DNA of 64,000 bases from Armatimonadota bacterium (GTDB taxonomy: Bacteria; Armatimonadota; UBA5829), in assembly GCA_039679645.1 (NCBI GenBank), contig JBDKUO010000030.1, positions 1 to 64,000 on the forward strand, written 5' to 3'. Numbering within the stretch: position 1 is the first letter of the stretch; every line of letters begins with the position of its first letter. This document shows, piece after piece, positions 1 through 64,000 of this stretch. The position numbers and the translations under genes are program-made. The notes under the pieces were generated by a model. That model was not told the origin of the DNA. It did no database searches and saw only the letters and a program-made list of their open reading frames with translations.

Positions 1-180
1 ATATTTGTCCACATGGTCTAATTACACAACCACATCCAAAAATCATGCATCAAACTTGTGAAATCTTCGAGTTTCTTCGTCGCATAATGTGCAGCAGCAA
101 AAATACTCATAGAGTCTGAGCACTTACTAACTCAGCCTCCGCCCGAGCCGCTTCTCGACTCGTAGAGGAGAGTTATATCA

Positions 181-1032
181 CTATTGCGCTGAATTTCTCT
201 GCCTCACAGCCTCATACATCACAACGCTCGCCGCGACTGCAATATTGAGCGAATTGATCTTGCCCATCATAGGAATTCGCACCACTGCATCAGCCATCCG
301 GCGGACCGTATCGGATATGCCGGTATGCTCATTACCTACCACTATCACCGTGGGCTTTGTAAAATCGACAGACGTATACGGCGTATCCGTATTCGCCGAG
401 GTCCCGATCACCTGTAGCCCGCGCTCATGGGCATGCTCAATAATCTTTTCTGAGTTGTGATGAACACAAAGCGGCACGGTAAAAACCGCCCCCCTGGAAC
501 CGCGAACCACCCGGCGGCTGAAGGGGTCGGTAGTATCGGCTGCAAGAATGACTCCGCTTATGCCTGCAGCATCTGTCGAGCGAAGCAGCATGCCCAGGTT
601 GTCGGCATTCTCGCAGTTTTCTACCATCTGGACCAGCGGGCGCTCGCCTGCAAACACATCCGTCAGCCCGACCACCCTTCTCTCAACGATTGCAAGACAC
701 TCGGGTGTGGGCTTTGCGTCGAGAATTTTCGCCAGCAGACCCTCAGTGCACTGATACGAATCCACACCGGCTGCAGCCGCTCTCTCGATCAGAGCTTGAG
801 AGTCGGGGGTTGCCGAGTATTTATCGGCGAATATTACGGATTCGACTCGCCCGCCATAGTCAAAAGCCCGTCTGACCAGTTCCTCCCCCTCTGCAAAGAA
901 GAGGGCATGGCGCCTGCGTCCATCCTCGCCGACCAGTTCGCGCAGCAGTTTTATGATGGGGTCTTTTTGTCCTGATATCTTATACATTTGTAGGTAGTCT
1001 AGCTTTGCATCAAGCATAATGTCAAGCCGCAT
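181..1032 (-). CDS. TrmH/SpoU-family RNA 2'-O-methyltransferase
   Basis: Predicted SAM-dependent 2'-O-ribose methyltransferase acting on tRNA or rRNA. All three SPOUT motifs are visible in the C-terminal half of the 283-residue protein: NCENADNLG with a following arginine (about 139-151), VGNEHTGIS (about 232-240) and IPMMGKINSLNIAVAAS (about 253-269). Residues 1 to about 110 look like the substrate-binding L30e-like domain of larger TrmH/RlmB proteins. The family is clear but the target nucleotide is not, so no symbol is given. It stands alone, with about 430 bases of non-coding repeats upstream of its start. Confidence 0.9.
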   Translation of the reverse strand: MRLDIMLDAKLDYLQMYKISGQKDPIIKLLRELVGEDGRRRHALFFAEGEELVRRAFDYGGRVESVIFADKYSATPDSQALIERAAAAGVDSYQCTEGLLAKILDAKPTPECLAIVERRVVGLTDVFAGERPLVQMVENCENADNLGMLLRSTDAAGISGVILAADTTDPFSRRVVRGSRGAVFTVPLCVHHNSEKIIEHAHERGLQVIGTSANTDTPYTSVDFTKPTVIVVGNEHTGISDTVRRMADAVVRIPMMGKINSLNIAVAASVVMYEAVRQRNSAQ

Positions 1033-1085
1033 CAGGTGATTGGCCGGGCCTAACGCACGAGTTACAAAAATGTGAACGCCTGATA

Positions 1086-1212
1086 GGTGACGATCTCCGA
1101 ATCGTCACCTTAATGCCGAATTGGGGTCTCCGAACCCCGTAACCCTTGCTGGAATAGCCGAATTCGGAGATCCGGCACTGGTTCTCGGGTAAGGATTCGG
1201 AGATCCTTACCC
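1086..1212. repeat. Array of four hairpins sharing the loop CTCCGA
   Basis: Four inverted repeats lie within 127 bases. At 1086-1109 the arms GGTGACGAT/ATCGTCACC flank CTCCGA. At 1123-1138 GGGGT/ACCCC flank CTCCGA. At 1157-1176 GCCGAAT/ATCCGGC (one mismatch) flank TCGGAG. At 1187-1212 GGGTAAGGAT/ATCCTTACCC flank TCGGAG. TCGGAG is the reverse complement of CTCCGA, so all four have the same loop while the stems differ completely yet stay paired. This is seen directly. The role is unknown: a dispersed hairpin family, an RNA element or a protein-binding array. Confidence 0.85.
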
Positions 1213-1326
1213 ATCATACGAGTGATGTATTTGAACATCGTCATAAAACGTTCATTCGTGCGTTCGCCCTGGGTGATTAGCATACATCCCTTATTAAGGC
1301 TGAACAAACCTGCGTCGTTCCCGCGA

Positions 1327-1369
1327 AATCCAGAGACCCGTCTTTAGTCGGAGTGCAGGTTTCTGGATT
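1327..1369. repeat. Imperfect inverted repeat near a CCCGCGAAA motif
   Basis: AATCCAGAGACC (1327-1338) pairs with GGTTTCTGGATT (1358-1369) with one mismatch. The flanking text (TTCCCGCGAAATCC, GGATTCCCAG) resembles the widespread intergenic repeat that pairs CCCGCGAA with GGATTCC in many bacteria. It fills the gap before the tautomerase gene. No coding potential is seen here. Confidence 0.55.
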
Positions 1370-1415
1370 CCCAGTCAAGCTGGTAATAGTTGCAAACTCT
1401 ATCTTGCGCCCTGAG

Positions 1416-1424
1416 TGATATAAT
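1416..1424 (+). promoter_or_regulatory. Extended -10 promoter of the tautomerase gene
   Basis: TGATATAAT matches the extended -10 pattern TGN-TATAAT. It lies about 37 bases upstream of the tautomerase ATG, and no good -35 is seen at 17 bases. A purine-rich ribosome site (GAGAGGGAG) follows at about 1445-1453. Confidence 0.55.
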
Positions 1425-1460
1425 AACGTGAGCGCTTGATCCAAAGAGAGGGAGACAAAA

Positions 1461-1646
1461 ATGCCCGTAATCACATTTAATGGTAAGGCCCTAACAAAAG
1501 AGCAAAAGGCTCAATTAGCCCAGGAGTTTACCGAAACCGCCGCAAAGGTGACCGGTATCCGCAAAGAGGCGTTTGTGGTGCTGATCCGCGAATATGATCG
1601 TGAGAATATCGGCGTAGGCGGAGTTCTTCTGGCGGATAAACAGTAG
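1461..1646 (+). CDS. 4-oxalocrotonate tautomerase family protein
   Basis: A 61-residue protein starting MPVITF. Pro-2 becomes the N-terminal catalytic base after removal of Met, as in the 4-oxalocrotonate tautomerase family, and the length is the usual 60-65. The beta-alpha-beta layout (PVITFNGKALTKEQKAQL, then VVLIREYDRENIGVGG) fits. These enzymes interconvert enol and keto acids, but the substrate cannot be told from sequence. The start is supported by GAGAGGGAG about 8 bases upstream and by the promoter above. No catabolic genes lie nearby. Confidence 0.85.
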   Translation: MPVITFNGKALTKEQKAQLAQEFTETAAKVTGIRKEAFVVLIREYDRENIGVGGVLLADKQ

Positions 1647-1691
1647 TTATTATGTGTGGCGGTTTCATAATCGCCACATGCCCTAATATAT

Positions 1692-1763
1692 TTCGTTGCT
1701 TCATTAGCGCACTGTCTTTCGGCATCCACAAGCCCCACTGCCGAAGCCGCCGAACGCACTAAC
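1692..1763. repeat. Left copy of imperfect direct repeat flanking the R-M genes
   Basis: The segment begins TTCGTTGCTTC and ends with CCCCACTGCCGAAGCCG then CCGAACGCACTAAC. A diverged copy in the same orientation lies at 3602-3684. The restriction-modification pair sits between the two, so this could mark the edge of an acquired cassette. The region from 1647 to the methyltransferase promoter otherwise holds no gene. Confidence 0.6.
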
Positions 1764-1962
1764 TAACCACAAGTGACTGAGGTTCCCAATCAATGCAATC
1801 TATGTTGGTGATCGTGAGGTATTCTGGAAGCTTAGGCGCAGATTGTATCATTGATTCCTCGCAAGAGCTACTGGTGATTATCGTAGACTATAATGGTTAA
1901 TCAAGGTTAGTTTTGAACTGAAATTTCTATATCAGAAAAAGCGTGCAGCCACATTTGTGATG

Positions 1963-1971
1963 TGATATACT
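1963..1971 (+). promoter_or_regulatory. Extended -10 promoter of the R-M operon
   Basis: TGATATACT fits the extended -10 pattern TGN-TATACT. Transcription would start near 1978, which makes GTG at 1962 impossible as a start and supports ATG at 1989, preceded by GTGGAGG (1977-1983). Confidence 0.5.
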
Positions 1972-1988
1972 CTCTTGTGGAGGGGCTT

Positions 1989-2855
1989 ATGGAGCAGTGG
2001 CTTATAAAACTCTACGAACAGCCTAAGTTCGTTATTGAGTGTTCAGATAACCTTGAGTTTATGCGATTCGTAGCAAACGAGAGCATGAAACTTATCGTTA
2101 CTTCTCCACCTTACAATATTGGTAAAGCATATGAGAAAAAGAAGAGTTTAGACAATTATCTTGCCTCACAAGCACGGGTAATATCAGAATGTGTACGGAT
2201 TATGCATCCCCAAGGTTCAATCTGTTGGCAAGTAGGAAACCATATTGCCTCAAATGGTGAAGTTGTTCCTTTAGATATTATTCTTTACCCGCTGTTCAAG
2301 AATCACGGTCTCGTTCTCAGGAATAGAATTATCTGGCATTTTGAACATGGGCTACATTGTTCTAAGAGATTGTCTGGTCGCTATGAAACAATACTCTGGT
2401 TTACCAAAGGTGATGATTATACATTCAACCTAGATCCTATAAGAGTTCCATCAAAATATCCAAGCAAAAAATATTTCAAGGGACCTAATGCCGGTAAATT
2501 GTCGTGTAATCCACTTGGTAAAAATCCTGGAGATGTATGGATAATCCCAAATGTTAAGGCTAATCATGTGGAGAAAACAATCCACCCTTGTCAATTTCCT
2601 GTTGAGCTCATTGAACGCTTAGTCTTGTCCATGACTAATGAAGGCGATGCAATATTTGATCCATATATGGGCGTTGGTTCATCTATCGTTGCAGCAGTGA
2701 TGCATAATAGAGTTGGGTATGGCTGTGATAACGTGCAAGAATATGTGGATATAGCCAAGCAACGTGTGGACGACTTATTAGAAGGAACACTCCGGACGCG
2801 CCCGATGGGAAAACCCATTTATGATCCGAATTTACCGGGTGGTGGTCAAATATGA
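1989..2855 (+). CDS. Type II DNA methyltransferase (N4-cytosine or N6-adenine)
   Basis: Modification enzyme of a type II restriction-modification system. The catalytic motif IV, TSPPYNIG, comes early (about residues 41-48), and the SAM-binding motif I, FDPYMGVGSS, comes near the C-terminus, so the motif order is that of the beta class. SPPY is more usual in N4-cytosine enzymes, though the class overlaps with N6-adenine enzymes. ATG 1989 is chosen over GTG 1962 because GGAGG precedes it and a -10 box overlaps the upstream GTG. The stop overlaps the endonuclease start in ATGA. The gene looks more AT-rich than its neighbours, consistent with transfer. Confidence 0.9.
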   Translation: MEQWLIKLYEQPKFVIECSDNLEFMRFVANESMKLIVTSPPYNIGKAYEKKKSLDNYLASQARVISECVRIMHPQGSICWQVGNHIASNGEVVPLDIILYPLFKNHGLVLRNRIIWHFEHGLHCSKRLSGRYETILWFTKGDDYTFNLDPIRVPSKYPSKKYFKGPNAGKLSCNPLGKNPGDVWIIPNVKANHVEKTIHPCQFPVELIERLVLSMTNEGDAIFDPYMGVGSSIVAAVMHNRVGYGCDNVQEYVDIAKQRVDDLLEGTLRTRPMGKPIYDPNLPGGGQI

Positions 2856-3463
2856 GAATCGTAGAAATGTATTCGCACCTAAATGGCTATGAGCATATAT
2901 TGGTGCATAAACCCAACATTTGGTCTGAACTAGAAACGGTGATCACTTCTATCGAATGCGAGTCTTGCCGTACAAAAGTATCAAAAGAACGCACAATGGC
3001 AGGCAAGTTACTCTACAGTCCTGTTGATATGAATCGTTGTTTCGCAAAGGCTTTGAACAGCTTTCAATGGCTTGAATCTCGAACTTCATATTGGGTAACC
3101 TCAGATCAGCAGTTGATCAGAAAAACGATGGGGCTTAATGCGGATGAGCAAAGGCAAGCCATTATCAATGCAGGCGGTAAGCCAATTTTCTCGTATAATC
3201 AAACTGATTTCGTTAAAGACAGGATCGCTGTAGAGGTGCAGTTTGGTAAATATGCTTTTGTAGCGTATGATCTTTTCGTCAAGCACATGGCATTCTTTGT
3301 TGGCGATTTAATAGATGTAGGAATCGAAATATTGCCAATGAAAGAGCTTCAATCTGAAATGTCGTCTGGCGTTGCATACTATGAAGGTGAGCTATATAAC
3401 CTTATCCGACAAGGACGTGGTGTTCCTGCTGTACCTCTCGTTATGCTAGGCATTGCACAATAG
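2852..3463 (+). CDS. BglII/BstYI-like type II restriction endonuclease
   Basis: A 203-residue protein whose ATG overlaps the methyltransferase stop by 4 bases. The centre reads D-FVKDRIAV-E-V-Q (about residues 121-132): D to E spacing 9 and E to Q spacing 2. That is the spacing of the BglII active site (D84, E93, Q95), in which Gln replaces the Lys of the usual PD-(D/E)XK motif. Length also fits BglII and BstYI. The family cuts AGATCT or RGATCY, so a GATC-centred target is an inference. The catalytic residues appear intact. Confidence 0.85.
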   Translation: MRIVEMYSHLNGYEHILVHKPNIWSELETVITSIECESCRTKVSKERTMAGKLLYSPVDMNRCFAKALNSFQWLESRTSYWVTSDQQLIRKTMGLNADEQRQAIINAGGKPIFSYNQTDFVKDRIAVEVQFGKYAFVAYDLFVKHMAFFVGDLIDVGIEILPMKELQSEMSSGVAYYEGELYNLIRQGRGVPAVPLVMLGIAQ

Positions 3464-3601
3464 TAATTTTTTATGCTGCGGGAATGCCGCTAGCCAGATA
3501 ACCTCGAAATCCAAGTCAATCGTTAATTCCCGCAGCTTGCTCTATATGACGCAGGTGAATAGCTGCGCGAACTTACGTTGAGCTTTCTGATTGCTCAGCC
3601 G

Positions 3602-3684
3602 TTCGTTGCTTCGTGCAGCAGTCAATGACGTACTATTCTGCAACATCCGCCAACCCCGCTGCCGAAACCTCCGAACGCACCAAC
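3602..3684. repeat. Right copy of imperfect direct repeat flanking the R-M genes
   Basis: Begins TTCGTTGCTTC and ends CCCCGCTGCCGAAACC then TCCGAACGCACCAAC, matching 1692-1763 in the same orientation with scattered differences and a small length difference. The gap from 3464 to 3917 holds this repeat, a possible -10 box (TATAAT, 3798-3803) and no gene seen. Confidence 0.6.
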
Positions 3685-3917
3685 CCGTCAAATTCCATCA
3701 CCCAACACCGAACACCCACCATCCATTCACAACCAGTGAACAACATTTAACCAAAATACCATGGTCCGTTAACCACATTTTGGCCGACTTGTCGTCTTAT
3801 AATTATGAGAGTACTTTTTCCTCAACCACTTCCACCACAAAAAGCAGACGTAATCAGCCCTCCGCGGCTTTAGACCGTCAACTGTCAACCATTAACCAAT
3901 TTGAAAAGGAGGAACCC

Positions 3918-4148
3918 ATGCTAAACCCATCTCAGCACCAAAAAATCGCGCGCAAATGCACCCGTGTCCTTGCCCAGGTGATCGACGATTTCCCCAGCCT
4001 GCTCGCCCAGTCCGAGGTAGAGGTCGCAGCCGAAATCGTAGCCGGTATCATCAAGACCCAGCTCACCCTGCCGGCGCCCGAGGTCGATCCGTCAGAAGCT
4101 CTTGCCGAGATTATCAAACGCGCAGAAATGGATGATGAGGAGGACTAA
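3918..4148 (+). CDS. Small acidic hypothetical protein
   Basis: 76 residues starting MLNPSQHQK, mostly predicted helix, with a strongly acidic tail (EMDDEED). I do not recognise a family. The start is set by AAAGGAGG (3905-3912) 5 bases before the ATG; the longer upstream frame has no ribosome site. The stop is 2 bases before the next gene, so the two are co-translated. An acidic small protein ahead of a basic partner suggests a complex, but nothing in the sequence shows the function. Confidence 0.7.
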   Translation: MLNPSQHQKIARKCTRVLAQVIDDFPSLLAQSEVEVAAEIVAGIIKTQLTLPAPEVDPSEALAEIIKRAEMDDEED

Positions 4149-4150
4149 AT

Positions 4151-4573
4151 ATGGCCACAGGACCAAGAACAGAAGAGGGAAAGAAGAGAAGCTCTCTTAA
4201 TGCTATGAAACACGGCCTCACCGCCCAGTCCGCACATGCCCTGGAAAGGCTTGCCGAAGAGCTTTACGTCAACTCCTGCGAGATTCATGAGCGCATGCGT
4301 CTTCACTATCAACCCGAGGATGCGTTGGAAGAAGAACTGGTCAAGCGTGTCGCCGACTGCCTGTGCAGGCTGGAGCGCGCGCGAGCAATGGAAAACCGTG
4401 TGATGTGCCGCCAGATCGACCCGCTCCGGCCCACCGCGTCATATGAGCGCATAGCCCGCTATGAGCGCTCAATCGATGTCCATCTATACCGTGCAATCGC
4501 GGCTCTGGAGAGGAAAAAAGCAGCATTGCATAAAAAAACAGCCAAAACGAACTCCCCACGCTCAATTTTTTAG
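4151..4573 (+). CDS. Conserved hypothetical with N-terminal GPRTEEGK/SSLNAMKHG motif
   Basis: 140 residues. The N-terminus (GPRTEEGKKRSSLNAMKHGLTA) matches a motif found in many uncharacterised proteins of Planctomycetes, Acidobacteria and similar groups, usually written GPxTxEGKxRSxxNAxxHGLxA. The middle is helical and rich in Arg and Glu, and the tail is basic. It starts 2 bases after the acidic gene, with GAGGAG just upstream inside that gene. A basic conserved N-terminus could bind nucleic acid, but that is a guess. The 3' end lies inside a 13-bp inverted repeat. Confidence 0.7.
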   Translation: MATGPRTEEGKKRSSLNAMKHGLTAQSAHALERLAEELYVNSCEIHERMRLHYQPEDALEEELVKRVADCLCRLERARAMENRVMCRQIDPLRPTASYERIARYERSIDVHLYRAIAALERKKAALHKKTAKTNSPRSIF

Positions 4574-4597
4574 ATTTCAAGCTCAGTTCGTTTTGGC
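4541..4597 (+). terminator. Long-loop inverted repeat across the stop codon
   Basis: GCCAAAACGAACT (4541-4553) pairs perfectly with AGTTCGTTTTGGC (4585-4597) around a 31-base spacer containing the stop codon (4571-4573) and a T6 run. The next gene converges from the other strand. A transcription terminator is possible, but the loop is long and no U-tract follows the stem. Confidence 0.4.
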
Positions 4598-4667
4598 CTA
4601 AATGCAAAAACTGGGTCAAGGCTCCCCGCCCCAACCCAGTCGCAATAATACCGGCCTATCCGGCTGT

Positions 4668-6506
4668 TTAGTCCTTTTTGATGTATTTCTTCTTTGTCTT
4701 GTTGAAGCCTTGGCTGGCCTTTTTCTCGTCATAGAGCCACTGGTCCGACTTGCCGCGGGTGTGGAAGGCGTGATATGAGCTCAGGATCGACGCGACCAGG
4801 AGCCTCGAGCACCGTTTCACTATGTTGACCTCGTTGACCAGGCGCGGGAAGTCCATCCCCTGCTTGCCGAGTATCTCGACTATCACGTCGAAGACGGGCA
4901 TGTCTGTGCTCTCGAACCTTGCCTTCAGGTCAAGCAGTTCCAAGGAGCGGTTGGTGTCTATTCCCAGCACCGTGTCGGACTCTTCCTGGCGTCTGAAGCG
5001 GTATTCGCCCGGCTTGGCAGTCTTTTCGATAGTAAAGACAGCGCCTGAGACCTCAGTGATCTCTTTGTAGAAATCCTTGAGTCCGTAGATCAGGCGGGTC
5101 GTGTTGTTCACATAGCAGGTTTTGCGCTTGCCCTCGTCGATCAGCACGATGGGGATGATCTCAGGCTCAGTGCCGAAGAAGTCCGGGTTGATCTGGCAGA
5201 GCGGGAATGTCCCCGCGATCTTGTGATGATATTTGAGCACGCATCTCTGAGACTCACCGCTGGGCTGATACATCGTGCGAGCCGGGTCCTCATCGGTCAC
5301 GTCCTCGACCAGAGGGTCGTAAATAGCCGATTTCAGGTTGCCGTCGAAGCCGTCCTCTTCCAGCATCTGGTCATATACGTCGCCTTCGGGGGTCTCAAAC
5401 GGCACCGAAGCAGGCACAACCAGTGAGGTCGGAACTTCCTTGACCTCGTCCGGGAAGACCTCGACCTTGCCCCAGCGTGTGCCGCCGAGCCACATGATCC
5501 GCTCCTCGTCCTTAAGGGCATCTTTGAGGCTCTCCAGAGCGCCTGCATAGGCAGAATCCTCCGGTCCGACTTCCAGGACCGCATCCAGCAGTTCCTCGGC
5601 TGAGGCGCTGCCGTTCTTGATGATCATAGCGATGACCTCTTCTTTGTCGGTGTCGGTAACACTGACAGGGCCCTCGGCCTCTTCCTCTTCAGCCTCCATA
5701 GGCAGTTTGGAGAGCTCCTCGGCAACCTCGGCCAGGGTCTTGGTAAAGTCCTTTTCAGCCGACGCAGGGTATATTTTCTGATCCGAAAGGACCAGCACCC
5801 GTTCATCGGCGAGCACCGCGCAGTAGAAGTCTACCGCGTCAAAGTCCTCGGCAAGCTCGCGCCAGGCAAGCAGCGCCATTATCTTGAACGGGACCGGTTC
5901 CTTGCAGTCTTTGGCAATCGCAGCGGCAGCATCGGCGAGCTTGTCTATGTCCCATTTCGCCGCCGGGCACAGCTCGGTAAAGTGATCCACCTGCTCCTGA
6001 GAGAGAAAGCTGTCAAAGACCACGTCGTCCTCATCATCGGATGTGACATTCAGCAGCCATGACGCCAGGCCGTATTTGTTGTCTCCTGCCGCAAAAAACT
6101 TCTCCTTGTCCGTGAGTATCCTGGGCAGAGCCTGCTCATAGTGCTCAGCCGACTGGCTGTAGATCTGGGAAAGCTCCTGTGCCAGGACCTCCAGCGAGAC
6201 CGGCACTCCGGCGGACTGCACGACCTCAGCAAGGACTCGCTCGAAGGGTCTGTGCACGTCGCCGTAACGCGATGCCGCCGCCCACCGCCTGTCAACCGTC
6301 TCGAAGCGGCTGCTCTGAGCCATTACGTCGCGCATAAGGCGCATGGTCACACCCTCGACCTCGACTCCTTTCATAACCTGCCTGAGCTTACCGGCCTGGC
6401 TCTTACCGAGCAGGCTTAGATAGGCCTTGTCCGCGAGAAAACGCCTGGCGCTCTCCCGCGCAATATCCGCTTTATTCAGCGTGGTTGCTGATTCGTTCAC
6501 TATCAT
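4668..6506 (-). CDS. Hypothetical protein with two predicted winged-helix regions
   Basis: 612 residues, no signal peptide or membrane segment. Residues about 88-155 (FERVLAEVVQSAGVPVSLEVL... ending KYGLASWLL) look like a HARE-type winged helix: an early helix pair, then a strand closing on a YGLA-like motif. A second similar unit is suggested at about 289-365 (EEVIAMIIKNGSASAEEL... GTRWGKVEVF). An acidic linker (EAEEEEAEG) separates them. The C-terminal 230 residues are unassigned and end in a Lys-rich tail. It is 36 bases downstream of hepT. A role in transcription or DNA binding is inference only. Confidence 0.65.
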   Translation of the reverse strand: MIVNESATTLNKADIARESARRFLADKAYLSLLGKSQAGKLRQVMKGVEVEGVTMRLMRDVMAQSSRFETVDRRWAAASRYGDVHRPFERVLAEVVQSAGVPVSLEVLAQELSQIYSQSAEHYEQALPRILTDKEKFFAAGDNKYGLASWLLNVTSDDEDDVVFDSFLSQEQVDHFTELCPAAKWDIDKLADAAAAIAKDCKEPVPFKIMALLAWRELAEDFDAVDFYCAVLADERVLVLSDQKIYPASAEKDFTKTLAEVAEELSKLPMEAEEEEAEGPVSVTDTDKEEVIAMIIKNGSASAEELLDAVLEVGPEDSAYAGALESLKDALKDEERIMWLGGTRWGKVEVFPDEVKEVPTSLVVPASVPFETPEGDVYDQMLEEDGFDGNLKSAIYDPLVEDVTDEDPARTMYQPSGESQRCVLKYHHKIAGTFPLCQINPDFFGTEPEIIPIVLIDEGKRKTCYVNNTTRLIYGLKDFYKEITEVSGAVFTIEKTAKPGEYRFRRQEESDTVLGIDTNRSLELLDLKARFESTDMPVFDVIVEILGKQGMDFPRLVNEVNIVKRCSRLLVASILSSYHAFHTRGKSDQWLYDEKKASQGFNKTKKKYIKKD

Positions 6507-6542
6507 TTCCTCCGTCTTATGTAAGTCACAACTTCACAAAAA

Positions 6543-6875
6543 CTAATTCTCGTCAAGCATAGTCTTGATAGTATGCTTGAGAGAGGGCAGTTCTTTCTCA
6601 ATGATCTGCCACACATAGGGTATGTCTATTCCGAGATAATCATGCACTATTACGTTGCGAAACCCGGATATCCGTCTCCAGTCAATTTCAGTGTATCTCA
6701 ATTTCAATCTGTCGGACAACCGCTGGGTGGACTCAGCCATAGTCTGAAGATTACGAATAACAGCATCTTGTATGAGGGGTGAACCCAAAAACTCATCTCG
6801 CCCACCCGACACATAATCTTCTATGCGGCTTATGCACTCACTGATGTGAATCAGATACAGCCGATCGTCTTTCAT
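6543..6875 (-). CDS. hepT: HepT-like toxin (DUF86 family)
   Basis: 110 residues of HEPN fold. The motif R-N-V-I-V-H-D-Y (about residues 73-80) is the R-X4-H-X-Y signature of HepT RNases. In studied pairs HepT cleaves RNA or tRNA and is silenced when the partner MntA adds AMP to the motif tyrosine, which is present here. Its start overlaps the mntA stop by 4 bases, so the pair is translationally coupled. Arg, His and Tyr are all intact, so the toxin is probably functional. Confidence 0.88.
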
Positions 6876-7162
6876 AAGGCTACGGCCTCTTGCAAGACAC
6901 GGTCACGAATGTACCAGTGAAGAGAACCCTCAGTCACGACATCTACCCTGCGACCTAGGATCTCTTGCAAGTCGATAAGCAGGCCGCCCAGGTCGAAAAG
7001 GCTCCTGTCTGGCTCTAGGTCAACAAGCACGTCAACGTCACTCTCAGGCCCGGCTTCACCTTTTGCAACCGAACCGAATATGCGAACATTGCTGGCTCCG
7101 TGCGCTGCTGCAGCCCGCAGAATATCATCACGTCTGGCTTCTATCTCTTTATCAGAAATCAT
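6872..7162 (-). CDS. mntA: MntA-like nucleotidyltransferase antitoxin
   Basis: 96 residues of minimal nucleotidyltransferase fold. [19 protein letters not shown] (about 29-47) carries the GSxxxGx(n)DxD catalytic motif. The family AMPylates the Tyr of HepT to neutralise it. The gene overlaps both neighbours by 4 bases: its stop overlaps hepT (6872-6875) and its ATG overlaps the rimO stop (7159-7162). Expression is therefore tied to rimO, which is unusual for a toxin-antitoxin pair. Confidence 0.88.
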
Positions 7163-8475
7163 TTTTCCAACCCAACAAGGTCATATTCACTTGCTTCAGT
7201 TATCTCTACGTTTATAAACTCGCCCGGCTGAGCGGACCCGCCGCGAATATATACCAGGCCGTCGATCTCGGGCGCATCACGGTAACTTCGTCCGAAGGCT
7301 CCCTCGTCCGTCCTGCCTTCGATCAGGACTTCCAGCTTCTTGCCGATAAATGAGTGGTTCTTTTCAAATGATATGTCCTGCTGCAGCTCCATCAGACGCT
7401 TGACCCGGGCAGCCGCCACTTTCCGGCCCACCCTAGGCTTCATCGAGTAGGCAGGAGTGCCCTCTTCGCGCGAGTAAGCAAAGACACCCACTCTGTCGAA
7501 CTGAATTCTTTTTACAAACTCTATCAGACTCTCGAAGGCCTCGTCGGTCTCGCCGGGGAATCCGGCTATAAATGTGCTCCGCAGAGCCATATCGGGAATT
7601 CTTTCCCGTAATTGGTCGATTACTTTCAGATACTGCTCGACGCTGCCCCTGCGGTTCATCGCGCGAAGGATGCCGTCGTCGCCATGCTGGAGAGGCATGT
7701 CCATATATTTGACCACCTTTTCGCACGACGCAATTGTCTCGATCAGCTCAGGCGTCACCTTGGTCGGGTAACAGTAGAGCAGGCGCACCCAGTGCAGGCC
7801 GTCCACATTATTTAATTGTTCAAGCAGACCGGGCAGAGAGTTGGGTTTGCCCATATCTGCGCCATACTGCGTTAAATCCTGGCCGACGAGCACGACTTCC
7901 TTAACGCCGTTTTGCGCCAGCCTGTTTGCTTCTTCTATTATATACTGCTCCGGCCTGCTGCGAAAACTACCCCGTATATCCGGGATGGCGCAGTATGCGC
8001 AGCGGTTGTCGCAGCCGTCCGAAACTTTAAGATATGCCGTCCACGGCGGGGTCGACTGCACCCTTGGCGTATGCTCGCACCACTGGCTCGTCGGCTCGGA
8101 CTCATCCACCAGCTTTTTGCCTGCAAGCGCTCTCTCTATTGTCTCGACAATCTTTCCCGCATGGCTTACCCCGAGAAACGCGTCGACCTCCGGCATCTGT
8201 GCGGCAAGCTCCGACGCGTATCTCTGCGAAAGGCAGCCCATCACTATGACGGCCTTGCAGACACCCGAATCTTTATACTCCAACGCATCCAGGATCGCCT
8301 CAATAGACTCCTCGCGAGCGCTCTCGATAAAGCCGCAGGTATTGACCATTATCACGTCCGCGCGGCCCTGATCGATTATTATTTCATGCCCTGCCTGGGC
8401 AACCTCCCCAAGCGCTCCCTCAGAATCTACCAGATTCTTAGGGCAGCCGAGACTTACTAAACTTACTTTTGCCAA
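7159..8475 (-). CDS. rimO: Ribosomal protein S12 methylthiotransferase RimO
   Basis: 438-residue radical-SAM enzyme that adds a methylthio group to an Asp of ribosomal protein S12. The N-terminus [13 protein letters not shown] is typical of RimO rather than MiaB. The N-terminal cluster cysteines are in GCPKN, NTCGF and MGCLSQ. The radical-SAM CxxxCxxC motif is [11 protein letters not shown] at about 155-165, followed by GSFRSRP. A TRAM-like C-terminal region ends the protein. Length is normal. The stop overlaps mntA by 4 bases, so the housekeeping enzyme leads a three-gene unit with a toxin pair. Confidence 0.95.
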
Positions 8476-8488
8476 ATCACTTAATTCC

Positions 8489-8941
8489 TTACTGACCTGT
8501 GATGCGTAGCGGCAGAGTTAACACAGGCAAGTTGGTCCTGGCTGTCATCGAACTCACGAATTCACGGAAGAACGGCCAGGTATGTACCGCCAAATTCATA
8601 TCTTTGAATATATCGAAAAATTCATTACCAACAAGCTCTTTTGAACTGAATGAAAGAAGATAGGAAGCTTCCAGCTCAAATATTACCTTATCGCCATCAA
8701 GCAGACCCGTAAGCTTATAACTGTGTAATGCATTAAAGCTATTGTCGCTCGGATTAAGTAACGTAGCTTCTTCCCCATATACTGCTTTGATCAACTCTCC
8801 ATGTGGATAGTGTGACGGCCTATTCATCCTACAGGACTCAAGCTCCAAACTGCGAAGCTTGATAGTTGAAAGGATTCTCCTATAGTCATCCGGTGAAAGC
8901 TTATATCCCCGTGTCTTTTTATGCTGCTGTGAGGTATTCAT
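8489..8941 (-). CDS. SecB-like chaperone of a toxin-antitoxin-chaperone system
   Basis: 150 residues. The C-terminal half reads HSYKLTGLL...LEASYLLSFSS, then NLAVHTWPFFREFVSSMT followed by NLPVLTLPL. This is the SecB pattern (hydrophobic strands, WPxxREFV, LPxLxLP). Placement directly after toxin and antitoxin genes fits TAC systems, where a SecB-like chaperone folds and protects the antitoxin, as known for M. tuberculosis Rv1957. Start: ATG 8941 with GAGGAAA upstream; an in-frame TTG at 8950 is less likely. It overlaps the antitoxin by 23 bases. Confidence 0.85.
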   Translation of the reverse strand: MNTSQQHKKTRGYKLSPDDYRRILSTIKLRSLELESCRMNRPSHYPHGELIKAVYGEEATLLNPSDNSFNALHSYKLTGLLDGDKVIFELEASYLLSFSSKELVGNEFFDIFKDMNLAVHTWPFFREFVSSMTARTNLPVLTLPLRITGQ

Positions 8942-9287
8942 CTTTTCCAAGCATTTCCTCGTATTCTTGACCTGCGACCATTATTCTCTCATTGATTCTA
9001 GTGAGATCGTATTCGGGCTTGGGACTAACAGCAAAGTCTAAAGTGTGCCCCAACTCATGAAATACAGTCACGGCTGTTTTGATAGTCATATTATGATCCC
9101 CGCTCAGCATTTTTCCTACCCAAGCGCGAGACCTTCCCAGCTTCTGAGCCAACTGAGAGTTGTTTAGCCCTTGCTCCTGCATAATATCATATATGCAGTC
9201 GGTCAGTCTGCCGATGGTCTTTGCCACTTGATAACTGGCACGGGACGGCGCACTTCTGATCTCTTCATTGATCTGATCTATACTCAT
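8919..9287 (-). CDS. HigA-like antitoxin, XRE-type helix-turn-helix
   Basis: 122 residues from MSIDQINEE. A helix-turn-helix (GLNNSQLAQKLGRSRAWVGKMLSG, about residues 39-62) fits the XRE/Cro family. The C-terminal tail (NERIMVAGQEYEEMLGKDEY) could be the chaperone-addiction segment typical of TAC antitoxins. The start at 9287 forms an ATGA overlap with the toxin stop; a longer frame to 9320 runs inside the toxin gene and is not needed. It likely represses the operon through palindromes near the toxin promoter. Confidence 0.85.
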   Translation of the reverse strand: MSIDQINEEIRSAPSRASYQVAKTIGRLTDCIYDIMQEQGLNNSQLAQKLGRSRAWVGKMLSGDHNMTIKTAVTVFHELGHTLDFAVSPKPEYDLTRINERIMVAGQEYEEMLGKDEYLTAA

Positions 9288-9699
9288 TTTGCACCTTTTT
9301 CTTTGCTGTCTATCAACCATGCTAATCTATAATTGTCGGCTCTCTCGTAATGCCGGTTATCCTTGTTGCTTGCTTCACTGCTTGTCTTTTTCCAACATTC
9401 GGCAATAATGCATTTGTTACCATCAAAAAAGCAAGCAAGGCGATAACCAAGTGAGTTCTTAAACTCATAGAGGTCCTTGAACGAGCCATGCAAACGCTTG
9501 AATGAACTCGGGTTCATGTTATCTTTGCCGCGAATGGCAAGCACCCGAAACCGGTCGTAGAAAACGTCACGGGCATCTTGTGGAACAATGCCAAAAAATC
9601 CGCAACAGGCACACCATTGCTGTCACAGACGAAATAGAAATCATATTTCGAAGCCAGAGGTTCCTCCGGCAACACTATTTGTTCCAGTTTCACAGTCAT
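9284..9699 (-). CDS. HigB-like toxin in two frames joined at a T6 slippery site
   Basis: The toxin is spread over two frames. Frame 1 starts at ATG 9699 and encodes an N-terminus ending NGVPVADFL; the -1 frame continues GIVPQDARDVFYDRFRVLAIRG to the stop at 9284. The junction is codons GAT TTT TTG at 9600-9592, containing the heptamer T-TTT-TTG (X-XXY-YYZ). A -1 slip there gives a 138-residue protein resembling HigB/Gp49 toxins (later motif SFKDLYEFK, then YRLACFFDGN). Without a slip, frame 1 ends at 9514. Programmed frameshifting, a one-base loss from a T7 run, or a sequencing error would all explain it. Confidence 0.7.
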
Positions 9700-9700
9700 T

Positions 9701-9718
9701 GTAAACCTATATGTTTAC
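9701..9718. promoter_or_regulatory. Operator-like palindrome between TAC promoter and toxin ATG
   Basis: GTAAAC-CTATAT-GTTTAC is a perfect 6-bp inverted repeat around 6 bases, placed at the predicted transcription start and ending 1 base before the toxin ATG. A second palindrome, ATATTGT-CA-ACAATAT (9744-9759), overlaps the -35 box. Both are where an XRE antitoxin would be expected to bind. Confidence 0.6.
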
Positions 9719-9724
9719 ACAGTC

Positions 9725-9753
9725 ATCTTACCCTAGTAGAGCGATATTGTCAA
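9725..9753 (-). promoter_or_regulatory. Promoter of the TAC operon
   Basis: On the minus strand, TTGACA (9753-9748), a 17-base spacer, then TAAGAT (9730-9725). This is near-consensus for a housekeeping sigma factor. Predicted transcription start is about 9718, leaving a very short leader before the toxin ATG, with no clear ribosome site. Confidence 0.75.
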
Positions 9754-9781
9754 CAATATTTTCACAGCAATTTTTACTTCC

Positions 9782-12193
9782 TCAGTCTTCTTCTTCATCC
9801 GGCTCGATTATCTCCGCCGGAGGAACGTCTTCATCATACTCGTCATCTTCCGATATGTCGTCGCTGCGCATGCCTATCGGGCCGCCGAGGAGAGACTCCA
9901 GATCGGCCTTGGTGACAAGCACCTGGCGAGGCTTGGCTCCGTCGAGCGGGCCAACTATCCCCTGCTGCTCCATTACATCCACTATCCTCGCCGCGCGTGT
10001 GTAGCCTATCTTGAACTTGCGCTGAAGCATAGAAGTCGAGCAGTATCCTGTGTTGACAATAAACCTTACGGACGGCTCAAAGAACTCGTCGCTGAACGAG
10101 TCGTCGCCATCACCGCCGCTGCCGCCTGCGCCGGACGGTCCCATCGCAGGCTGCAGAGTATAGTTAGGCTTACGCTGAGCCTTGAGGAAACCGCAGAGGG
10201 CGTCTATTTCCTTATCCGAGACGAAGCAGCCCTGGATTCTGGTCGGCTTGGATGCGTCTATCGGCAAAAACAGCATGTCGCCGCGTCCGATCAGCCTCTC
10301 TGCGCCCTTCTGATCGAGAATGGTGCGGCTGTCGTGATGGCTCGACACTGCAAATGCGACCCTGGACGAGATATTCGCCTTGATAATGCCCGTGATGACA
10401 TCCACTGACGGGCGCTGCGTCGCGATCACCAAATGTATGCCGGTCGCGCGTGCGAGTTGGGCGATGCGGGTTATAGAGCCCTCGACCTCAGCGGCGGCCT
10501 GCATCATCAGGTCGGCGAGTTCATCGACCACAACAACCATATACGGCAGGCGCTCCTCCTGGTTCATCTTCTCGTTGTATGACTCGAGATTGCGCGAACC
10601 GTTTCGGGAAAAAACCTCGTAGCGCCTCTCCATTTCCTGCACCACTGCTCTGAATATCCCAGCCGCCTGCTTTACATCTTTTACGACAGGGCAAGCGAGG
10701 TGCGGGATGCCGTCAAAGAGGCTCAACTCCACACGCTTCGGGTCGATAAGGACCAGTTTAAGCTCGTCAGGAGTGGCTCTGAAGAGCAGGCTGGCGATCA
10801 GAGTGCTCAAACCAACGCTCTTACCGGCGTTGGTCGCGCCGCCGATGAGCATGTGCGGCATCTTAGTCAGATCGGCGACTCTCGGGTGACCTGCGACATC
10901 TTTACCCAGAGCGAAGGTGAGTTTACCTGGAGCATCGCGAAATGCCTTGCTCTCGACAATATCTCGAAGCACGACCATGCCCCGGTTCTTGTTCGGGACC
11001 TCGACGCCGATTGCAGCTTTGCCCGGAATGGGAGCCTCGACGCGGACATCAATTGCCGCAAGCTGCATTGCCAGGTTATCGGCCAGGCCTACGATCTTGT
11101 TTACTTTTATACCGGGCGCAAGGCGGATCTCATATCGGGCGACTGTCGGTCCGCATGCGATCTCGACTACGTTTGCCTGCACCTTAAACTCTTCGAGTGT
11201 GCGCTCGATTATCTCTATATTAGCTTTAAGCTCACTTTCGACCCTCGGCGGCGGAGGTGGAGGTTCCACTAAAAGGGTGGTCGGAGGTAGTTGAAACTCA
11301 CCGTACTCGACCGGCTCCGGCACAGGTGTCGGCGGCGGTTTGTGCGATCCGCCGTTCTTGGTAGAGCGGTCCTGATTGAACAGGGAGCCGTTTATCTTGA
11401 CCGGAATATGATCAGGCTCGTTAACTACTGCGCCTGCCGCGGCTTCTTCCTTGTCATTGCCCTTGCCGAAAATGCTCGACAGTGTCCTCTTTCGGCTCTC
11501 GGAAACAACTTGGGTATCCTTGGCGTCCACCTTGACCGGCTTGGCGGCAGCTTTCTCTGCGGCTGCTTCTTTATAGTCAAGATACGCCTGCTGCAATCTC
11601 TCCAGCAGGTTTGAAAGCGGGATATCCACGATGAACATCACCGCAGCTATCGCAAAGAAAACCAGGAATATATAGCTGATTATATTTCCTGTGAACTTGC
11701 GCAGCACAACCGCAAGCAAATCACCCAGATACCCGCCCCAAAGCACATGCATAAAGTTAGTAAACGGGTGCCTGCTGTATTCGATGAGTGTGCTAAGAGA
11801 AGCCCACGCAATTATTACAAGAAAGATAGTAGAACTGCCGATAATGACTCTTCGCGGAATAAGTTCCAGTGGGCCAGCTATAAGCATTGCTCCCAAGAGT
11901 ATCAGCAGCAAAGGTATCAAGTATGCGCCCAGACCGACGGTCACCTTGAGCGCGGCGGTGATATACAGCCCGAATATACCGCTGGAGTTTTCGGTACAGA
12001 GTGCCACAAGCGTGGCAATGCCGAGCACGATAAGAGCAAACCCGAATACGTCGAACAATACTATCGGGTTGCTCTGTCTCTTGACCGTCTTTCTGGTGGT
12101 GGCTCGTTTGGTTGTCCGCCTGCGTGTCGGGCTGGATCGTGTTTTCCGCACTGTAAAGTGTGCCTTTCCGGTGTCCTTAATGCGGCATGGCAC
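9782..12193 (-). CDS. ftsK: DNA translocase FtsK/SpoIIIE
   Basis: 803-residue septal DNA pump. A basic N-terminus is followed by four or five membrane segments (about 43-195), a charged and proline-rich linker to about 330, and a RecA-like motor with Walker A GGATNAGKS (about 450-458) and Walker B VVVVDELADL (about 548-557). The C-terminal gamma winged helix (TGYCSTSMLQRKFKIGYTRAARI) reads chromosome orientation sequences. An acidic tail ends the protein. The start is GTG 12193, only about 11 bases after the predicted transcription start, so a short leader or a slightly later start is possible. Confidence 0.95.
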   Translation of the reverse strand: MPCRIKDTGKAHFTVRKTRSSPTRRRTTKRATTRKTVKRQSNPIVLFDVFGFALIVLGIATLVALCTENSSGIFGLYITAALKVTVGLGAYLIPLLLILLGAMLIAGPLELIPRRVIIGSSTIFLVIIAWASLSTLIEYSRHPFTNFMHVLWGGYLGDLLAVVLRKFTGNIISYIFLVFFAIAAVMFIVDIPLSNLLERLQQAYLDYKEAAAEKAAAKPVKVDAKDTQVVSESRKRTLSSIFGKGNDKEEAAAGAVVNEPDHIPVKINGSLFNQDRSTKNGGSHKPPPTPVPEPVEYGEFQLPPTTLLVEPPPPPPRVESELKANIEIIERTLEEFKVQANVVEIACGPTVARYEIRLAPGIKVNKIVGLADNLAMQLAAIDVRVEAPIPGKAAIGVEVPNKNRGMVVLRDIVESKAFRDAPGKLTFALGKDVAGHPRVADLTKMPHMLIGGATNAGKSVGLSTLIASLLFRATPDELKLVLIDPKRVELSLFDGIPHLACPVVKDVKQAAGIFRAVVQEMERRYEVFSRNGSRNLESYNEKMNQEERLPYMVVVVDELADLMMQAAAEVEGSITRIAQLARATGIHLVIATQRPSVDVITGIIKANISSRVAFAVSSHHDSRTILDQKGAERLIGRGDMLFLPIDASKPTRIQGCFVSDKEIDALCGFLKAQRKPNYTLQPAMGPSGAGGSGGDGDDSFSDEFFEPSVRFIVNTGYCSTSMLQRKFKIGYTRAARIVDVMEQQGIVGPLDGAKPRQVLVTKADLESLLGGPIGMRSDDISEDDEYDEDVPPAEIIEPDEEED

Positions 12194-12210
12194 CGCTTAA
12201 AACCCAGAGT

Positions 12211-12240
12211 ATTATACGCAATCAGCGCCGCCGTGGTCAA
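12211..12240 (-). promoter_or_regulatory. ftsK promoter
   Basis: Minus strand TTGACC (12240-12235), 18-base spacer, TATAAT (12216-12211). It is divergent from the heptose promoter about 30 bases away, and both sit between ftsK and hddA. Confidence 0.7.
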
Positions 12241-12268
12241 ACAACACAAGCGCAGAAGAGACTTTTGC

Positions 12269-12298
12269 TTGAGAGAGTGCCTCTACGTATGGTAAAAT
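12269..12298 (+). promoter_or_regulatory. Promoter of the heptose gene cluster
   Basis: TTGAGA (12269-12274), 18-base spacer, TAAAAT (12293-12298). The predicted start of transcription (about 12305) lies before AGGAGG (12310-12315) and GTG 12325, and rules out upstream in-frame ATG codons as the start of hddA. Confidence 0.6.
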
Positions 12299-12324
12299 GC
12301 CTAGGGAACAGGAGGTTTGCGGAC

Positions 12325-13302
12325 GTGATTATCACTCAAACGCCCCTAAGGATCAGTTTTGCGGGTGGCGGAACCGATTTCAAAGGCTTCTATGACAAAG
12401 AATACGGATCAATCGTCTCTACTGCAATAGACAAATATATCTATGTTATAGTTAAAGAGAGATTTGACGATCTGATCCGTGTAGGTTATACGCGCACCGA
12501 GATGGTCGGCGATGTAAGCGAGATACAGCACGAACTGGTCCGCGAAACCATGAAAATGGTGGGGGTAAACAGCGGGATCGAGGTCGCGACGATGGCCGAT
12601 ATCCCGTCCGAAGGCTCGGGGCTGGGCTCGTCAAGCACGGTAACCGTCGGACTGCTAAATGCGCTGTATGCATACAAGGGCGAGACAGTGACTGCCGAAA
12701 CTCTTGCGCGACAGGCATGCGAGATTGAGATCAATATCCTCGGCAAGCCGATAGGCAAGCAGGACCAGTATATAGCCGCATACGGCGGGCTGAGACATTT
12801 CAAGTTCTACCCGAAAGAAGAAGTAGAAGTGACCGGCATAGACTTGGATGAAGGCACGCGTCAGCGCCTGTGCGAGAGCCTGCTGCTCTTCTATACCGGA
12901 ACCACCAGGAAATCATCGGACGTATTGACTGAGCAGAAGAGTAATATAGTAAACAAGATGGCTCTGCTTACGCAAATGAGAGATCAGGCTGATGACCTTG
13001 CCAGACATCTCAAACATGGAGCTATAGCATCACTTGGACAGACGCTGCGCGACGGATGGATAAAAAAGAAGCAGCTCGCAACAGGGGTATCCAATCCTCA
13101 GATTGACGAATTCTATGACTTTGCAATGTCGGCGGGCGCCCTGGGCGGCAAAATAACCGGAGCGGGGGGAGGCGGATTCTTCCTGGTGTGCGCTCCGCCT
13201 GAAAACCGGGCAGCAGTGCGCAAAAAACTTGCTCATCTGCGTGAACTGCCGATAAACTTGTCCCGCGACGGGTCAAAAGTCATCTTCAACGTTAAAAGAT
13301 AG
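12325..13302 (+). CDS. hddA: D-glycero-alpha-D-manno-heptose 7-phosphate kinase
   Basis: GHMP-family kinase forming heptose 1,7-bisphosphate on the GDP-D-glycero-alpha-D-manno-heptose route. Motif 1 is PLRISFAGGGTD at the N-terminus, the ATP-binding loop is EGSGLGSSSTVTVGLL (about 94-109), and the third motif is KITGAGGGGFFLV (about 276-288). The N-terminal GGGTD is typical of HddA and related sugar kinases. GTG 12325 is chosen because AGGAGG lies 9 bases before it and because of the promoter position. It is followed directly by gmhA and gmhB, which fixes the pathway. Confidence 0.88.
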   Translation: MIITQTPLRISFAGGGTDFKGFYDKEYGSIVSTAIDKYIYVIVKERFDDLIRVGYTRTEMVGDVSEIQHELVRETMKMVGVNSGIEVATMADIPSEGSGLGSSSTVTVGLLNALYAYKGETVTAETLARQACEIEINILGKPIGKQDQYIAAYGGLRHFKFYPKEEVEVTGIDLDEGTRQRLCESLLLFYTGTTRKSSDVLTEQKSNIVNKMALLTQMRDQADDLARHLKHGAIASLGQTLRDGWIKKKQLATGVSNPQIDEFYDFAMSAGALGGKITGAGGGGFFLVCAPPENRAAVRKKLAHLRELPINLSRDGSKVIFNVKR

Positions 13303-13311
13303 GAGCATGAA

Positions 13312-13872
13312 ATGTCCGCGATAACCGACTATCTGGACCTGGTAAATAAAGCTATCTATGATCTGCCGGAAGATTCTATCCGGGATGTTATCGATACTCT
13401 TAAGAATGCTTATGCCGAGGGCAGGCAGGTTTTCATACTCGGCAACGGCGGCAGCGCCGCGACAGCAAGTCATGTGGCAGAAGACCTGCAAAAAGGAATT
13501 AAAGAGTGCACTGGTAGACGGTTTAAGGTCATCTCACTCACGGACTGCACGCCTCTTATATGCGCATGGGCTAATGACAATGGCTACGATTGCATATTTG
13601 CCGAGCAATTGGACAGCTTCCTCGACCCGGGCGACGTGGTGATAGCTATCAGCGGAAGTGGAAACTCACCAAATGTGATAAAGGCAGTCGAAAAAGCAAA
13701 TGAAATGGGCGCGATCACATTTGGATGGACCGGGTTCTCCGGTGGCAAGCTCGCACAGACAGCACAGAAGTCGATTATAGTAAACAGCGACAACATGCAG
13801 CGCATTGAAGACGTTCACCTCATTATCGGGCATATGATATTCACATGCATGATGCATGAGCTTTCGATTTAG
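13312..13872 (+). CDS. gmhA: Phosphoheptose isomerase GmhA
   Basis: 186-residue SIS-domain enzyme converting sedoheptulose 7-phosphate to D-glycero-D-manno-heptose 7-phosphate, the first step of LPS or S-layer heptose synthesis. FILGNGGSAATASHVAEDL (about 42-60) and AISGSGNSPNVIKAV (about 109-123) are the sugar-phosphate-binding loops, and the C-terminal helix has ...QRIEDVHLIIGHMI. Nine bases separate it from hddA, with GGAGCATGAA as ribosome site. Confidence 0.9.
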   Translation: MSAITDYLDLVNKAIYDLPEDSIRDVIDTLKNAYAEGRQVFILGNGGSAATASHVAEDLQKGIKECTGRRFKVISLTDCTPLICAWANDNGYDCIFAEQLDSFLDPGDVVIAISGSGNSPNVIKAVEKANEMGAITFGWTGFSGGKLAQTAQKSIIVNSDNMQRIEDVHLIIGHMIFTCMMHELSI

Positions 13873-13921
13873 TATTTTGTATTTTATATTTGGTCGTGGG
13901 GTTAATTAGTGCTGTGTGGCG

Positions 13922-13953
13922 CCCTCACCCCAACCCTCTCCCCCAGGAGAGGG
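13922..13953 (+). repeat. CCCTCACCCC-type intergenic palindrome
   Basis: CCCTCACCCCAACCCTCTCC followed by CCCA and GGAGAGGG. CCCTCTCC (13934-13941) pairs with GGAGAGGG (13946-13953) around CCCA. The same kind of element is scattered between genes in many bacterial genomes. It lies between gmhA and gmhB and explains why the gmhB frame appears open further upstream. Confidence 0.65.
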
Positions 13954-13981
13954 AGCTACTATGAGGTTGTTGAGAGAATTT

Positions 13982-14524
13982 ATGAAGGTTGTTTTTCTGG
14001 ACAGGGACGGGGTAATAAACGAAGACAGGGACGATTACGTCAAGAACCTCGATGAACTAAAGGTCTTTCCATTCGCGCCTGAAGCTATTAAAAAACTCAA
14101 TGATGCCGGTTTTGAAGTGCATATAATATCAAACCAGCAGGGAGTGGCGAAGGGTCTGATCCGGGAAGACGATCTTGCTGCCATACAGACCGAGATAACC
14201 AGGCAGGTCGAGGCCGCAGGCGGCAGGATAACCAGCTTTTCTTACTGCAAACACATGGCCTCCGAGAAATGCGCATGCAGGAAACCTAATGCAGGCATGC
14301 TGATGGCCGCCGCGTCAGACTACAATATCGACCTCAAAAAATCATTTATGATCGGCGACAGCGAAAAGGACATCGGGGCAGGCAAGGCTGCTGGGTGCCG
14401 AACTATATTGGTACTGAGCGGAATGAACACTGTGGAGTCCGCCAAAAAGCTCGCTTGCCAACCGGACTACATAGCGAACAACCTTGGCGATGCAGTCAAT
14501 TATGTGATTGGGTTGAATGTATAA
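13982..14524 (+). CDS. gmhB: D,D-heptose 1,7-bisphosphate 7-phosphatase GmhB
   Basis: 180-residue HAD-IIIA phosphatase that removes the 7-phosphate made by the kinase. It begins MKVVFLDRDGVINED, with the DxD nucleophile loop, then HIISNQQGVAKG, a zinc-binding cysteine set (CKHMASEKCACRKP, about 86-99) and IGDSEKDIGAGKAAG, the metal-binding motif. The start at ATG 13982 places DRDG correctly; the upstream in-frame stretch translates the palindromic repeat. A heptose nucleotidyltransferase is not in the window. Confidence 0.9.
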   Translation: MKVVFLDRDGVINEDRDDYVKNLDELKVFPFAPEAIKKLNDAGFEVHIISNQQGVAKGLIREDDLAAIQTEITRQVEAAGGRITSFSYCKHMASEKCACRKPNAGMLMAAASDYNIDLKKSFMIGDSEKDIGAGKAAGCRTILVLSGMNTVESAKKLACQPDYIANNLGDAVNYVIGLNV

Positions 14525-14548
14525 AAGCGGATTCCTCGCTGCGCTAGG

Positions 14549-15115
14549 TCAATCGCCCAGAAAAGATTTTGCGTATCTCTCCTGGTTCTCACGGTAAAAA
14601 TCACGGCCATGGCAGTCGTTGATTACGATCAGGGGCAGGTCCTTCACTTCCAGCTTGCGTATGGCTTCGCAGCCGAGGTCTTCGTAAGCGATAACCTCAC
14701 ATGAAACCACACGCTTTGCAAGCATTGCTGCTGCTCCGCCTGTCGCGGCGAAGTAGACGGCTTTATTTGCCGCGATTGCATCGATAACGCTCTGATCTCG
14801 CTGGCCCTTGCCGATCATCCCTTTGAGGCCAGCCTTGAGGAGTTCGGGAGTAAATGAGTCCATTCTGCCGGATGTGGTTGGCCCAGCCGAACCGATTACA
14901 TGGCCGGGCTTGGCCGGTGTCGGTCCGACATAGTATATGACCTGGTCTTTTATATCGAACGGCAAAGGCTTACCCTGCCTAAGAAGCTCAATAAGGCGGG
15001 CATGGGCTGCATCGCGCGCGGTGTAGACGGTGCCCGAGAGGAGAACATGATCGCCTGCATGGAGCTGCTCGATTACATCGTCTGTCAGAGGTGTCGTCAG
15101 GCGGATTGCGTTCAT
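14549..15115 (-). CDS. Class I fumarate hydratase, beta subunit
   Basis: 188 residues matching the C-terminal domain of the fumarase/tartrate dehydratase class I family. Visible family motifs are HVLLSGTVYTARDAAHARL, GPTTSGRMD, GMIGKGQ and YFAATGGAAAMLAK. With the alpha subunit it hydrates fumarate to malate in the TCA cycle. ATG 15115 shares one base with the alpha stop (TGATG), so the two are translationally coupled. L-tartrate dehydratase is the alternative reading; fumarase is more likely in a housekeeping setting. Confidence 0.85.
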   Translation of the reverse strand: MNAIRLTTPLTDDVIEQLHAGDHVLLSGTVYTARDAAHARLIELLRQGKPLPFDIKDQVIYYVGPTPAKPGHVIGSAGPTTSGRMDSFTPELLKAGLKGMIGKGQRDQSVIDAIAANKAVYFAATGGAAAMLAKRVVSCEVIAYEDLGCEAIRKLEVKDLPLIVINDCHGRDFYRENQERYAKSFLGD

Positions 15116-15957
15116 CAGAGCACAATCTCCTTGTGCCGCGCGGCGTGGCACTGGATCGTAATAGCAACAGGCAGGCTGGCTATATGGCATGGGTAAGACT
15201 CTACATGCACAGCCAGAGCAGTCACTCTGCCGCCCAGGCCGGACGGTCCCACACCTGTTCGATTAACAGCCTCAAGCAGATCACTCTCGATCCCGGCGTC
15301 TATCGGGTTTTGACTCGGCTCACCTACTTTGCGCAGGATGGCTTTTTTTGAGAGCAGTGCAGCTTTCTCAATTGTGCCGCCGAGGCCGACGCCGACAATA
15401 ATTGGCGGACAGGGACTCGATCCCGCGCTGCGGACAGTATCGACCACGAATTTTCTGACGCCGTTGAGTCCCTCGGCAGGCTTGAGCACTCGCGCAATGC
15501 TCATGTTCTCGCTTCCGCCGCCCTTGGGGGCTATTATGATGCGCAGGCCATCGCCGGGAACTATCTGAGTATGGATAACTGCGGGGGTGTTGTCGGAAGT
15601 ATTGACCCGGTCCAGAGGATGACGGACAATCGACTTGCGCAGATAGCCCTCTTCATAACCCCGGCGCACACCTTCGTTTATGGCGTCATACATATAGCCG
15701 CCGACTATATGCGCATCCTGCCCCAGCTCAACAAAAACAAGCGTGAGGCCAGTGTCCTGACAGATCGGAACGCGCTCGGTTCTGGCGATCTCAGCGTTTT
15801 CGACAATCTCATCGATTACAGTCTTGCCGGCAGGAGATTCTTCTATATCCCAGGCGTGCTTCAGCGAGTCGAGAACATCGTCCGGCAGGACAAAACATGC
15901 CTCGATACAGGCTTCCTTGACTTGTTTAGTTATCTCTTGCGCGTTAATTTCTTTCAT
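15115..15957 (-). CDS. Class I fumarate hydratase, alpha subunit
   Basis: 280 residues carrying the 4Fe-4S site of the class I fumarase family. Cysteines lie in VPICQDTG (about 63-70), SSPCPPIIVGVGLGG (about 181-195) and near the C-terminus (IQCHAARHKEIVL). Arg in VRHPLDRVN and the GGGSENMS motif match the substrate loop. ATG 15957 (MKEINAQEITKQVK) is preferred because family members start there; an upstream ATG at 15993 lacks a ribosome site. Coupled to the beta subunit by one base. Confidence 0.87.
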   Translation of the reverse strand: MKEINAQEITKQVKEACIEACFVLPDDVLDSLKHAWDIEESPAGKTVIDEIVENAEIARTERVPICQDTGLTLVFVELGQDAHIVGGYMYDAINEGVRRGYEEGYLRKSIVRHPLDRVNTSDNTPAVIHTQIVPGDGLRIIIAPKGGGSENMSIARVLKPAEGLNGVRKFVVDTVRSAGSSPCPPIIVGVGLGGTIEKAALLSKKAILRKVGEPSQNPIDAGIESDLLEAVNRTGVGPSGLGGRVTALAVHVESYPCHIASLPVAITIQCHAARHKEIVL

Positions 15958-16074
15958 AAGCCATCGGTCGAAGCATTTGCGGCAAAATTCCATAGAAAGA
16001 CCGCATTAGCACACAGGCTGATTATTTTGCGCTTTGCATCATTTGAGGGCAAATGCTTCGACCCTACAATACAA

Positions 16075-16821
16075 TCAGTCTATATCTTTCCCATAAACGC
16101 CGTTTCTTGTCAGGTTGATATCAGGCAGAGAGCGAGGTCTGGAAACCAGGGGGCTCTGCGCCGGATGTATCTGCTTAGTCGGCACGAATTTGACGTGATT
16201 GTCCGCAAACAGAGAGTTGCGCGCACCGCTCCAGGGGTCGTTTCCCGATTCGGGGCCGTCATACCAGCCGACTTTGGTATTTGCACTGTGCAGTGTCCAA
16301 TACTCGGCCACCATGATCTTCTTGGAGGCAAACTTGACCAGCGATGCCTTAATAGTCGAACAGGGCAGCTTCGGATTTGTGGCGCTGTATTTGGTGCGCA
16401 GATAATTCCCATCTGCCACCGAATCGACCTGCTCTGGAGTCATATAAAATGCAGCCGAATAAGCGTATGACGTACCCGCGTATATGCCTGATGGAGTCGG
16501 GTCGGCGGGGCAGGCAAGGATCATCTGCCTGGTCCCTTCCGAACCGGCAGCCCTGCTTATGCCTACATACCGGCGCATTGTCTCACGCCAGTAATAGCCC
16601 GACCACAGATACTGATTGTCGGTGTTTGGATAGGAGCTATCGTAATCAGACAGGTAAGCATTAAACGCCCGGCCTATCTGGGACAAATTTGACTGGCATG
16701 CCGAGCGCACCGCTGATTTCTTTGCATTGACACAGACCGGAGCCATGATCGCCGCAAGAACTGCAATGACGCCTATAACGACAAGCAGCTCGATGAGCGA
16801 AAAGCCACGTAATCTTCTCAC
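16075..16821 (-). CDS. Prepilin-like protein with N-terminal methylation motif
   Basis: 248 residues starting MRRLRGFSLIELLVVIGVIAVLAAIMAP: the type IV prepilin cleavage site (G/FSLIE, with Glu at position +5) and hydrophobic helix, then a helical neck (KSAVRSACQSNLSQIGRAFNAYLSDYDSSYP) and a C-terminal beta domain ending GARNSLFADNHVKFVP. This architecture is abundant in Armatimonadota, Planctomycetes and Verrucomicrobia, where many copies have unknown roles. It is probably processed by a prepilin peptidase and exposed on the surface. Its start overlaps the upstream gene by 4 bases. Confidence 0.85.
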   Translation of the reverse strand: MRRLRGFSLIELLVVIGVIAVLAAIMAPVCVNAKKSAVRSACQSNLSQIGRAFNAYLSDYDSSYPNTDNQYLWSGYYWRETMRRYVGISRAAGSEGTRQMILACPADPTPSGIYAGTSYAYSAAFYMTPEQVDSVADGNYLRTKYSATNPKLPCSTIKASLVKFASKKIMVAEYWTLHSANTKVGWYDGPESGNDPWSGARNSLFADNHVKFVPTKQIHPAQSPLVSRPRSLPDINLTRNGVYGKDID

Positions 16822-17459
16822 TTGAACTTGCCTTCTTCGCGAAGTCTGAAGTACTCATAGGCAAGCCATGTGCTGGATATGTTAATTGAAGTCGCGAACT
16901 TCTCGAACATTCTGGCAAGTGCGCGCTTGTGCGCATCATCTGATTCATCGGTATAATTGAACTTTACTACGGCCTCATGGACTATTCCAAGCCCCCATCT
17001 GATGAACTTGGCGCGGTTTTGCGCGAACTGCCTCTGCTGGAGTTTGGCGTATCCTCTGGTGATCTTCTCGGTGACTTCTTCCCAGGCCTGAGCTATCTGG
17101 CGATCCCGAGCATGCTGAGCGCTGACTGTCTCGGCGGTGGCTTCGCGCGCCTGGTAAAGTCTTTTCTGATTCTCATAGTCCGCAAGAGTGGTGCCGTCAA
17201 TGGTCTTAAGGCGGACTTTCTTCTTCAATACCTCGCTTATCGACTGCTCGATTATAGCAAGATACTGCGCACTGCGAAGGTGACCGGCCATCGGAGCATC
17301 GGCGTTGCTGAACCCCAGTATAAACTGGCCGTCCTCGACTGTTATGCCGACCGCCTTCTCCAGCGCTATGTACAACGTCGGGGCGATGACTTTGTCCTTA
17401 ACCCTCTCCTGCGCTACTTTCCATACGTTAATTGCTTCTTGTTGTGTTATTTCTCCCAT
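16818..17459 (-). CDS. DnaA-N-like domain protein of unknown function
   Basis: 213 residues. The N-terminal part, about 8-90 (VWKVAQERVKDKVIAPTLYI... then AVGITVEDGQFILGFSN... then VLKKKVRLKTIDG), has the length and strand order of the N-terminal protein-interaction domain of DnaA. The C-terminal part is a helical region rich in Arg, Gln and Ala, then RWGLGIVHEAVVKFNY and a final helix. No ATPase or DNA-binding domain of DnaA follows. It overlaps the prepilin-like gene by 4 bases. The domain match is from pattern only. Confidence 0.6.
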   Translation of the reverse strand: MGEITQQEAINVWKVAQERVKDKVIAPTLYIALEKAVGITVEDGQFILGFSNADAPMAGHLRSAQYLAIIEQSISEVLKKKVRLKTIDGTTLADYENQKRLYQAREATAETVSAQHARDRQIAQAWEEVTEKITRGYAKLQQRQFAQNRAKFIRWGLGIVHEAVVKFNYTDESDDAHKRALARMFEKFATSINISSTWLAYEYFRLREEGKFK

Positions 17460-17520
17460 TGCAGTCTTTCCGTTTTTCTAACTTCTAATAAAACGTCTGT
17501 GTACGGATGACAAACAAACA

Positions 17521-17808
17521 GTTCACACCCAGACGTTTTCCTAATTGAAACAAGTAGGCAACCCCAGGGCGAACGCATCTTAAGAAATGTGTCTCCGCTT
17601 TGTTCGGGCAGATTTAAAATCTGCGCCGAAAAGGGCCAAATGGCATCTCTGATGCCACTACCTAACACTTATGTGCAGGCTTAGTGGTTAACGGTATCTC
17701 AAATCCCGAGATTGCCCCAAAGGGGCCAGATTGCAAATCTGCCCCAACAGAGAGGTTCACATCCAGACGTTTCCTAATCGAAACAAGTAGGCTGCCCCTA
17801 CTAGGGGC
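17521..17808. repeat. Direct repeat pair enclosing four or more short palindromes
   Basis: GTTCACACCCAGACG and TTTTCCTAATTGAAACAAG at 17521-17559 recur with a few changes at 17755-17792. Between them are palindromes: GCAGATTT-A-AAATCTGC (17608-17624), TGGCATC-TCT-GATGCCA (17641-17657) and GGGG..CAGATT-GCA-AATCTG-CCCC (17722-17745). GCCCCTA-C-TAGGGGC (17794-17808) covers the nuoN stop. The 341-base gap (17460-17800) contains no gene seen. It looks like a mosaic of small dispersed repeats; the last palindrome could end nuoN transcription. Confidence 0.7.
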
Positions 17809-19453
17809 TCGATAAGATGTGAACCACGTTATGAGCATAAACGGCATTTGCCGTAATATCCGATACCGGTTTAGCAAATATGGCCAGAGTGAGCGTCAGA
17901 ATAAGCATTATCACAATAGCCGCATTAACAGCCGAACCACCCACAATCTTGATCTCTTCCTTGGCAGGCATAAAGAACATCAGCCGCACCACATTCAGGT
18001 AATAATACGCTGAAATGACGCTATTGACAACGCCCAAAATCGCCAGGACAATCATCTCGGGGCTGCCGACATTGATCGCGCTTCCAAATACAAAGAGCTT
18101 GCCGAGGAAGCCTGCCGTGGGCGGCACGCCCGCAAGCGATACCAGAAATATTGCCAAAGCCGATGCATAAAAAGGCGCATGTTTCATCAGACCGGCATAG
18201 CTTTCAATCGCGTCAGAACGCAGGCGCTTGCCTACAGCAACCACTACCGCGAATGCGCCAAGGTTCATGAACAGATATGCCATTACATATATCAGCACAC
18301 CCTGTATATCCATAGGCGAACCGCCTATCACATCCGCTCGCACGGATGCATTCGGCACACCAAGAGCCGATCCGCCCCGGTTAAATGTATGCATGGCGGC
18401 CAGCACGCCGACCATCATATACCCGACCTGGGCAATGCTCGAATACGCCAGCATTCGCTTGATATTGCGCTGCCAGATGGCTACCAGGTTGCCGTAGAAC
18501 ATGCTCAAAGTCGTGAGCACTACCAGAATCCAATACCAACTCAATGAAATCGGATTCGACGGGGTTGCAACCACTGTAATGAAGCGTATAATCACAGCCA
18601 ACCCTGCGGACTTGCTTACAACTGAGAGAAACGCAGTGACCGGAGTAGGCGCGCCTTCATAAGTGTCGGGGGCCCAGAAGTGGAACGGCACCAGAGCAAG
18701 CTTGAACCCCATGCCCACAAGGGTGAACATGACAGCTACCCAGCCCGCGCCTGTAAAGGCCACCTTGTCGGAAGAAAAGCCTGCCGCTATCGCGCTCAGA
18801 GAAGTGTTGCCGCCTGTTATACCAAACAGGATAGACATTCCGTAGAGCATTATAGCCGAGCACGCCGCGCCATACAGGAAATACTTGAGCCCGGCTTCGG
18901 CTGAGCGCCTGTCCGACTTGGCAAACGCTGCCAGCACATAACTCGACAAGCTCAAGAACTCGATACTAAGATATATCGCGATTAGATCGGAAGCCGCAGC
19001 AGCGAGGCACACGGCGACTGTGGCGAACATCAGTAGCGAGTAGTATTCGGCCTTGTGTATCTGGTGCTCACCGAAGTGGCCGAGTGAGATCAGCATTACG
19101 ATCAGAGTCCCAGCTATAGCCACGAACGAGAGTATCGCAGCAAACGGATCGACTGTAAGCTGGGCATGACCGCCGGCAGTCACAAACAGCCCCACTGCGG
19201 GAAAATCAGTAAGGACGCCGTTGATCGCTCCCTGCGATGTCTTACTGACAAGCCCCAGCGAAAACCAGATCACTGCACCCGAAAGTACCAGACCGAAAAA
19301 GGTAAGCACCGGAGCCGCATACTGAGTCGGAAACCAGTGGTCCAGACCCTTATCGGGCCGCTTGGACGCGAAAACACCCAGCAGCAACACGATAATTGCT
19401 GAGGCGGTGAGCCATATGGCTGGTGATATTAGTATTATATTGCCTATTTGCAT
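17801..19453 (-). CDS. nuoN: NADH-quinone oxidoreductase subunit N
   Basis: 550-residue antiporter-like membrane subunit of complex I with about 14 helices. The conserved proton-path region is visible: MGFKLALVPFHFWAPDTYEGAPTPVTAFLSVVSK, and WQRNIKRMLAYSSIAQVGYMMVG. It is the last nuo gene, separated from nuoM by an mntA-hepT pair. Length is a little above the E. coli protein but normal for the family. Confidence 0.95.
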   Translation of the reverse strand: MQIGNIILISPAIWLTASAIIVLLLGVFASKRPDKGLDHWFPTQYAAPVLTFFGLVLSGAVIWFSLGLVSKTSQGAINGVLTDFPAVGLFVTAGGHAQLTVDPFAAILSFVAIAGTLIVMLISLGHFGEHQIHKAEYYSLLMFATVAVCLAAAASDLIAIYLSIEFLSLSSYVLAAFAKSDRRSAEAGLKYFLYGAACSAIMLYGMSILFGITGGNTSLSAIAAGFSSDKVAFTGAGWVAVMFTLVGMGFKLALVPFHFWAPDTYEGAPTPVTAFLSVVSKSAGLAVIIRFITVVATPSNPISLSWYWILVVLTTLSMFYGNLVAIWQRNIKRMLAYSSIAQVGYMMVGVLAAMHTFNRGGSALGVPNASVRADVIGGSPMDIQGVLIYVMAYLFMNLGAFAVVVAVGKRLRSDAIESYAGLMKHAPFYASALAIFLVSLAGVPPTAGFLGKLFVFGSAINVGSPEMIVLAILGVVNSVISAYYYLNVVRLMFFMPAKEEIKIVGGSAVNAAIVIMLILTLTLAIFAKPVSDITANAVYAHNVVHILSSP

Positions 19454-19464
19454 AACGTTATCAG

Positions 19465-19809
19465 TTATAAAGAGCTTTCATTAATTATTTGTTGTATCTG
19501 ATTACGCAAAAGTGGGGCATCCATTGTAGCCGCATCCCAAACACGATCCCAATCGACCGCAAAATACGCGTGAACTGCAAAATTTCTAAATGCCACTATG
19601 TCACTCCATTCTATTTTCGAATGGCATTCACTAGTCTGCTGAGAAACATGCGCAGCAGCTTCGCCAATCACAAGAAGCTTCTGAAGAACAGCGCTTTGCA
19701 CCAAATTGCTGCTTGCGAAAGTCTCCGGCTGCAATCCGGCAATAAAATCGGCTATATCATCTGCAGCCTCAACAATATCCTGAAGATAAAGCAGTTCATC
19801 ACGCCGCAT
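19465..19809 (-). CDS. hepT: HepT-like toxin (second pair, inside the nuo operon)
   Basis: 114 residues, DUF86/HEPN. The motif R-N-F-A-V-H-A-Y (about 75-82) gives the full R-X4-H-X-Y RNase signature, with Tyr available for AMPylation. It ends 11 bases before the nuoN ATG and overlaps mntA by 11 bases. It is clearly diverged from the copy at 6543-6875, so this is a separate acquisition rather than a recent local duplication. Confidence 0.87.
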   Translation of the reverse strand: MRRDELLYLQDIVEAADDIADFIAGLQPETFASSNLVQSAVLQKLLVIGEAAAHVSQQTSECHSKIEWSDIVAFRNFAVHAYFAVDWDRVWDAATMDAPLLRNQIQQIINESSL

Positions 19810-20101
19810 ATATCACCATGGAACTATCCAAGACAGGTTTTCTAATTCTCCTCTTAAGACCACCTTTTGGAACAAGGTCAACATTACGATCAAGAAGACC
19901 AGATAATTCACGGGCAAGCGCAGCCATTCCAAGAAAACCGATATGCGCGTCCGATTCAAACTCGACTAAAACATCAATATCACTGTCGGGCCTGAAATCC
20001 TCACGCAAAACTGACCCGAATAGCGCAAGCTCTTTGACCCGGTATTTCTTGCACAGTTCTTTTATGGCTTCTATCGGTATACTTATTTGGAATTGATCCA
20101 T
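19799..20101 (-). CDS. mntA: MntA-like nucleotidyltransferase antitoxin (inside nuo operon)
   Basis: 100 residues. LFGSVLREDFRPDSDIDVLVEF is the GS..(n)DxD catalytic motif of minimal nucleotidyltransferases that AMPylate HepT. ATG 20101 is chosen because ACGGAG lies 8 bases before it; the upstream in-frame start at 20128 would touch the nuoM stop. It lies 27 bases after nuoM, so it is probably transcribed with the complex I genes. Confidence 0.87.
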   Translation of the reverse strand: MDQFQISIPIEAIKELCKKYRVKELALFGSVLREDFRPDSDIDVLVEFESDAHIGFLGMAALARELSGLLDRNVDLVPKGGLKRRIRKPVLDSSMVIYAA

Positions 20102-20128
20102 TTTGGTTGCTCCGTGTAACCCTAACAC

Positions 20129-21667
20129 TTAATGCAGCACACCTATAATGGCCCTAGACGCATTGCTGAAGAACGCCATCACCGGGCCTGGAATTACACC
20201 GAAGAAGAGTGTTAAGGCCATCAGAGGAGCCACGCTTACGATCTCGCGGCCGTCCGCGTCCGGCATCTTGTCCCACTTCGGATTGAGCGGGCCAAGCAGC
20301 ACTCGCTGGAGCATCCAGAGCATATATGCCGCCGTCACTACAATTCCGATCAGTGCAAGCCCCGCCAGCAGTGGACTGGCTGCGTATGCGCCGGTGAGGA
20401 CCGAGAGTTCGGCGATGAAGCCCGTCATACCCGGCAAGCCGAGTGACGCAAAGCTGCAGAACGAAAGCATTCCGGCATATATGGGCACTTTAGCGCCCAA
20501 ACCCCCGAATGCGCCCAGATCCCTGGTGTGCGCGCGCTCATAGACGACACCCACCAGAAGGAAGAGTGCGCCCGTTATCAAACCGTGGCTGAAGTTTTGC
20601 ATCTGAGCGCCGTTTAACGCGGACTGTCTTGTGACGAAAGTCCCCAGTCCGCTCGCCGCAACAGCGCAGCCCAATGTCACGTAACCCATATGGCTTACGG
20701 ACGAGTAAGCGATCAGCTTCTTGAGGTCTTTCTGAGCCATGGCTACAAATGCGCCGTAGATAATCCCGATGACCGACAAAACTGCTATTACCCACCAAAA
20801 ACGAGCGAACTGCCCTGGCATCATAGGAAGCATAACTCTAATAAAACCGTAAGTTCCCATCTTAAGCAGGACACCGGCAAGGATAACCGAACCTGCAGTC
20901 GGAGCCTCAACGTGAGCATCCGGCAGCCATGTATGGAACGGGAACATCGGGACCTTTACGGCAAAACCGAGGAACAGCCCCCAGAATACCAGCGCGGCCA
21001 TACCTACCGGCACCGCGTCGCCATTTGCCATTGCCTGCTGAGCCATCGCCAGCATGCTGAACGTGTGGCCACCGCCCGGCGCGCTCGTATGGAAATACAT
21101 CGCCAGGATCGAAAGGAGCATAGCCATACTGCCGACCATCGTGTATAAGAAGAACTTGATAGCGGCGTATTCTCTGTGCGGGCCGCCCCATATGCCGATC
21201 AGGAAATACATCGGGACCAGCGAGACTTCCCAAAACACAAAGAAGAGCACGAAGTCCATCGACGTAAAGACACCCAGCATACCCGTCTCAAGGAGCAGGA
21301 ACATCCAGAAATATTCCTTGGGACGGACCTCGATGAAGTGCGAATAGATAAGGCTCAGGGTCGTCAGCAGAGTCGTCAGGAATATGAGAGGCACACTCAG
21401 ACCGTCCACACCCATCGCAAAGTTCACGCCGATGCTCGATATCCACGGCACGTTAATGCCGAACTGTAACCCGTTCGGGAACTGCATCCCGCTGTGCTTG
21501 TACGCAAACCAGAGCCAGACCGACATGATCAGAGGAATAATACTGATCAGGATCGACAGCCCCTTGATCGCGTTGGGCTTCTCCTTGGGAATAAACATTA
21601 TGAGCACCGCTCCAACTAGCGGCAGAAATGTAATTAATGGAAGAATCCAGTGATTGGTGGAACCCAT
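20129..21667 (-). CDS. nuoM: NADH-quinone oxidoreductase subunit M
   Basis: 512-residue antiporter-like membrane subunit of complex I. Family motifs: MDFVLFFVFWEVSLVPMYFLIG with the proton-path Glu, FAVKVPMFPFHTWLPDAHVEAPT, and AMAQKDLKKLIAYSSVSHMGYV. The start at 21667 has GGAGG 5 bases upstream and overlaps the 3' end of nuoL by 34 bases, so the two are coupled. Confidence 0.96.
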   Translation of the reverse strand: MGSTNHWILPLITFLPLVGAVLIMFIPKEKPNAIKGLSILISIIPLIMSVWLWFAYKHSGMQFPNGLQFGINVPWISSIGVNFAMGVDGLSVPLIFLTTLLTTLSLIYSHFIEVRPKEYFWMFLLLETGMLGVFTSMDFVLFFVFWEVSLVPMYFLIGIWGGPHREYAAIKFFLYTMVGSMAMLLSILAMYFHTSAPGGGHTFSMLAMAQQAMANGDAVPVGMAALVFWGLFLGFAVKVPMFPFHTWLPDAHVEAPTAGSVILAGVLLKMGTYGFIRVMLPMMPGQFARFWWVIAVLSVIGIIYGAFVAMAQKDLKKLIAYSSVSHMGYVTLGCAVAASGLGTFVTRQSALNGAQMQNFSHGLITGALFLLVGVVYERAHTRDLGAFGGLGAKVPIYAGMLSFCSFASLGLPGMTGFIAELSVLTGAYAASPLLAGLALIGIVVTAAYMLWMLQRVLLGPLNPKWDKMPDADGREIVSVAPLMALTLFFGVIPGPVMAFFSNASRAIIGVLH

Positions 21668-23706
21668 GATACCTCCGAGTGATGGCCGAATACGGCCGCA
21701 ACCAAAGCAACCACGCTCATCAGCGCGATCGATACAACCAATAGAAAGACATACTGCTCTGCGACGCCGGTCTGAATGTAGCGCAGCCCGCGCCCGAGTG
21801 TGCCTGTTATCCAGCCCGTCAGGTTGACCAGGCCGTCCACGATATTCTTATCGCACCAGTTCCAGACACTGGATACGACAAGCGAGAGATAGCCGACGCC
21901 GTTTACTATTACGTAGTCGATTATCCACTTATCGAACCAGAACAGGAAAGCCGCGACAAGCATAATCCCACGAATGATCGTGGCGTGATATATCTCGTCG
22001 ATGTAGTATTTGTTGGCAACTATCTTAGCGAGCCAGCCGAATGCAGGCTCCAGCTTTTCAATCTTGATGACATGCCACTTCCAGATCATGGTGGCAAGCA
22101 GTATCCCCAGCAGAGCGGCGCATGTTCCGATCAAAAAGACCGGAGTAAAGAAACCGCTCGTCATATGAGCGCCTTCCAGTGCGCTTTCGAGAACAGTCTC
22201 ATAATGATGGCCGAGGACCGGCATCATGGAGTGCTCAAAAGCGTTCTTAAACGGTGTGCCTACATATCCGGCGAAAACCGCCAGAGTCGCCAGGATCACC
22301 AGAGGCACGAGCATCACCTTGGGGCTTTCGTGCGCATGTATCTCGTGGTTTTTAGGCTCACCGTGGAAAGTCATATAGATAAGGCGGAACATATAAAAGC
22401 TTGTTACAAATGCTCCCAGTGCGCCCGCCCAGAACACGATCTTATTGGTATGGAATGCGACTGTTAATATCTCTTCCTTGCTCCAGCCTCCGGCTGTCAC
22501 AAACGGTATTCCGCAAAGAGACAGGGTCGCGATTAGGAACGTCCAGTAAGTCCAGGGCATCTTCTTTTTGAGGCCGCCCATCTCGCGCATATCCTGCGTG
22601 CCCGTGCCGTGGATCACACTGCCTGAGCCGAGGAAGAGCTGCGCCTTGAAGAAAGCATGCGTCATCAAATGGAAGATCGCGGCGACATAGCCGAACACGC
22701 CCAGAGCCATTATCATATATCCGAGCTGGCTCACCGTAGAGTAGGCAAGGACCTTCTTGATGTCGTTTTGAGCTATGCCTATAGATGCAGCAAAGAGGGC
22801 AGTAAACGCCCCGATATATGCGACTGTGTGCAGCGCAATTCCGCTGGTGTCGGTAAGATATACCGGATACATCCTGGCGACCAGGTATACGCCCGCCGCA
22901 ACCATCGTGGCGGCGTGGATCAGGGCTGAGACCGGTGTCGGGCCCTCCATGGCGTCCGGCAGCCACACATGCAATGGGAACTGCGCCGATTTGCCCACTG
23001 CTCCGCAGAAGAGCAGCAGCCCCGCAAGACCTGCAAGAGGAATCATCCATGGTCCGATATGAACCAGAACCTTGAGCTTATCCAGGTTCTCAAAGACTCC
23101 GTTTGAGCCGAAGAGATTGAACGAGCCGGTCTTGATAAAGAGCAGCATCATGCCCGCCATAAACCCGACATCGCCGACCCTGGTGACCAAGAAAGCCTTC
23201 TTGGCAGCGCGCATGGCCGAGGGTTTCTCGAACCAGAACCCGATCAGCAGATAACTCGTCAGACCGACAAGCTCCCACGCCATAAACATCAGCAGGATAT
23301 TATTTGCGATCACGAGCGTGAGCATCGCAGCCGAGAAGAGCGAGACATACGCGAAATATCGCGGGTAGCGCTTGTCGCCGTGCATATAGCCGATGGAATA
23401 GATCATTACCATCGAGGCGACAACCGTCACGACCAGCAGCATCACACATGTGAGCGCGTCCACGGAAAAACCCATGTCGATATTTATATTACCGGCGGGC
23501 ATCCAGGGGATGGTCACGCTCAGCGGGCCGTCATGCACTCCGCCCAGCAGCCACTTCGCAGCCACCATAACAGCCATCACGAAAGATGCGAGCATGCCTG
23601 CGATTGCGACATACGCACCCTGGCCGGGAAGCTTTTTGCCGAACGTAAGAATGAGCGCGAAGGCGACAACCGGCAATACGGGTATCAGCCATGTGTATTC
23701 AATCAT
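21634..23706 (-). CDS. nuoL: NADH-quinone oxidoreductase subunit L
   Basis: 690-residue antiporter-like subunit with the long C-terminal lateral helix of complex I. Motifs: FMAWELVGLTSYLLIGFWFE, GKSAQFPLHVWLPDAMEGPTPVSALIHAATMVAAGVYL, and AQNDIKKVLAYSTVSQLGYM. The preceding gap (23707-23780) contains short GAGTTAT-like tandem units and no gene. Confidence 0.96.
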   Translation of the reverse strand: MIEYTWLIPVLPVVAFALILTFGKKLPGQGAYVAIAGMLASFVMAVMVAAKWLLGGVHDGPLSVTIPWMPAGNINIDMGFSVDALTCVMLLVVTVVASMVMIYSIGYMHGDKRYPRYFAYVSLFSAAMLTLVIANNILLMFMAWELVGLTSYLLIGFWFEKPSAMRAAKKAFLVTRVGDVGFMAGMMLLFIKTGSFNLFGSNGVFENLDKLKVLVHIGPWMIPLAGLAGLLLFCGAVGKSAQFPLHVWLPDAMEGPTPVSALIHAATMVAAGVYLVARMYPVYLTDTSGIALHTVAYIGAFTALFAASIGIAQNDIKKVLAYSTVSQLGYMIMALGVFGYVAAIFHLMTHAFFKAQLFLGSGSVIHGTGTQDMREMGGLKKKMPWTYWTFLIATLSLCGIPFVTAGGWSKEEILTVAFHTNKIVFWAGALGAFVTSFYMFRLIYMTFHGEPKNHEIHAHESPKVMLVPLVILATLAVFAGYVGTPFKNAFEHSMMPVLGHHYETVLESALEGAHMTSGFFTPVFLIGTCAALLGILLATMIWKWHVIKIEKLEPAFGWLAKIVANKYYIDEIYHATIIRGIMLVAAFLFWFDKWIIDYVIVNGVGYLSLVVSSVWNWCDKNIVDGLVNLTGWITGTLGRGLRYIQTGVAEQYVFLLVVSIALMSVVALVAAVFGHHSEVSWVPPITGFFH

Positions 23707-23780
23707 GCGCTGCGCTCCGGTTTTCGAGTTGCGTGTTTTGAGTTATGAGTTATGAGTTTTGAGTTATTCATAAAGTTAAG

Positions 23781-24194
23781 TCAATGCACTTTCTGCTTGG
23801 ACTTTATATTTCCAACAAGACGAAAACAAAATGTGTCCGAGTTATCGTTCTTGACTCCAATGTCTTTTCTCACAGCCAATATAAGGCGATTTAGCATAAG
23901 GTCATGCTCAGATGTATTAGCCTTAAAATAATATCCCATTAATGCATCAACAACGTACTGTGGTGCAACCAGCCCAATAGTATTTACTGCATGTGACAGC
24001 CTGATGGTCGCTTCGACATCTTGATTATCAACAGCAAGGCCAGATATTGCAGAGAAAAGCTCCGTGTAATGCTCCAGCTTGCGTTTACGCCAGTCAGCTT
24101 CGATCTCTTTCTTCCTGGTCAGATAGTACGTTATGGTTGGAACGGCAACACCGACAAGGACACTCCCAATAACTGTAAGTGCCGAGTTTTGCAT
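23781..24194 (-). CDS. Small membrane-anchored hypothetical protein
   Basis: 137 residues: one N-terminal membrane segment (about 5-25, ALTVIGSVLVGVAVPTITYYL), then a charged coiled region (RKKEIEADWRKRKLEHYTELFSAISGLA) and a helical cytoplasmic domain (ATIRLSHAVNTIGLVAPQYVVDALMGYY). Proteins of this layout are common as uncharacterised accessory genes. It lies 3 bases after the HicB-like gene and inside the first interruption of the nuo cluster. No function is assigned. Confidence 0.65.
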   Translation of the reverse strand: MQNSALTVIGSVLVGVAVPTITYYLTRKKEIEADWRKRKLEHYTELFSAISGLAVDNQDVEATIRLSHAVNTIGLVAPQYVVDALMGYYFKANTSEHDLMLNRLILAVRKDIGVKNDNSDTFCFRLVGNIKSKQKVH

Positions 24195-24197
24195 AGC

Positions 24198-24416
24198 TCA
24201 CGCCACCTTGTAAATTGCAGGACGATACTTCGGCCTCGGTATTGGCTTGCTCTTAGCGCGTGCTGCTTCCATCCAGGCATCCTTGGCTGTTTGCACTTCC
24301 GCCAGGGCCTCTTCAGGGGTCTTACCGAAAGCCGAACATGCCCGAAGATCAGGAATATCGGCGATATAACCGTCATCCTCTTCACTATAGAAAATGTTTA
24401 TATGATAATCTTTCAT
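24198..24416 (-). CDS. HicB-like antitoxin domain protein, orphan
   Basis: 72 residues starting MKDYHINIFYSEEDDGYIADIPDLRACSAFGKTPEEAL, the degraded RNase H-like fold of HicB antitoxins (D-GY-A-IPDL-GCxxxGxTxEEA). No HicA double-stranded RNA-binding toxin (about 60 residues) is seen on either side, so it is an orphan. ATG 24416 is chosen because the HicB fold begins there; an upstream in-frame start at 24491 adds a non-matching tail. Confidence 0.75.
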   Translation of the reverse strand: MKDYHINIFYSEEDDGYIADIPDLRACSAFGKTPEEALAEVQTAKDAWMEAARAKSKPIPRPKYRPAIYKVA

Positions 24417-24509
24417 ATCATGACTTTCGCGTTTTCGCTCTTTCGGGCTTTCGCGATTAATTGCATCCGCCTGTAGCCCCGCTACTTGCAAAATGACAGG
24501 ATGCGATTA

Positions 24510-26000
24510 CTACCCCAACACCTGTAAATCATCTATATTCTTCTGATGCTCGACCAAGTCCACAATAGGTGAACTCGATGCGATCAGCATTGCCAGCCCC
24601 ACGATTCGATGATAGCTGAAAAGCCACACATCGAAAGACGGCGGAAGCAGTATCAGCAGGCTTCCTATACCGACAAGCCACGGTTTTCGCCTGTGCCGGC
24701 ACATGATCGACCACAAAACTATAGGCACGGCCAGCACATAATGATGCTCCCAAACCAATGGCGAGAGAACCAATGCAAGAGCCAGTATATCCATACAATG
24801 TCCGGTAAACCGGATAGTCTCGGCCGGAGCCGTCTCACATGCATCAGCACTCTTGACGCATGCCGCAAAAGACTTCTCTCGTTTTACAGCTCTTACTGCG
24901 ACATATATGATAGCGACAATTGCCAAAATACGCCAGAGAACCATTGCAACGGCATAAGCATTGTGAAAACTCGGACCGACAGAAAAAAACCAGGCCGACT
25001 TTGTAATAATGCCATACAGGCTGTTGTCGCGATAGACGGAAGCCAGCGGAAACCCGTTCGGGAAACCCTGCGAGAACTCATAATACCATCGCCATACATC
25101 AAATCGCCCGCCGAGACTTCCATCCAGCGCAATAATTGCCAGAAGTGCAACTGCAAAAGCTGCCAATGTGCGCCAGCGCCGGGTTACAGCCGCAGGCGCC
25201 AAGATCGCCACAGGATATAGCTTAATGCACGCGCCTAATGCGAGCATCACCCCTGCAAACCAGGGCCGCTTGCCGCCCATGGCGAGCACATACAATATCG
25301 CCACCAGCATTAACAGGTTCGCCTGGTTCCACCTAAGTGCCCGGATCAAAGGAATATTGAACACAAACACTGCCGCTACAAGCAGCATCGGCAAAACCCC
25401 TCTGCCGCCCAGCGCCTTTACGAACCTCATACTCAGCAAATACGCCGCGATTGCCAGAAAAAACTGGGCGCACTGCCAGAGATAAAATATATACGACCAG
25501 ACTTGCGCATCAGTCGTTTTTACGCCGAATGTATGCGCAGACCCAACCAGGACCCTATAAGCACCCGCTATACTCTCCGCAAGGACCGGCGGATACAAAT
25601 AGCCTGTGCCGAAATATGGATCTCGGCCATGCAGGATTGCATCTGCGGCATTAGTATAGCAATCATAGTCGCAGGACTTGTATGTGTACTCACTTACAAG
25701 CATCGCGATATGCCCAAAAACAAGCACAAACAGTACTACCGATACAATGCCGATAAGACCGGCGGACCTGCGTCTCTGGAACTCGACATAAGCAACAACA
25801 GCCAGCGCAGCCATGGAACAAAAGCCGAACATCTCAAATACCCGAGAAGATGTCTCCCATGAACTGCCGATGCTCGGCAGCCCGCTCGACACCATCAGAG
25901 GCGGCAACAATACCATACACGCCGCAAGGATACCATACAGCGCCCATGTCTTCCAACCATATACACAGTTGTCGTTGATAATATTATCCATTCGGTTCAT
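24510..26000 (-). CDS. GT87-family membrane glycosyltransferase (DUF2029)
   Basis: 496 residues with about 11 membrane helices. DAILHGRDPYFGTGYLYPP (about 87-105) is the periplasmic acceptor/donor loop pattern of GT87 polyprenyl-phosphate mannosyltransferases. NQANLLMLVAILYVLAMGGKRPWFAGVMLALGACIKLYPVAIL is the second family region. It likely uses a lipid-linked sugar on the outer face of the inner membrane. It starts 15 bases after the barrel gene, inside the nuo cluster. Confidence 0.8.
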   Translation of the reverse strand: MNRMDNIINDNCVYGWKTWALYGILAACMVLLPPLMVSSGLPSIGSSWETSSRVFEMFGFCSMAALAVVAYVEFQRRRSAGLIGIVSVVLFVLVFGHIAMLVSEYTYKSCDYDCYTNAADAILHGRDPYFGTGYLYPPVLAESIAGAYRVLVGSAHTFGVKTTDAQVWSYIFYLWQCAQFFLAIAAYLLSMRFVKALGGRGVLPMLLVAAVFVFNIPLIRALRWNQANLLMLVAILYVLAMGGKRPWFAGVMLALGACIKLYPVAILAPAAVTRRWRTLAAFAVALLAIIALDGSLGGRFDVWRWYYEFSQGFPNGFPLASVYRDNSLYGIITKSAWFFSVGPSFHNAYAVAMVLWRILAIVAIIYVAVRAVKREKSFAACVKSADACETAPAETIRFTGHCMDILALALVLSPLVWEHHYVLAVPIVLWSIMCRHRRKPWLVGIGSLLILLPPSFDVWLFSYHRIVGLAMLIASSSPIVDLVEHQKNIDDLQVLG

Positions 26001-26015
26001 TGGAACCGGCCTATA

Positions 26016-26849
26016 TTATAGACCCGCTACGTAGCTGAATCCCCACGAATACTCAGGCTGACTGTCGGCGACAAAACCAAGGTCTATCGCAAAACCCGGA
26101 AGCACGTCCGGATATATGCGAAAACCCGTATCGAAAATGAAACGCCCCGAATGATCGCTTGTGCCTATATTGTGCGGCTGCAAATATATGCCGCGGAAGT
26201 TCAGGTAGGGCGAGTCCCACATACCCTCTGCTATAAAACTTATATTCGGCGATAAGGCCATCTCCATACCAAAGAGGCCGGCTACCTTTTGATCGTCTTT
26301 AGTAATGCCTATTGTGCCGTCCACGAAACGGCCCGTATCCTGCTTGTAGATAAGCCTTTTAGTCGCAAGCAAAAAGTATTTGGTGCCGTTATTGACATCA
26401 GTAAACGGCTCGACATCCTGCATGTCGTTGAATACATCTCTCACAGCCAGAGCCAGGGCCGGACGTTTTTTTGTCTCGTCATAGACTCGCCACTTCGCGC
26501 TGAATGTGTTGAAGCTCTCGTTCGACAGGACAGGCTTAAAACCGTCGCCTGCCGTGAGCAGATCCCTTATATAGTTGCCCGATACCTCTACACGGTCTGA
26601 AATGCCGTATGTCAGAGTTGCACGGACCTGCCTATCAAGAAATCGACCGTTGCCTATAAACTCGGCGTGGCGGGACTCATTATATCCCATGGCAAGTTGA
26701 CCGCGGCCCAAACTGCGCGCAGTCGGCACTACATATAGACCCGAAAGGCCATGCCAGGATGTGGTCGTTATCTGGTAAGTCTGCTGCTGAGCAAAACAAG
26801 CCGCACTCAGCGACAAGAGCATGACCAGACAAGTAAAAACCTTTCGCAT
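26016..26849 (-). CDS. Outer-membrane beta-barrel protein, YjbH-like
   Basis: 277 residues with a signal peptide (MRKVFTCLVMLLSLSAACFA, cleavage after about 20). The mature part is rich in alternating strands, with GLSGLYVVPTARSLGRGQLAMGYNE, RATLTYGISDRVEVSGNY and an aromatic end (YSWGFSYVAGL). The GLxGLxxxPTAR-like start resembles exopolysaccharide-linked outer-membrane proteins. It supports a diderm envelope. GGGGAGG lies 3-4 bases before the ATG. It follows nuoK by 13 bases and pairs with the GT87 gene. Confidence 0.7.
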   Translation of the reverse strand: MRKVFTCLVMLLSLSAACFAQQQTYQITTTSWHGLSGLYVVPTARSLGRGQLAMGYNESRHAEFIGNGRFLDRQVRATLTYGISDRVEVSGNYIRDLLTAGDGFKPVLSNESFNTFSAKWRVYDETKKRPALALAVRDVFNDMQDVEPFTDVNNGTKYFLLATKRLIYKQDTGRFVDGTIGITKDDQKVAGLFGMEMALSPNISFIAEGMWDSPYLNFRGIYLQPHNIGTSDHSGRFIFDTGFRIYPDVLPGFAIDLGFVADSQPEYSWGFSYVAGL

Positions 26850-26862
26850 CCGGCCTCCCCTA

Positions 26863-27186
26863 CTACAATTTCATCGCGCTGATCTTGTCGGCGTCGATAT
26901 GCTGTTCGTTTCTATATATGTTGATTACAATAGCAAGCCCGACTGCAGCCTCAGCGGCAGCCAGAGTTATTACAAACACCGCAAAGACCTGACCCGCGAT
27001 CACAGGCAGCTTGAGATATGACCCGAATGCGACCAGATTGATATTGGCAGCATTGAGCATAAGCTCTATCGAAAGGAGCATGCCGATTGCGCTGCGGCGG
27101 ACCATCATACCGAAGAGGCCTATGCAAAAAAGCATCGCGCCGACAGTCAGAATCCAGCTTATCGGAATACCATATGCGCTATGCAT
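26863..27186 (-). CDS. nuoK: NADH-quinone oxidoreductase subunit K
   Basis: 107-residue, three-helix complex I subunit. The conserved second helix MLLSIELMLNAANINLVAF carries the proton-path Glu, and helix three has FVITLAAAEAAVGLAIVINIYR with the second Glu. It overlaps nuoJ by 8 bases. It is the last gene of the nuoHIJK block before the first interruption. Confidence 0.95.
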   Translation of the reverse strand: MHSAYGIPISWILTVGAMLFCIGLFGMMVRRSAIGMLLSIELMLNAANINLVAFGSYLKLPVIAGQVFAVFVITLAAAEAAVGLAIVINIYRNEQHIDADKISAMKL

Positions 27187-27715
27187 CTTCAGTATCCTCC
27201 TTGGCTATCACAACTGCGCCAATTAAAACAGCCAGCAGCACCACGGATGCAAGCTCGAATGGAAACACATAAGGCTGGAGCAAAGCAGTTGCGACCGCAT
27301 CTATCCCAACGCCCGACTTTGCAGGCCCGCTTGCCGCAACATGCCTGACCCATACGGAGTTGGCGACGGTGACAAACAAAAACAAAAACATCACGCCAGC
27401 CGCGGCGGCTGCAAGCAGTGGATTGTAGATAGCCTGAGAAAAGCCGATCTTCATGACCCGGTGCGAAAGGAAAATCGCGAGAATGATCATTGTCGTGATC
27501 GCGCCGACATAAATCATCACCTGGACCGCTGCCAAAAACGGCGCGTTCATCAGTGCATAGATGCCTGCCACGCCGAAGAGCATAAGCCCAAGGCACAGAG
27601 CCGCGCGCAGTATATTCGGCAGCAGCACCACGCCGATGGCCGAGAGCACAGTGATGCCCGCCACGGCTATAAAGGCTACCTGGTATCCGGTTATATAGAA
27701 TCCTAATATATGCAT
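27179..27715 (-). CDS. nuoJ: NADH-quinone oxidoreductase subunit J
   Basis: 178 residues with five predicted membrane helices. The family region AALCLGLMLFGVAGIYALMNAPFLAAVQVMIYVGAITTMIILAIFL (the pi-bulge helix with YVGA) is clear. Overlaps nuoK by 8 bases and is separated from nuoI by a 92-base gap holding an inverted repeat. Confidence 0.94.
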   Translation of the reverse strand: MHILGFYITGYQVAFIAVAGITVLSAIGVVLLPNILRAALCLGLMLFGVAGIYALMNAPFLAAVQVMIYVGAITTMIILAIFLSHRVMKIGFSQAIYNPLLAAAAAGVMFLFLFVTVANSVWVRHVAASGPAKSGVGIDAVATALLQPYVFPFELASVVLLAVLIGAVVIAKEDTEDA

Positions 27716-27744
27716 AATAGTTTATCGAGTCTAAAAGTCAAAAA

Positions 27745-27820
27745 GTTGGAAAGTCAAAAAGCACGGCAATGCTATTGATCACGGCAACTTTTAGACTTTG
27801 TGACTTTTTAACTTTCCAAC
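27745..27820. repeat. 17-bp inverted repeat between nuoI and nuoJ
   Basis: GTTGGAAAGTCAAAAAG (27745-27761) pairs with CTTTTTAACTTTCCAAC (27804-27820), one mismatch, around a 42-base spacer. An inner pair AGTCTAAAAG/CTTTTAGACT crosses it. The repeat reaches into the 3' end of nuoI. It may reduce read-through or stabilise the upstream message. Confidence 0.6.
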
Positions 27821-28287
27821 TTAGTCTCAGGTTCAGGCGGAAGCTGGCCGCCGAGTTCATTTAACTTATCGAGATTGTATATCATTCCCTCGCGGGTGCG
27901 GCTTGCCAGCTCAAATGTTCGCGCCGGTCTGAGGCAGCCCTTAGGGCAGACCTCCATGCACAGCCCGCAAAACATACACCGCGATATATCTATGGAAAAC
28001 TTCGCCGGTTTGCGGTCCTTGGGGTCTGTCTTGTCGACTTCCACTGTAATAATATGCTCAGGGCACATGCGAGCGCACGCACCGCACGCGATGCAGTCCG
28101 ACCGACCGGTCTCCGGCCTCACAGGCAGCGTCGGCATTCCCCGATAGGCCTCGGGAAGCTGCGGTCTCTGCTCGGGATAAAGCTCGGTCACGCACGGGCG
28201 CAAAATGCTCCAGTTTATGGCAGTGACCTTAAGGCCCTTTATGATACTCACGAATGAGTTTTTTATATCACTGAGTATGGTAGACAT
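27808..28287 (-). CDS. nuoI: NADH-quinone oxidoreductase subunit I
   Basis: 159-residue ferredoxin-like subunit binding two 4Fe-4S clusters (N6a, N6b). CIACGACARMCP (about 61-72) and CMFCGLCMEVCP (about 104-115) supply the cysteines. It passes electrons towards the quinone site. It shares one base with nuoH. The C-terminal tail (PPEPETKLES) is not conserved. Confidence 0.95.
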   Translation of the reverse strand: MSTILSDIKNSFVSIIKGLKVTAINWSILRPCVTELYPEQRPQLPEAYRGMPTLPVRPETGRSDCIACGACARMCPEHIITVEVDKTDPKDRKPAKFSIDISRCMFCGLCMEVCPKGCLRPARTFELASRTREGMIYNLDKLNELGGQLPPEPETKLES

Positions 28288-29330
28288 TATTTATGCATCC
28301 AGAAAACCACATATGCGCCGGTAAGGAGCAGATTGACAAGCCCGGTCGGAATGAGAGCCTTCCAGGAGAGGTTCATAAGCTGATCGACACGCACACGAGG
28401 CAGGGTCGAACGGACCCACATGATGAAAACTACAAGCACCCAACACTTGGCCATAAACCAGAAAAGCGATACCGCTGAAAATGCTATCCCTGTAAGCTGG
28501 CCGCCGAGTATATGAAGAGGCGGCTGATATCCGCCTAAAAATAGCGTCGTGATTATCGCTGAAAGAGTAAACGATTCGGCAAACTCCGCCAGGAAAAACA
28601 GAGCAAACTTCATCCCCGAATACTCGGTGTTGAAACCGGCTACAAGCTCGGACTCGGCTTCCATAATGTCGAACGGTGTGACGTTGATCTCTGCAAGCCC
28701 GGCTATGACCAGCATCAGAAACGCCAGCGGCAGCATCGGAAAACCCGTAAACAAATCCCAGTGCCAGAACCCGCCTGATTGATTCGCAACTATCGTGTTG
28801 AGGTCGAGAGAACCGTTTATCAGCACGGGCACGACCAACGCGAGTATGATCGGGACTTCATATGAGATCAACTGCGATGCGCCTCGAAATGCGCCCAGCA
28901 GTGACCATTTGTTGTTCGACGCCCAGCCGCCGACTATGATCCCGATAACGCCGATAGATGAGATCGCGCTTATATACATCACGCCTACATTGAGGCTCTG
29001 GGCAGTGAGGCCCGCGCCGAACGGAATGACGACATAGACCAGATATGCGGGAATAAACACCAGTGCGGGAGCAATGGTAAAAAGCCATTTGTCCGCGCCT
29101 TTGGGAATGATATCTTCTTTTTGAAAGAGCTTCAGGGCATCCGCCACGGTCTGCGCCACGCCCCAGGGACCTGTCCGGTTCGGTCCAAGGCGCGATTGGA
29201 TTCGGGCGATGACCCATCTGAGCTTGAGAACCAGATACAGCACTGCCACGAGCATAAATACAAGCACAACTACAGCTATTGCTATGAGTTTGCCCAACTC
29301 CAGCGCCAGATCAATGAGGATTTGGTTCAT
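28287..29330 (-). CDS. nuoH: NADH-quinone oxidoreductase subunit H
   Basis: 347-residue, eight-helix subunit forming the quinone channel. RIQSRLGPNRTGPWGVAQTVADALKLFQKEDI, EINVTPFDIMEAESELVAGFNTEYSG and FIMWVRSTLPRVRVDQLM are the family motifs, with the acidic quinone-channel residues present. First gene of the operon here: nuoA-G are not upstream in this window, and a consensus promoter lies 75 bases before the ATG. Confidence 0.96.
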   Translation of the reverse strand: MNQILIDLALELGKLIAIAVVVLVFMLVAVLYLVLKLRWVIARIQSRLGPNRTGPWGVAQTVADALKLFQKEDIIPKGADKWLFTIAPALVFIPAYLVYVVIPFGAGLTAQSLNVGVMYISAISSIGVIGIIVGGWASNNKWSLLGAFRGASQLISYEVPIILALVVPVLINGSLDLNTIVANQSGGFWHWDLFTGFPMLPLAFLMLVIAGLAEINVTPFDIMEAESELVAGFNTEYSGMKFALFFLAEFAESFTLSAIITTLFLGGYQPPLHILGGQLTGIAFSAVSLFWFMAKCWVLVVFIMWVRSTLPRVRVDQLMNLSWKALIPTGLVNLLLTGAYVVFWMHK

Positions 29331-29404
29331 ATTGCCCCTACAAGATTAAAGCGCCCTCCGGCAGTTACCGAAACAGCGCTTCTCATACGCACATCAACGG
29401 CTTA

Positions 29405-29433
29405 ATTATATGGATGAAGAGCCTTGGTGTCAA
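29405..29433 (-). promoter_or_regulatory. Consensus promoter of the nuoH operon
   Basis: Minus strand TTGACA (29433-29428), a 17-base spacer and TATAAT (29410-29405): a perfect housekeeping consensus. Predicted transcription start is near 29398, about 68 bases before the nuoH ATG, which is preceded by AGGGGC. Confidence 0.85.
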
Positions 29434-29438
29434 GGCTC
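29419..29438. promoter_or_regulatory. 8-bp palindrome over the nuoH -35 box
   Basis: GAGCCTTG-GTGT-CAAGGCTC, perfect arms around 4 bases, covering the -35 element of the nuoH promoter. It also lies 10 bases after the stop of the upstream glycosyltransferase gene, so it may be an operator, a terminator hairpin for that gene, or both. No T-run follows on the minus strand. Confidence 0.55.
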
Positions 29439-29448
29439 GCCCGCACGT

Positions 29449-30096
29449 TTAACTCCTGAACTCGCGGCCATCGAGCAGTATCTTGGTGATGTCGTAGTAC
29501 ATTTTCATGCGCGCGGAAAAGCCCTTTAGGAAACCCAGCTTCTCTTCTTTCATATGGTGGGTGCAGCCGGCAAGAGCAACGCGGCTGACTTTGAGGTTGC
29601 GGGAGCGAAAATACTTGGTGATGGCTGTTTCGACGCCCGAACGCACACCGTCGAGGCCGGGGATATCCAGAAAAACATCGCGGCGCATCGCCCGCTGGCC
29701 TGAGATATAGGGGGTGAGAAACTGCGCAAGGTCGGTCGGTCCTCTGCCGCCGTTGAATATGCCTATAGCCATATCCGCTTTGCCATTTGCGACGGGCTTG
29801 ATGATGGCGTCCACCTTGTCGCCGTCCATGCCGACCAGATCGGCGTCAAGAAAAAGTATGACGTCCGCGTCGGTGCCGAGAGCGCCCGCGCGCATCGCCC
29901 CACCCTTGCCGCGGTTCGTCTCCAGGTTCATTACCCGCACGCCCGGATCGGATGAGACTAACTCATACGTGCCGTCTGTGGAGCCGTCACTGACCACGAG
30001 GATCTCGTCCACAAACTGAGCGTTCTTTATCGCTTCAAGCACGAGAGATATGCGATCTTTTTCATTATATGCCGGCACTATTGCCGCTACTTTCAT
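29449..30096 (-). CDS. GT2-family glycosyltransferase
   Basis: 215 residues of GT-A fold. It starts VAAIVPAYNEKDRISLVLEAI, with VVSDGSTDGT (about 35-44), RGKGGAMRAG (about 63-72) and the metal-binding DxD in ILFLDADLVG (about 80-89). No membrane helix at the C-terminus. The pattern fits dolichol-phosphate-mannose-synthase-like and glucosyl-3-phosphoglycerate-synthase-like enzymes; the substrate cannot be chosen. It is followed by 19 bases and then a membrane-anchored coiled-coil gene upstream on the same strand. Confidence 0.85.
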   Translation of the reverse strand: MKVAAIVPAYNEKDRISLVLEAIKNAQFVDEILVVSDGSTDGTYELVSSDPGVRVMNLETNRGKGGAMRAGALGTDADVILFLDADLVGMDGDKVDAIIKPVANGKADMAIGIFNGGRGPTDLAQFLTPYISGQRAMRRDVFLDIPGLDGVRSGVETAITKYFRSRNLKVSRVALAGCTHHMKEEKLGFLKGFSARMKMYYDITKILLDGREFRS

Positions 30097-30114
30097 GCTG
30101 CTACCTATTAACCG

Positions 30115-30561
30115 TTACTTATTATCAGTCGCCTTTTTACTGTTGCCTGTTACCTGTTTACTATTCTTCTCAATCTTTGCTTCTTCGGAGATATCGTTCC
30201 AGGCCTTCTGGAAGGTGCGGACAGTCCGGTCGCGGGCATTGCCCAGAAACTCCGCCGCATCTCCTACGATGTCTTTCGAAACATCATTCGCCGATTTAAG
30301 ACGTTTCAAAGCCTTATCAAGTTCCACTTGAGCCTGCTGAGGTTTCTTTTTTGCTATCAGCTCTTTTGCGTTCTTAGCATAGCGCTGAGCCTCGGCAAGA
30401 GCGGTCACCAGATCGGTGCTCGAAGCGCTCTTTTCTTTATTCTGAACATGAACTTTGGCGGAGATGGCGCGGACCTCGCTTCTGAGCTGTTCTATGCGCC
30501 ACTGGTCATAGCCGATTACCAGCAGGACTATTATAAAGAGTAAACATCCCATTCGTTTCAT
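30115..30561 (-). CDS. Membrane-anchored coiled-coil hypothetical protein
   Basis: 148 residues: an N-terminal membrane segment (about 4-17, MGCLLFIIVLLVIGY), then predicted helix throughout with heptad character (QLRSEVRAISAKVHVQNKE; AEAQRYAKNAKELIAKKKPQQAQVELDKALKRLKSA) and a polar Lys/Asn tail. No family recognised. It lies between a phospholipid enzyme and a GT2 gene on the same strand, so an envelope role is plausible. Confidence 0.65.
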   Translation of the reverse strand: MKRMGCLLFIIVLLVIGYDQWRIEQLRSEVRAISAKVHVQNKEKSASSTDLVTALAEAQRYAKNAKELIAKKKPQQAQVELDKALKRLKSANDVSKDIVGDAAEFLGNARDRTVRTFQKAWNDISEEAKIEKNSKQVTGNSKKATDNK

Positions 30562-30575
30562 AGATCAGATATCCC

Positions 30576-31307
30576 CTATCCTGCAGCCATTATGTCTCTG
30601 TCGTCCTCGAGGGAGCGGACAAGCCTGGCAATAACTGTCTTGCCGCCGTAGACCTGTTCGCCCACACCGACGTTGAACTCCACATCATTCGAGAAGATCA
30701 CCAGATCGACCTGACTGCCGCGCTCGATAAAACCGAGCTTCTGCGAGTAATCCAGTTTGTCGCCAGGCTCCACAAAACACCTGATCTTGGCTACGAACTT
30801 ATCGGCAATCAGCACCACTGCCATCTTAAGACCATTGGAGTCTATGAAGATTGTATTACGTTCATTCTCGAGATGGTAGCGGCGGGCGAACATATCGACC
30901 ATCTTCCTCAGCCACACCACTCTTATATATTCCCAAAGATCGAGCATAGGTAAATTGAGCTTTGCGCTGACCCGGTGAATCTTTTCGACCGTGCACGGCA
31001 GAGGCGTATAGTTAAAGTGGACATCGAGGGGTGACATATATATGCCTATCGCCCAGCCATTTTTCTCATCATAGTCGCAGCCGGTGATCTCGGGCAGAGG
31101 TATCTTCTCGCCCAGTTTCTCGGCATAGATCGAGTTCTCATTGACGCGCTTGATATAGACTACCCGGCCATCTGCGGGAGCAACAATCACGCCGTCGCGG
31201 CTGTCCGGCTGGCGAACAGGGTCACGATAGAACCACACACGGCGCAAAAAAGTGAGCGCACCCAGCCACAATATTGCTATTGCTATAAGTATATATACAA
31301 AAATCAT
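30576..31307 (-). CDS. psd: Phosphatidylserine decarboxylase-type enzyme
   Basis: 243-residue short-form decarboxylase that makes phosphatidylethanolamine (or an analogue) at the inner membrane. An N-terminal membrane segment leads to GVIVAPADGRVVYI, then SPLDVHFNYTPLPC with the active His, and LGFIERGSQVDLVIF, where the GS site (Ser near 206) is cleaved to form the pyruvoyl group. Its start overlaps the upstream ligase gene by 4 bases. No pssA is adjacent. Confidence 0.87.
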   Translation of the reverse strand: MIFVYILIAIAILWLGALTFLRRVWFYRDPVRQPDSRDGVIVAPADGRVVYIKRVNENSIYAEKLGEKIPLPEITGCDYDEKNGWAIGIYMSPLDVHFNYTPLPCTVEKIHRVSAKLNLPMLDLWEYIRVVWLRKMVDMFARRYHLENERNTIFIDSNGLKMAVVLIADKFVAKIRCFVEPGDKLDYSQKLGFIERGSQVDLVIFSNDVEFNVGVGEQVYGGKTVIARLVRSLEDDRDIMAAG

Positions 31308-32290
31308 GCCTGCTCTTTAAGACCTTTCCAGGCGTAATACGGCAGCCTCGGCACGAAATACGCCAAAAAACCGAATGTACCTTTTATGATATCTGTCCGC
31401 TGCCTCTTTTCGACCGGCCTCGGCTCGAACGTGCCGTTTCTATAACCATTGTCCATTGCGCTGTAAGCCGCCAAGAGCCCATCTTTCTCATACAAATCGC
31501 GCAAGTCATCGGAGGCGGTATGCGTCAGCAACTCGGTCGGAAAGTCGACAATAGACTTGAGTTCGTCTATCAGGCCCTTGGTCTCATCTATAATTCCCCT
31601 GCGGCAAATATCGTCACGCAGAGCGTTGTATCGTTCGATGTTGGGTTCAAGCGTTTCGTCCAGCTCGGCTATCGCCTTCACCGCCATAAGCAGTAATCGA
31701 ATACGATTCATATCCCAACATGTGTCACATGCTCTCAGTTCGATCGTACCCAGTCGCTTGGATAAGATCACGTCCTGAAACCGCACTGTCCAATCACTCT
31801 TGATCGGCCCGATGGCGAACGACTTGAACATTCGATACGACTCGCCGAAATACCTGCCTTTGACCATAGGAGAATTGGCGGTAAACAAAGGGAGGATCGG
31901 CAGAAAATGTATCAGATTGCCGTAGAGCCGTCTTTTGTCTTCGACCCCGCCGATGTGAATGTGGATAGCGCAGGTGTTGGTGGGGGCATCATAGTTGATA
32001 AGGTGGCCCATAGGAACGACAAGGCCGGTAGTTACTGACGCAAGTTCGGCTCTGCGCCTAGCTAAGTCCTGTGTGAGTGACTCAACTTCCTCATGCACAC
32101 CTGTGCTGATCTCGACTCCACTCACCCATCCCTGCTTAAGGTCCTTACCCCGGGCAAAATTGTGAGCAGAGTGGGTGTAGTAGAACCCCGGGTCCTTGGC
32201 AAGGAGCCTGGCCAGATAATAAAACGAATCGAACGTGGGGCGCTCGGGCTCGGTTATAAATACTTCTTCTTCAATTCCATATGTCGGCAT
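31304..32290 (-). CDS. GCS2-family carboxylate-amine ligase
   Basis: 328 residues of the YbdK/glutamate-cysteine ligase 2 family, which joins an amino acid to glutamate or a similar acid using ATP. It starts MPTYGIEEEVFITEP (the GIEEE motif binds metal), then GVEISTGVHEE, NTCAIHIHIGGVEDKRR and IELRACDT. ATG 32290 is chosen so that GIEEE sits at the start, as in the family; a longer start at 32329 adds unmatched residues. It overlaps psd by 4 bases. The product is unknown. Confidence 0.82.
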   Translation of the reverse strand: MPTYGIEEEVFITEPERPTFDSFYYLARLLAKDPGFYYTHSAHNFARGKDLKQGWVSGVEISTGVHEEVESLTQDLARRRAELASVTTGLVVPMGHLINYDAPTNTCAIHIHIGGVEDKRRLYGNLIHFLPILPLFTANSPMVKGRYFGESYRMFKSFAIGPIKSDWTVRFQDVILSKRLGTIELRACDTCWDMNRIRLLLMAVKAIAELDETLEPNIERYNALRDDICRRGIIDETKGLIDELKSIVDFPTELLTHTASDDLRDLYEKDGLLAAYSAMDNGYRNGTFEPRPVEKRQRTDIIKGTFGFLAYFVPRLPYYAWKGLKEQA

Positions 32291-32374
32291 CGTGATTCCA
32301 ATTATATCAGCAGAGGGGATGACTGGCAATGAAATGTGCGCAGAGTTTTGTGCGCAGAGTTTGTTGCGATTCGG

Positions 32375-32539
32375 TTAGTTAGCCGCGCCACCAATCAAGG
32401 CGAACGCACCCATCCTAACAAGCTGCAAAATCAAGTCCAGATAATGTTCAATACCTGACATCTGGTCCATCGTAAATGCCACCTCAAGGTCGGACAGATC
32501 AATCTTTAGCCTTCTCACCGCCAAGCCCTCCGGATTCAT
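32375..32539 (-). CDS. Truncated UPF0158-like small protein
   Basis: 54 codons, ATG 32539 overlapping the stop of the pRiA4b-type gene in ATGA. Residues about 10-37 (RRLKIDLSDLEVAFTMDQ... then IEHYLDL) match the start of UPF0158 proteins (xVKIDxxELExAFE...YYLDLETGE). The match ends right after YLDL, where the family continues ETGEV; the rest (ILQLVRMGAFALIGGAAN) does not fit. So it may be a fragment whose C-terminal part was replaced. Confidence 0.5.
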   Translation of the reverse strand: MNPEGLAVRRLKIDLSDLEVAFTMDQMSGIEHYLDLILQLVRMGAFALIGGAAN

Positions 32540-33114
32540 TCTTTCACTATCACCCGCCGTGGAAGTCCACAGTTTACTAATAAGCAGTCAAACTTTTCTG
32601 GGTCGAAGCGCGGCACGATCCAGCGTTTCATATCTTCATATTCTTCATCGTCGGAGTCAGCCAGTACTCGGAGAAGCTCGGCATATCCGCCGATACCTCC
32701 ACAATCCTCGGGAGGGCAGCGTCTTGCCCCGTCCAGACAGACAGGGTATCGTTCATCGGGTATGGGGTCGGATATTTGCTCAAGAAGCAGTGTGTGCTCC
32801 CAATTGTCGCCGAAATCATATCGGTAAAGGCATTTGTCGCCCTTTTTCGCAAGAGCCTGGGAGAGCTTAATTTTCGAACCGTCCTGGTGCCCGAGTTCAT
32901 AGATATCATCCTCAATGGAATCGGGGTCTGTATACTCCACACCATCCACATCAAAACAGTACAGGTGGTAGTTTTCCCAACCCATCAATATCTGCAGCAT
33001 GTCATGAAGTCTGGTGAGCTTCACGTCCGACCGAACCTGGAACCTGCGCCAGATGATCGGTTCGAGGTTGTTGAGACTTACTCTGAGTTGATATATTTGA
33101 GGTATTGCTGCCAT
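32536..33114 (-). CDS. Plasmid pRiA4b ORF-3 family protein
   Basis: 192 residues. IYQLRVSLNNLEPIIWRRFQV, LHDMLQILMGWENYHLYCFDV, YRYDFGDNWEHTLLLE and CLDGARRCPPEDCGGIGGY are the signature blocks of PF07929. The family is widespread, often next to transposons and defence genes; its biochemical role is unknown. Complete in length. It overlaps the truncated UPF0158-like ORF downstream and lies 83 bases after the SEC-C gene. Confidence 0.87.
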   Translation of the reverse strand: MAAIPQIYQLRVSLNNLEPIIWRRFQVRSDVKLTRLHDMLQILMGWENYHLYCFDVDGVEYTDPDSIEDDIYELGHQDGSKIKLSQALAKKGDKCLYRYDFGDNWEHTLLLEQISDPIPDERYPVCLDGARRCPPEDCGGIGGYAELLRVLADSDDEEYEDMKRWIVPRFDPEKFDCLLVNCGLPRRVIVKE

Positions 33115-33197
33115 TAGTTCCTTGCCCTCACGTATATTTTGTCGTGACTCATTTCACTATATCGGCTGAGATGCTGTAGCCGTGAACAGACCAGGTA

Positions 33198-34079
33198 TTA
33201 TTTCCCACAACATTTCTTATACTTTTTGCCACTTCCACATGGACAAGGAGCATTACGCCCAACTTTCGGCTTGACCTGCCATTGCGTGGTTTGCCAGGTC
33301 TGCTCGGTCGGCGATGTCGTTGTGAATCGTTGTGAGTCTTGAAAGCAAGCCCACCCGGCCATATCATGTGCTGTATCTTCAATAAAATGCTTATTGTTAT
33401 CCTGGGCAAGTTTTGCCAGAGCGAAATATTTGCCTTTTTCCAGACACCAATTCACATCCTGCACCCCGATAAACGTGGTGTCGACAAGCCCATCGGAATA
33501 CGCCTGCTCGATCTCCTCTGCCATCTCCCCTGGATACAGATCACAGCAATGGCTGACCAGACTGCTCCAAACGAAATCAAAGTTGCGCTCAAGCTTTCCA
33601 TGAAACAGGCTCTGGAAGTATGCTATTATCTCACCGCGAGTCTTAACCTCTTGCGCCACTAGAACAACAAGAGCTTCTAGCGCTGCACTTCTCACATATT
33701 TATCGAGCTTCACATTTTCGACCATGCCGCATATCAAGCCAACATCGCCGCCACAAACAGACGCCAGCATTCGTCCCAAGTCCTCTGTGATGACATCACC
33801 CAGCGCCTGTTCAACCAATTTTTGGTCAGCGCTGACGAAATCCACCAGGATTGGATAAGAGCGCTTCTCGCGAAACTGTGCCAACAGATACATAGCGAAG
33901 ATGTGACCCATGTAGTCTTCCTGAAGTGCAATGTCTTCGATATTGGTGGTCGCATTTTCAATTATGTGCATAAGCGCCGGGGTGATCTCTTCACGCTGCT
34001 TGATAGCCTCTGTCACTGCATGTTGTGGAAACACGCCGCTATTATAAGTCAACTCCGCAATGATTTCTTGTGTCGTCAT
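33198..34079 (-). CDS. DUF1186-like protein with C-terminal SEC-C zinc motif
   Basis: 293 residues. The N-terminal two-thirds is a helical repeat domain (MTTQEIIAELTYNSGVFPQHAV...; residues about 1-230) like DUF1186. The last 25 residues are a SEC-C motif, NAPCPCGSGKKYKKCCGK, which binds zinc (CxC...CC) and is found in SecA and many stand-alone proteins. ATG 34079 is chosen by GAGGAACGG upstream and by the family start. It follows the DUF6880-like gene by 13 bases and is probably co-transcribed. Function unknown. Confidence 0.8.
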   Translation of the reverse strand: MTTQEIIAELTYNSGVFPQHAVTEAIKQREEITPALMHIIENATTNIEDIALQEDYMGHIFAMYLLAQFREKRSYPILVDFVSADQKLVEQALGDVITEDLGRMLASVCGGDVGLICGMVENVKLDKYVRSAALEALVVLVAQEVKTRGEIIAYFQSLFHGKLERNFDFVWSSLVSHCCDLYPGEMAEEIEQAYSDGLVDTTFIGVQDVNWCLEKGKYFALAKLAQDNNKHFIEDTAHDMAGWACFQDSQRFTTTSPTEQTWQTTQWQVKPKVGRNAPCPCGSGKKYKKCCGK

Positions 34080-34092
34080 TATCCGTTCCTCG

Positions 34093-35415
34093 TTACTTCC
34101 CGTACTGTGACCAGAATGCCGTCTTTCGCCCGTGAGCCTCACGCAGCAATACCTTATATGCTCCGTGATCCGAAAAATCCTTCCAATCATCGATACTACC
34201 ATCAAGGGAATCAAGCTTCGTCAGATACCGGACACCATGATGGTAGTATTTCGAGACGCCTCTTGCGAGTATCGAGTCCAGAAGCGCCCGGTAGACCACA
34301 GTTGCCGCAAGATAACGTCCATCTTTCTCCATGCTCTCTGCCATCGGCAAAAGACCCGTGTAATAGCCGCCGTCCAATTTGTCCGAATGGTTCAGTAGAT
34401 AACACTCCGCCTCGTCCATCCGGCCGATGTCAATCAGAAACGTGGCGTTGAAGTCATAATAACTATCCAAGCTCAGGATGCTCCTGACTTCATCCGCCAC
34501 GACTTGCTCACGCCGGTCTTCTCCAATCACGGAGAGCAATTTCGTCAAATTGTCCTGGCTGCGGTATTCGTGAAAGATTTGCCAGGCCGTTTCCTTCGCT
34601 TTCTCTATATTTCCAAGTCCTGTATGTATACGCAGCATTAAGTCACTATGACCATATTCCCCAGCACGTTCCATCCAGGATAGCGCGGTTTTAGCGTCCC
34701 CTGTTTCCAAATAGGCTTGTGCAATATCGGGATACTGCCTCAGACTCAGTTGAGGACACGCCGCCCTCAGAGCTTCCTCGTACATAGGAGCATCCTTAAG
34801 ATAACGCGCGATTGATGCCAAAGGATTAGACCAATGATATGAATATGGTTGTTCTCTGATTTTCTGCCTGATCCGGTCAGCCAATACACGAAGCATCTTC
34901 TTCGACAGAAATCTGTGCGTCGATCTGATAAGTTCAACCCGCACTCCATATTCATCCGATTCATAGAGCTTCATGAGTCTGTCGATTAAATGCGCCTTAT
35001 CTGAGTAGTCAGACGCATAGCGGACGAACAGATCGCATGCGGAGCATTGAAATACCGTGCCGACATAGCCGCCAGAGTCGTCGCACTGCTCAAATATCTG
35101 CTCATCCGCTTCAAAGAACGCTATGACCTGCTCAAGTCCTACTTCGGGATCATCGCACCCTGCTTCCAGATCATCAAGCATCTGATCGAGTTCATGCGCA
35201 AAGCTCGACGCGCCTCGCCAGTCGATAAAGCGTCGTGTTCTTTTCAGCGCCGCGAGTTTAGACTTGAACGCTTTGACTTTTTCACTTGGGATTGAGACCA
35301 TTCGCCTCACAACTCGATCCGCTTCATCGTCCCGTGATGCCAATCGAAGAATAGCGTCGGCCAATTCACAGGGGCCAAGGCCGATCAGTAGCTCACGGAT
35401 ATTGTTACTTTTCAT
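34093..35415 (-). CDS. Helical-repeat protein, DUF6880-like
   Basis: 440 residues, no signal or membrane segment. It opens IRELLIGLGPCELADAILRLASRDDEADRVVRRMVS and continues FIDWRGASSFAHELDQMLDDLE, then a TPR-like stretch (QAYLETGDAKTALSWMERAGEY; GLGNIEKAKETAWQIF; DIGRMDEAECYLLNH). The order matches proteins now grouped as DUF6880, often next to SEC-C proteins as here. A scaffold role is inference. The two genes end and start 13 bases apart. Confidence 0.65.
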   Translation of the reverse strand: MKSNNIRELLIGLGPCELADAILRLASRDDEADRVVRRMVSIPSEKVKAFKSKLAALKRTRRFIDWRGASSFAHELDQMLDDLEAGCDDPEVGLEQVIAFFEADEQIFEQCDDSGGYVGTVFQCSACDLFVRYASDYSDKAHLIDRLMKLYESDEYGVRVELIRSTHRFLSKKMLRVLADRIRQKIREQPYSYHWSNPLASIARYLKDAPMYEEALRAACPQLSLRQYPDIAQAYLETGDAKTALSWMERAGEYGHSDLMLRIHTGLGNIEKAKETAWQIFHEYRSQDNLTKLLSVIGEDRREQVVADEVRSILSLDSYYDFNATFLIDIGRMDEAECYLLNHSDKLDGGYYTGLLPMAESMEKDGRYLAATVVYRALLDSILARGVSKYYHHGVRYLTKLDSLDGSIDDWKDFSDHGAYKVLLREAHGRKTAFWSQYGK

Positions 35416-35629
35416 TGATCATGCCGCGACCACACGAATGTGTCCGCGCTCCGCTTGGTAAGCCATATTCACATTATGTCATAATTGGTATGGTCAAACA
35501 AGCAGCATTTTTAATAATACAAAAATCGGGGAAGCGCTTACAATATGCTGCATATCTCACTTCGTGTCGAGTCCGTGCGCGGATGAAAATCGATCAGTAG
35601 AGTCGTTCTGCCTGGAACCGGGAGGACAA

Positions 35630-36014
35630 TTGGTAAACGTGTTGGCTCAGCAGCAAGAACAGCTCGAATGGAATCAGGGCACGGAGCTTGAGGATAATGC
35701 TGCGGATTACGCGAATGCCACCGCACGTCTGCTAGCTGATCCGACAAACCACAACAGGCTTCTATTGGCATCTGAGCTCCGGCAACGTGGCGCGGCAGCG
35801 CGAGCTTTCGCAAGCCTACTCTATCCGAGCCTTGAACTATCTCTACAATGGAATCTGGTTAGGTTCTACAGCCCGCGCGTGTCGTACTGGCACTTTCTGC
35901 ACAGTACTGACAAGCCTGGAGAACCGGTTTGGGCGACGGGCTTTTGGTCGATGGCACACCGTGGTGGCGAAAGCACTGGCATGGCCAGATGCCTTGATTT
36001 CTGCCCGAATCTAG
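35630..36014 (+). pseudogene. Possible frameshifted gene of unknown family
   Basis: A TTG start at 35630 follows GGGAGG and opens VNVLAQQQEQLEWNQG..., natural-looking to about LLLASELRQRG (near 35795). From there the +1 frame reads more like a protein (RELSQAYSIRALNYLYNGIWLGSTARA... RFGRRAFGRWHTVVAKALAWPDA) to the stop at 36014. The original frame instead becomes rich in Trp and Cys. I do not recognise either half. A frameshift relic or a chance open frame ahead of the DUF1848 gene are both possible. Confidence 0.3.
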
Positions 36015-36098
36015 AAGCTTGCGTGGGGCGTTGACGCATCAGCGCTTAAACGCTACAATCACAACAATGATCGTGCTTCAGTGCCAAGGACGTAATCA

Positions 36099-37085
36099 GT
36101 GAAAGTCATCTCGGTAAGCAGAAGAACTGACATACCGGCATTCTACTCGGAGTGGTTTGTGAACTGTATACGAGATGGCTACTTACGCTGGATCAACCCC
36201 TTCTCAAGACTGGTCCACAGGATATCGCTTCGACCAGAGGATGTGATAGCTTTCGTCTTCTGGTCGAAGAACTACGCTCCCCTCTTGCCTTACCTGGACG
36301 AATTGGACGCAAGCGGATATCGCATGCTCTTCCACTTCACAATCAATGGTCTGCCAAAGGTATTCGAGCCACGCGTTCCCGACGCGACAGCTATGGTAAA
36401 GTGCGCACACAGTCTCTCGCGTCGGTACGGCGCTGATACTGTCTTGTGGCGCTATGATCCAGTATTGATCTCCAGCATTACGGATAGGCATTACCATCTC
36501 GACCGCTTTCGCACGATCTGTGCGGCTATGGAGGGGGCGGTGAAGCGATGCTACTTCAGCTTCGCGGTATTCCACCATAAGGTAAAAAGAAACGCAGCGG
36601 CATTGCATAAGGAAACGGGCATAGCGCTACAAGATATTGCGGTCGCTGATCGCGTCGATATGGCAAACTTACTTGCTGACATAGCATCTGAGCATGGGAT
36701 CAAGATGCTATCCTGCTGTGGTGATTACCTCGTTGGCGGAAAGATCAAGAATGCCCACTGCACGGATGCCGCGCTTCTGCACCGACTCTACCCGGAGCGA
36801 ACTCGTCGGCTGATCGAGGCACCTACGAGAGAAGGCTGCGGCTGCTGCGAATGCACGTATATCGGCATGTATGATACGTGCGCTCATGGCTGCGTGTACT
36901 GCTATGCCAACTCGAGAGCGCAGACCGCCCTGCGTAGGTACGAGAGGCACGATCCCGCATCAGACATGCTTGGCAGAATTAGATTCGTACTCACCAGCGC
37001 CAGTTCGACCAAGATCGAGACACGCGACGACACTCGCAACCTTGTACTATATCTGTTTCCGCCCGATTCCGCAAACAGCAAATGA
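36099..37085 (+). CDS. DUF1848 family protein with radical-SAM-like cysteine motif
   Basis: 328 residues. It starts MKVISVSRRTDIPAFYSEWF and contains FVFWSKNYAPLLPYLDEL and ...EREGCGCCECTYIGMYDTCAHGCVYCYAN. The C-terminal CxxxCxxC (CAHGCVYC with flanking TC) looks like an iron-sulphur cluster site, as noted for this family, though its position near the C-terminus is unlike classical radical-SAM enzymes. Starts at GTG 36099 with AAGGA upstream. The reaction is unknown. It lies between two doubtful or broken genes. Confidence 0.82.
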   Translation: MKVISVSRRTDIPAFYSEWFVNCIRDGYLRWINPFSRLVHRISLRPEDVIAFVFWSKNYAPLLPYLDELDASGYRMLFHFTINGLPKVFEPRVPDATAMVKCAHSLSRRYGADTVLWRYDPVLISSITDRHYHLDRFRTICAAMEGAVKRCYFSFAVFHHKVKRNAAALHKETGIALQDIAVADRVDMANLLADIASEHGIKMLSCCGDYLVGGKIKNAHCTDAALLHRLYPERTRRLIEAPTREGCGCCECTYIGMYDTCAHGCVYCYANSRAQTALRRYERHDPASDMLGRIRFVLTSASSTKIETRDDTRNLVLYLFPPDSANSK

Positions 37086-37136
37086 TCACGCATTTCGCCC
37101 ATAAAAAATTGCAAGCTGCAGAAGTTCTAACCCTCA

Positions 37137-37636
37137 GGTATCTCTCTAAACCCACCAGAACGCCGAGAAATTGTTCACTTTAGAGTCACACACCATCCGA
37201 CAATGCTTTGGGTAATTCAGCAATTTCGCGAGGCTACAGCATTTGGTAATCAGCCCAAATATATCATACGAGACAACGACTGTATCTACGGCAGGAAAGT
37301 GCCAATGTTTCTCAGGAATTGCGGCATCGGAGGACTGCCTATCACTGCCCATGGCAAAATCCATATTGCGAGCAAATAATTGGAATTTTGCGCAGAGAAC
37401 TACTTGATCAAATCACTCCAATTAACGAGCAGCACCTACATCGACTTCTGAAAGAATATATCTATAAGTATTACAACTCAATCAGAACGCATAGCAGCCT
37501 GAACAATAGGCCACCAATTGTTGATCCGTCGTTTGAGAAGCTGAAGCTTCAACCAAATGCCAAACTAATAACGGAGCCGATTCCGGTGGTCTGTATCATA
37601 GCTACCATGCGAAAGCTGCTCAATCAATCTTCCTAA
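37137..37636 (+). pseudogene. Transposase relic, integrase-core type, frameshifted
   Basis: Two frames carry one integrase-core domain. At 37137-37320 the reading is LNPPERREIVHF...HHPTMLWVIQQFREATAFGNQPKYIIRDNDCIYG, with the DND motif. At about 37319-37636 another frame gives YHCPWQNPYCEQIIGILRREL...INEQHLHRLLKEYIYKYYNSIRTHSSLN. The catalytic Glu region (E of YCEQ) and the DND remain, but the N-terminal part is missing and the frames are split, so it is dead. No terminal inverted repeats were found. Confidence 0.8.
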
Positions 37637-37888
37637 TGAACCTTACCCCTACTCGCCAAAAACTGATCCGGCGAACGCTTTGTTAGGTCTGCTTCTACTC
37701 GATTGCGGTAGCGCAATGCTCATCTTGCTTCTTATGACCGCTGAAAATCGTCTCAATGACTCATTACCTGGACTATATTTCGCTATATGCCAGGCCATCG
37801 TTGGCAATGCTGCTCGGATGGACTTTTTGCGAGTGACAACCGTTATATATGCGGAGACGAGCCCCCCGGCACTGACGCAGAGAGTTCA

Positions 37889-39832
37889 CTAAGGTTCAAG
37901 AACTCTTTCTCCATTGACCGTTTTGAGGATTCCATCAAAAGCAACTTTGTCGCCGGTTCGATATCTGAACTGTCCGAGCACCTTGATTCCACGCACGCGA
38001 TCGAGCTGTTCAACATAGCAACCATCAGAAAATACAGCGCTTACTATACCTTCAACACAAACGGATTTGCCATCAGTTTGGGCAAGTGCGTTGCTTATTG
38101 ATGATGGGTTGACTGGAGCAAAACTGACCGTGAATGTACTTTGAACCTCTGAAGCCAGATCGACGTAAAGAAAATCGCCACAATAGTGCTGCGATATGAC
38201 TGAATTCCCTGAGGCGACCGGGATGCCCGCGTCTCTGGTCTGTATCTTGACTTGATTGGCCTTAGTATTGGGCCTGTAAACCGTCACGTTCAGACTGCCG
38301 TCACCCTGTCGATCGTAATCAACCCATCCTTGTACAAAGTCTCGCAGTCTCAAAACCAGATCGTCCACACGGACGAATTTCACGGACTGCGATTTTAGAT
38401 AGCTCATCGCCGAACGAATCTGTTCACATGTGTGTATTCCATTGGTGTATGAATCAGCCGTCGGATCCATTTCTGAATCATGAAAGAATCCATAATTGTA
38501 AAGACCGAACTTGAGGTTTTTTGCGTAATAGATCTTTAGATCTTGACAATAATCCTCACCGTAATTCTTGACGACATTGTCTGCAAGCAATGTCTGAGAC
38601 AGACAAAATGGTGTTATGCTGCTGGCCGACAGATTCTGAACCCAAGTTCTGCACGTAGGCATCAACTGGGTCACAATGTTTGATCCTGAGGGCATAGTTG
38701 CTGCCCGTTGGTCATAACCCTGTGCGCCAAATATCAGTCCGGCTTGGTACATCTGATCAATTTGACTGGTCGATGGATTCATCAAACCTGAGAAATTGAG
38801 ATAGTTTATAGTCTCTGGAATAATCGCTTTTTGTTCCTTAATTACTTCTGTCGTCTCGTACAAGACATCACCCAGGGAAGGCCAATCTTGCGGATGGCTT
38901 CGACTGTGTGACCCGCATACCGTCAGAGGATTAGCGTTCGTCACTGTATTCCACTCCGCAATACCGGAAGGTGCAATGTTGTTATATACCAGTAGGTCGA
39001 CCAGTGGCATATTCATATCTAGCGACAGTTTATTTAGTTCGTCGATTGCTCTCAGATTTGTACCGCTGTGACAATGCACTTCAAACGATGCAATCGGCCT
39101 GCCGTCAATTCGATCATTCGCAAACCCGACGATGCCAGATTGCCCGTATCTCAGATAGCTTACTAGTTTTCCATAATCAATAACTGCCAATGCCTGGTTT
39201 CTGATCGAGTCCAACGCGCCTCCCTGCGGATACAGAAAGCCCAATACCTTATTACCAATGGTTATCTTCATTGCGGGTTGCTTAGTGAATCCGAAATCTT
39301 TAACCGACACATTCTGCCATACGGGATCTGAAATCTCCGGGTCTTTTTCAATTTCCTTGGGCACGATTGTGGCGCCGTTCGCATATCCACTTGTGCCAGC
39401 AGTCACATTGAAAAGAGTGAGGGCATAGCGCAAGTACTCAACCTGATTTCCACTGGAGTCAAAACGTCTATTGCACAGATCACCATTCAGGAATACCTTG
39501 CGGCCTTCACAGAGCGCTGCCTGGCACTTTGCAAGCACATCGAGTATGGGGTGAGGGGATGTGTGGCCGTTAAGTATTATGACATCATGATTGCCAAGCG
39601 ACATAGTCAGGAACTTATTATAAGTGACAATGTCAAAAGGATAACCCGCACCAGCCAGGTCGGTTATGACATATGCACCGTTTGCATAATTGTAAACAGT
39701 AGGAACCTGCCCGGCATCCGTTGTGACCAGTAATACACGCTTTGATGTGATATCTGCATGTCCCACACCGAACAGACCTTGCGTTATTGCAATCACAATC
39801 AATACAAGCAGGCGTTTTTTCATTATTCGCAT
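37889..39832 (-). CDS. Secreted deacetylase-like protein with C-terminal OB-like domain
   Basis: 647 residues with a signal peptide (KKRLLVLIVIAITQGLFGVGHA). Residues about 30-240 form an alpha/beta region (KRVLLVTTDAG... HDVIILNGHTSPHP). About 245-490 contains CGSHSRSHPQDW, an HSxxH element like the metal site of NodB-type polysaccharide deacetylases, and FGLYNYGFFHDSEMDP. The last 70 residues (KSVCVEGIVSAVFSDGCYVEQLD...) look like an OB fold. Start chosen by GGGGG 8 bases before ATG. Divergent from the GHL15-like gene, suggesting joint work on one glycan. The deacetylase call is by motif only. Confidence 0.55.
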   Translation of the reverse strand: MRIMKKRLLVLIVIAITQGLFGVGHADITSKRVLLVTTDAGQVPTVYNYANGAYVITDLAGAGYPFDIVTYNKFLTMSLGNHDVIILNGHTSPHPILDVLAKCQAALCEGRKVFLNGDLCNRRFDSSGNQVEYLRYALTLFNVTAGTSGYANGATIVPKEIEKDPEISDPVWQNVSVKDFGFTKQPAMKITIGNKVLGFLYPQGGALDSIRNQALAVIDYGKLVSYLRYGQSGIVGFANDRIDGRPIASFEVHCHSGTNLRAIDELNKLSLDMNMPLVDLLVYNNIAPSGIAEWNTVTNANPLTVCGSHSRSHPQDWPSLGDVLYETTEVIKEQKAIIPETINYLNFSGLMNPSTSQIDQMYQAGLIFGAQGYDQRAATMPSGSNIVTQLMPTCRTWVQNLSASSITPFCLSQTLLADNVVKNYGEDYCQDLKIYYAKNLKFGLYNYGFFHDSEMDPTADSYTNGIHTCEQIRSAMSYLKSQSVKFVRVDDLVLRLRDFVQGWVDYDRQGDGSLNVTVYRPNTKANQVKIQTRDAGIPVASGNSVISQHYCGDFLYVDLASEVQSTFTVSFAPVNPSSISNALAQTDGKSVCVEGIVSAVFSDGCYVEQLDRVRGIKVLGQFRYRTGDKVAFDGILKTVNGERVLEP

Positions 39833-39939
39833 ACCAATACCCCCACTTCTTTAGATTGATACTTGTGACGATTGTGAACCTGTATGATTACTGAAAATAA
39901 CGACAGACATAGTTTTCGCTATTGGTATCAATCTTATCA

Positions 39940-39948
39940 ATTATACCA
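39940..39948 (-). promoter_or_regulatory. Extended -10 promoter of the secreted deacetylase-like gene
   Basis: Minus strand TGGTATAAT, about 108 bases before the ATG at 39832. It faces away from an identical extended -10 at 40023-40031. Confidence 0.5.
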
Positions 39949-40022
39949 CATTACTACCAGACATTACTGCGCTTCCCCGCGCTTTGAATGAGCATATACA
40001 ATGCCACCTCCACTGTGGCGTA

Positions 40023-40031
40023 TGGTATAAT
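40023..40031 (+). promoter_or_regulatory. Extended -10 promoter of the GHL15-like gene
   Basis: TGGTATAAT preceded by GTA. No convincing -35. It gives a leader of about 117 bases before ATG 40155. Confidence 0.55.
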
Positions 40032-40037
40032 CTGAAA

Positions 40038-40154
40038 GGATGCACACGTTCGTCATATAACTGCGGCCGGGATCTTGATGTGTGTCTTTCCAATCAGGTT
40101 GGGAAAAACAATTATCTAATAATCGGTAGCCCTTACCGATCCACAGGTGTTCAT
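40038..40154 (+). promoter_or_regulatory. Structured 5' leader with competing hairpins
   Basis: CACAC (40043-40047) can pair with GTGTG (40079-40083). TTTCCAA (40086-40092) can pair with TTGGGAAA (40098-40105, one bulge), and the same CTTTC can instead pair with GAAAG (40034-40038). A 7-bp hairpin ATCGGTA-GCCCT-TACCGAT (40122-40140) precedes the ribosome site AGGTG (40145-40149). Mutually exclusive pairings before a start codon suggest a regulatory leader. It does not match any riboswitch consensus I know. Confidence 0.35.
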
Positions 40155-42470
40155 ATGATAAACCGTCAACTGTTTCTCATGGTGCTTGTTATTTTGTTCG
40201 CAGCAAGCGGTCCAGGTGTTGGCAGTACCGAGAATATGGACTTGCTTCTGGGCCTTGGTGGATTTGAGCGCGGTTCAGATTTTGCCTGGCAATCCGCTTA
40301 TTCAGGAAGTGATTACGATTGGAGCGCAAACTGCGCTTGGGTCAATCCCAATTCAAACCCCGATTGGAAAACCGGCTACGACGTATGTACAACCAATGAC
40401 ACCATAGCTGTCGGTTGGAGACGAATTTCGAGCATTTCCGTCAATCCTGCAAATAACCAGGTCTTCAAGCTCGTAGACGGCCAGGGTATTTCGTCCAGCA
40501 AAGCGCAGTATTTGGCTTTAAGAAATACTACAGGTTCCGCCTACACGATGCTTCGGTTCGGCAGACCTGTCTATACTTCTCTAAACCACGAACCAAAAGA
40601 AGGTGACACGGTCGTTTTTCGCATTGATAGCGTAAGAATGGCCGGCTTCGGCTCTCTTCCGACTGGTGCTGTGATATCCCCATGCATACAACTCTCATTC
40701 TCGACAAGCAGCAACTCCGATATATATACTCGAAAATTTGTGCCGTCTACTACTTCCTCCTCTGTGGAGGTGAGCGGAGTTGTGCCGAGCGGAGTCACCA
40801 ACATAATGGTACAATTCAGGCTGGACGTGAATGCAAATCTCTCCGGCAAAGAGGTCGGAGCTTACATCGACGGTGCACACATATATATAAAACGATCCGC
40901 CACACCCACTGAGTATGCGACATGGGAGATACCGGCTTCCAAACCGCGGTCGATAAAGACAATACTGAAGTATTTTGACCCGAAGTCGCAGGACATTTAT
41001 GAAACGGCTCAAAACTTCGACTATATACTGAGCAGTGACTCCAAACATATCTATAATGAGCAGTTCAGAGCCATAAACCCGAACGTTAAAATACTCTCAT
41101 ATAAGACGACTGCAATTACGAAAAACGATAGCCTAACTCCGGGCCTCGACCCATGGTATAGCGACGCTGGAGTACAATACAATTATGCCGTCAAGAATCA
41201 CCCCGAATGGTTATATTCGGATGGCAACGGTGGATACGCAACTCAGGTGGCGTATCCAAATAACTGCTATGCCCATGTTGAAAACCAGGACTATCAGAAG
41301 ACGTGGGCGGCAAATACAATTAAAACCGCACAGCGCAACAACTTCGATGGTGTATTTGTTGATGATCTGAATTACCAGACAGGCAACGGCGTAACCATCA
41401 ACCCAGTGGACTGCCAGCGCTTTATGCATGAAATAATGCCTCTTTTTAAAGCAGCAGAGCTGCATGTCCAGCGCAATGGAGTAATGCATCTGGCTTATCA
41501 GAACACAAACCCGATCCAGAATATGGGGTGGATTATCAACAATCCGTTCTTTACAGTTTCGTCGAGTTATCCCGCATCCAGCGGCTACTCGAATAACAGT
41601 CCGTCCAGCGTCAGTGACACCTATTTTCAGGAGTATGCATTTATCAGAGTTCCCTATACTGTCGGCGTCGGGTTTGCCGGCAACGTTTATTCCAAGGAGT
41701 TCTGGCTGGCACAACTCCAGGATATGGACTTGCTTGCTACTTGGAATACCGGAGCCCTAGCATCACACAACACCACCAAGCTGATGGCTATGCACACTTA
41801 CGGCGTCGATCAGAAAAGCGACCCGGCGGAAGGTCTCGACGGTTGGATGCATTTTGGGCTTACTAGCTATCTGTTGGCGCAAAACGACTACACTATGTTC
41901 GGCAGCCAAGAGCAAACAGACTATGCAAAGGTGTTGACCGACTACAGTGTAACTAAACAGCTCGGCGCGCCTGACGGCACGCACTTCGCCTATGGCGGAG
42001 ACATCTACTGCCAATATCGGCGCTATAAAGCTAATGATGACGGTGGTGTAGGGGGAATAGTAATCGTAAATGCCAATTCTACCACCTCAAGGACATACAC
42101 AATCGACTTCGATGCCACCGACGAATCTGGCAATGCGGTGTCAAGTGGTTCGAGAATCAAGCTGGCTCCTCATACTGGACGGATCTACTTTCAACGCCAA
42201 CAAATGTCCGTGTCTTTGAGCACGAGCAGCAATACGGTATATGCTGCTCAGACAATAACAGTGACGGTTAACTATACCAACCAGGGCTCTCAAAAGCTCA
42301 GCAATGTTACACTTCGTGTCCAGGTTCCTAATGAGATGACCTACGTGACGGGCAGTGCGGAGAAGAGCGGTGGGACATACTATTCATCTACAAAAACTAT
42401 TGTCTGGACTATTAGCTCCGTTGTTGCCAATGGCCATGGGTCACGGACATTTATGGCTACAATTAAGTGA
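40155..42470 (+). CDS. Secreted GHL15-like glycoside hydrolase with DUF11-type tail
   Basis: 771 residues from ATG 40155 (AGGTG upstream) with a signal peptide (MINRQLFLMVLVILFAASGPGVGS). An N-terminal beta region to about 240 may bind carbohydrate. A TIM-barrel-like part follows (ILKYFDPKSQDIYETAQNFDYILSSD..., NNFDGVFVDDLNYQTG with the likely catalytic acids, then GWMHFGLTSYLLAQNDYTMFG), matching the hypothetical glycosyl hydrolase family 15 and PelA/GH114-like folds. The last 85 residues (VSLSTSSNTVYAAQTITVTVNYTNQG...) are a DUF11-type domain. Probably acts outside the cell on the polysaccharide made by the locus. Confidence 0.7.
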   Translation: MINRQLFLMVLVILFAASGPGVGSTENMDLLLGLGGFERGSDFAWQSAYSGSDYDWSANCAWVNPNSNPDWKTGYDVCTTNDTIAVGWRRISSISVNPANNQVFKLVDGQGISSSKAQYLALRNTTGSAYTMLRFGRPVYTSLNHEPKEGDTVVFRIDSVRMAGFGSLPTGAVISPCIQLSFSTSSNSDIYTRKFVPSTTSSSVEVSGVVPSGVTNIMVQFRLDVNANLSGKEVGAYIDGAHIYIKRSATPTEYATWEIPASKPRSIKTILKYFDPKSQDIYETAQNFDYILSSDSKHIYNEQFRAINPNVKILSYKTTAITKNDSLTPGLDPWYSDAGVQYNYAVKNHPEWLYSDGNGGYATQVAYPNNCYAHVENQDYQKTWAANTIKTAQRNNFDGVFVDDLNYQTGNGVTINPVDCQRFMHEIMPLFKAAELHVQRNGVMHLAYQNTNPIQNMGWIINNPFFTVSSSYPASSGYSNNSPSSVSDTYFQEYAFIRVPYTVGVGFAGNVYSKEFWLAQLQDMDLLATWNTGALASHNTTKLMAMHTYGVDQKSDPAEGLDGWMHFGLTSYLLAQNDYTMFGSQEQTDYAKVLTDYSVTKQLGAPDGTHFAYGGDIYCQYRRYKANDDGGVGGIVIVNANSTTSRTYTIDFDATDESGNAVSSGSRIKLAPHTGRIYFQRQQMSVSLSTSSNTVYAAQTITVTVNYTNQGSQKLSNVTLRVQVPNEMTYVTGSAEKSGGTYYSSTKTIVWTISSVVANGHGSRTFMATIK

Positions 42471-43046
42471 TCGCTGCATATTCTGTGGTGAAAGTGGTGA
42501 GCTGGCTATTCTGGTGTATGGTATAATTCTCAATAGATACCCTTCATTTTGTATCACACAATGCCGAGATTTAATATAGGTGCAACTACGAACTTTTCAG
42601 TATGGTGCTGCGTATAGAAGAGTAGTCTATAATCGTCAAGAAAGCTTTAGGAAGTGTACCGCGTTGGAATCTAGCCAGACAGTGCTTTGCAGCTCTCAAC
42701 GTCTGACCGGTAGACAAAATACCTCAACGCATATGGCTGCGAGACCAGACTGGTCAATATCTGTTCGCCCACTATTCTGGACGATATAAAGGGCTGCCAC
42801 GGCTTTATGTAGGGATGCTCTCTAATATCTGCCACACGGCAAATATCACGCAGGCTGCTCTCTGTCGTAGAAAAACATACGAATATGCTTGTTCTTCCAG
42901 GTCATAATACTGAGGTTCAAGTAGAAGCGGCAAGATCGACTACTCCATACCGTAAGTTGACCCTGTGTTCACTAAACTCGGTTTCGAAATCGCGAATAAA
43001 CTAAAAATGCATAGTTGTGTTATCGATAGATTGTGGTGCAGCGGCA
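42471..43046. other. 576-base gap with a promoter-like box and a coding relic
   Basis: No intact gene is seen. TGGTATAAT at 42519-42527 (plus strand) repeats the GTATGGTATAAT string found before the GHL15-like gene, so a transcript may start near 42534. The minus strand holds a broken reading frame at 42671-42972, listed separately. Confidence 0.5.
42671..42972 (-). pseudogene. Two-frame coding relic of unknown family
   Basis: One minus frame reads LTVWSSRSCRFYLNLSIMTWK then NKHIRMFFYDRE to about 42860. The next frame continues SSLRDICRVADIREHPYIKPWQP then FISSRIVGEQILTSL to a stop at 42671. Joined, they look like one natural protein of about 95 residues interrupted by a frameshift. I do not recognise it. 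Chance reading is possible because each half is short. Confidence 0.25.
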
Positions 43047-43196
43047 ATGAAGCTAAGCTTTCTATTTGTTTCAAGTGCCGTCTATAACTGTCCTGGCCAC
43101 TGGGATAGAAATTTGGAGTGGCATGAGGGTCAAATGTGGCCGGAACAGGCCCATGTAGAAGACTTCATAACAAGACTCAAAGAGAGGTTCAGCTAA
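43047..43196 (+). CDS. 49-residue hypothetical ORF directly before the sugar dehydrogenase
   Basis: ATG 43047 encodes MKLSFLFVSSAVYNCPGHWD and ends ...HVEDFITRLKERFS with TAA one base before the dehydrogenase GTG. No clear ribosome site precedes it, so it may be the 3' end of a lost gene or a short leader ORF coupled to the dehydrogenase. Composition looks protein-like (several Trp, His, Phe). Function unknown. Confidence 0.35.
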   Translation: MKLSFLFVSSAVYNCPGHWDRNLEWHEGQMWPEQAHVEDFITRLKERFS

Positions 43197-43197
43197 A

Positions 43198-44475
43198 GTG
43201 GACGAAAAAATCTCGGTTATTGGACTTGGGTATGTTGGATTACCCGTCGCTATAGGGTTTGCTCAGAACTATCCTGACACCGTAGGGTTCGACATAAACG
43301 TCGAGCGTGTTGCGGAACTGAAGAATGGAAAGGACCGCACTCTGGAGGTTTCGCCTGAGAAACTGAAATCGTCTTCCATCATGTTTACGACTGATGTGGA
43401 AGACATGCGCGGATCGACAATACTCATAATTACTGTGCCAACTCCGACGGATATGAGCAAGCAGCCTGATTTGACTCCTCTGCGCAAGGCTTCAGAAACT
43501 GTCGGCAAAGTTCTCGGCAAGGGCGCAATTGTGGTGTATGAGTCAACCGTATATCCTGGTGTCACCAGAGAATTTTGCAGGCCGATTCTGGCCGAAGTCT
43601 CCGGTTTGAAGGCTGGAGAAGATTTCACTGTTGCATACTCGCCAGAGAGGATTAACCCCGGAGACAAAGAGCACACGCTGGAGACAATTACAAAGATCGT
43701 CTCTGCTGAAGATGAACCATCTCTCAAACGTGTAGCAAAAGCCTATTCGCGTATAGTGGCCGCAGGAATTCACAAGGCTCCGACGATCGAGACAGCTGAA
43801 GCCGCCAAAGTAATCGAAAACTCCCAGCGAGACATCAACATTGCTTTCATGAACGAGCTGGCTTTGATATTCGACCGCATTGGAATACGAACCACTGATG
43901 TAATTGAAGCCGCAAGCACGAAATGGAACTTCTTGAAGTTTGCGCCCGGATTAGTCGGCGGCCATTGCATAGGTGTTGATCCGTATTATCTGACAGCAAA
44001 AGCCGAACTTTTGGGCTACCACCCTGAAGTTATTCTGGCCGGACGCAGAATCAATGACAACATGGGCAACTATGTCGCGCAAAGGCTTATTAAGCTATTG
44101 ATCTGTATCGGTGCCAGTGTCAGAGACGCAAAAGTAGGTGTGTTAGGCCTCACATTTAAGGAGAATGTGCCTGATTTGCGCAACAGCCGTGTACCGGATA
44201 TCATCAACGAACTCAATGCATTCGGGGTGTTTCCTAAAGTGCACGACCCGCAGGCTTCTGCTGCTGAGGCAAAGAAGGAATATGGGGTTGACCTGTGCAA
44301 CTTCGATGAGCTCAACAATTTGGACGCTCTGATCTTCGCCGTTCCTCACAAGGAGTATTGCAACAACACAGCCGATCTGATTAAACTCGTTAAGCCGGGC
44401 GGAATAGTGATGGATGTCAAGTCAGCATTAGACCCGAAGAGGGTCAAAGAAACGCACGTCTATTGGTCGTTGTAG
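43198..44475 (+). CDS. UDP-N-acetyl-sugar 6-dehydrogenase (WbpA/WbpO/TviB type)
   Basis: 425 residues. It oxidises C6 of a UDP-N-acetylhexosamine to the uronic acid with two NAD+. The N-terminal Rossmann motif is VIGLGYVGLPVAIGFA; the catalytic Cys lies in GLVGGHCIGVDPYYL (about 257-271), the pattern of WbpA/WbpO/TviB. VLGLTFKENVPDLRNSRVPDI marks the C-terminal domain. GTG 43198 has GAGAGG about 10 bases upstream. With the - strand epimerase, aminotransferase and oxidoreductase genes it predicts a diamino uronic acid. Confidence 0.9.
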   Translation: MDEKISVIGLGYVGLPVAIGFAQNYPDTVGFDINVERVAELKNGKDRTLEVSPEKLKSSSIMFTTDVEDMRGSTILIITVPTPTDMSKQPDLTPLRKASETVGKVLGKGAIVVYESTVYPGVTREFCRPILAEVSGLKAGEDFTVAYSPERINPGDKEHTLETITKIVSAEDEPSLKRVAKAYSRIVAAGIHKAPTIETAEAAKVIENSQRDINIAFMNELALIFDRIGIRTTDVIEAASTKWNFLKFAPGLVGGHCIGVDPYYLTAKAELLGYHPEVILAGRRINDNMGNYVAQRLIKLLICIGASVRDAKVGVLGLTFKENVPDLRNSRVPDIINELNAFGVFPKVHDPQASAAEAKKEYGVDLCNFDELNNLDALIFAVPHKEYCNNTADLIKLVKPGGIVMDVKSALDPKRVKETHVYWSL

Positions 44476-44508
44476 TACTCAATGAACACGATGGCAGAGG
44501 AGAGCAGA

Positions 44509-45243
44509 ATGCTGGATTCATACTACTCCAAGGTTCCAACAATTGTTAAGAGCTGCACTAAAGAAAATCTCATATGGGAATGCAATTTCTTGTTCGGAGA
44601 TGTCAATCTGTCTGGATGTCAATTTTTGGACATTGGTGGCGGAGCAGGACTTGCATCATTTTATGCTGCCTGTGCTGGTGCATCTGAAGTAATTTGCTTG
44701 GAACCTGAGTCAGATGGCTGTACGCAAGGCATACGCAGGGATTTTGACGAGATTTCCTCTGCTCTCGGTACAAACAACACTCATCTTGTAAATTCCACTT
44801 TTCAAGCTTACGAAGCAAAGTCGAAAAAGTTCGGAGCCGTGTTTCTGAACGCCTCTATCAATCACCTGGATGAACCCGCCTGTGTAGACATCCTAACAAG
44901 TAATGATGCACGCAATACATACATCAGTCTTTTTAGGCGAATGGCTGACCTTACTCAAGACAACGGCTTGATAATCGCAAGCGACGTATCTCGGCACAAT
45001 GTGTTCTCGTTTTTGGGATTGAAGAATCCAATCGCGCCTACGATTGAATGGCACAAACACCAGAGCCCAAGCACGTGGGCCAAGTTATTGAGAGAAGCCG
45101 GATATGAAGACATTAAGATTACGTGGTATACTCCACGCAGGCTCGGTGCTGCCGGACGAGTATTGCTTGGCAATGCTGCCATTGCTTGTATGATGATGAG
45201 TCGATTCAGGGTTTTGGCAAGAAAACTTCCGAAAAAGGCATAG
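44509..45243 (+). CDS. Class I SAM-dependent methyltransferase
   Basis: 244 residues. FLDIGGGAGLASFYAACAGASEVICLEPES (motif I and the acidic ribose-binding residue) lies near residues 43-72. Later GAVFLNASINHL and DLTQDNGLIIASDVSRH fit motifs II-III. A C-terminal helix is rich in Met and Arg. ATG 44509 is preferred to 44482 because GAGGAG lies 6 bases before it. In this locus it may methylate a sugar; the acceptor is unknown. Confidence 0.8.
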   Translation: MLDSYYSKVPTIVKSCTKENLIWECNFLFGDVNLSGCQFLDIGGGAGLASFYAACAGASEVICLEPESDGCTQGIRRDFDEISSALGTNNTHLVNSTFQAYEAKSKKFGAVFLNASINHLDEPACVDILTSNDARNTYISLFRRMADLTQDNGLIIASDVSRHNVFSFLGLKNPIAPTIEWHKHQSPSTWAKLLREAGYEDIKITWYTPRRLGAAGRVLLGNAAIACMMMSRFRVLARKLPKKA

Positions 45244-45387
45244 TATTCGAAAAACGTCCAAGTTTTTGGCTATTATAAGGAACAAACAACAGACGCCCTT
45301 GTCGATTCCAAATTATCTGCTCTGGCCGGTTCGCTAAGGGTATCCGATAATACAGAACCGTAGCGCGAGCTGTTTTTTACATCATAC

Positions 45388-46857
45388 ATGAAGAAACTGC
45401 TGAAATCCATTTTTGTCCTGACGACTTCACAAGCTGCAGTTGCCGTTGTAAGTGTAATTCGCAACAAATTGCTGGCTCTGCTGCTTGGTCCCGAAGGTAT
45501 TGGCCTGTTTGCACAACTTCAGTCGCTGCAGAACCTTTTGGCAAATGGTGTGCCAATGGGAATGCAGCTTGGTGCTTTGAAGTATATGTCAGCCAATCGT
45601 GCCAATGATAAAAGACGCTTATTGTCTACTATCTCAACATCAGCTAAAGCTTTTGCATTATTGTCGGCATTGACCACTGTTGTTTGCCTGATTTTAGCTA
45701 AGCCGATATCGGCTTGGAGCGTTGGCAACGCCAATATGTATCTTTATGTAATGACGGCGATTTTGGGCGTTCCATTTATGATCCAAACCCAGTTGTGGCA
45801 GAATTATTTGCGGGCGGGTCTTGAGATGAAGGAATATTCGGCAACGATGGTGATTACATCATTGATCGGGCTGCCAATTGTAGTTCCTTTGGTTTTGCTG
45901 TGGAAACAAGCTGGCGCAGCCGCTCATTTGCTGATCATTGCAATTGTTGGTTATATAGTTGCAAAACTATATACAAACAGGTCTATGGGATCTGAGCTGA
46001 ATCGCAGAGTCGAATCAGCGTCATTTGACAAGAAACTGTTGATCAATCTGATGCGATTTGCCGCAGGCAACTTTCCTGTGTTTGCCATTGATCTTGTGGT
46101 TCCATTTATTATTCGTGTACAGATAATCAGAGATATGGGACTTGATGCAAATGGGATTTACCAGGCTGCTTTTGCCATATCAAGCCAGTATCTGGTTATG
46201 CCGCTCAATGCGATAGGAATATATGTATTTCCAAAAATCAGCCAGATGGCCGACTTGAAGCAGATAAATAAAGAGATCAACGACGCCCTCAAGATCAGTC
46301 TTCTGTTTTGCACATCAGGAATATTGGTAGTGTTGTTGTTCCGTGACGTGTTTACATCACTCCTCTTTTCAAAGAAGTTTCTGCTGGCAGCCAGTTTGAT
46401 GAGTTGGCAGTCCATCGGAGACTTTCTGAAAAGTATCACAATGGTTTTACAGTATCCGATGCTGCCTCTTGAGCGATTTAGAGCACGGGTAGTAATAAAC
46501 CTGCTGCGCAACACATTGTTTATGATCGTTTTCTACTTGCCGAAAACAAACATGAGGCTCGAAGGTGCAGTGTGGGCGTATGCAGCAAGCTGGCTGTTTG
46601 AGTTTATTGCGATCTATTTGTATACACATCACACAAATGGATTTACTTTTACGGGCAGAAACAAGTTTCTGTTGCTGACAAGCACTTCGGCTGTAGCATG
46701 GTTGGCATTCAGCAACGTTACCGACCCAAGGTGGAGATTGATAGGTGCATGTATCTTGGGTTTGTGGACTGCCACGTCACTTAACATGGAAGACCTGCAT
46801 AAGATCAGAGAAACTGTGATTAGTAAGATAAAAGGAGCAGTCAATCCAGATGATTAA
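45388..46857 (+). CDS. Polysaccharide flippase, Wzx-like
   Basis: 489 residues with 12-14 membrane helices. The N-terminus (FVLTTSQAAVAVVSVIRNKLLALLLGPEGIGLFAQL) is the usual start of oligosaccharide flippases of the MOP superfamily, and GLDANGIYQAAFAISSQYLVMPLNAIGIYVFPKISQ is another family block. It would move the lipid-linked repeat unit across the inner membrane. It overlaps the GT2 gene by 8 bases. Confidence 0.88.
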   Translation: MKKLLKSIFVLTTSQAAVAVVSVIRNKLLALLLGPEGIGLFAQLQSLQNLLANGVPMGMQLGALKYMSANRANDKRRLLSTISTSAKAFALLSALTTVVCLILAKPISAWSVGNANMYLYVMTAILGVPFMIQTQLWQNYLRAGLEMKEYSATMVITSLIGLPIVVPLVLLWKQAGAAAHLLIIAIVGYIVAKLYTNRSMGSELNRRVESASFDKKLLINLMRFAAGNFPVFAIDLVVPFIIRVQIIRDMGLDANGIYQAAFAISSQYLVMPLNAIGIYVFPKISQMADLKQINKEINDALKISLLFCTSGILVVLLFRDVFTSLLFSKKFLLAASLMSWQSIGDFLKSITMVLQYPMLPLERFRARVVINLLRNTLFMIVFYLPKTNMRLEGAVWAYAASWLFEFIAIYLYTHHTNGFTFTGRNKFLLLTSTSAVAWLAFSNVTDPRWRLIGACILGLWTATSLNMEDLHKIRETVISKIKGAVNPDD

Positions 46858-47788
46858 AGTGACCATTGTGGTAGTCAGCTTCAATACACGCGAATTGCTG
46901 GATAGGTGCATTGCGTCTGTTTTGGAAGCGTCACCCAACGTAGAAAAAGAGCTTATCGTTGTTGAAAACGCTTCTTGCGATGGAAGCCGCGAAATGCTTG
47001 CTGAGAAATACCCGATGGTGCGGATCATCGCTAATGACAACAATCGCGGCTATGCACCGGCCTGCAATCAGGGACTGCGTGAGGCACGTGGTGAATACGT
47101 TTTTGCTCTGAACTCAGACGCATTTCTTGTCAAAGATGCGCTTTTCACTATGGTCAAGTATATGGACTCCAATCCTGAGGTCGGCGCACTTGGACCTAGG
47201 TTGCTTAACGCCGACGGCAGCATTCAACATGGATGCGCCCGCAGATCTCACACGTTTTTATCACAGCTTGTTTCGTTAATCCCATGGTTTTCACTAGTGC
47301 CGGTTGTGCGAGAATATTGTGGACGCCATATGCCGCTTGATTTTTATAAGCAAACGAACAACGTGGATGTAATATGTGGTGCGGCATTGTTTATGCGCAA
47401 AAGCACATTGGAGAAGATCGGGTATTTTGACGAAGGACTCATAGTAAATAGTGACGATCAGGAATGGTGCAGGCGGGCTCGCATGGCCGACTGCAAACTG
47501 GTATACTTAGCTGAGGCGGAAGTAATTCACATTGGGTATGCGAGCAGAGGGTTTGACCCCTGTCATATGCATTATTGGAATGTCAGATCATTATTCAGAC
47601 TGTATGACATCATGTACACATGGCCTGCATCTGTCATGTTAAAATGCATGATGATGACTAATATTACGTTGGTGACACTGCGCAACGCTGTCGTAGCGCC
47701 GTTTAGTACAAAAAGACGAAAGCAAGCAGCATTCTTGTGGACACTGCTTGCCGATACGTCCAAACTTGCATGGCGCAGACCGAAGTGA
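46850..47788 (+). CDS. GT2-family glycosyltransferase, rhamnosyltransferase-like
   Basis: 312 residues of GT-A fold. It starts VTIVVVSFNTRELLDRCIASV, with VVENASCDGSREML, NRGYAPACNQGLREARGEYVFALNSDAF (the DxD-like NSD) and ICGAALFMRKSTLEKIGYFDEG. The pattern matches WbbL-like transferases that add rhamnose or similar sugars. Last gene of the + strand block; 17 bases separate it from the converging epimerase gene. Confidence 0.85.
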   Translation: MIKVTIVVVSFNTRELLDRCIASVLEASPNVEKELIVVENASCDGSREMLAEKYPMVRIIANDNNRGYAPACNQGLREARGEYVFALNSDAFLVKDALFTMVKYMDSNPEVGALGPRLLNADGSIQHGCARRSHTFLSQLVSLIPWFSLVPVVREYCGRHMPLDFYKQTNNVDVICGAALFMRKSTLEKIGYFDEGLIVNSDDQEWCRRARMADCKLVYLAEAEVIHIGYASRGFDPCHMHYWNVRSLFRLYDIMYTWPASVMLKCMMMTNITLVTLRNAVVAPFSTKRRKQAAFLWTLLADTSKLAWRRPK

Positions 47789-47805
47789 AGCGCAGCCATT
47801 AATTA

Positions 47806-48744
47806 TCAATGAGAAGATCGGAACCACTCTGCAGTAGCTCTTATTCCATCCTCGAGTTTCCATTCTGGTTTATAACCGAGCCTGCTTGATGCTTTCTTGA
47901 TCACGGCATCGGAAAACCGCACGTCACCGGCTCTAGGCGGCTCATATTTGGCGGGAATATTGGTTCCCAGCACATCCTGCACGGTCTGCAGCAACTTGTT
48001 GACGGTAACTGGCACGCCGCCAGCGACATTGAAATGCTCTCCCACAATGCCTTCGCCTTCCACAAACCCAGCAGCATATGTACAATGCACGCAATCTGCG
48101 ACAAATGTAAACTCACGGCTCTGTTCTCCATCACCGTAGATTGTCGGACTTTCTCCCTTTGAAAGTGCGTCAAAGAATCTAGGTACGGCCGCTGCATACT
48201 GGCTGTTTGGATCCTGTCTGGGACCGTAGATATTGAAATACCGCAGCGCGACTGTCTCAAGTCCGTACAGCCAGGCAAACTGCCGGACGTATGTTTCTGC
48301 GGCCATTTTGGTGTTCGCATATGGAGACATCGGCATTGGGTGCTGCGATTCTTCACGCGGCAACGTCGGGTTTGCGCCATATACACTGCTGGACGACGAA
48401 AAAACGAACCGCTTTGCGCCCGCATCTCTTGCCGCAACGAGCATATTCAATGTGCCGGTCGCATTTGCATTGTGGCTTGTGAGAGGATCGGCTATTGATC
48501 TGGGCACGGAACCAACAGCGGCCAGGTGCCAAACGCGTTCTACACCGGTGCAGGCTTTCTTGCAGAATTCCAGGTCGCTTACGTCGCCTTCGAGCAGTTC
48601 AATGGAGTCGCCAAGGTGAGCCAGACTAGCCAGTTTGCCTGAAAACAGATTGTCTGCAACCCGCACATCGCAACCATTTTTCACCAATGCATCTACCAAA
48701 TGCGATCCGATAAATCCCGCTCCACCTGTTACAAGAACCTTCAT
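47806..48744 (-). CDS. NAD-dependent UDP-sugar 4-epimerase (GalE/WbpP-like)
   Basis: 312 residues of extended SDR fold. VTGGAGFIGSHLVDAL binds NAD, and YxxxK is seen in SPYANTKMAAE with Ser in FVFSSSSSVYG. The stretch SVPRSIADPLTSHNANATGTLNML resembles WbpP and related UDP-GlcNAc/UDP-GlcNAcA 4-epimerases. It may supply a galacto-configured sugar nucleotide. Exact substrate unknown. Confidence 0.85.
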   Translation of the reverse strand: MKVLVTGGAGFIGSHLVDALVKNGCDVRVADNLFSGKLASLAHLGDSIELLEGDVSDLEFCKKACTGVERVWHLAAVGSVPRSIADPLTSHNANATGTLNMLVAARDAGAKRFVFSSSSSVYGANPTLPREESQHPMPMSPYANTKMAAETYVRQFAWLYGLETVALRYFNIYGPRQDPNSQYAAAVPRFFDALSKGESPTIYGDGEQSREFTFVADCVHCTYAAGFVEGEGIVGEHFNVAGGVPVTVNKLLQTVQDVLGTNIPAKYEPPRAGDVRFSDAVIKKASSRLGYKPEWKLEDGIRATAEWFRSSH

Positions 48745-48778
48745 GAATAATCTCCTTAAAAATGCATTATCGGCAAGG

Positions 48779-49945
48779 TCATTTTTTTGTCTTGTTTATT
48801 GCCTGCAATTTCTGGTTTTCGGATATGCTGCTTCTAAACAAATCACAGAGTTTGAGCACTGCATCATCCGAGAAGTCCCGCTTGATGACATCATAGTTGA
48901 TATTGCCCATATGGATCCGCTCGTCTGGGTTATCCGCAAGATACGCTATTGCCACAGCCAATCCGTCGGCATCGTTTTCATCAACGATGATTTCCGGTAC
49001 CAGTTCGGGTATGCCAACATGATTTGTGCTGATGACTGCCTTATGGCGTGACATAGCCTCCATAATGGATACTGGAATGCCTTCACGCAGTCCATCGGGT
49101 GTAGTCCTTGACGGCAAAACGAAGAAATCACAAGCGTCATAGAGTATTTTCAGTATGTCTTCGCCCAATCTGCCCAGAAATACCGTTTGTTGAGAAACAC
49201 CTTCGTCTTCAGCCATCTTTTTGACATCAAGAGGGCCTTCTCCGACAACCCATACAACAATATCATCCCTGCCGAGTGTTTTAAGCGCGCGAAATAGAAT
49301 ATCAAATCCCTTCTGTTCGGTAAAACTGGCAACAATTAGAATTTTTATGGCTTTGCGCATACGCTCGTCTGACATGTCACCGTGTATATGAATTACCTCA
49401 ATATGATCCTCGGGTATTCCAAAAACACGTACAAGCTCACGTTTGTTGAACTCAGAGATCGTGACAACTTTCTTGCAGTGAGAGGCCGCCAATTTAAACA
49501 TTTCGGGATTGGGATTACAGAGTATTTCATAAGCGTGAACCGTCACCGTCAGAGGCAGGTCGAGTATTCTGCTGCAGAAATATCCCGTATAAAGCTTTCT
49601 ATCACCGAAATGAGAATGAATGTGCTGCACTTTGAAGCGATGCATCTCCCGTGATATGTTCCATGCGATTGCAAAAGAGTCAACGCACTTCATTCTGATT
49701 GCCAGCTTCAAAAGCGATATGTATTTTACGGGTGACCTGAAAAACGCGCTTAGTTGAGCCAGAAGTGTTCCGACCACAGTGATGTTTATGAAATGCCATC
49801 CGTCCTTGGGCATGTAAGGGCCTGGCCTCCATGCAAGCGGAAAACCGACGACTTCGACTCCATTTTTCATCAGCACGTCTATTTCACGATAGTTCCATGC
49901 TACAATTCCGCCCTGAATCATAGAAAGTATGTAGGCGACAGTCAT
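48779..49945 (-). CDS. GT4-family glycosyltransferase
   Basis: 388 residues of GT-B fold. The C-terminal half has KILIVASFTEQKGFDILFRAL, VVGEGPLDVKKMAEDEGVSQQTVFLGRLGEDIL and the donor-binding FVLPSRTTPDGLREGIPVSIMEAMSRHKAVIST (E-x7-E). The N-terminal half contains VQHIHSHFGDRKLYTGYF. It overlaps the upstream deacetylase gene by 4 bases. Sugar specificity unknown. Confidence 0.9.
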   Translation of the reverse strand: MTVAYILSMIQGGIVAWNYREIDVLMKNGVEVVGFPLAWRPGPYMPKDGWHFINITVVGTLLAQLSAFFRSPVKYISLLKLAIRMKCVDSFAIAWNISREMHRFKVQHIHSHFGDRKLYTGYFCSRILDLPLTVTVHAYEILCNPNPEMFKLAASHCKKVVTISEFNKRELVRVFGIPEDHIEVIHIHGDMSDERMRKAIKILIVASFTEQKGFDILFRALKTLGRDDIVVWVVGEGPLDVKKMAEDEGVSQQTVFLGRLGEDILKILYDACDFFVLPSRTTPDGLREGIPVSIMEAMSRHKAVISTNHVGIPELVPEIIVDENDADGLAVAIAYLADNPDERIHMGNINYDVIKRDFSDDAVLKLCDLFRSSISENQKLQAINKTKK

Positions 49946-51363
49946 GTTGTGCCCTCGCTATCTTTTTTCACGTCAAGGCCGAGACACTTTCGCCTGTGGT
50001 CGAGCCAGTCCGTTATCTCACGGAGGTTAGCAACCCATATTTCATTATCGGAAGCAAGCATATCTAGGGTTTTAAGGTATGCCTCTCCCCACCTGCTGTA
50101 TTTTTCACAACTCGGGTGCGACGTACGCTCGTGCCAGTCAAATACACCTAAGCCAGACCATTTCTTTATGGTCGACACATATTTCGAAATTTGCCCTAAT
50201 GACTCATCGACATTACCGTCATTATAAGTCAGGTTGCCGTCCATACAAAACACAGGCATTTGCACGCAATTGGTTCGCTTTTGTGCTCTAGATATCCAAG
50301 GATAATAGGGCAAGGCTATGCTCCGGCGAAATCCCATCTGTTCTTCAAACGCAATCGAAGAATCACAGCGGAATCCGGCGTTTGAATGCATCAGAAGTGT
50401 TTGTTCAACATTACTGCCGAGATGCCAGTAGTGATGCCGCAGGCTGATCACATCCGTGCCTGCCGCTTCTGAGAGCCGCTGTCTTTCCGAAGCGAATCTG
50501 TCTTCTGCGAAAAATGTGTTGTAAGCCGCATGCAAACCTACATCGAAATGTTTGTCAAGAAGCTCCGCAAATATCCGATGATATTTATCACTGTGTATAT
50601 CATAGGCTACATCGTCAAACGATCCCCACTTACCGAATGTGTTTGTCGATGCAAAAAACATCGTCGATGTAAAACCACGACGTGTCTCTTCATTCAGGAT
50701 TCCAGGGAACGTCCAAAATTCATCAGGATTCTTATCGGCTATGCGCTTGGCCCTCAAATACAAATACTTTGCGGCGTAAGCAGGCAAACTGTGCTTGATT
50801 GGCACAGAAAGCTGAAAATTGTCCACGAACGCATATTTTTCGGGAATATCTATGTCATGGGAAAGACCGATTGCACACTTTCTGCCTTGTGGCCATAATG
50901 GAGAGCCCGCAAGCCCGATCATCTCCTCAATAGCAGATCCCAAGAATGTCACATACATATTCACAATAGGTTTGTCCGCTACGTTATTTTGCTGTTGAAA
51001 GCTGGACGAATATTTCAGCCGGTCGTGGTCGTCATATGCAACATGGCTGGTATCAGAATTGACTTCGTCGGTCAGAAACGCTCCAATTGCGCTCACCAGG
51101 TCAAATGGAAGCTCTCTGTTCAGATACTGCTTTGGGCTTTGAGCGAGAATCATATCGCTCCATAGTCTGTCCTCAGACTGAAAAGGAATCCTTATCGAGC
51201 ATTGAACTTTTGAGTTGGAATTTCCATGATAAATATCCACGGATTTGGTGCGATCACTTTGGTTCAGCTTTAGGTAAGGAACTCCGAGTGTATCAAATAT
51301 AAACCCTAAGCAGTAATCGCTTACGCCAGAAGAATCTTCGGATATGTACGTCAGCCTGCGCAT
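49942..51363 (-). CDS. Polysaccharide deacetylase-family protein
   Basis: 473 residues, no signal peptide. The NodB-like domain is in the second half: AIGLSHDIDIPEKY (HDxD, metal site, about 165-178), VGLHAAYNTFF (His) and VFDWHERTSHPSCEKYSRW near the end. An N-terminal domain of about 130 residues (TYISEDSSGVSDYCLGFIFDTLG...) is typical of polysaccharide-locus deacetylases. It overlaps both neighbours (4 and 13 bases). It may remove an N- or O-acetyl group from a precursor. Confidence 0.8.
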   Translation of the reverse strand: MRRLTYISEDSSGVSDYCLGFIFDTLGVPYLKLNQSDRTKSVDIYHGNSNSKVQCSIRIPFQSEDRLWSDMILAQSPKQYLNRELPFDLVSAIGAFLTDEVNSDTSHVAYDDHDRLKYSSSFQQQNNVADKPIVNMYVTFLGSAIEEMIGLAGSPLWPQGRKCAIGLSHDIDIPEKYAFVDNFQLSVPIKHSLPAYAAKYLYLRAKRIADKNPDEFWTFPGILNEETRRGFTSTMFFASTNTFGKWGSFDDVAYDIHSDKYHRIFAELLDKHFDVGLHAAYNTFFAEDRFASERQRLSEAAGTDVISLRHHYWHLGSNVEQTLLMHSNAGFRCDSSIAFEEQMGFRRSIALPYYPWISRAQKRTNCVQMPVFCMDGNLTYNDGNVDESLGQISKYVSTIKKWSGLGVFDWHERTSHPSCEKYSRWGEAYLKTLDMLASDNEIWVANLREITDWLDHRRKCLGLDVKKDSEGTT

Positions 51364-52139
51364 TCTTTTCCTATCCTTTTGGCAAGCTGGCGCTTGGCCT
51401 GTCGGTAGGATGCCTTGTCCATACCCTTGTAAAGCCTGCCTTCCTGCTTCACGTTTTCAATAGTCGATAGCTTTCCGTTTTCCATCAGTTCCGCTACGAC
51501 ACTTCCCATCAGCCTGCCCGCCGTTTGTTCGACACGCCTAGCCAATACTTCGAATGTATCGCCCTTCTGAAGACTGACAACCTCATTTCGGCATATTCGA
51601 CCAGTATCGACACCGACATCCACATAGTGTACTGTCACACCAACAGAATCGCCTTGCAACACTGCCCAGGGAATCACATCCACGCCCCTATATTTGGGTA
51701 ATAGACCGGGATGTGCGTTGATCACTCCCATCTTTGGTATGGACAGAATGTTGCTTTTGATAATTCTGGAACCGCCCAGTATAAGCAGGTCGGGTGCCAT
51801 CGAGCGTAGTAATTGTTCACTTTCGGGACTGTTGAAATTTTCCACAGTCTTGACTACAGGTGAAAACTGACGGTAGTAATCGACACCCTGCCACTCATAT
51901 TGATGATGCGGCAGAGGCAGCACTTTGTTGGCCTTGTTCCATACTCTACTGCAAAGTCCAGGCAACCCATGCTTAGCATATTCCTGTTTTGCCAGACGAA
52001 TGAGGCTTTTTGCCGAGCCGACATTGGTATCTATCAATATGGCACTGATTGGAATGCCCCGCTCACGGAACTGTTCCAATAAGGCGGAGCCGTGCGAGCA
52101 ACAATTTGTCAGAAAAGCTATTTTGATTTCTGCCGTCAT
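51351..52139 (-). CDS. Formyltransferase-family enzyme acting on a sugar nucleotide
   Basis: 262 residues. The Fmt/PurN-type catalytic core is clear: GVINAHPGLLPKYRGVDVIPWAVLQ holds the N-x-H pair, and VHYVDVGVDTGRI supplies the Asp. Family enzymes use 10-formyl-tetrahydrofolate to formylate an amine. It sits between an aminotransferase and a deacetylase gene, so the likely acceptor is the 3-amino group made by the aminotransferase (inference). It replaces the acetyltransferase expected at this point in WbpD-type pathways. Confidence 0.82.
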   Translation of the reverse strand: MTAEIKIAFLTNCCSHGSALLEQFRERGIPISAILIDTNVGSAKSLIRLAKQEYAKHGLPGLCSRVWNKANKVLPLPHHQYEWQGVDYYRQFSPVVKTVENFNSPESEQLLRSMAPDLLILGGSRIIKSNILSIPKMGVINAHPGLLPKYRGVDVIPWAVLQGDSVGVTVHYVDVGVDTGRICRNEVVSLQKGDTFEVLARRVEQTAGRLMGSVVAELMENGKLSTIENVKQEGRLYKGMDKASYRQAKRQLAKRIGKECAG

Positions 52140-52143
52140 AGAC

Positions 52144-53250
52144 CTAACCCAAACCCGCCTTCAGTTGTTCAACCACGGCCGCCTGCGTTCGCTCATCAAT
52201 CTTGGGCCATATGGGTAAGCTCAGCACTTCACTGGAGCACATATCCGAGTTGGGTAAGGGGCCGCAGTCCATACATGAATACACCGGCAGCCTGTCCAGT
52301 GGAACTGGATAATATACAAAACTGCCGATCTCAGACTCTGCCAGCGACTTCTGAACTCCATCGCGCTTGCCATCGAGAAATCGGACAGTGTATTGATGAT
52401 ATACGTGCTTTGTATAAGCAGCCTCAGACGGAGTAATCAGCCCAGGAATACCGGCAAGCAGCTTGTTGTAGCGTGCGGCTGCCTGCCTGCGGCCCTCGTT
52501 CCACTCCTCTATATGAGGCAGCTTCACGCGAAGAATAGTCGCCTGCAGTTCGTCGAGTCTGGAGTTGTAACCTATCACCTCGTTGTAATACTTTCTGGAC
52601 GCGCCGTGAACTCTGAGCATTCGAGCTTTTGCCGCCAGGTCGTCGTCATTAGTGACGAACATTCCGCCGTCGCCGAATGCGCCAAGATTCTTGGACGGGA
52701 AAAACGAGAATGCGCCAGCATTGCCGATCGTGCCGGTTTTCTTTCCTTTGTACTCACTGCCGAACGCTTGAGCGACATCCTCTAGAATTTTTAGACCGTG
52801 CTTTTCAGCAATTCTGAGCAGTGGATCCATATCCACGGAATGCCCGTAAAGATGCACTGGAATGATCGCCTTGGTCCTGTCTGTGACCTTTTCTTCGACC
52901 TTGTTCACGTCGAGATTGAACGTGACCGGGTTGATGTCTACGAACACCGGCTTTGCTCCGACAACGCTGATGCACTCGGCTGTAGCAAAGAATGTAAACG
53001 GTGTAGTGATGACCTCGTCGCCCGCAGTCAGTCCAAGTGAACGAACACCAAGCACCAAAGCATCGGTGCCTGAATTGCATCCGACGGCATGCTTTACGCC
53101 CAAACACGCAGCGACTTCGCTCTCGAATGCTTTCACATTTGGCCCCATAATGAACTGACCACTCTTGATTGTCTTTTCCAGTTCCTGCATCAATTCGTTC
53201 CATATCGAGTCTATTTCGGGACGGGTATTCAAAAGCGGTATCTTTGCCAT
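52144..53250 (-). CDS. DegT/DnrJ/EryC1/StrS sugar aminotransferase (WbpE-like)
   Basis: 368-residue PLP enzyme. GCNSGTDALVLGVRSLGLTAGDEVITTPFTFFATAE binds PLP phosphate, LEDVAQAFGSEYKGKKTGTIG holds the conserved Asp and Gln, and FSFFPSKNLGAFGDGG contains the Lys that forms the internal aldimine. It likely aminates a 3-keto sugar nucleotide made by the Gfo/Idh neighbour, as WbpE does. AGGGGG precedes the ATG. Confidence 0.9.
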   Translation of the reverse strand: MAKIPLLNTRPEIDSIWNELMQELEKTIKSGQFIMGPNVKAFESEVAACLGVKHAVGCNSGTDALVLGVRSLGLTAGDEVITTPFTFFATAECISVVGAKPVFVDINPVTFNLDVNKVEEKVTDRTKAIIPVHLYGHSVDMDPLLRIAEKHGLKILEDVAQAFGSEYKGKKTGTIGNAGAFSFFPSKNLGAFGDGGMFVTNDDDLAAKARMLRVHGASRKYYNEVIGYNSRLDELQATILRVKLPHIEEWNEGRRQAAARYNKLLAGIPGLITPSEAAYTKHVYHQYTVRFLDGKRDGVQKSLAESEIGSFVYYPVPLDRLPVYSCMDCGPLPNSDMCSSEVLSLPIWPKIDERTQAAVVEQLKAGLG

Positions 53251-53263
53251 AGTATCAACCCCC

Positions 53264-54202
53264 TTACGATCTCAATTTCTCGATTGTTTCTTGCATTATG
53301 CGAATGACCTCCAAGCCGTTCCTGCCGTCGGAGATAGGGGTCTGGTGTTCTTCACAGCACTTGATGAAGTGCTCCAGCTCTAATCTTAACGGTTGTCCGC
53401 TGCCCTGATATATGACTTCGCTGCCGTTATCAGCATTTTTCAGGTCGGCTCCGATAGTCTTCTTGTGCAGTGTGACAACCTGGTCGGCTTCGTTGTATTC
53501 CAACATCGCATCCTTGCCGACAATGACCATCCCACGGTCTTTTTTGGGCCATAACCAGGAGCAGTGCAAGTGGGTCTGCACGCATTCCGGGAAACTCAGG
53601 TGCAGATATATGTCATCTTCAACATCAGTTTGCAGCACTCTGTGACCCGTAATGTTCAGTTTGGTAGGTGATTCACCCAGCAGATACAGCACCACGGCGA
53701 CATCATGCACACCCAGACTCCATAAAACGTTCTCGGCACTTCTTGCTCTTCCGAGTCCAAGCCTGTGCTGGTGAATTGAGTGTACCTTGCCGATCATCCC
53801 GTCATTGAGCGCGCTTCGCATCCATTGTATAGCCGGTTGGTACAGCAGCAGATGTCCGACCATAAGCACCCGGTCGAGCTTATCAGCCGTGTCTACTAGA
53901 TCTTCGGCATGAAGGGCGCGTAGAGTCATTGGTTTTTCGATGAACACATCTTTGCCGCCCTGCAGCAGTTCTATTCCGATATCATAATGTGTGAGGGCGG
54001 GTGTTACAACGATAGCGGCCGGAATGTCGCTTTCGAGTAGCTTATCAATGTTTTCCCAAACCGGTACTCCCGGATATTCATCTTTCAAGGCTGCTCTAGT
54101 TTCCGCGCTTGCCTCTACAATTGCGCCCAGTGAATCCATCTCATGCAGATTTCTGACGTGGTTTTTGCCCCAAGCACCGACTCCTACTACTGCCACTCTC
54201 AT
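53264..54202 (-). CDS. Gfo/Idh/MocA oxidoreductase (WbpB/WlbA-like)
   Basis: 312 residues. VAVVGVGAWGKNHVRNLHEM is the NAD(P)-binding motif, and FIEKPMTLRALHAEDLVDTA carries the conserved EKP. Enzymes of this group (WbpB, WlbA) oxidise C3 of UDP-GlcNAc uronic acid to the 3-keto form. It overlaps the UDP-GlcNAc 2-epimerase gene by 4 bases and precedes the aminotransferase by 13 bases, matching the pathway order. Confidence 0.87.
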   Translation of the reverse strand: MRVAVVGVGAWGKNHVRNLHEMDSLGAIVEASAETRAALKDEYPGVPVWENIDKLLESDIPAAIVVTPALTHYDIGIELLQGGKDVFIEKPMTLRALHAEDLVDTADKLDRVLMVGHLLLYQPAIQWMRSALNDGMIGKVHSIHQHRLGLGRARSAENVLWSLGVHDVAVVLYLLGESPTKLNITGHRVLQTDVEDDIYLHLSFPECVQTHLHCSWLWPKKDRGMVIVGKDAMLEYNEADQVVTLHKKTIGADLKNADNGSEVIYQGSGQPLRLELEHFIKCCEEHQTPISDGRNGLEVIRIMQETIEKLRS

Positions 54203-55290
54203 GTCGATATTTTCCTTTCAAGTAGTGCTGTTACTATTTTATCACAAGCTCTGCCTTCACCGTATGGTTTGCCAGGCCGGCCTTGTATCCCTATAGCCGA
54301 TATTATCGTATCCGCCACATCGTCTGCGCTGGAATGAGGGCATATCCTGTTCCAACCCATATCCAGCAGTTCGACCCACTCAGTCTCATCCCTGAGTGTA
54401 ACACATGGCACTTTATGAAAAAACGCTTCTTTCTGCACTCCACCGCTATCTGTCGCGACAACCGCTGCCGACTTTTCGAGCATAATCATATCTATATAGC
54501 CGACAGGCTCGATCACAGCCAGTTCTCGTTCGATTGTATCGAGAATGTCCAGCCTTTCCAACACACTACGCGTTCTGGGGTGAAGAGGCAGCACAACCGG
54601 AATAGTCTCTGCCACCTGCCTAAGTCCGTCGAATATGACAGAAAGACGTCGTGGATCGTCTGTGTTTTCTGCTCTGTGCACGGTTGCCAGTATGAACCCG
54701 CCCTTTTCAACTTTCAACCTCTTGAGAATACCGCTGGACTGTTCGGCGCGCCGGGAATGCATCAGGGCAGCATCATACATTATGTCGCCGACGAGATACA
54801 CCCTTTCACCGTTAACACCCTCATGTTCAAGGTTGTGCACAGCTTCCTCAGTTGGAGCAAATAGAACGTCTGATATCGCGTCCACTACAATGCGGTTAAT
54901 CTCTTCAGGCATCTTGCGGTTAAACGATCTCAGCCCGGCCTCTATATGCGCAACGAGCACATGCAGTTTAGTTGCAGCAAGCACCCCCGCAACAGTTGAG
55001 TTCGTGTCTCCATGCAGCAGCACCCAATCGGGATGGTATTGCTGGATCACTTCTTCCAGCCCGACGAGCATACCCGCAGTCTGCACTCCATGCTTACCCG
55101 ATCCCACTCCCAGATTCACGTCAGGCTCGGGAATGCCCAACTCATCGAAGAATATCTGTGAAAGCCTGTAGTCATAGTGTTGACCCGTATGCACGATCAC
55201 CTGCCGGCAGCCTGCGGCTTCCAGCGCAGCAGTCATAGGCACGGTTTTTATGAACTGAGGCCGCGCTCCGACGACCGTCAGGACTTTCAT
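54199..55290 (-). CDS. wecB: UDP-N-acetylglucosamine 2-epimerase (non-hydrolysing)
   Basis: 363 residues. It interconverts UDP-GlcNAc and UDP-ManNAc or acts on diacetamido uronic acids as in WbpI. Motifs: VGARPQFIKTVPMTAAL, IVHTGQHYDYRLSQIFFDELGI, HIEAGLRSFNRKMPEEINR, and VATDSGGVQKEAFFHKVPCVTLRDETEW. GGAGG lies 5-6 bases before ATG. WecB is the conventional symbol; a WbpI-type role is equally possible given the neighbours. Confidence 0.88.
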   Translation of the reverse strand: MKVLTVVGARPQFIKTVPMTAALEAAGCRQVIVHTGQHYDYRLSQIFFDELGIPEPDVNLGVGSGKHGVQTAGMLVGLEEVIQQYHPDWVLLHGDTNSTVAGVLAATKLHVLVAHIEAGLRSFNRKMPEEINRIVVDAISDVLFAPTEEAVHNLEHEGVNGERVYLVGDIMYDAALMHSRRAEQSSGILKRLKVEKGGFILATVHRAENTDDPRRLSVIFDGLRQVAETIPVVLPLHPRTRSVLERLDILDTIERELAVIEPVGYIDMIMLEKSAAVVATDSGGVQKEAFFHKVPCVTLRDETEWVELLDMGWNRICPHSSADDVADTIISAIGIQGRPGKPYGEGRACDKIVTALLERKIST

Positions 55291-55304
55291 TTCAACCTCC
55301 AGCC

Positions 55305-56462
55305 TTATCGTGCCAAGCTCTCGATCAAATCCAAATACTTTTGTTTCTCGGTAGACCAGTTCGATCGTTTGCTAAACTCAATACCTTTACGGGACATCTG
55401 CTGTCTGAGTTCCTGATCAGCGTACAACTCGACGATTGCTTTACTAAATGATTCCATATTTCCGGGCTCGAAGAACCGTACTATGCCCTCCGGATAGTAT
55501 TTCTCGACGGTTCTCGTTCGTGTGACTATTGCCGGCAGGCCCATAGCTATATACTCTGCTGTTTTATTGTTGAAGCATAGGTCGGTCAATGGATCGAGCT
55601 TCAATGTTGAAACACCTACATCACTTTGCAAGATCAATTCAGGTATCTGTTTGAAGGAAACAATTCCAAGGAATTCCACCGAATCGGCAATGTCCAACTG
55701 CTCGGAGAGTTCGCACAACGCCTGAAGATCGTCTCCTTCACCGGCAATCTTCAGGCGGAGTCCGGGTATTTCGGATTTCACGGACGCCACGGCCTCAATC
55801 ACCATTGAAAGCCCGTAGATTCTGGACACAGTGCCTGTATAAAGCAGAGTAAATGTGCCGCTAGAAGCATTGCTGCAGTCTTTTTCACGATCGGCATGAA
55901 AGAGCTTGTCGTCCGGCAGGTTCATCACAACATCGACAGGTCTGCCGCCTGTGTGTTGTTCCAAGAGTTCACGCATAGCATCGTTTACAGTGAGCACGCG
56001 ATCTGCGAACCTCATGCTTATCTTCTGAAGCCATTTAAGTATCTTAATTACGGGATGTTCTGGTGACATGCCATATTTGGATACGAAAAGCTCCGGCATG
56101 GGATCGTGTTCATCAAGTATGACCTTAGCACCAAGAATCTTCGGCACCAGCGCAGCAAAGACCAGAAAGTCGGGCAGATTGCTCACGTGAACCACATCGA
56201 ACTTCTTTTTGCACATTTTGAGGTTCACCATCAAAAAGAACGCCATGTATTCAAAAAGATAGCGTAGTTTACTGCCGCGCTTTCTTGAAAGGGGGAGCCT
56301 TACAACCCGTACGCCGTTTATCGCCTCAGTTTTCGCTTCCTTTGGTCCGCGAAGGCAGTAAACAACCACCCAGTGGCCAGCTTCGGCCAGCGCTTCGGCC
56401 TGCCTTCGTATGCGCGGGTCGCGCGGATAGTATGACTGAACAATATGGCAAACGCGTATCAA
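55305..56462 (-). CDS. GT4-family glycosyltransferase
   Basis: 385 residues from a likely TTG start (56462) with GGGAG 8 bases upstream. Starting at 56528 would overlap the 3' end of the neighbouring gene and adds non-conserved residues. RVCHIVQSYYPRDPRIRRQAEALAEAGHWV is the usual GT4 start. FTLLYTGTVSRIYGLSMVIEAV, GEGDDLQALCEL and NNKTAEYIAMGLPAIVTRT complete the GT-B donor site. Specificity unknown. Confidence 0.87.
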   Translation of the reverse strand: MIRVCHIVQSYYPRDPRIRRQAEALAEAGHWVVVYCLRGPKEAKTEAINGVRVVRLPLSRKRGSKLRYLFEYMAFFLMVNLKMCKKKFDVVHVSNLPDFLVFAALVPKILGAKVILDEHDPMPELFVSKYGMSPEHPVIKILKWLQKISMRFADRVLTVNDAMRELLEQHTGGRPVDVVMNLPDDKLFHADREKDCSNASSGTFTLLYTGTVSRIYGLSMVIEAVASVKSEIPGLRLKIAGEGDDLQALCELSEQLDIADSVEFLGIVSFKQIPELILQSDVGVSTLKLDPLTDLCFNNKTAEYIAMGLPAIVTRTRTVEKYYPEGIVRFFEPGNMESFSKAIVELYADQELRQQMSRKGIEFSKRSNWSTEKQKYLDLIESLAR

Positions 56463-56502
56463 ATAATCAGCTCCCAGTTCAAATAAATAATATGGCACGA
56501 AC

Positions 56503-57645
56503 CTACGAAGCAACCTCGCCGAAAGCACAGAGCAACAAGTGCCGCAAGATCATTGCCTGCATTCTAGGGTAGCTTCTGCGGTCTTTCAAAATAAGATAAT
56601 TACCGGTCGAGTAATCGAAGCCTCCATCACGGTGTTGCAGGCTAATCAGTCTGGAAAGCCCCCGCTCGGCCAGATAGGAATAGTCTCCAATGCCCAGCCT
56701 TGATGCCGATAGCAAAGCCGCCGATACCACGGCTGTGTAGTATGGAACCATCGGCCGTGTTTTAAAGCAGTTGAACCTTGCGTCACCGTTTTTTATTAGC
56801 CCTCCGGATAAGAAATTCGTCACCTTGGCCATTATAGCACGTACACGCTCGCACTTTGTTATCTCATAGTATCTGGCAAGGTCTAGAAACTGAAAAGCAT
56901 GATATTGAAAACACAGATAGTGATCCCGACCGTAGCCTTCTTCAGTTTTTATGGAATATGGAAATTCTCCGGATTTTGTCTGGCACCGTCCCAGAAAATT
57001 CAGCAGTTTTGGAGAGTGCTCTATGAAACGGTCATCACCAGTAGCGCCTTTGAGTTCTCCCAGCAGCCATAAACAGAAAGTCGAGTTGTTCGGCACCATT
57101 CCACGGCCATAATTGGCAAAGTATCTGAGCGATGCAGACTCTTCGTCCAGCTTCTGGAAACCAACCCTGTTGGTCATATACTCATACCAGCGGATCGCGG
57201 CGTCAAGATACCGAGGGTCTTTCGTCATCCGAAACAGCCTGAGAAGCCCCAAGCTTCCGAAGCAGCCATCCACGGAACTGATCCTGCCACTCCAGCCTGC
57301 GTCATCATATACCCAGTATCCTTCGGGTGACTGCCTATTTAGCAAAACCTCACCGCATGTGTGCGCTGTATTCAAATACTTGGCATCACCCGTGCGCTCT
57401 TGCAGCGCCACATTGCTGAATATCCAATATGCTTGCGCCTGCACGAAATAGCGTTCGGAATCACCCCAAGATATGAACGGCAGGTATGATTTCACAAAAC
57501 GGCCGACTCGTAGATTCCATCTCACTCCGGAATCTGGGCCACGCAGAGCTCCCTGCTCATCGACGTAATTGATGATGTGGTCGTAGAGTTTCTGCGCCGC
57601 GTCTGAGCAACTGGAGCGCAACTGGTCTGTTATATCATAAGTCAT
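56503..57645 (-). CDS. Alpha/alpha-toroid protein of polysaccharide locus
   Basis: 380 residues without signal peptide. Repeated helix pairs with Gly-rich turns (ISSVDGCFGSLGLLRLFRMTKDPRYLDAAIRWYEYM; LQHRDGGFDYSTGNYLILKDRRSYPRMQAMILRHLLL) point to an (alpha/alpha)6 barrel, as in glucuronyl epimerases, N-acylglucosamine epimerases and some lyases. Start ATG 57645 is preferred because CAGGAAAC lies 6-7 bases upstream. Function within the locus is unclear: epimerase or glycan hydrolase are options. Confidence 0.65.
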   Translation of the reverse strand: MTYDITDQLRSSCSDAAQKLYDHIINYVDEQGALRGPDSGVRWNLRVGRFVKSYLPFISWGDSERYFVQAQAYWIFSNVALQERTGDAKYLNTAHTCGEVLLNRQSPEGYWVYDDAGWSGRISSVDGCFGSLGLLRLFRMTKDPRYLDAAIRWYEYMTNRVGFQKLDEESASLRYFANYGRGMVPNNSTFCLWLLGELKGATGDDRFIEHSPKLLNFLGRCQTKSGEFPYSIKTEEGYGRDHYLCFQYHAFQFLDLARYYEITKCERVRAIMAKVTNFLSGGLIKNGDARFNCFKTRPMVPYYTAVVSAALLSASRLGIGDYSYLAERGLSRLISLQHRDGGFDYSTGNYLILKDRRSYPRMQAMILRHLLLCAFGEVAS

Positions 57646-57674
57646 CTTTGTTTCCTGAGGTAGTTGTTTATGTA

Positions 57675-59510
57675 TCAACCAACATTGCCTAGCCAAATCA
57701 AAGTCATCGCCTCGCCAAAGGCTATCCTGCTGTTTTTGAGCCGTTCATTGGAGTAATCGGCGTCTATGTCCAGCGGACGGGCAATATACTCGCTTACCCG
57801 CGATGCCCTCTCTTTCAGCTTTTCGCGGATGGAATCGCCCAAGCCTTCTTCGAGCCACTGACCCTGCTCAACGTCGAATCCGCGCTTTCTGCGTGCCGAA
57901 CGTATGTGTTCCGGAATGAGTCCATGTGCTATCTCACGAAGAACCCATTTCCCGTAACCATATCTAATCTTCACCGCGTCCGGAATAGCTATGCCGAGCT
58001 CCATAAAACGGTGGTCCATGAACGGAAGCCTGCTTTCTATGCTGTTGCCCATAGAGTTCCTGTCTTCATATCTGAGCAGTGTCGGCAGACTAAACCGGGT
58101 GACATCCAGAATTTGAGCTTTTACTCCGCTCTCGAGTGTTCTCAGCCCAGCAGTGACCTCACCTGCATTTTCCCGCCTGCTCAGTATCGAACGACCGATC
58201 TCATGTCCTGCGAACCTTCCGCGTCGTTGCCAGTAGGCTCTAAGGTCGACGGCCTCTGCAATCATCGTAGGAATGATTCCCGCAGCCAGTCCCAGAACAG
58301 TCGACACGTCTTTCCTCCTTAACGCTTCTCTAAGCATAAAGACTTTGAATTTGTGATAGCCCATCAGTGCTTCATCGCCGCCTTGTCCGCCAAGTAGCAC
58401 GATCACACCGTTCTTTCGGGCCTCTTTGAAGACCATGTGCTGAGCCACCATACTCGTATTTGGAAACGGTGCACCCTGGTCCTCCAGTGTTTCCCATGTC
58501 TCATCGATTACTGTCTTTGCGTCCGGCCAAGCAGTGACGACGTCAATTCCCACGAAGTCCGCCACTTGCTTTACCTGTCTTCCCTCGCTGAACGCATCAT
58601 CTGCGTTCCCGTATGAAAATGCGATGAGTGCCTGATTTTTCCTGATAGCCATTGCTGAAACGGTGGAAGAGTCTATCCCGCCACTGAGGGATATTCCTAC
58701 CGGCACGTCTGAGCGAAGTCTCAGGTCTATAGCAGACTCCAGTGACTCGCGAACTCGCTCCACCAGATCGTTTACAGGGCAAGACGCAAGATCCTCTCGC
58801 ATCGCTTGGACACGTTCTTCAAGGCTATAATAACGATGAAATGAGGCATCTGGCTTATCTAAGAAGGATACCTCCAGGTAGTGCCCAGGAGGTAGAGCGT
58901 GCAGGCCCTCAAACTGACAGATATCATTGTCGCGTTCATAGGTTATGAACTCGATACCTGCGGCAAGGTATTCCAGATTAGGCTTGAGATGAAGGTGACG
59001 CGCAATGACTCCGGCGCTGGAAGCGAAATACACAGTCTTTGAATCGGCAGCATAGAACAAAGGCTTGACGCCAAAGCGGTCACGAACCAGCCACAGGCGC
59101 CGCGTTTGATTGTCCCACAAGCCGAATGCGAACATACCTATGAACCTGTTCACCGCCTCAATGCCCCATTGCTTGTAGGCTTCCAGAATGACCTCTGTAT
59201 CCCCGTTTGTCTTGAATGAATGACCAAGAGAGCGCAGTTCGTCACGAATCTCCAGGTAGTTGTATATCTCACCATTGAAGACAACGCAGCACTGTCTCTG
59301 GATATCCCACATTGGCTGGTTTGAGACTTCCGACAGGTCTATGATAGCCAGCCGATTATGTCCGAACGAGATGTCGATGCCGTCCGAAGTCCAGCGCTCG
59401 ACGGCATTATAGTCGGGCCCGCGTTTATGTTGGCTGTTCACTATGTCGTGAACGATCTGCTCCAGTTTGTCATTTTGACCGATGCCGACCACACCTGCAA
59501 TACCACACAT
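57675..59510 (-). CDS. asnB: AsnB-type glutamine-dependent amidotransferase
   Basis: 611 residues. Met-Cys2-Gly-Ile starts the Ntn glutaminase domain, with RLAIIDLSEVSNQPM and FNGEIYNYLEIRDEL. The C-terminal synthetase domain has VPVGISLSGGIDSSTVSAMA (PP-loop) and LRYEDRNSMGNSIESRLPFMDH. In polysaccharide loci such enzymes (for example WbpS in P. aeruginosa) amidate hexuronic acids; whether this one makes Asn or a sugar amide is not visible. AAGGATG precedes the ATG. Confidence 0.87.
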   Translation of the reverse strand: MCGIAGVVGIGQNDKLEQIVHDIVNSQHKRGPDYNAVERWTSDGIDISFGHNRLAIIDLSEVSNQPMWDIQRQCCVVFNGEIYNYLEIRDELRSLGHSFKTNGDTEVILEAYKQWGIEAVNRFIGMFAFGLWDNQTRRLWLVRDRFGVKPLFYAADSKTVYFASSAGVIARHLHLKPNLEYLAAGIEFITYERDNDICQFEGLHALPPGHYLEVSFLDKPDASFHRYYSLEERVQAMREDLASCPVNDLVERVRESLESAIDLRLRSDVPVGISLSGGIDSSTVSAMAIRKNQALIAFSYGNADDAFSEGRQVKQVADFVGIDVVTAWPDAKTVIDETWETLEDQGAPFPNTSMVAQHMVFKEARKNGVIVLLGGQGGDEALMGYHKFKVFMLREALRRKDVSTVLGLAAGIIPTMIAEAVDLRAYWQRRGRFAGHEIGRSILSRRENAGEVTAGLRTLESGVKAQILDVTRFSLPTLLRYEDRNSMGNSIESRLPFMDHRFMELGIAIPDAVKIRYGYGKWVLREIAHGLIPEHIRSARRKRGFDVEQGQWLEEGLGDSIREKLKERASRVSEYIARPLDIDADYSNERLKNSRIAFGEAMTLIWLGNVG

Positions 59511-59512
59511 GT

Positions 59513-60682
59513 TTACATCCTTTTAATAACCTGCTGGGATGCCATAGCTTTTTTACAAATATTCAGCAGTTGTTCGATATGAGCATGTCGTTCAAAGCGC
59601 TTCAAAGCTGCCTGCTTGCCTGCATTTCCCATTTGCCGGGTGAGCGCGGGATTACTCAGCAGTTTGCCAATGCGATCCGCAAAACCACCGACATTGTCCG
59701 GCGTATCCAATATGAACCCCGTGACACCGTCGTCTACCATTTCTGGGATGCCGCCAACTGCGGTCGCTATAACCGGCCTGCCGCATGCCAGAGACTGTGA
59801 AATGACATTGGGCATGTTTTCTTGTCTGGAAGGCAGCACAAGGCATGCCGAGTCCCGCATAAGATTCATCAGTTCGCACCGCCCGACAAGCCCGAGCAGT
59901 TCCACACTGTCTTCAATACCCAAAGATGCTATACGCTCCTGCACCTGTAACAAATAGTGCTTGTCCGAAACCCTTCCACATACTCGAAGATGCGCCTGGG
60001 GATTGTCTGAAAGCACTGCCGGCCAGGCTTCTATCAAAGTCAACAAATTCTTCAGAGGATTTATGACGCCCGCAAAAAGCACTCCCTTTTCCGAGCTATA
60101 TTCTGGGCATGAAAAGAACTCATCCTCAACAATCGGATAGCTGATCTTATGAATTTTGGCAGATGTCTCCTCACAGCTGGCTCTGATGCCATAGTCGGAA
60201 ATGCATATCACGTCCCCAACAGATCTCAAGGCTTTTCGTTCAACCATGTCGCCGAGTATTCCAACCAATTTATCGAAACCATGAGCCAGTCTGGTTTCAT
60301 GCCTTGTTATTCCATGCCGAATATATACCGTGGGCAGCCCTGCTTTGTGCGCTGCAAGGGTTTCGATACGGTTGTGTGAGATAACTATGTCGGGGTGGAG
60401 CCCTTGCATTGCGCGAGCCACTTTGGCCACCATCGTATACTGCCGCGGTACGATCCTGCTCGACGGTTCGGCGACGACATGAATGATAAGCCCGTCCGAA
60501 TATATCGTGCGGTTTTGTTTGCAGTCCTGACTGCGGGTGATTACCTCAATCCGCACATCTGGGTGCTCGATCAGAGTGCGGACTTGGAGATACGTATTGT
60601 AATACGGACCCCCATAAAGCTTGTCTGCATCTAGCGGATACCATCCAGCCATTAGTATTTTGATTGTCTCGCATTTCATCAT
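59513..60682 (-). CDS. GT4-family glycosyltransferase
   Basis: 389 residues of GT-B fold. ILMAGWYPLDADKLYGGPYYNTYLQV starts it; LFAGVINPLKNLLTLIEAW, GLVGRCELMNLMRDSACLVLPSRQENMPNVISQSLACGRPVIATAVGG hold the donor site (E-x7-E variant). It ends 2 bases before asnB and overlaps the broken methyltransferase by 4 bases. Specificity unknown. Confidence 0.88.
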   Translation of the reverse strand: MMKCETIKILMAGWYPLDADKLYGGPYYNTYLQVRTLIEHPDVRIEVITRSQDCKQNRTIYSDGLIIHVVAEPSSRIVPRQYTMVAKVARAMQGLHPDIVISHNRIETLAAHKAGLPTVYIRHGITRHETRLAHGFDKLVGILGDMVERKALRSVGDVICISDYGIRASCEETSAKIHKISYPIVEDEFFSCPEYSSEKGVLFAGVINPLKNLLTLIEAWPAVLSDNPQAHLRVCGRVSDKHYLLQVQERIASLGIEDSVELLGLVGRCELMNLMRDSACLVLPSRQENMPNVISQSLACGRPVIATAVGGIPEMVDDGVTGFILDTPDNVGGFADRIGKLLSNPALTRQMGNAGKQAALKRFERHAHIEQLLNICKKAMASQQVIKRM

Positions 60683-61451
60683 TCGCTTTTTTCTGATTCT
60701 AACTCAGGTTTTCGTAACACAGCAAGAATTGTCAAACCTAAAAGCCGTAAGGGCCAAATCAACGCAACTTTATTCATTATGCATGCCATCAACCAAATCG
60801 GCTTGTTTATCCTAAAATACAAATACGCTCCACTCGCAATGTTGATGGATTCAACACGCATATTGACACGCGCCGCTATTTTGTGTATGGTGCCTCGCGT
60901 GTTGATCTTGTAGTAAGTGTGACCATTGTCCTCGCTCTCACTACAGTAGATCAGCCTGCGTACAAATGTGGAGAATTTCTCGCCAGTCATAGTCGAGACA
61001 ATCATTGCAGGATTCCATTTGTTTGGCGTCCAAAACACAAAAGCTCCTCAGGGCTTAAGCACCCGATATATCTCTCTGAGAGCAGATTCTGGATCATCCA
61101 GATGTTCCAATACCCAAGCACTTATCACTAAGTCCATTGATTCGCCGGGATACGGAATGTCATATATCGAAGCAACTTTGACTTCATCAATGTCCTTGTG
61201 CACAGGCAGTAGTCATTAATATCGATTCCAACCACCCATATGTCTGGATGTTCCTGGCGGATGCTTCTGCTCAAGAAAGAACGTTCACCACAGCCGACTT
61301 CCAGCACATGAGCCTTTGACTTGTCTGATATTATTTGGCGCCCATACTCAATAGCAATATCCTCCCACTTGCGTTTTCCATATGGTTTGATTTTGGCTTC
61401 AACTGCATTCTTCCAAGCTGTATCAATTGGCATCTTTGAATCATTTTTCAA
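60679..61451 (-). pseudogene. SAM-dependent methyltransferase, broken by a frameshift and a TGA
   Basis: The first frame (61451 down to about 61200) carries AHVLEVGCGERSFLSRSIRQ (motif I) and VVGIDIND, then drifts. A second frame continues DIDEVKVASIYDIPYPGES, MDLVISAWVLEHLDDPESALREIYRVLKP, then TGA at 61050-61048, then GAFVFWTPNKWNPAMIVSTMTG to 60679. In relatives this reads LKPGG, so TGA stands where a Gly codon (GGA) is expected. The gene has two separate lesions and is most likely dead or carries sequence errors. Confidence 0.85.
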
Positions 61452-61454
61452 ATC

Positions 61455-62615
61455 TTACTTGTTTGCCACATGCAGCATGGATCGGTAATAATTCAAAGTC
61501 TTCTCTACAGACACGCTCAATCGAAAACGTTTTTCGGCTGTACGCCTGGCCTCTGTACATATTGATGCACGTTTCTTAGGATCACTTAAAAGTGATTGAA
61601 TTGAGTCGGCCATTGCATCACTGTCGGCAAATGGCACAATTATACCATCCCGGCCGTTGTCAATCATTTCTGTAATTCCTCCGGCTGGCGTGGCGATTAT
61701 CGCTTTGCCTGCAGCCATGCCTTCGGATATGACCAATGGTGCGTTTTCAACCATCGATGGCACCAATAGTATTTGCGCCTTGGAAAGCTGCATTTGTGCT
61801 TGCGCTCTATTGGCATTGCCTGGCAGATACACGCAGTCCTCAACATTCTCGTTTCGGATCAGATTGCGTATTTCTTTGTCATAGTCTGCATCCTGGACTG
61901 GACCAACGCAATACAAACTCGTTCTGATGCCTCTTGCCCTGAGCTTTGCTACAGCACGGATCGCATATTCCTGCCCTTTGAGACGTCGGATCATCCCGAG
62001 AACCAACACTCTACCATCTTCCTCGCTGTTTGGTATATCAAAGAAACTGTCATCCGCCGGATTATCTATATAACGTACTTCAGCATCTCCTACTAGGTCG
62101 TGGACTGTGTTCATAGTATATCTGTTGAGAAAGACTAGATGCTTTGCCCGCCGAATCGCATCGTTTTCATATAGGTCGCCTAGCATGAATTGGAGCCTCG
62201 ACAGTCCCTTTTGAAACGGTGTCTCGCGGCGATGAATTCCTCTGATGGCGAGTATTGACGGATAGCCACGCTCCAGAGCGGCTCTGGCATAATTCAACGT
62301 AGTATGAACATGCACAATGTCAGGTAGTATGGTTCGCAGTTCACGACGGATTCTCCGGCAATCCACCCAGTAACCTGTCACAGTTTCCAACCTGCCGCAA
62401 GATGGCAGGTAATGAACAGTCGTCCCCGCGTCAGTGACGAGTATTTTCTTTTGATCCAGCCCAGTGACACTGGTGATGAAATGAACTTCTATCTGTCCGG
62501 ATCGAGCAAGTCCATCTGCCAAAATTTCTGCCACTGTCTCGGGACCACCGCCGGGTTTACCTGGTGTGCGAGGGTAGCGCCCGACCATTGCAACTCTAGT
62601 GCCGTTTTCAGCCAT
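61455..62615 (-). CDS. GT4-family glycosyltransferase
   Basis: 386 residues. VAMVGRYPRTPGKPGGGPETVAEILADGLARSG is the usual acceptor-side start; RVLVLGMIRRLKGQEYAIRAVAKL, VEDCVYLPGNANRAQAQMQLSKAQILLVPSMVENAPLVISEGMAAGKAIIATPAGG complete the donor site (E-x7-E). Separated from the O-antigen ligase gene by 2 bases and from the broken methyltransferase by 3. Specificity unknown. Confidence 0.88.
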   Translation of the reverse strand: MAENGTRVAMVGRYPRTPGKPGGGPETVAEILADGLARSGQIEVHFITSVTGLDQKKILVTDAGTTVHYLPSCGRLETVTGYWVDCRRIRRELRTILPDIVHVHTTLNYARAALERGYPSILAIRGIHRRETPFQKGLSRLQFMLGDLYENDAIRRAKHLVFLNRYTMNTVHDLVGDAEVRYIDNPADDSFFDIPNSEEDGRVLVLGMIRRLKGQEYAIRAVAKLRARGIRTSLYCVGPVQDADYDKEIRNLIRNENVEDCVYLPGNANRAQAQMQLSKAQILLVPSMVENAPLVISEGMAAGKAIIATPAGGITEMIDNGRDGIIVPFADSDAMADSIQSLLSDPKKRASICTEARRTAEKRFRLSVSVEKTLNYYRSMLHVANK

Positions 62616-62617
62616 AT

Positions 62618-63991
62618 CTACTTCGTATCCTCCACAGCCCTGCTCTGCGAAGAATACTGCAGGTCAATATTGTTCTCGGGCTTATTGGCTGCCATATCTT
62701 GCAATTGCTTCGCTTTTACGATGAGGGCAACCATAGTGTACAAAAGCAGAGTCGGAAACTTTGTGGCGTCATAGAACCCAAACCAATAGGTGAACAGCAC
62801 AACTCCGACATAAGACACAAATATAACACTTGCCAATTCACTGCCCACTATGCCGTTATGTGGCATTTGTCCCCTGGCTTTTAGCACGAATACCATAAAT
62901 AAGATGATCATGAGGAAGAAAAGCAACCCGCCGATAGTTCCATGCTCTGCAAGATATGTGATCTGGGTGTTGTGTGGCGAAAACTGTTTGACAAGATTGG
63001 TTCTGGACGGCCACGAGCCTATACCTTGATACACCTCAAATCCTGGGATACCATAAGCCGGCACGGCGTATTTTCCGACTTGTTCCCAAGCTTGTCCCAT
63101 CCCGGCACCAAACCAGAAATTTGACTTATACATATTCCACAAGGCCACATCTGTAATAAGTCTTCCCATGGCGTTAGTCGGATCCAAAAGACGTTTCTGC
63201 ATTGCGCTTTTCTGCAGTATTATAGGCATTGCTATCGCCAAAAAAAGCGCACCGATGATAAGTATTTCAATATATCTCTTTCTTGATCGGTACGCCAAAA
63301 ACGGCATCAGCGCAATACCCAATAGAAAACTGATATAAGTCGAACGTGAATAGGTGAAATACCAGGCGATAAGGAGCAATGGGATCAACAGCACGCAGAC
63401 AACACGTGTTAATTTGTTGCGGGACCAGTTTATGACGTGGAATGCAAGAAATACCCCAATTGCCAATAATATTGATAAGTCATAAGGTGTTGCAAATGGT
63501 CCGCACGATCTCCCTGCTTCGGAACCGCCAGTCCAAATCATTGGACGCTCGATTCCAATGAGGTGAAACAAGGCCCACTCACCAAGCACCTGGTCAAATA
63601 CACCGAGAATGGCCGAATATGTGGCAACTACTAGAATGCCCCCAATAACCCAGTAAATATGTTGCTTCTCGATAATACAGGCCTTAGCCACATAATACAG
63701 CAGTACGATATCACCGATTCGGCCCAGAAAACTGTTGAACGAGCTTATATATGATTTGTGTGGGAAGAATGGTATCGACAACAGCACATATAAAGCAAAG
63801 CCCAACATAAATATTTCCCCTGCAATAGGTTTAGGGGATTTGCTTCGCTCGCTGAGGTGCCTAGTCAGCATAACAAGTGCAAGGCAGTTTATGATGACCC
63901 TGTCAAATGTTATGGCCGGTATGTCGGCGCCAAAATCAAGGTGGAAAAGCAGCGATGCAATCGGCGACATAATCAACCAAAAGACGAACAT
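62618..63991 (-). CDS. O-antigen ligase/polymerase-like membrane protein, 5' end at window edge
   Basis: At least 457 residues with about 11 helices. The large periplasmic loop contains FGAGMGQAWEQVG and RTNLVKQFSPHNTQITYLAEHGTIGGLLFF, the HN...L.E.G pattern of Wzy/WaaL proteins (PF04932). The ATG at 63991 is the first visible start, but the frame stays open to the window edge, so a longer N-terminus is possible. It would polymerise or ligate the glycan made by the locus. Confidence 0.82.
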   Translation of the reverse strand: MFVFWLIMSPIASLLFHLDFGADIPAITFDRVIINCLALVMLTRHLSERSKSPKPIAGEIFMLGFALYVLLSIPFFPHKSYISSFNSFLGRIGDIVLLYYVAKACIIEKQHIYWVIGGILVVATYSAILGVFDQVLGEWALFHLIGIERPMIWTGGSEAGRSCGPFATPYDLSILLAIGVFLAFHVINWSRNKLTRVVCVLLIPLLLIAWYFTYSRSTYISFLLGIALMPFLAYRSRKRYIEILIIGALFLAIAMPIILQKSAMQKRLLDPTNAMGRLITDVALWNMYKSNFWFGAGMGQAWEQVGKYAVPAYGIPGFEVYQGIGSWPSRTNLVKQFSPHNTQITYLAEHGTIGGLLFFLMIILFMVFVLKARGQMPHNGIVGSELASVIFVSYVGVVLFTYWFGFYDATKFPTLLLYTMVALIVKAKQLQDMAANKPENNIDLQYSSQSRAVEDTK

Positions 63992-64000
63992 CTGTGTAGG

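Follow-up and report, generated by a model that had tools for sequence, protein, structure and literature searches.

The closest described counterparts of the repeats analysed here are REP and REPIN (BIME) sequences and their RAYT transposases, known as REPtrons (PMC3116915, PMC6006769, PMC8266576). Published REPs have a GTAG or GTGG foot and flank RAYT genes; recognition is limited to one strand and involves the loop or an irregularity of the stem, and one REP class has atypical feet, such as CnGA (PMC6006769, PMC8266576). In some systems, the loop is known to matter for recognition. The hairpins of the present family, which share the loop CTCCGA, resemble REPtrons in several ways: they are short, present in many copies outside genes, either singly or as inverted pairs, they carry a tetranucleotide foot on the 5' side of one strand, and the same hairpins flank a RAYT gene. 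They differ from canonical REPs in the foot, which is TGAT rather than GTAG or GTGG, and in the fixed six-base loop, and the full unit has two hairpins per end, four in all. The host order belongs to Armatimonadota, a phylum unnamed in the REP/RAYT papers searched for that name, and the literature that we searched contained nothing on REPINs inside MITEs or on RAYTs in Armatimonadota. The ends of IS200/IS605 elements and their miniature derivatives are similar in that their Y1 HUH transposase reads a tetranucleotide foot together with a subterminal hairpin. In contrast, NF047646 identifies the transposase found here as a RAYT, its resemblance to IS200 transposases is weak, and the hairpins are paired at both ends.

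The window analysed, a 64,000-nucleotide stretch, belongs to contig C30 of a 3.41-Mb genome (G000). Within its positions 1086–1212, where the initial annotation had placed them, lie four CTCCGA-centred hairpins in the order +, +, −, −, with the hexamer on the plus strand at 1095 and 1128 and on the minus strand at 1164 and 1197. We conclude, with a probability of about 0.9, that these hairpins together form a non-autonomous, REPIN-like mobile element belonging to the REP/RAYT class. The module comprises 136 bases and reads TGAT-hp1-hp2 / hp3-hp4-ATCA (Table 1). The single A·C mismatch that hairpin 3 shows on the plus strand corresponds to a G·T wobble on the minus strand. The stems had been described as fully different, which overstates their divergence: hairpin 1 (GGTGACGAT) and hairpin 4 (GGTAAGGAT) have GGT--GAT in common, and an apical GAT/ATC is present in most units. 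By itself, the hexamer shows no enrichment in the window (33 observed versus 28.5 expected), unlike palindromes centred on it: hairpins 1 and 4 are the only hairpins in the 64 kb with a six-base loop and a stem of at least 9 bp.

Table 1. Window coordinates of the four-hairpin module and of the element that surrounds it
Feature	Positions	Strand	Sequence and basis
Left target duplication copy (10 bases)	1035..1044		GGTGATTGGC; 9/10 identical to the right copy GGTGATTAGC
Left arm of outer MITE-like element	1045..1080	+	Terminal inverted repeat CGGGCCTAACGCACGA, family form CAGGGCTAACGCACGA; from copy alignment and end search
5' foot of first REP	1081..1085	+	TGATA; G −4 and A −3 in 52/55 units, T −2 in 55/55
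Hairpin 1 (hp1)	1086..1109	+	GGTGACGAT(CTCCGA)ATCGTCACC; 9-bp stem, 10 counting the outer A-T
Hairpin 2 (hp2)	1123..1138	+	GGGGT(CTCCGA)ACCCC; 5-bp stem
Hairpin 3 (hp3)	1157..1176	−	GCCGGAT(CTCCGA)ATTCGGC on the minus strand; 7 stem positions
Hairpin 4 (hp4)	1187..1212	−	GGGTAAGGAT(CTCCGA)ATCCTTACCC on the minus strand; 10-bp stem
5' foot of inverted terminal REP	1213..1216	−	TGAT
Whole REPIN-like module	1081..1216		Two hairpin pairs in inverted orientation; from the arm-less copies L011, L012 and L013
Right arm of outer element	1217..1271	+	Terminal inverted repeat 1256–1271, CAGGGCGAACGCACGA on the minus strand
Right target duplication copy	1272..1281		GGTGATTAGC

In agreement with the initial annotation, the pairing of the copies supports the view that hairpin structure is under selection, with the loop conserved and changes in the stems compensated. 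A pattern that leaves four positions per stem side unconstrained yielded 22 distinct units; of their 88 opposed free positions, 73 are Watson–Crick paired and a further 7 are G-U, compared to a mean of 38 and a maximum of 51 after shuffling. In 17 aligned full modules, 97.9% of cells are paired, a level reached by 0 of 500 shuffles; five pairs changed on both sides, and columns 10/25 contain A-T, G-T and G-C in 8, 4 and 3 copies, respectively. Because the cells count related sequences, the shuffle numbers overstate independence, and stronger evidence comes from how varied the stems are between species. The units also share a one-sided 5' foot, GAT, in which T(−2) is invariant and A(−3) and G(−4) each deviate in three of 55 units. 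The tetranucleotide TGAT lies within the last six bases ahead of the stem in 42 of the 55, none of which has a GTAG or GTGG foot. With DNA parameters, every single hairpin folds as drawn, hairpin 3 in its family form. RNA parameters also allow the entire module to form one long hairpin in which hairpin 1 pairs with hairpin 4, as is expected for an inverted REP pair.

The stretch 1050–1250 matches 32 places in its own genome at 74–100% identity; these include opposite-strand and partial matches to the same copy, which leaves about 30 places. The initial annotation had called for a search for the pattern in the genome and its relatives, and this revealed an excess: relative to a reversed-pattern control, ATCTCCGAAT occurs 75 times genome-wide versus 3, and GGNNNNGATCTCCGAATCNNNNCC 36 times versus 0. 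A 400-kb sample of the same genome contained no CTCCGA palindromes; its stretches were chosen with knowledge of the copy positions and mostly miss them, and it can serve only as a background for other hexamers. Aligning the copies distinguishes three levels: full four-hairpin modules (TGATAGG...CCCATCA, 136 bases), found both with and without outer arms, half modules (L022 and L025; L023, L024 and L026) and single hairpins (L028 and L029). All three forms are seen, in either orientation. Many copies have only one outer arm, and L011, L012, L013, L020 and L023–L030 have none; in L015, L019 and L021, the segment between the repeated TTCGGAGATCC of hairpins 3 and 4 has been lost. Related copies are present in three genomes of the same genus (G002, G003 and G004), and weaker matches in G011, G016 and G017. 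The strict pattern GG-N4-GATCTCCGAATC-N4-CC occurs in 7 of the 19 genomes of the order. A search of 291 genomes of the phylum added just one, G156, where a single unpaired match is probably due to chance. Ordinary repeat spread had been discounted at the outset. The roughly 30 dispersed copies of a mobile repeat contradict this, although the spread is of a kind that requires hairpin structure.

Two explanations that involve no mobility of the hairpins as DNA can be weighed against this distribution. Terminators of transcription acting in both directions, or intergenic hairpins of another sort that multiplied by chance, would be short and strong, as these are, and would lie mostly outside long ORFs; indeed, 25 of 30 copies are clear of any ORF of at least 100 aa. 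However, the hairpins are not followed by a T-run, their loop stays the same as the stems vary, and the foot is asymmetric, all of which makes this explanation barely credible. A structured RNA, either a small RNA or a regulatory leader, kept for its fold would account for the constant loop and compensatory stems, and the RNA folds far better than shuffled sequences (z about −6). Against this, an Rfam search returned only a sub-threshold, chance snoRNA match, the whole, half and single-hairpin copies occupy unrelated places, and G004 has an empty site. DNA transposition accounts for the one-sided foot and for the RAYT flanks, and single-stranded DNA is also compatible with G·T pairs. Because the repeats occur in either orientation and in whole, half and single-hairpin forms, an RNA role is not needed, and we consider it very improbable.

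The REP/RAYT assignment draws on a candidate enzyme in G004. Contig C19 of that genome encodes a 179-aa protein that is identified as a REP-associated tyrosine transposase by NF047646 (104 bits versus a cut-off of 80). It also matches Y1_Tnp, contains the HUH-type motif THVH (HxH) and, when combined with its orthologues in a profile, matches Escherichia coli TnpA-REP (4er8) at 1.3e-10. Upstream of the gene lie a TGAT foot and an hp1-like hairpin, GGGTGGCGAT(CTCCGA)ATCGCCACCC, followed by an hp2-like GGGAT(CTCCGA)ATCCC. Downstream, in inverted orientation, are an hp3-like GCGGAT(TCAGAG)ATCCGC and an hp4-like GGTTGACGAT(TCGGAG)ATCGTCAACC; one of these four hairpins thus has the loop CTCTGA instead of CTCCGA. 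The spacers of the window module and the G004 locus are alike as well (GTGCCAGTTGGG and ATGCCGAATTGGGG; CTGGCTTTAGG and CTGGTTCTCGG). Since hairpins of the same kind flank the G004 RAYT in the same order and orientation, the window module resembles such a locus reduced to its two ends, with no gene between them.

G004 provides the single case of an intact RAYT with CTCCGA hairpins. RAYTs in the other repeat-carrying genomes are flanked by other families, and G011, which carries weaker repeat matches, gave no RAYT match. In close relatives, the orthologous RAYTs lie between paired hairpins of their respective types, and so do most of the more distant RAYTs inspected; among 80 RAYT loci of named genomes, the search for CTCCGA palindromes yielded only one chance-like 6-bp case. 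In the genome of the window itself, no intact RAYT with CTCCGA flanks was found among the PF01797 and RAYT matches, and the RAYTs on contigs C60 and C66 carry other hairpin families. Contig C68 (L186, about 5500–5790) contains a RAYT relic: about 29 codons at 52% identity end in a stop, the central part of the gene has been lost, and on both sides lie collapsed CTCCGA-type hairpins. This counterpart of the G004 RAYT is dead, and RAYT-driven movement of the CTCCGA family has therefore probably stopped in this genome.

The initial annotation knew of no named family with this loop, yet REP/REPIN elements served by a RAYT (TnpA-REP) transposase have this same architecture. A short, many-copy palindrome that is mostly extragenic, an inverted REP pair and a RAYT flanked by the same REPs (in G004 only) were all found. 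As every REP/REPIN feature tested is present except for the GTAG/GTGG foot, the CTCCGA family is best filed as a REP/REPIN variant.

The module sits within a second element, at window positions 1045–1271, that has inverted ends CAGGGCKAACGCACGA. The general form of these ends is CAGGGC(T/G)AACGCACGA, with CGGGCC at the left end in the window. While the target duplication of the window copy is imperfect, other copies have perfect 10/10 duplications (L002, GGTGATAGAG; L003, AAGCTGGACT). An intact-looking ISAs1-type IS is present on contig C12 of G004 (L297, 1334–2617; 375-aa ORF, PF13808 at 1.1e-32), with ends CAGGGCAATCGCATG and a 10-base target duplication AATGAGAGCA. The ends of the two elements are similar, not identical (CAGGGCGAACGCACGAA in the MITE, CAGGGCAATCGCATGAA in the G004 IS), and both make 10-base duplications. 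Given this resemblance in ends and duplication length, the outer element is most plausibly a MITE of the ISAs1 type, and an ISAs1-type transposase may have moved it. It resembles ISAs1-family MITEs in its CAGGGC... ends and 10-base duplication, but it carries as cargo a REPIN that belongs to another, unrelated transposition system, and no ISAs1-type transposase was found in its own genome. In G004 the site is empty: the same two genes are separated by a short intergenic stretch in which GGTGATATAA occurs once and the element is lacking.

These observations raise the alternative that the hairpins are merely the inside of a DDE-type MITE and spread purely with the CAGGGC-ended element, unconnected to any RAYT. 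The outer inverted ends and 10-base duplications at the window, L002 and L003 would fit, as would the similar ends and identical duplication length of the G004 IS. The copies without any outer arm (L011, L012, L013, L020, L023–L030) would not, nor would the same kind of units beside the G004 RAYT or the RAYT relic in the genome of the window. We regard this alternative as highly unlikely and retain the REP/RAYT reading for the module, with the MITE as a probable second vehicle.

Other repeats and possible insertions were noted in the vicinity and elsewhere in the genome. Past the right end of the outer element, window positions 1272–1412, up to a second CGCCCTG (then AGTGATATAATAACG), form an extra stretch with no counterpart at the empty site of G004. 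This stretch contains an inverted repeat (AATCCAGAGACC / GGTTTCTGGATT) and is possibly part of another insertion. At 17565–17750 lies a second REPIN-type repeat (TTCGGGCAGATT-TAA-AATCTGCGCCGAA, TGGCATC-TCT-GATGCCA and CAGATT-GCA-AATCTG) beside an CAGGGCGAACGCATC end, with a direct repeat of roughly 45 bases on both sides; similar hairpins flank an intact RAYT of the same genome (G000:C60:23061–23600). On contig C7, L110 (about 195 bases around 1501–1695) is a third CAGGGCGAACGCATCA-ended MITE-like element, with such ends also at C25 and C26. Its internal hairpins have look-alike loops (CTTT/CTTC) and are possibly another REP-type cargo.

We propose that a RAYT, as a single-strand DNA transposase, would recognize a strand-specific hairpin by the TGAT foot on its 5' side, a variable stem, the apical GAT/ATC and the CTCCGA loop, and would cut and rejoin the repeats while they are single-stranded. 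The module would represent both hairpin-bearing ends of a RAYT locus minus the gene, with hp1-hp2 as the left end and hp3-hp4 as the inverted right end. Judging from the flanks in G004, an enzyme of the G004 type probably binds and moves the CTCCGA module, and the constancy of foot and loop suggests that these are what it reads. If the enzyme needs the fold and the loop rather than the stem sequence, the stems could change by compensated substitutions, with loop and foot held constant. In the window, the module also rides inside the putative ISAs1-type MITE, whose insertion duplicated 10 bases of the target. At least two REPIN families of this genome adjoin CAGGGC-type ends; a regular partnership, in which RAYT-moved REPINs are packaged as ISAs1-type MITE cargo in this lineage, is nevertheless a tentative and rather doubtful idea.

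Our findings place the REP/RAYT system in a phylum that has received little study, in a form whose foot (TGAT) departs from the usual one and whose hexaloop is fixed. The copies form a natural covariation data set that contrasts what a RAYT may need (foot, loop and fold) with what it may ignore (stem sequence). A dead RAYT with about 30 surviving repeats, together with a REPIN in a putative ISAs1-type MITE, bears on how repeats persist without their own enzyme. If the REPIN-in-MITE partnership is real, one repeat would have two routes of spreading and could outlast its RAYT.
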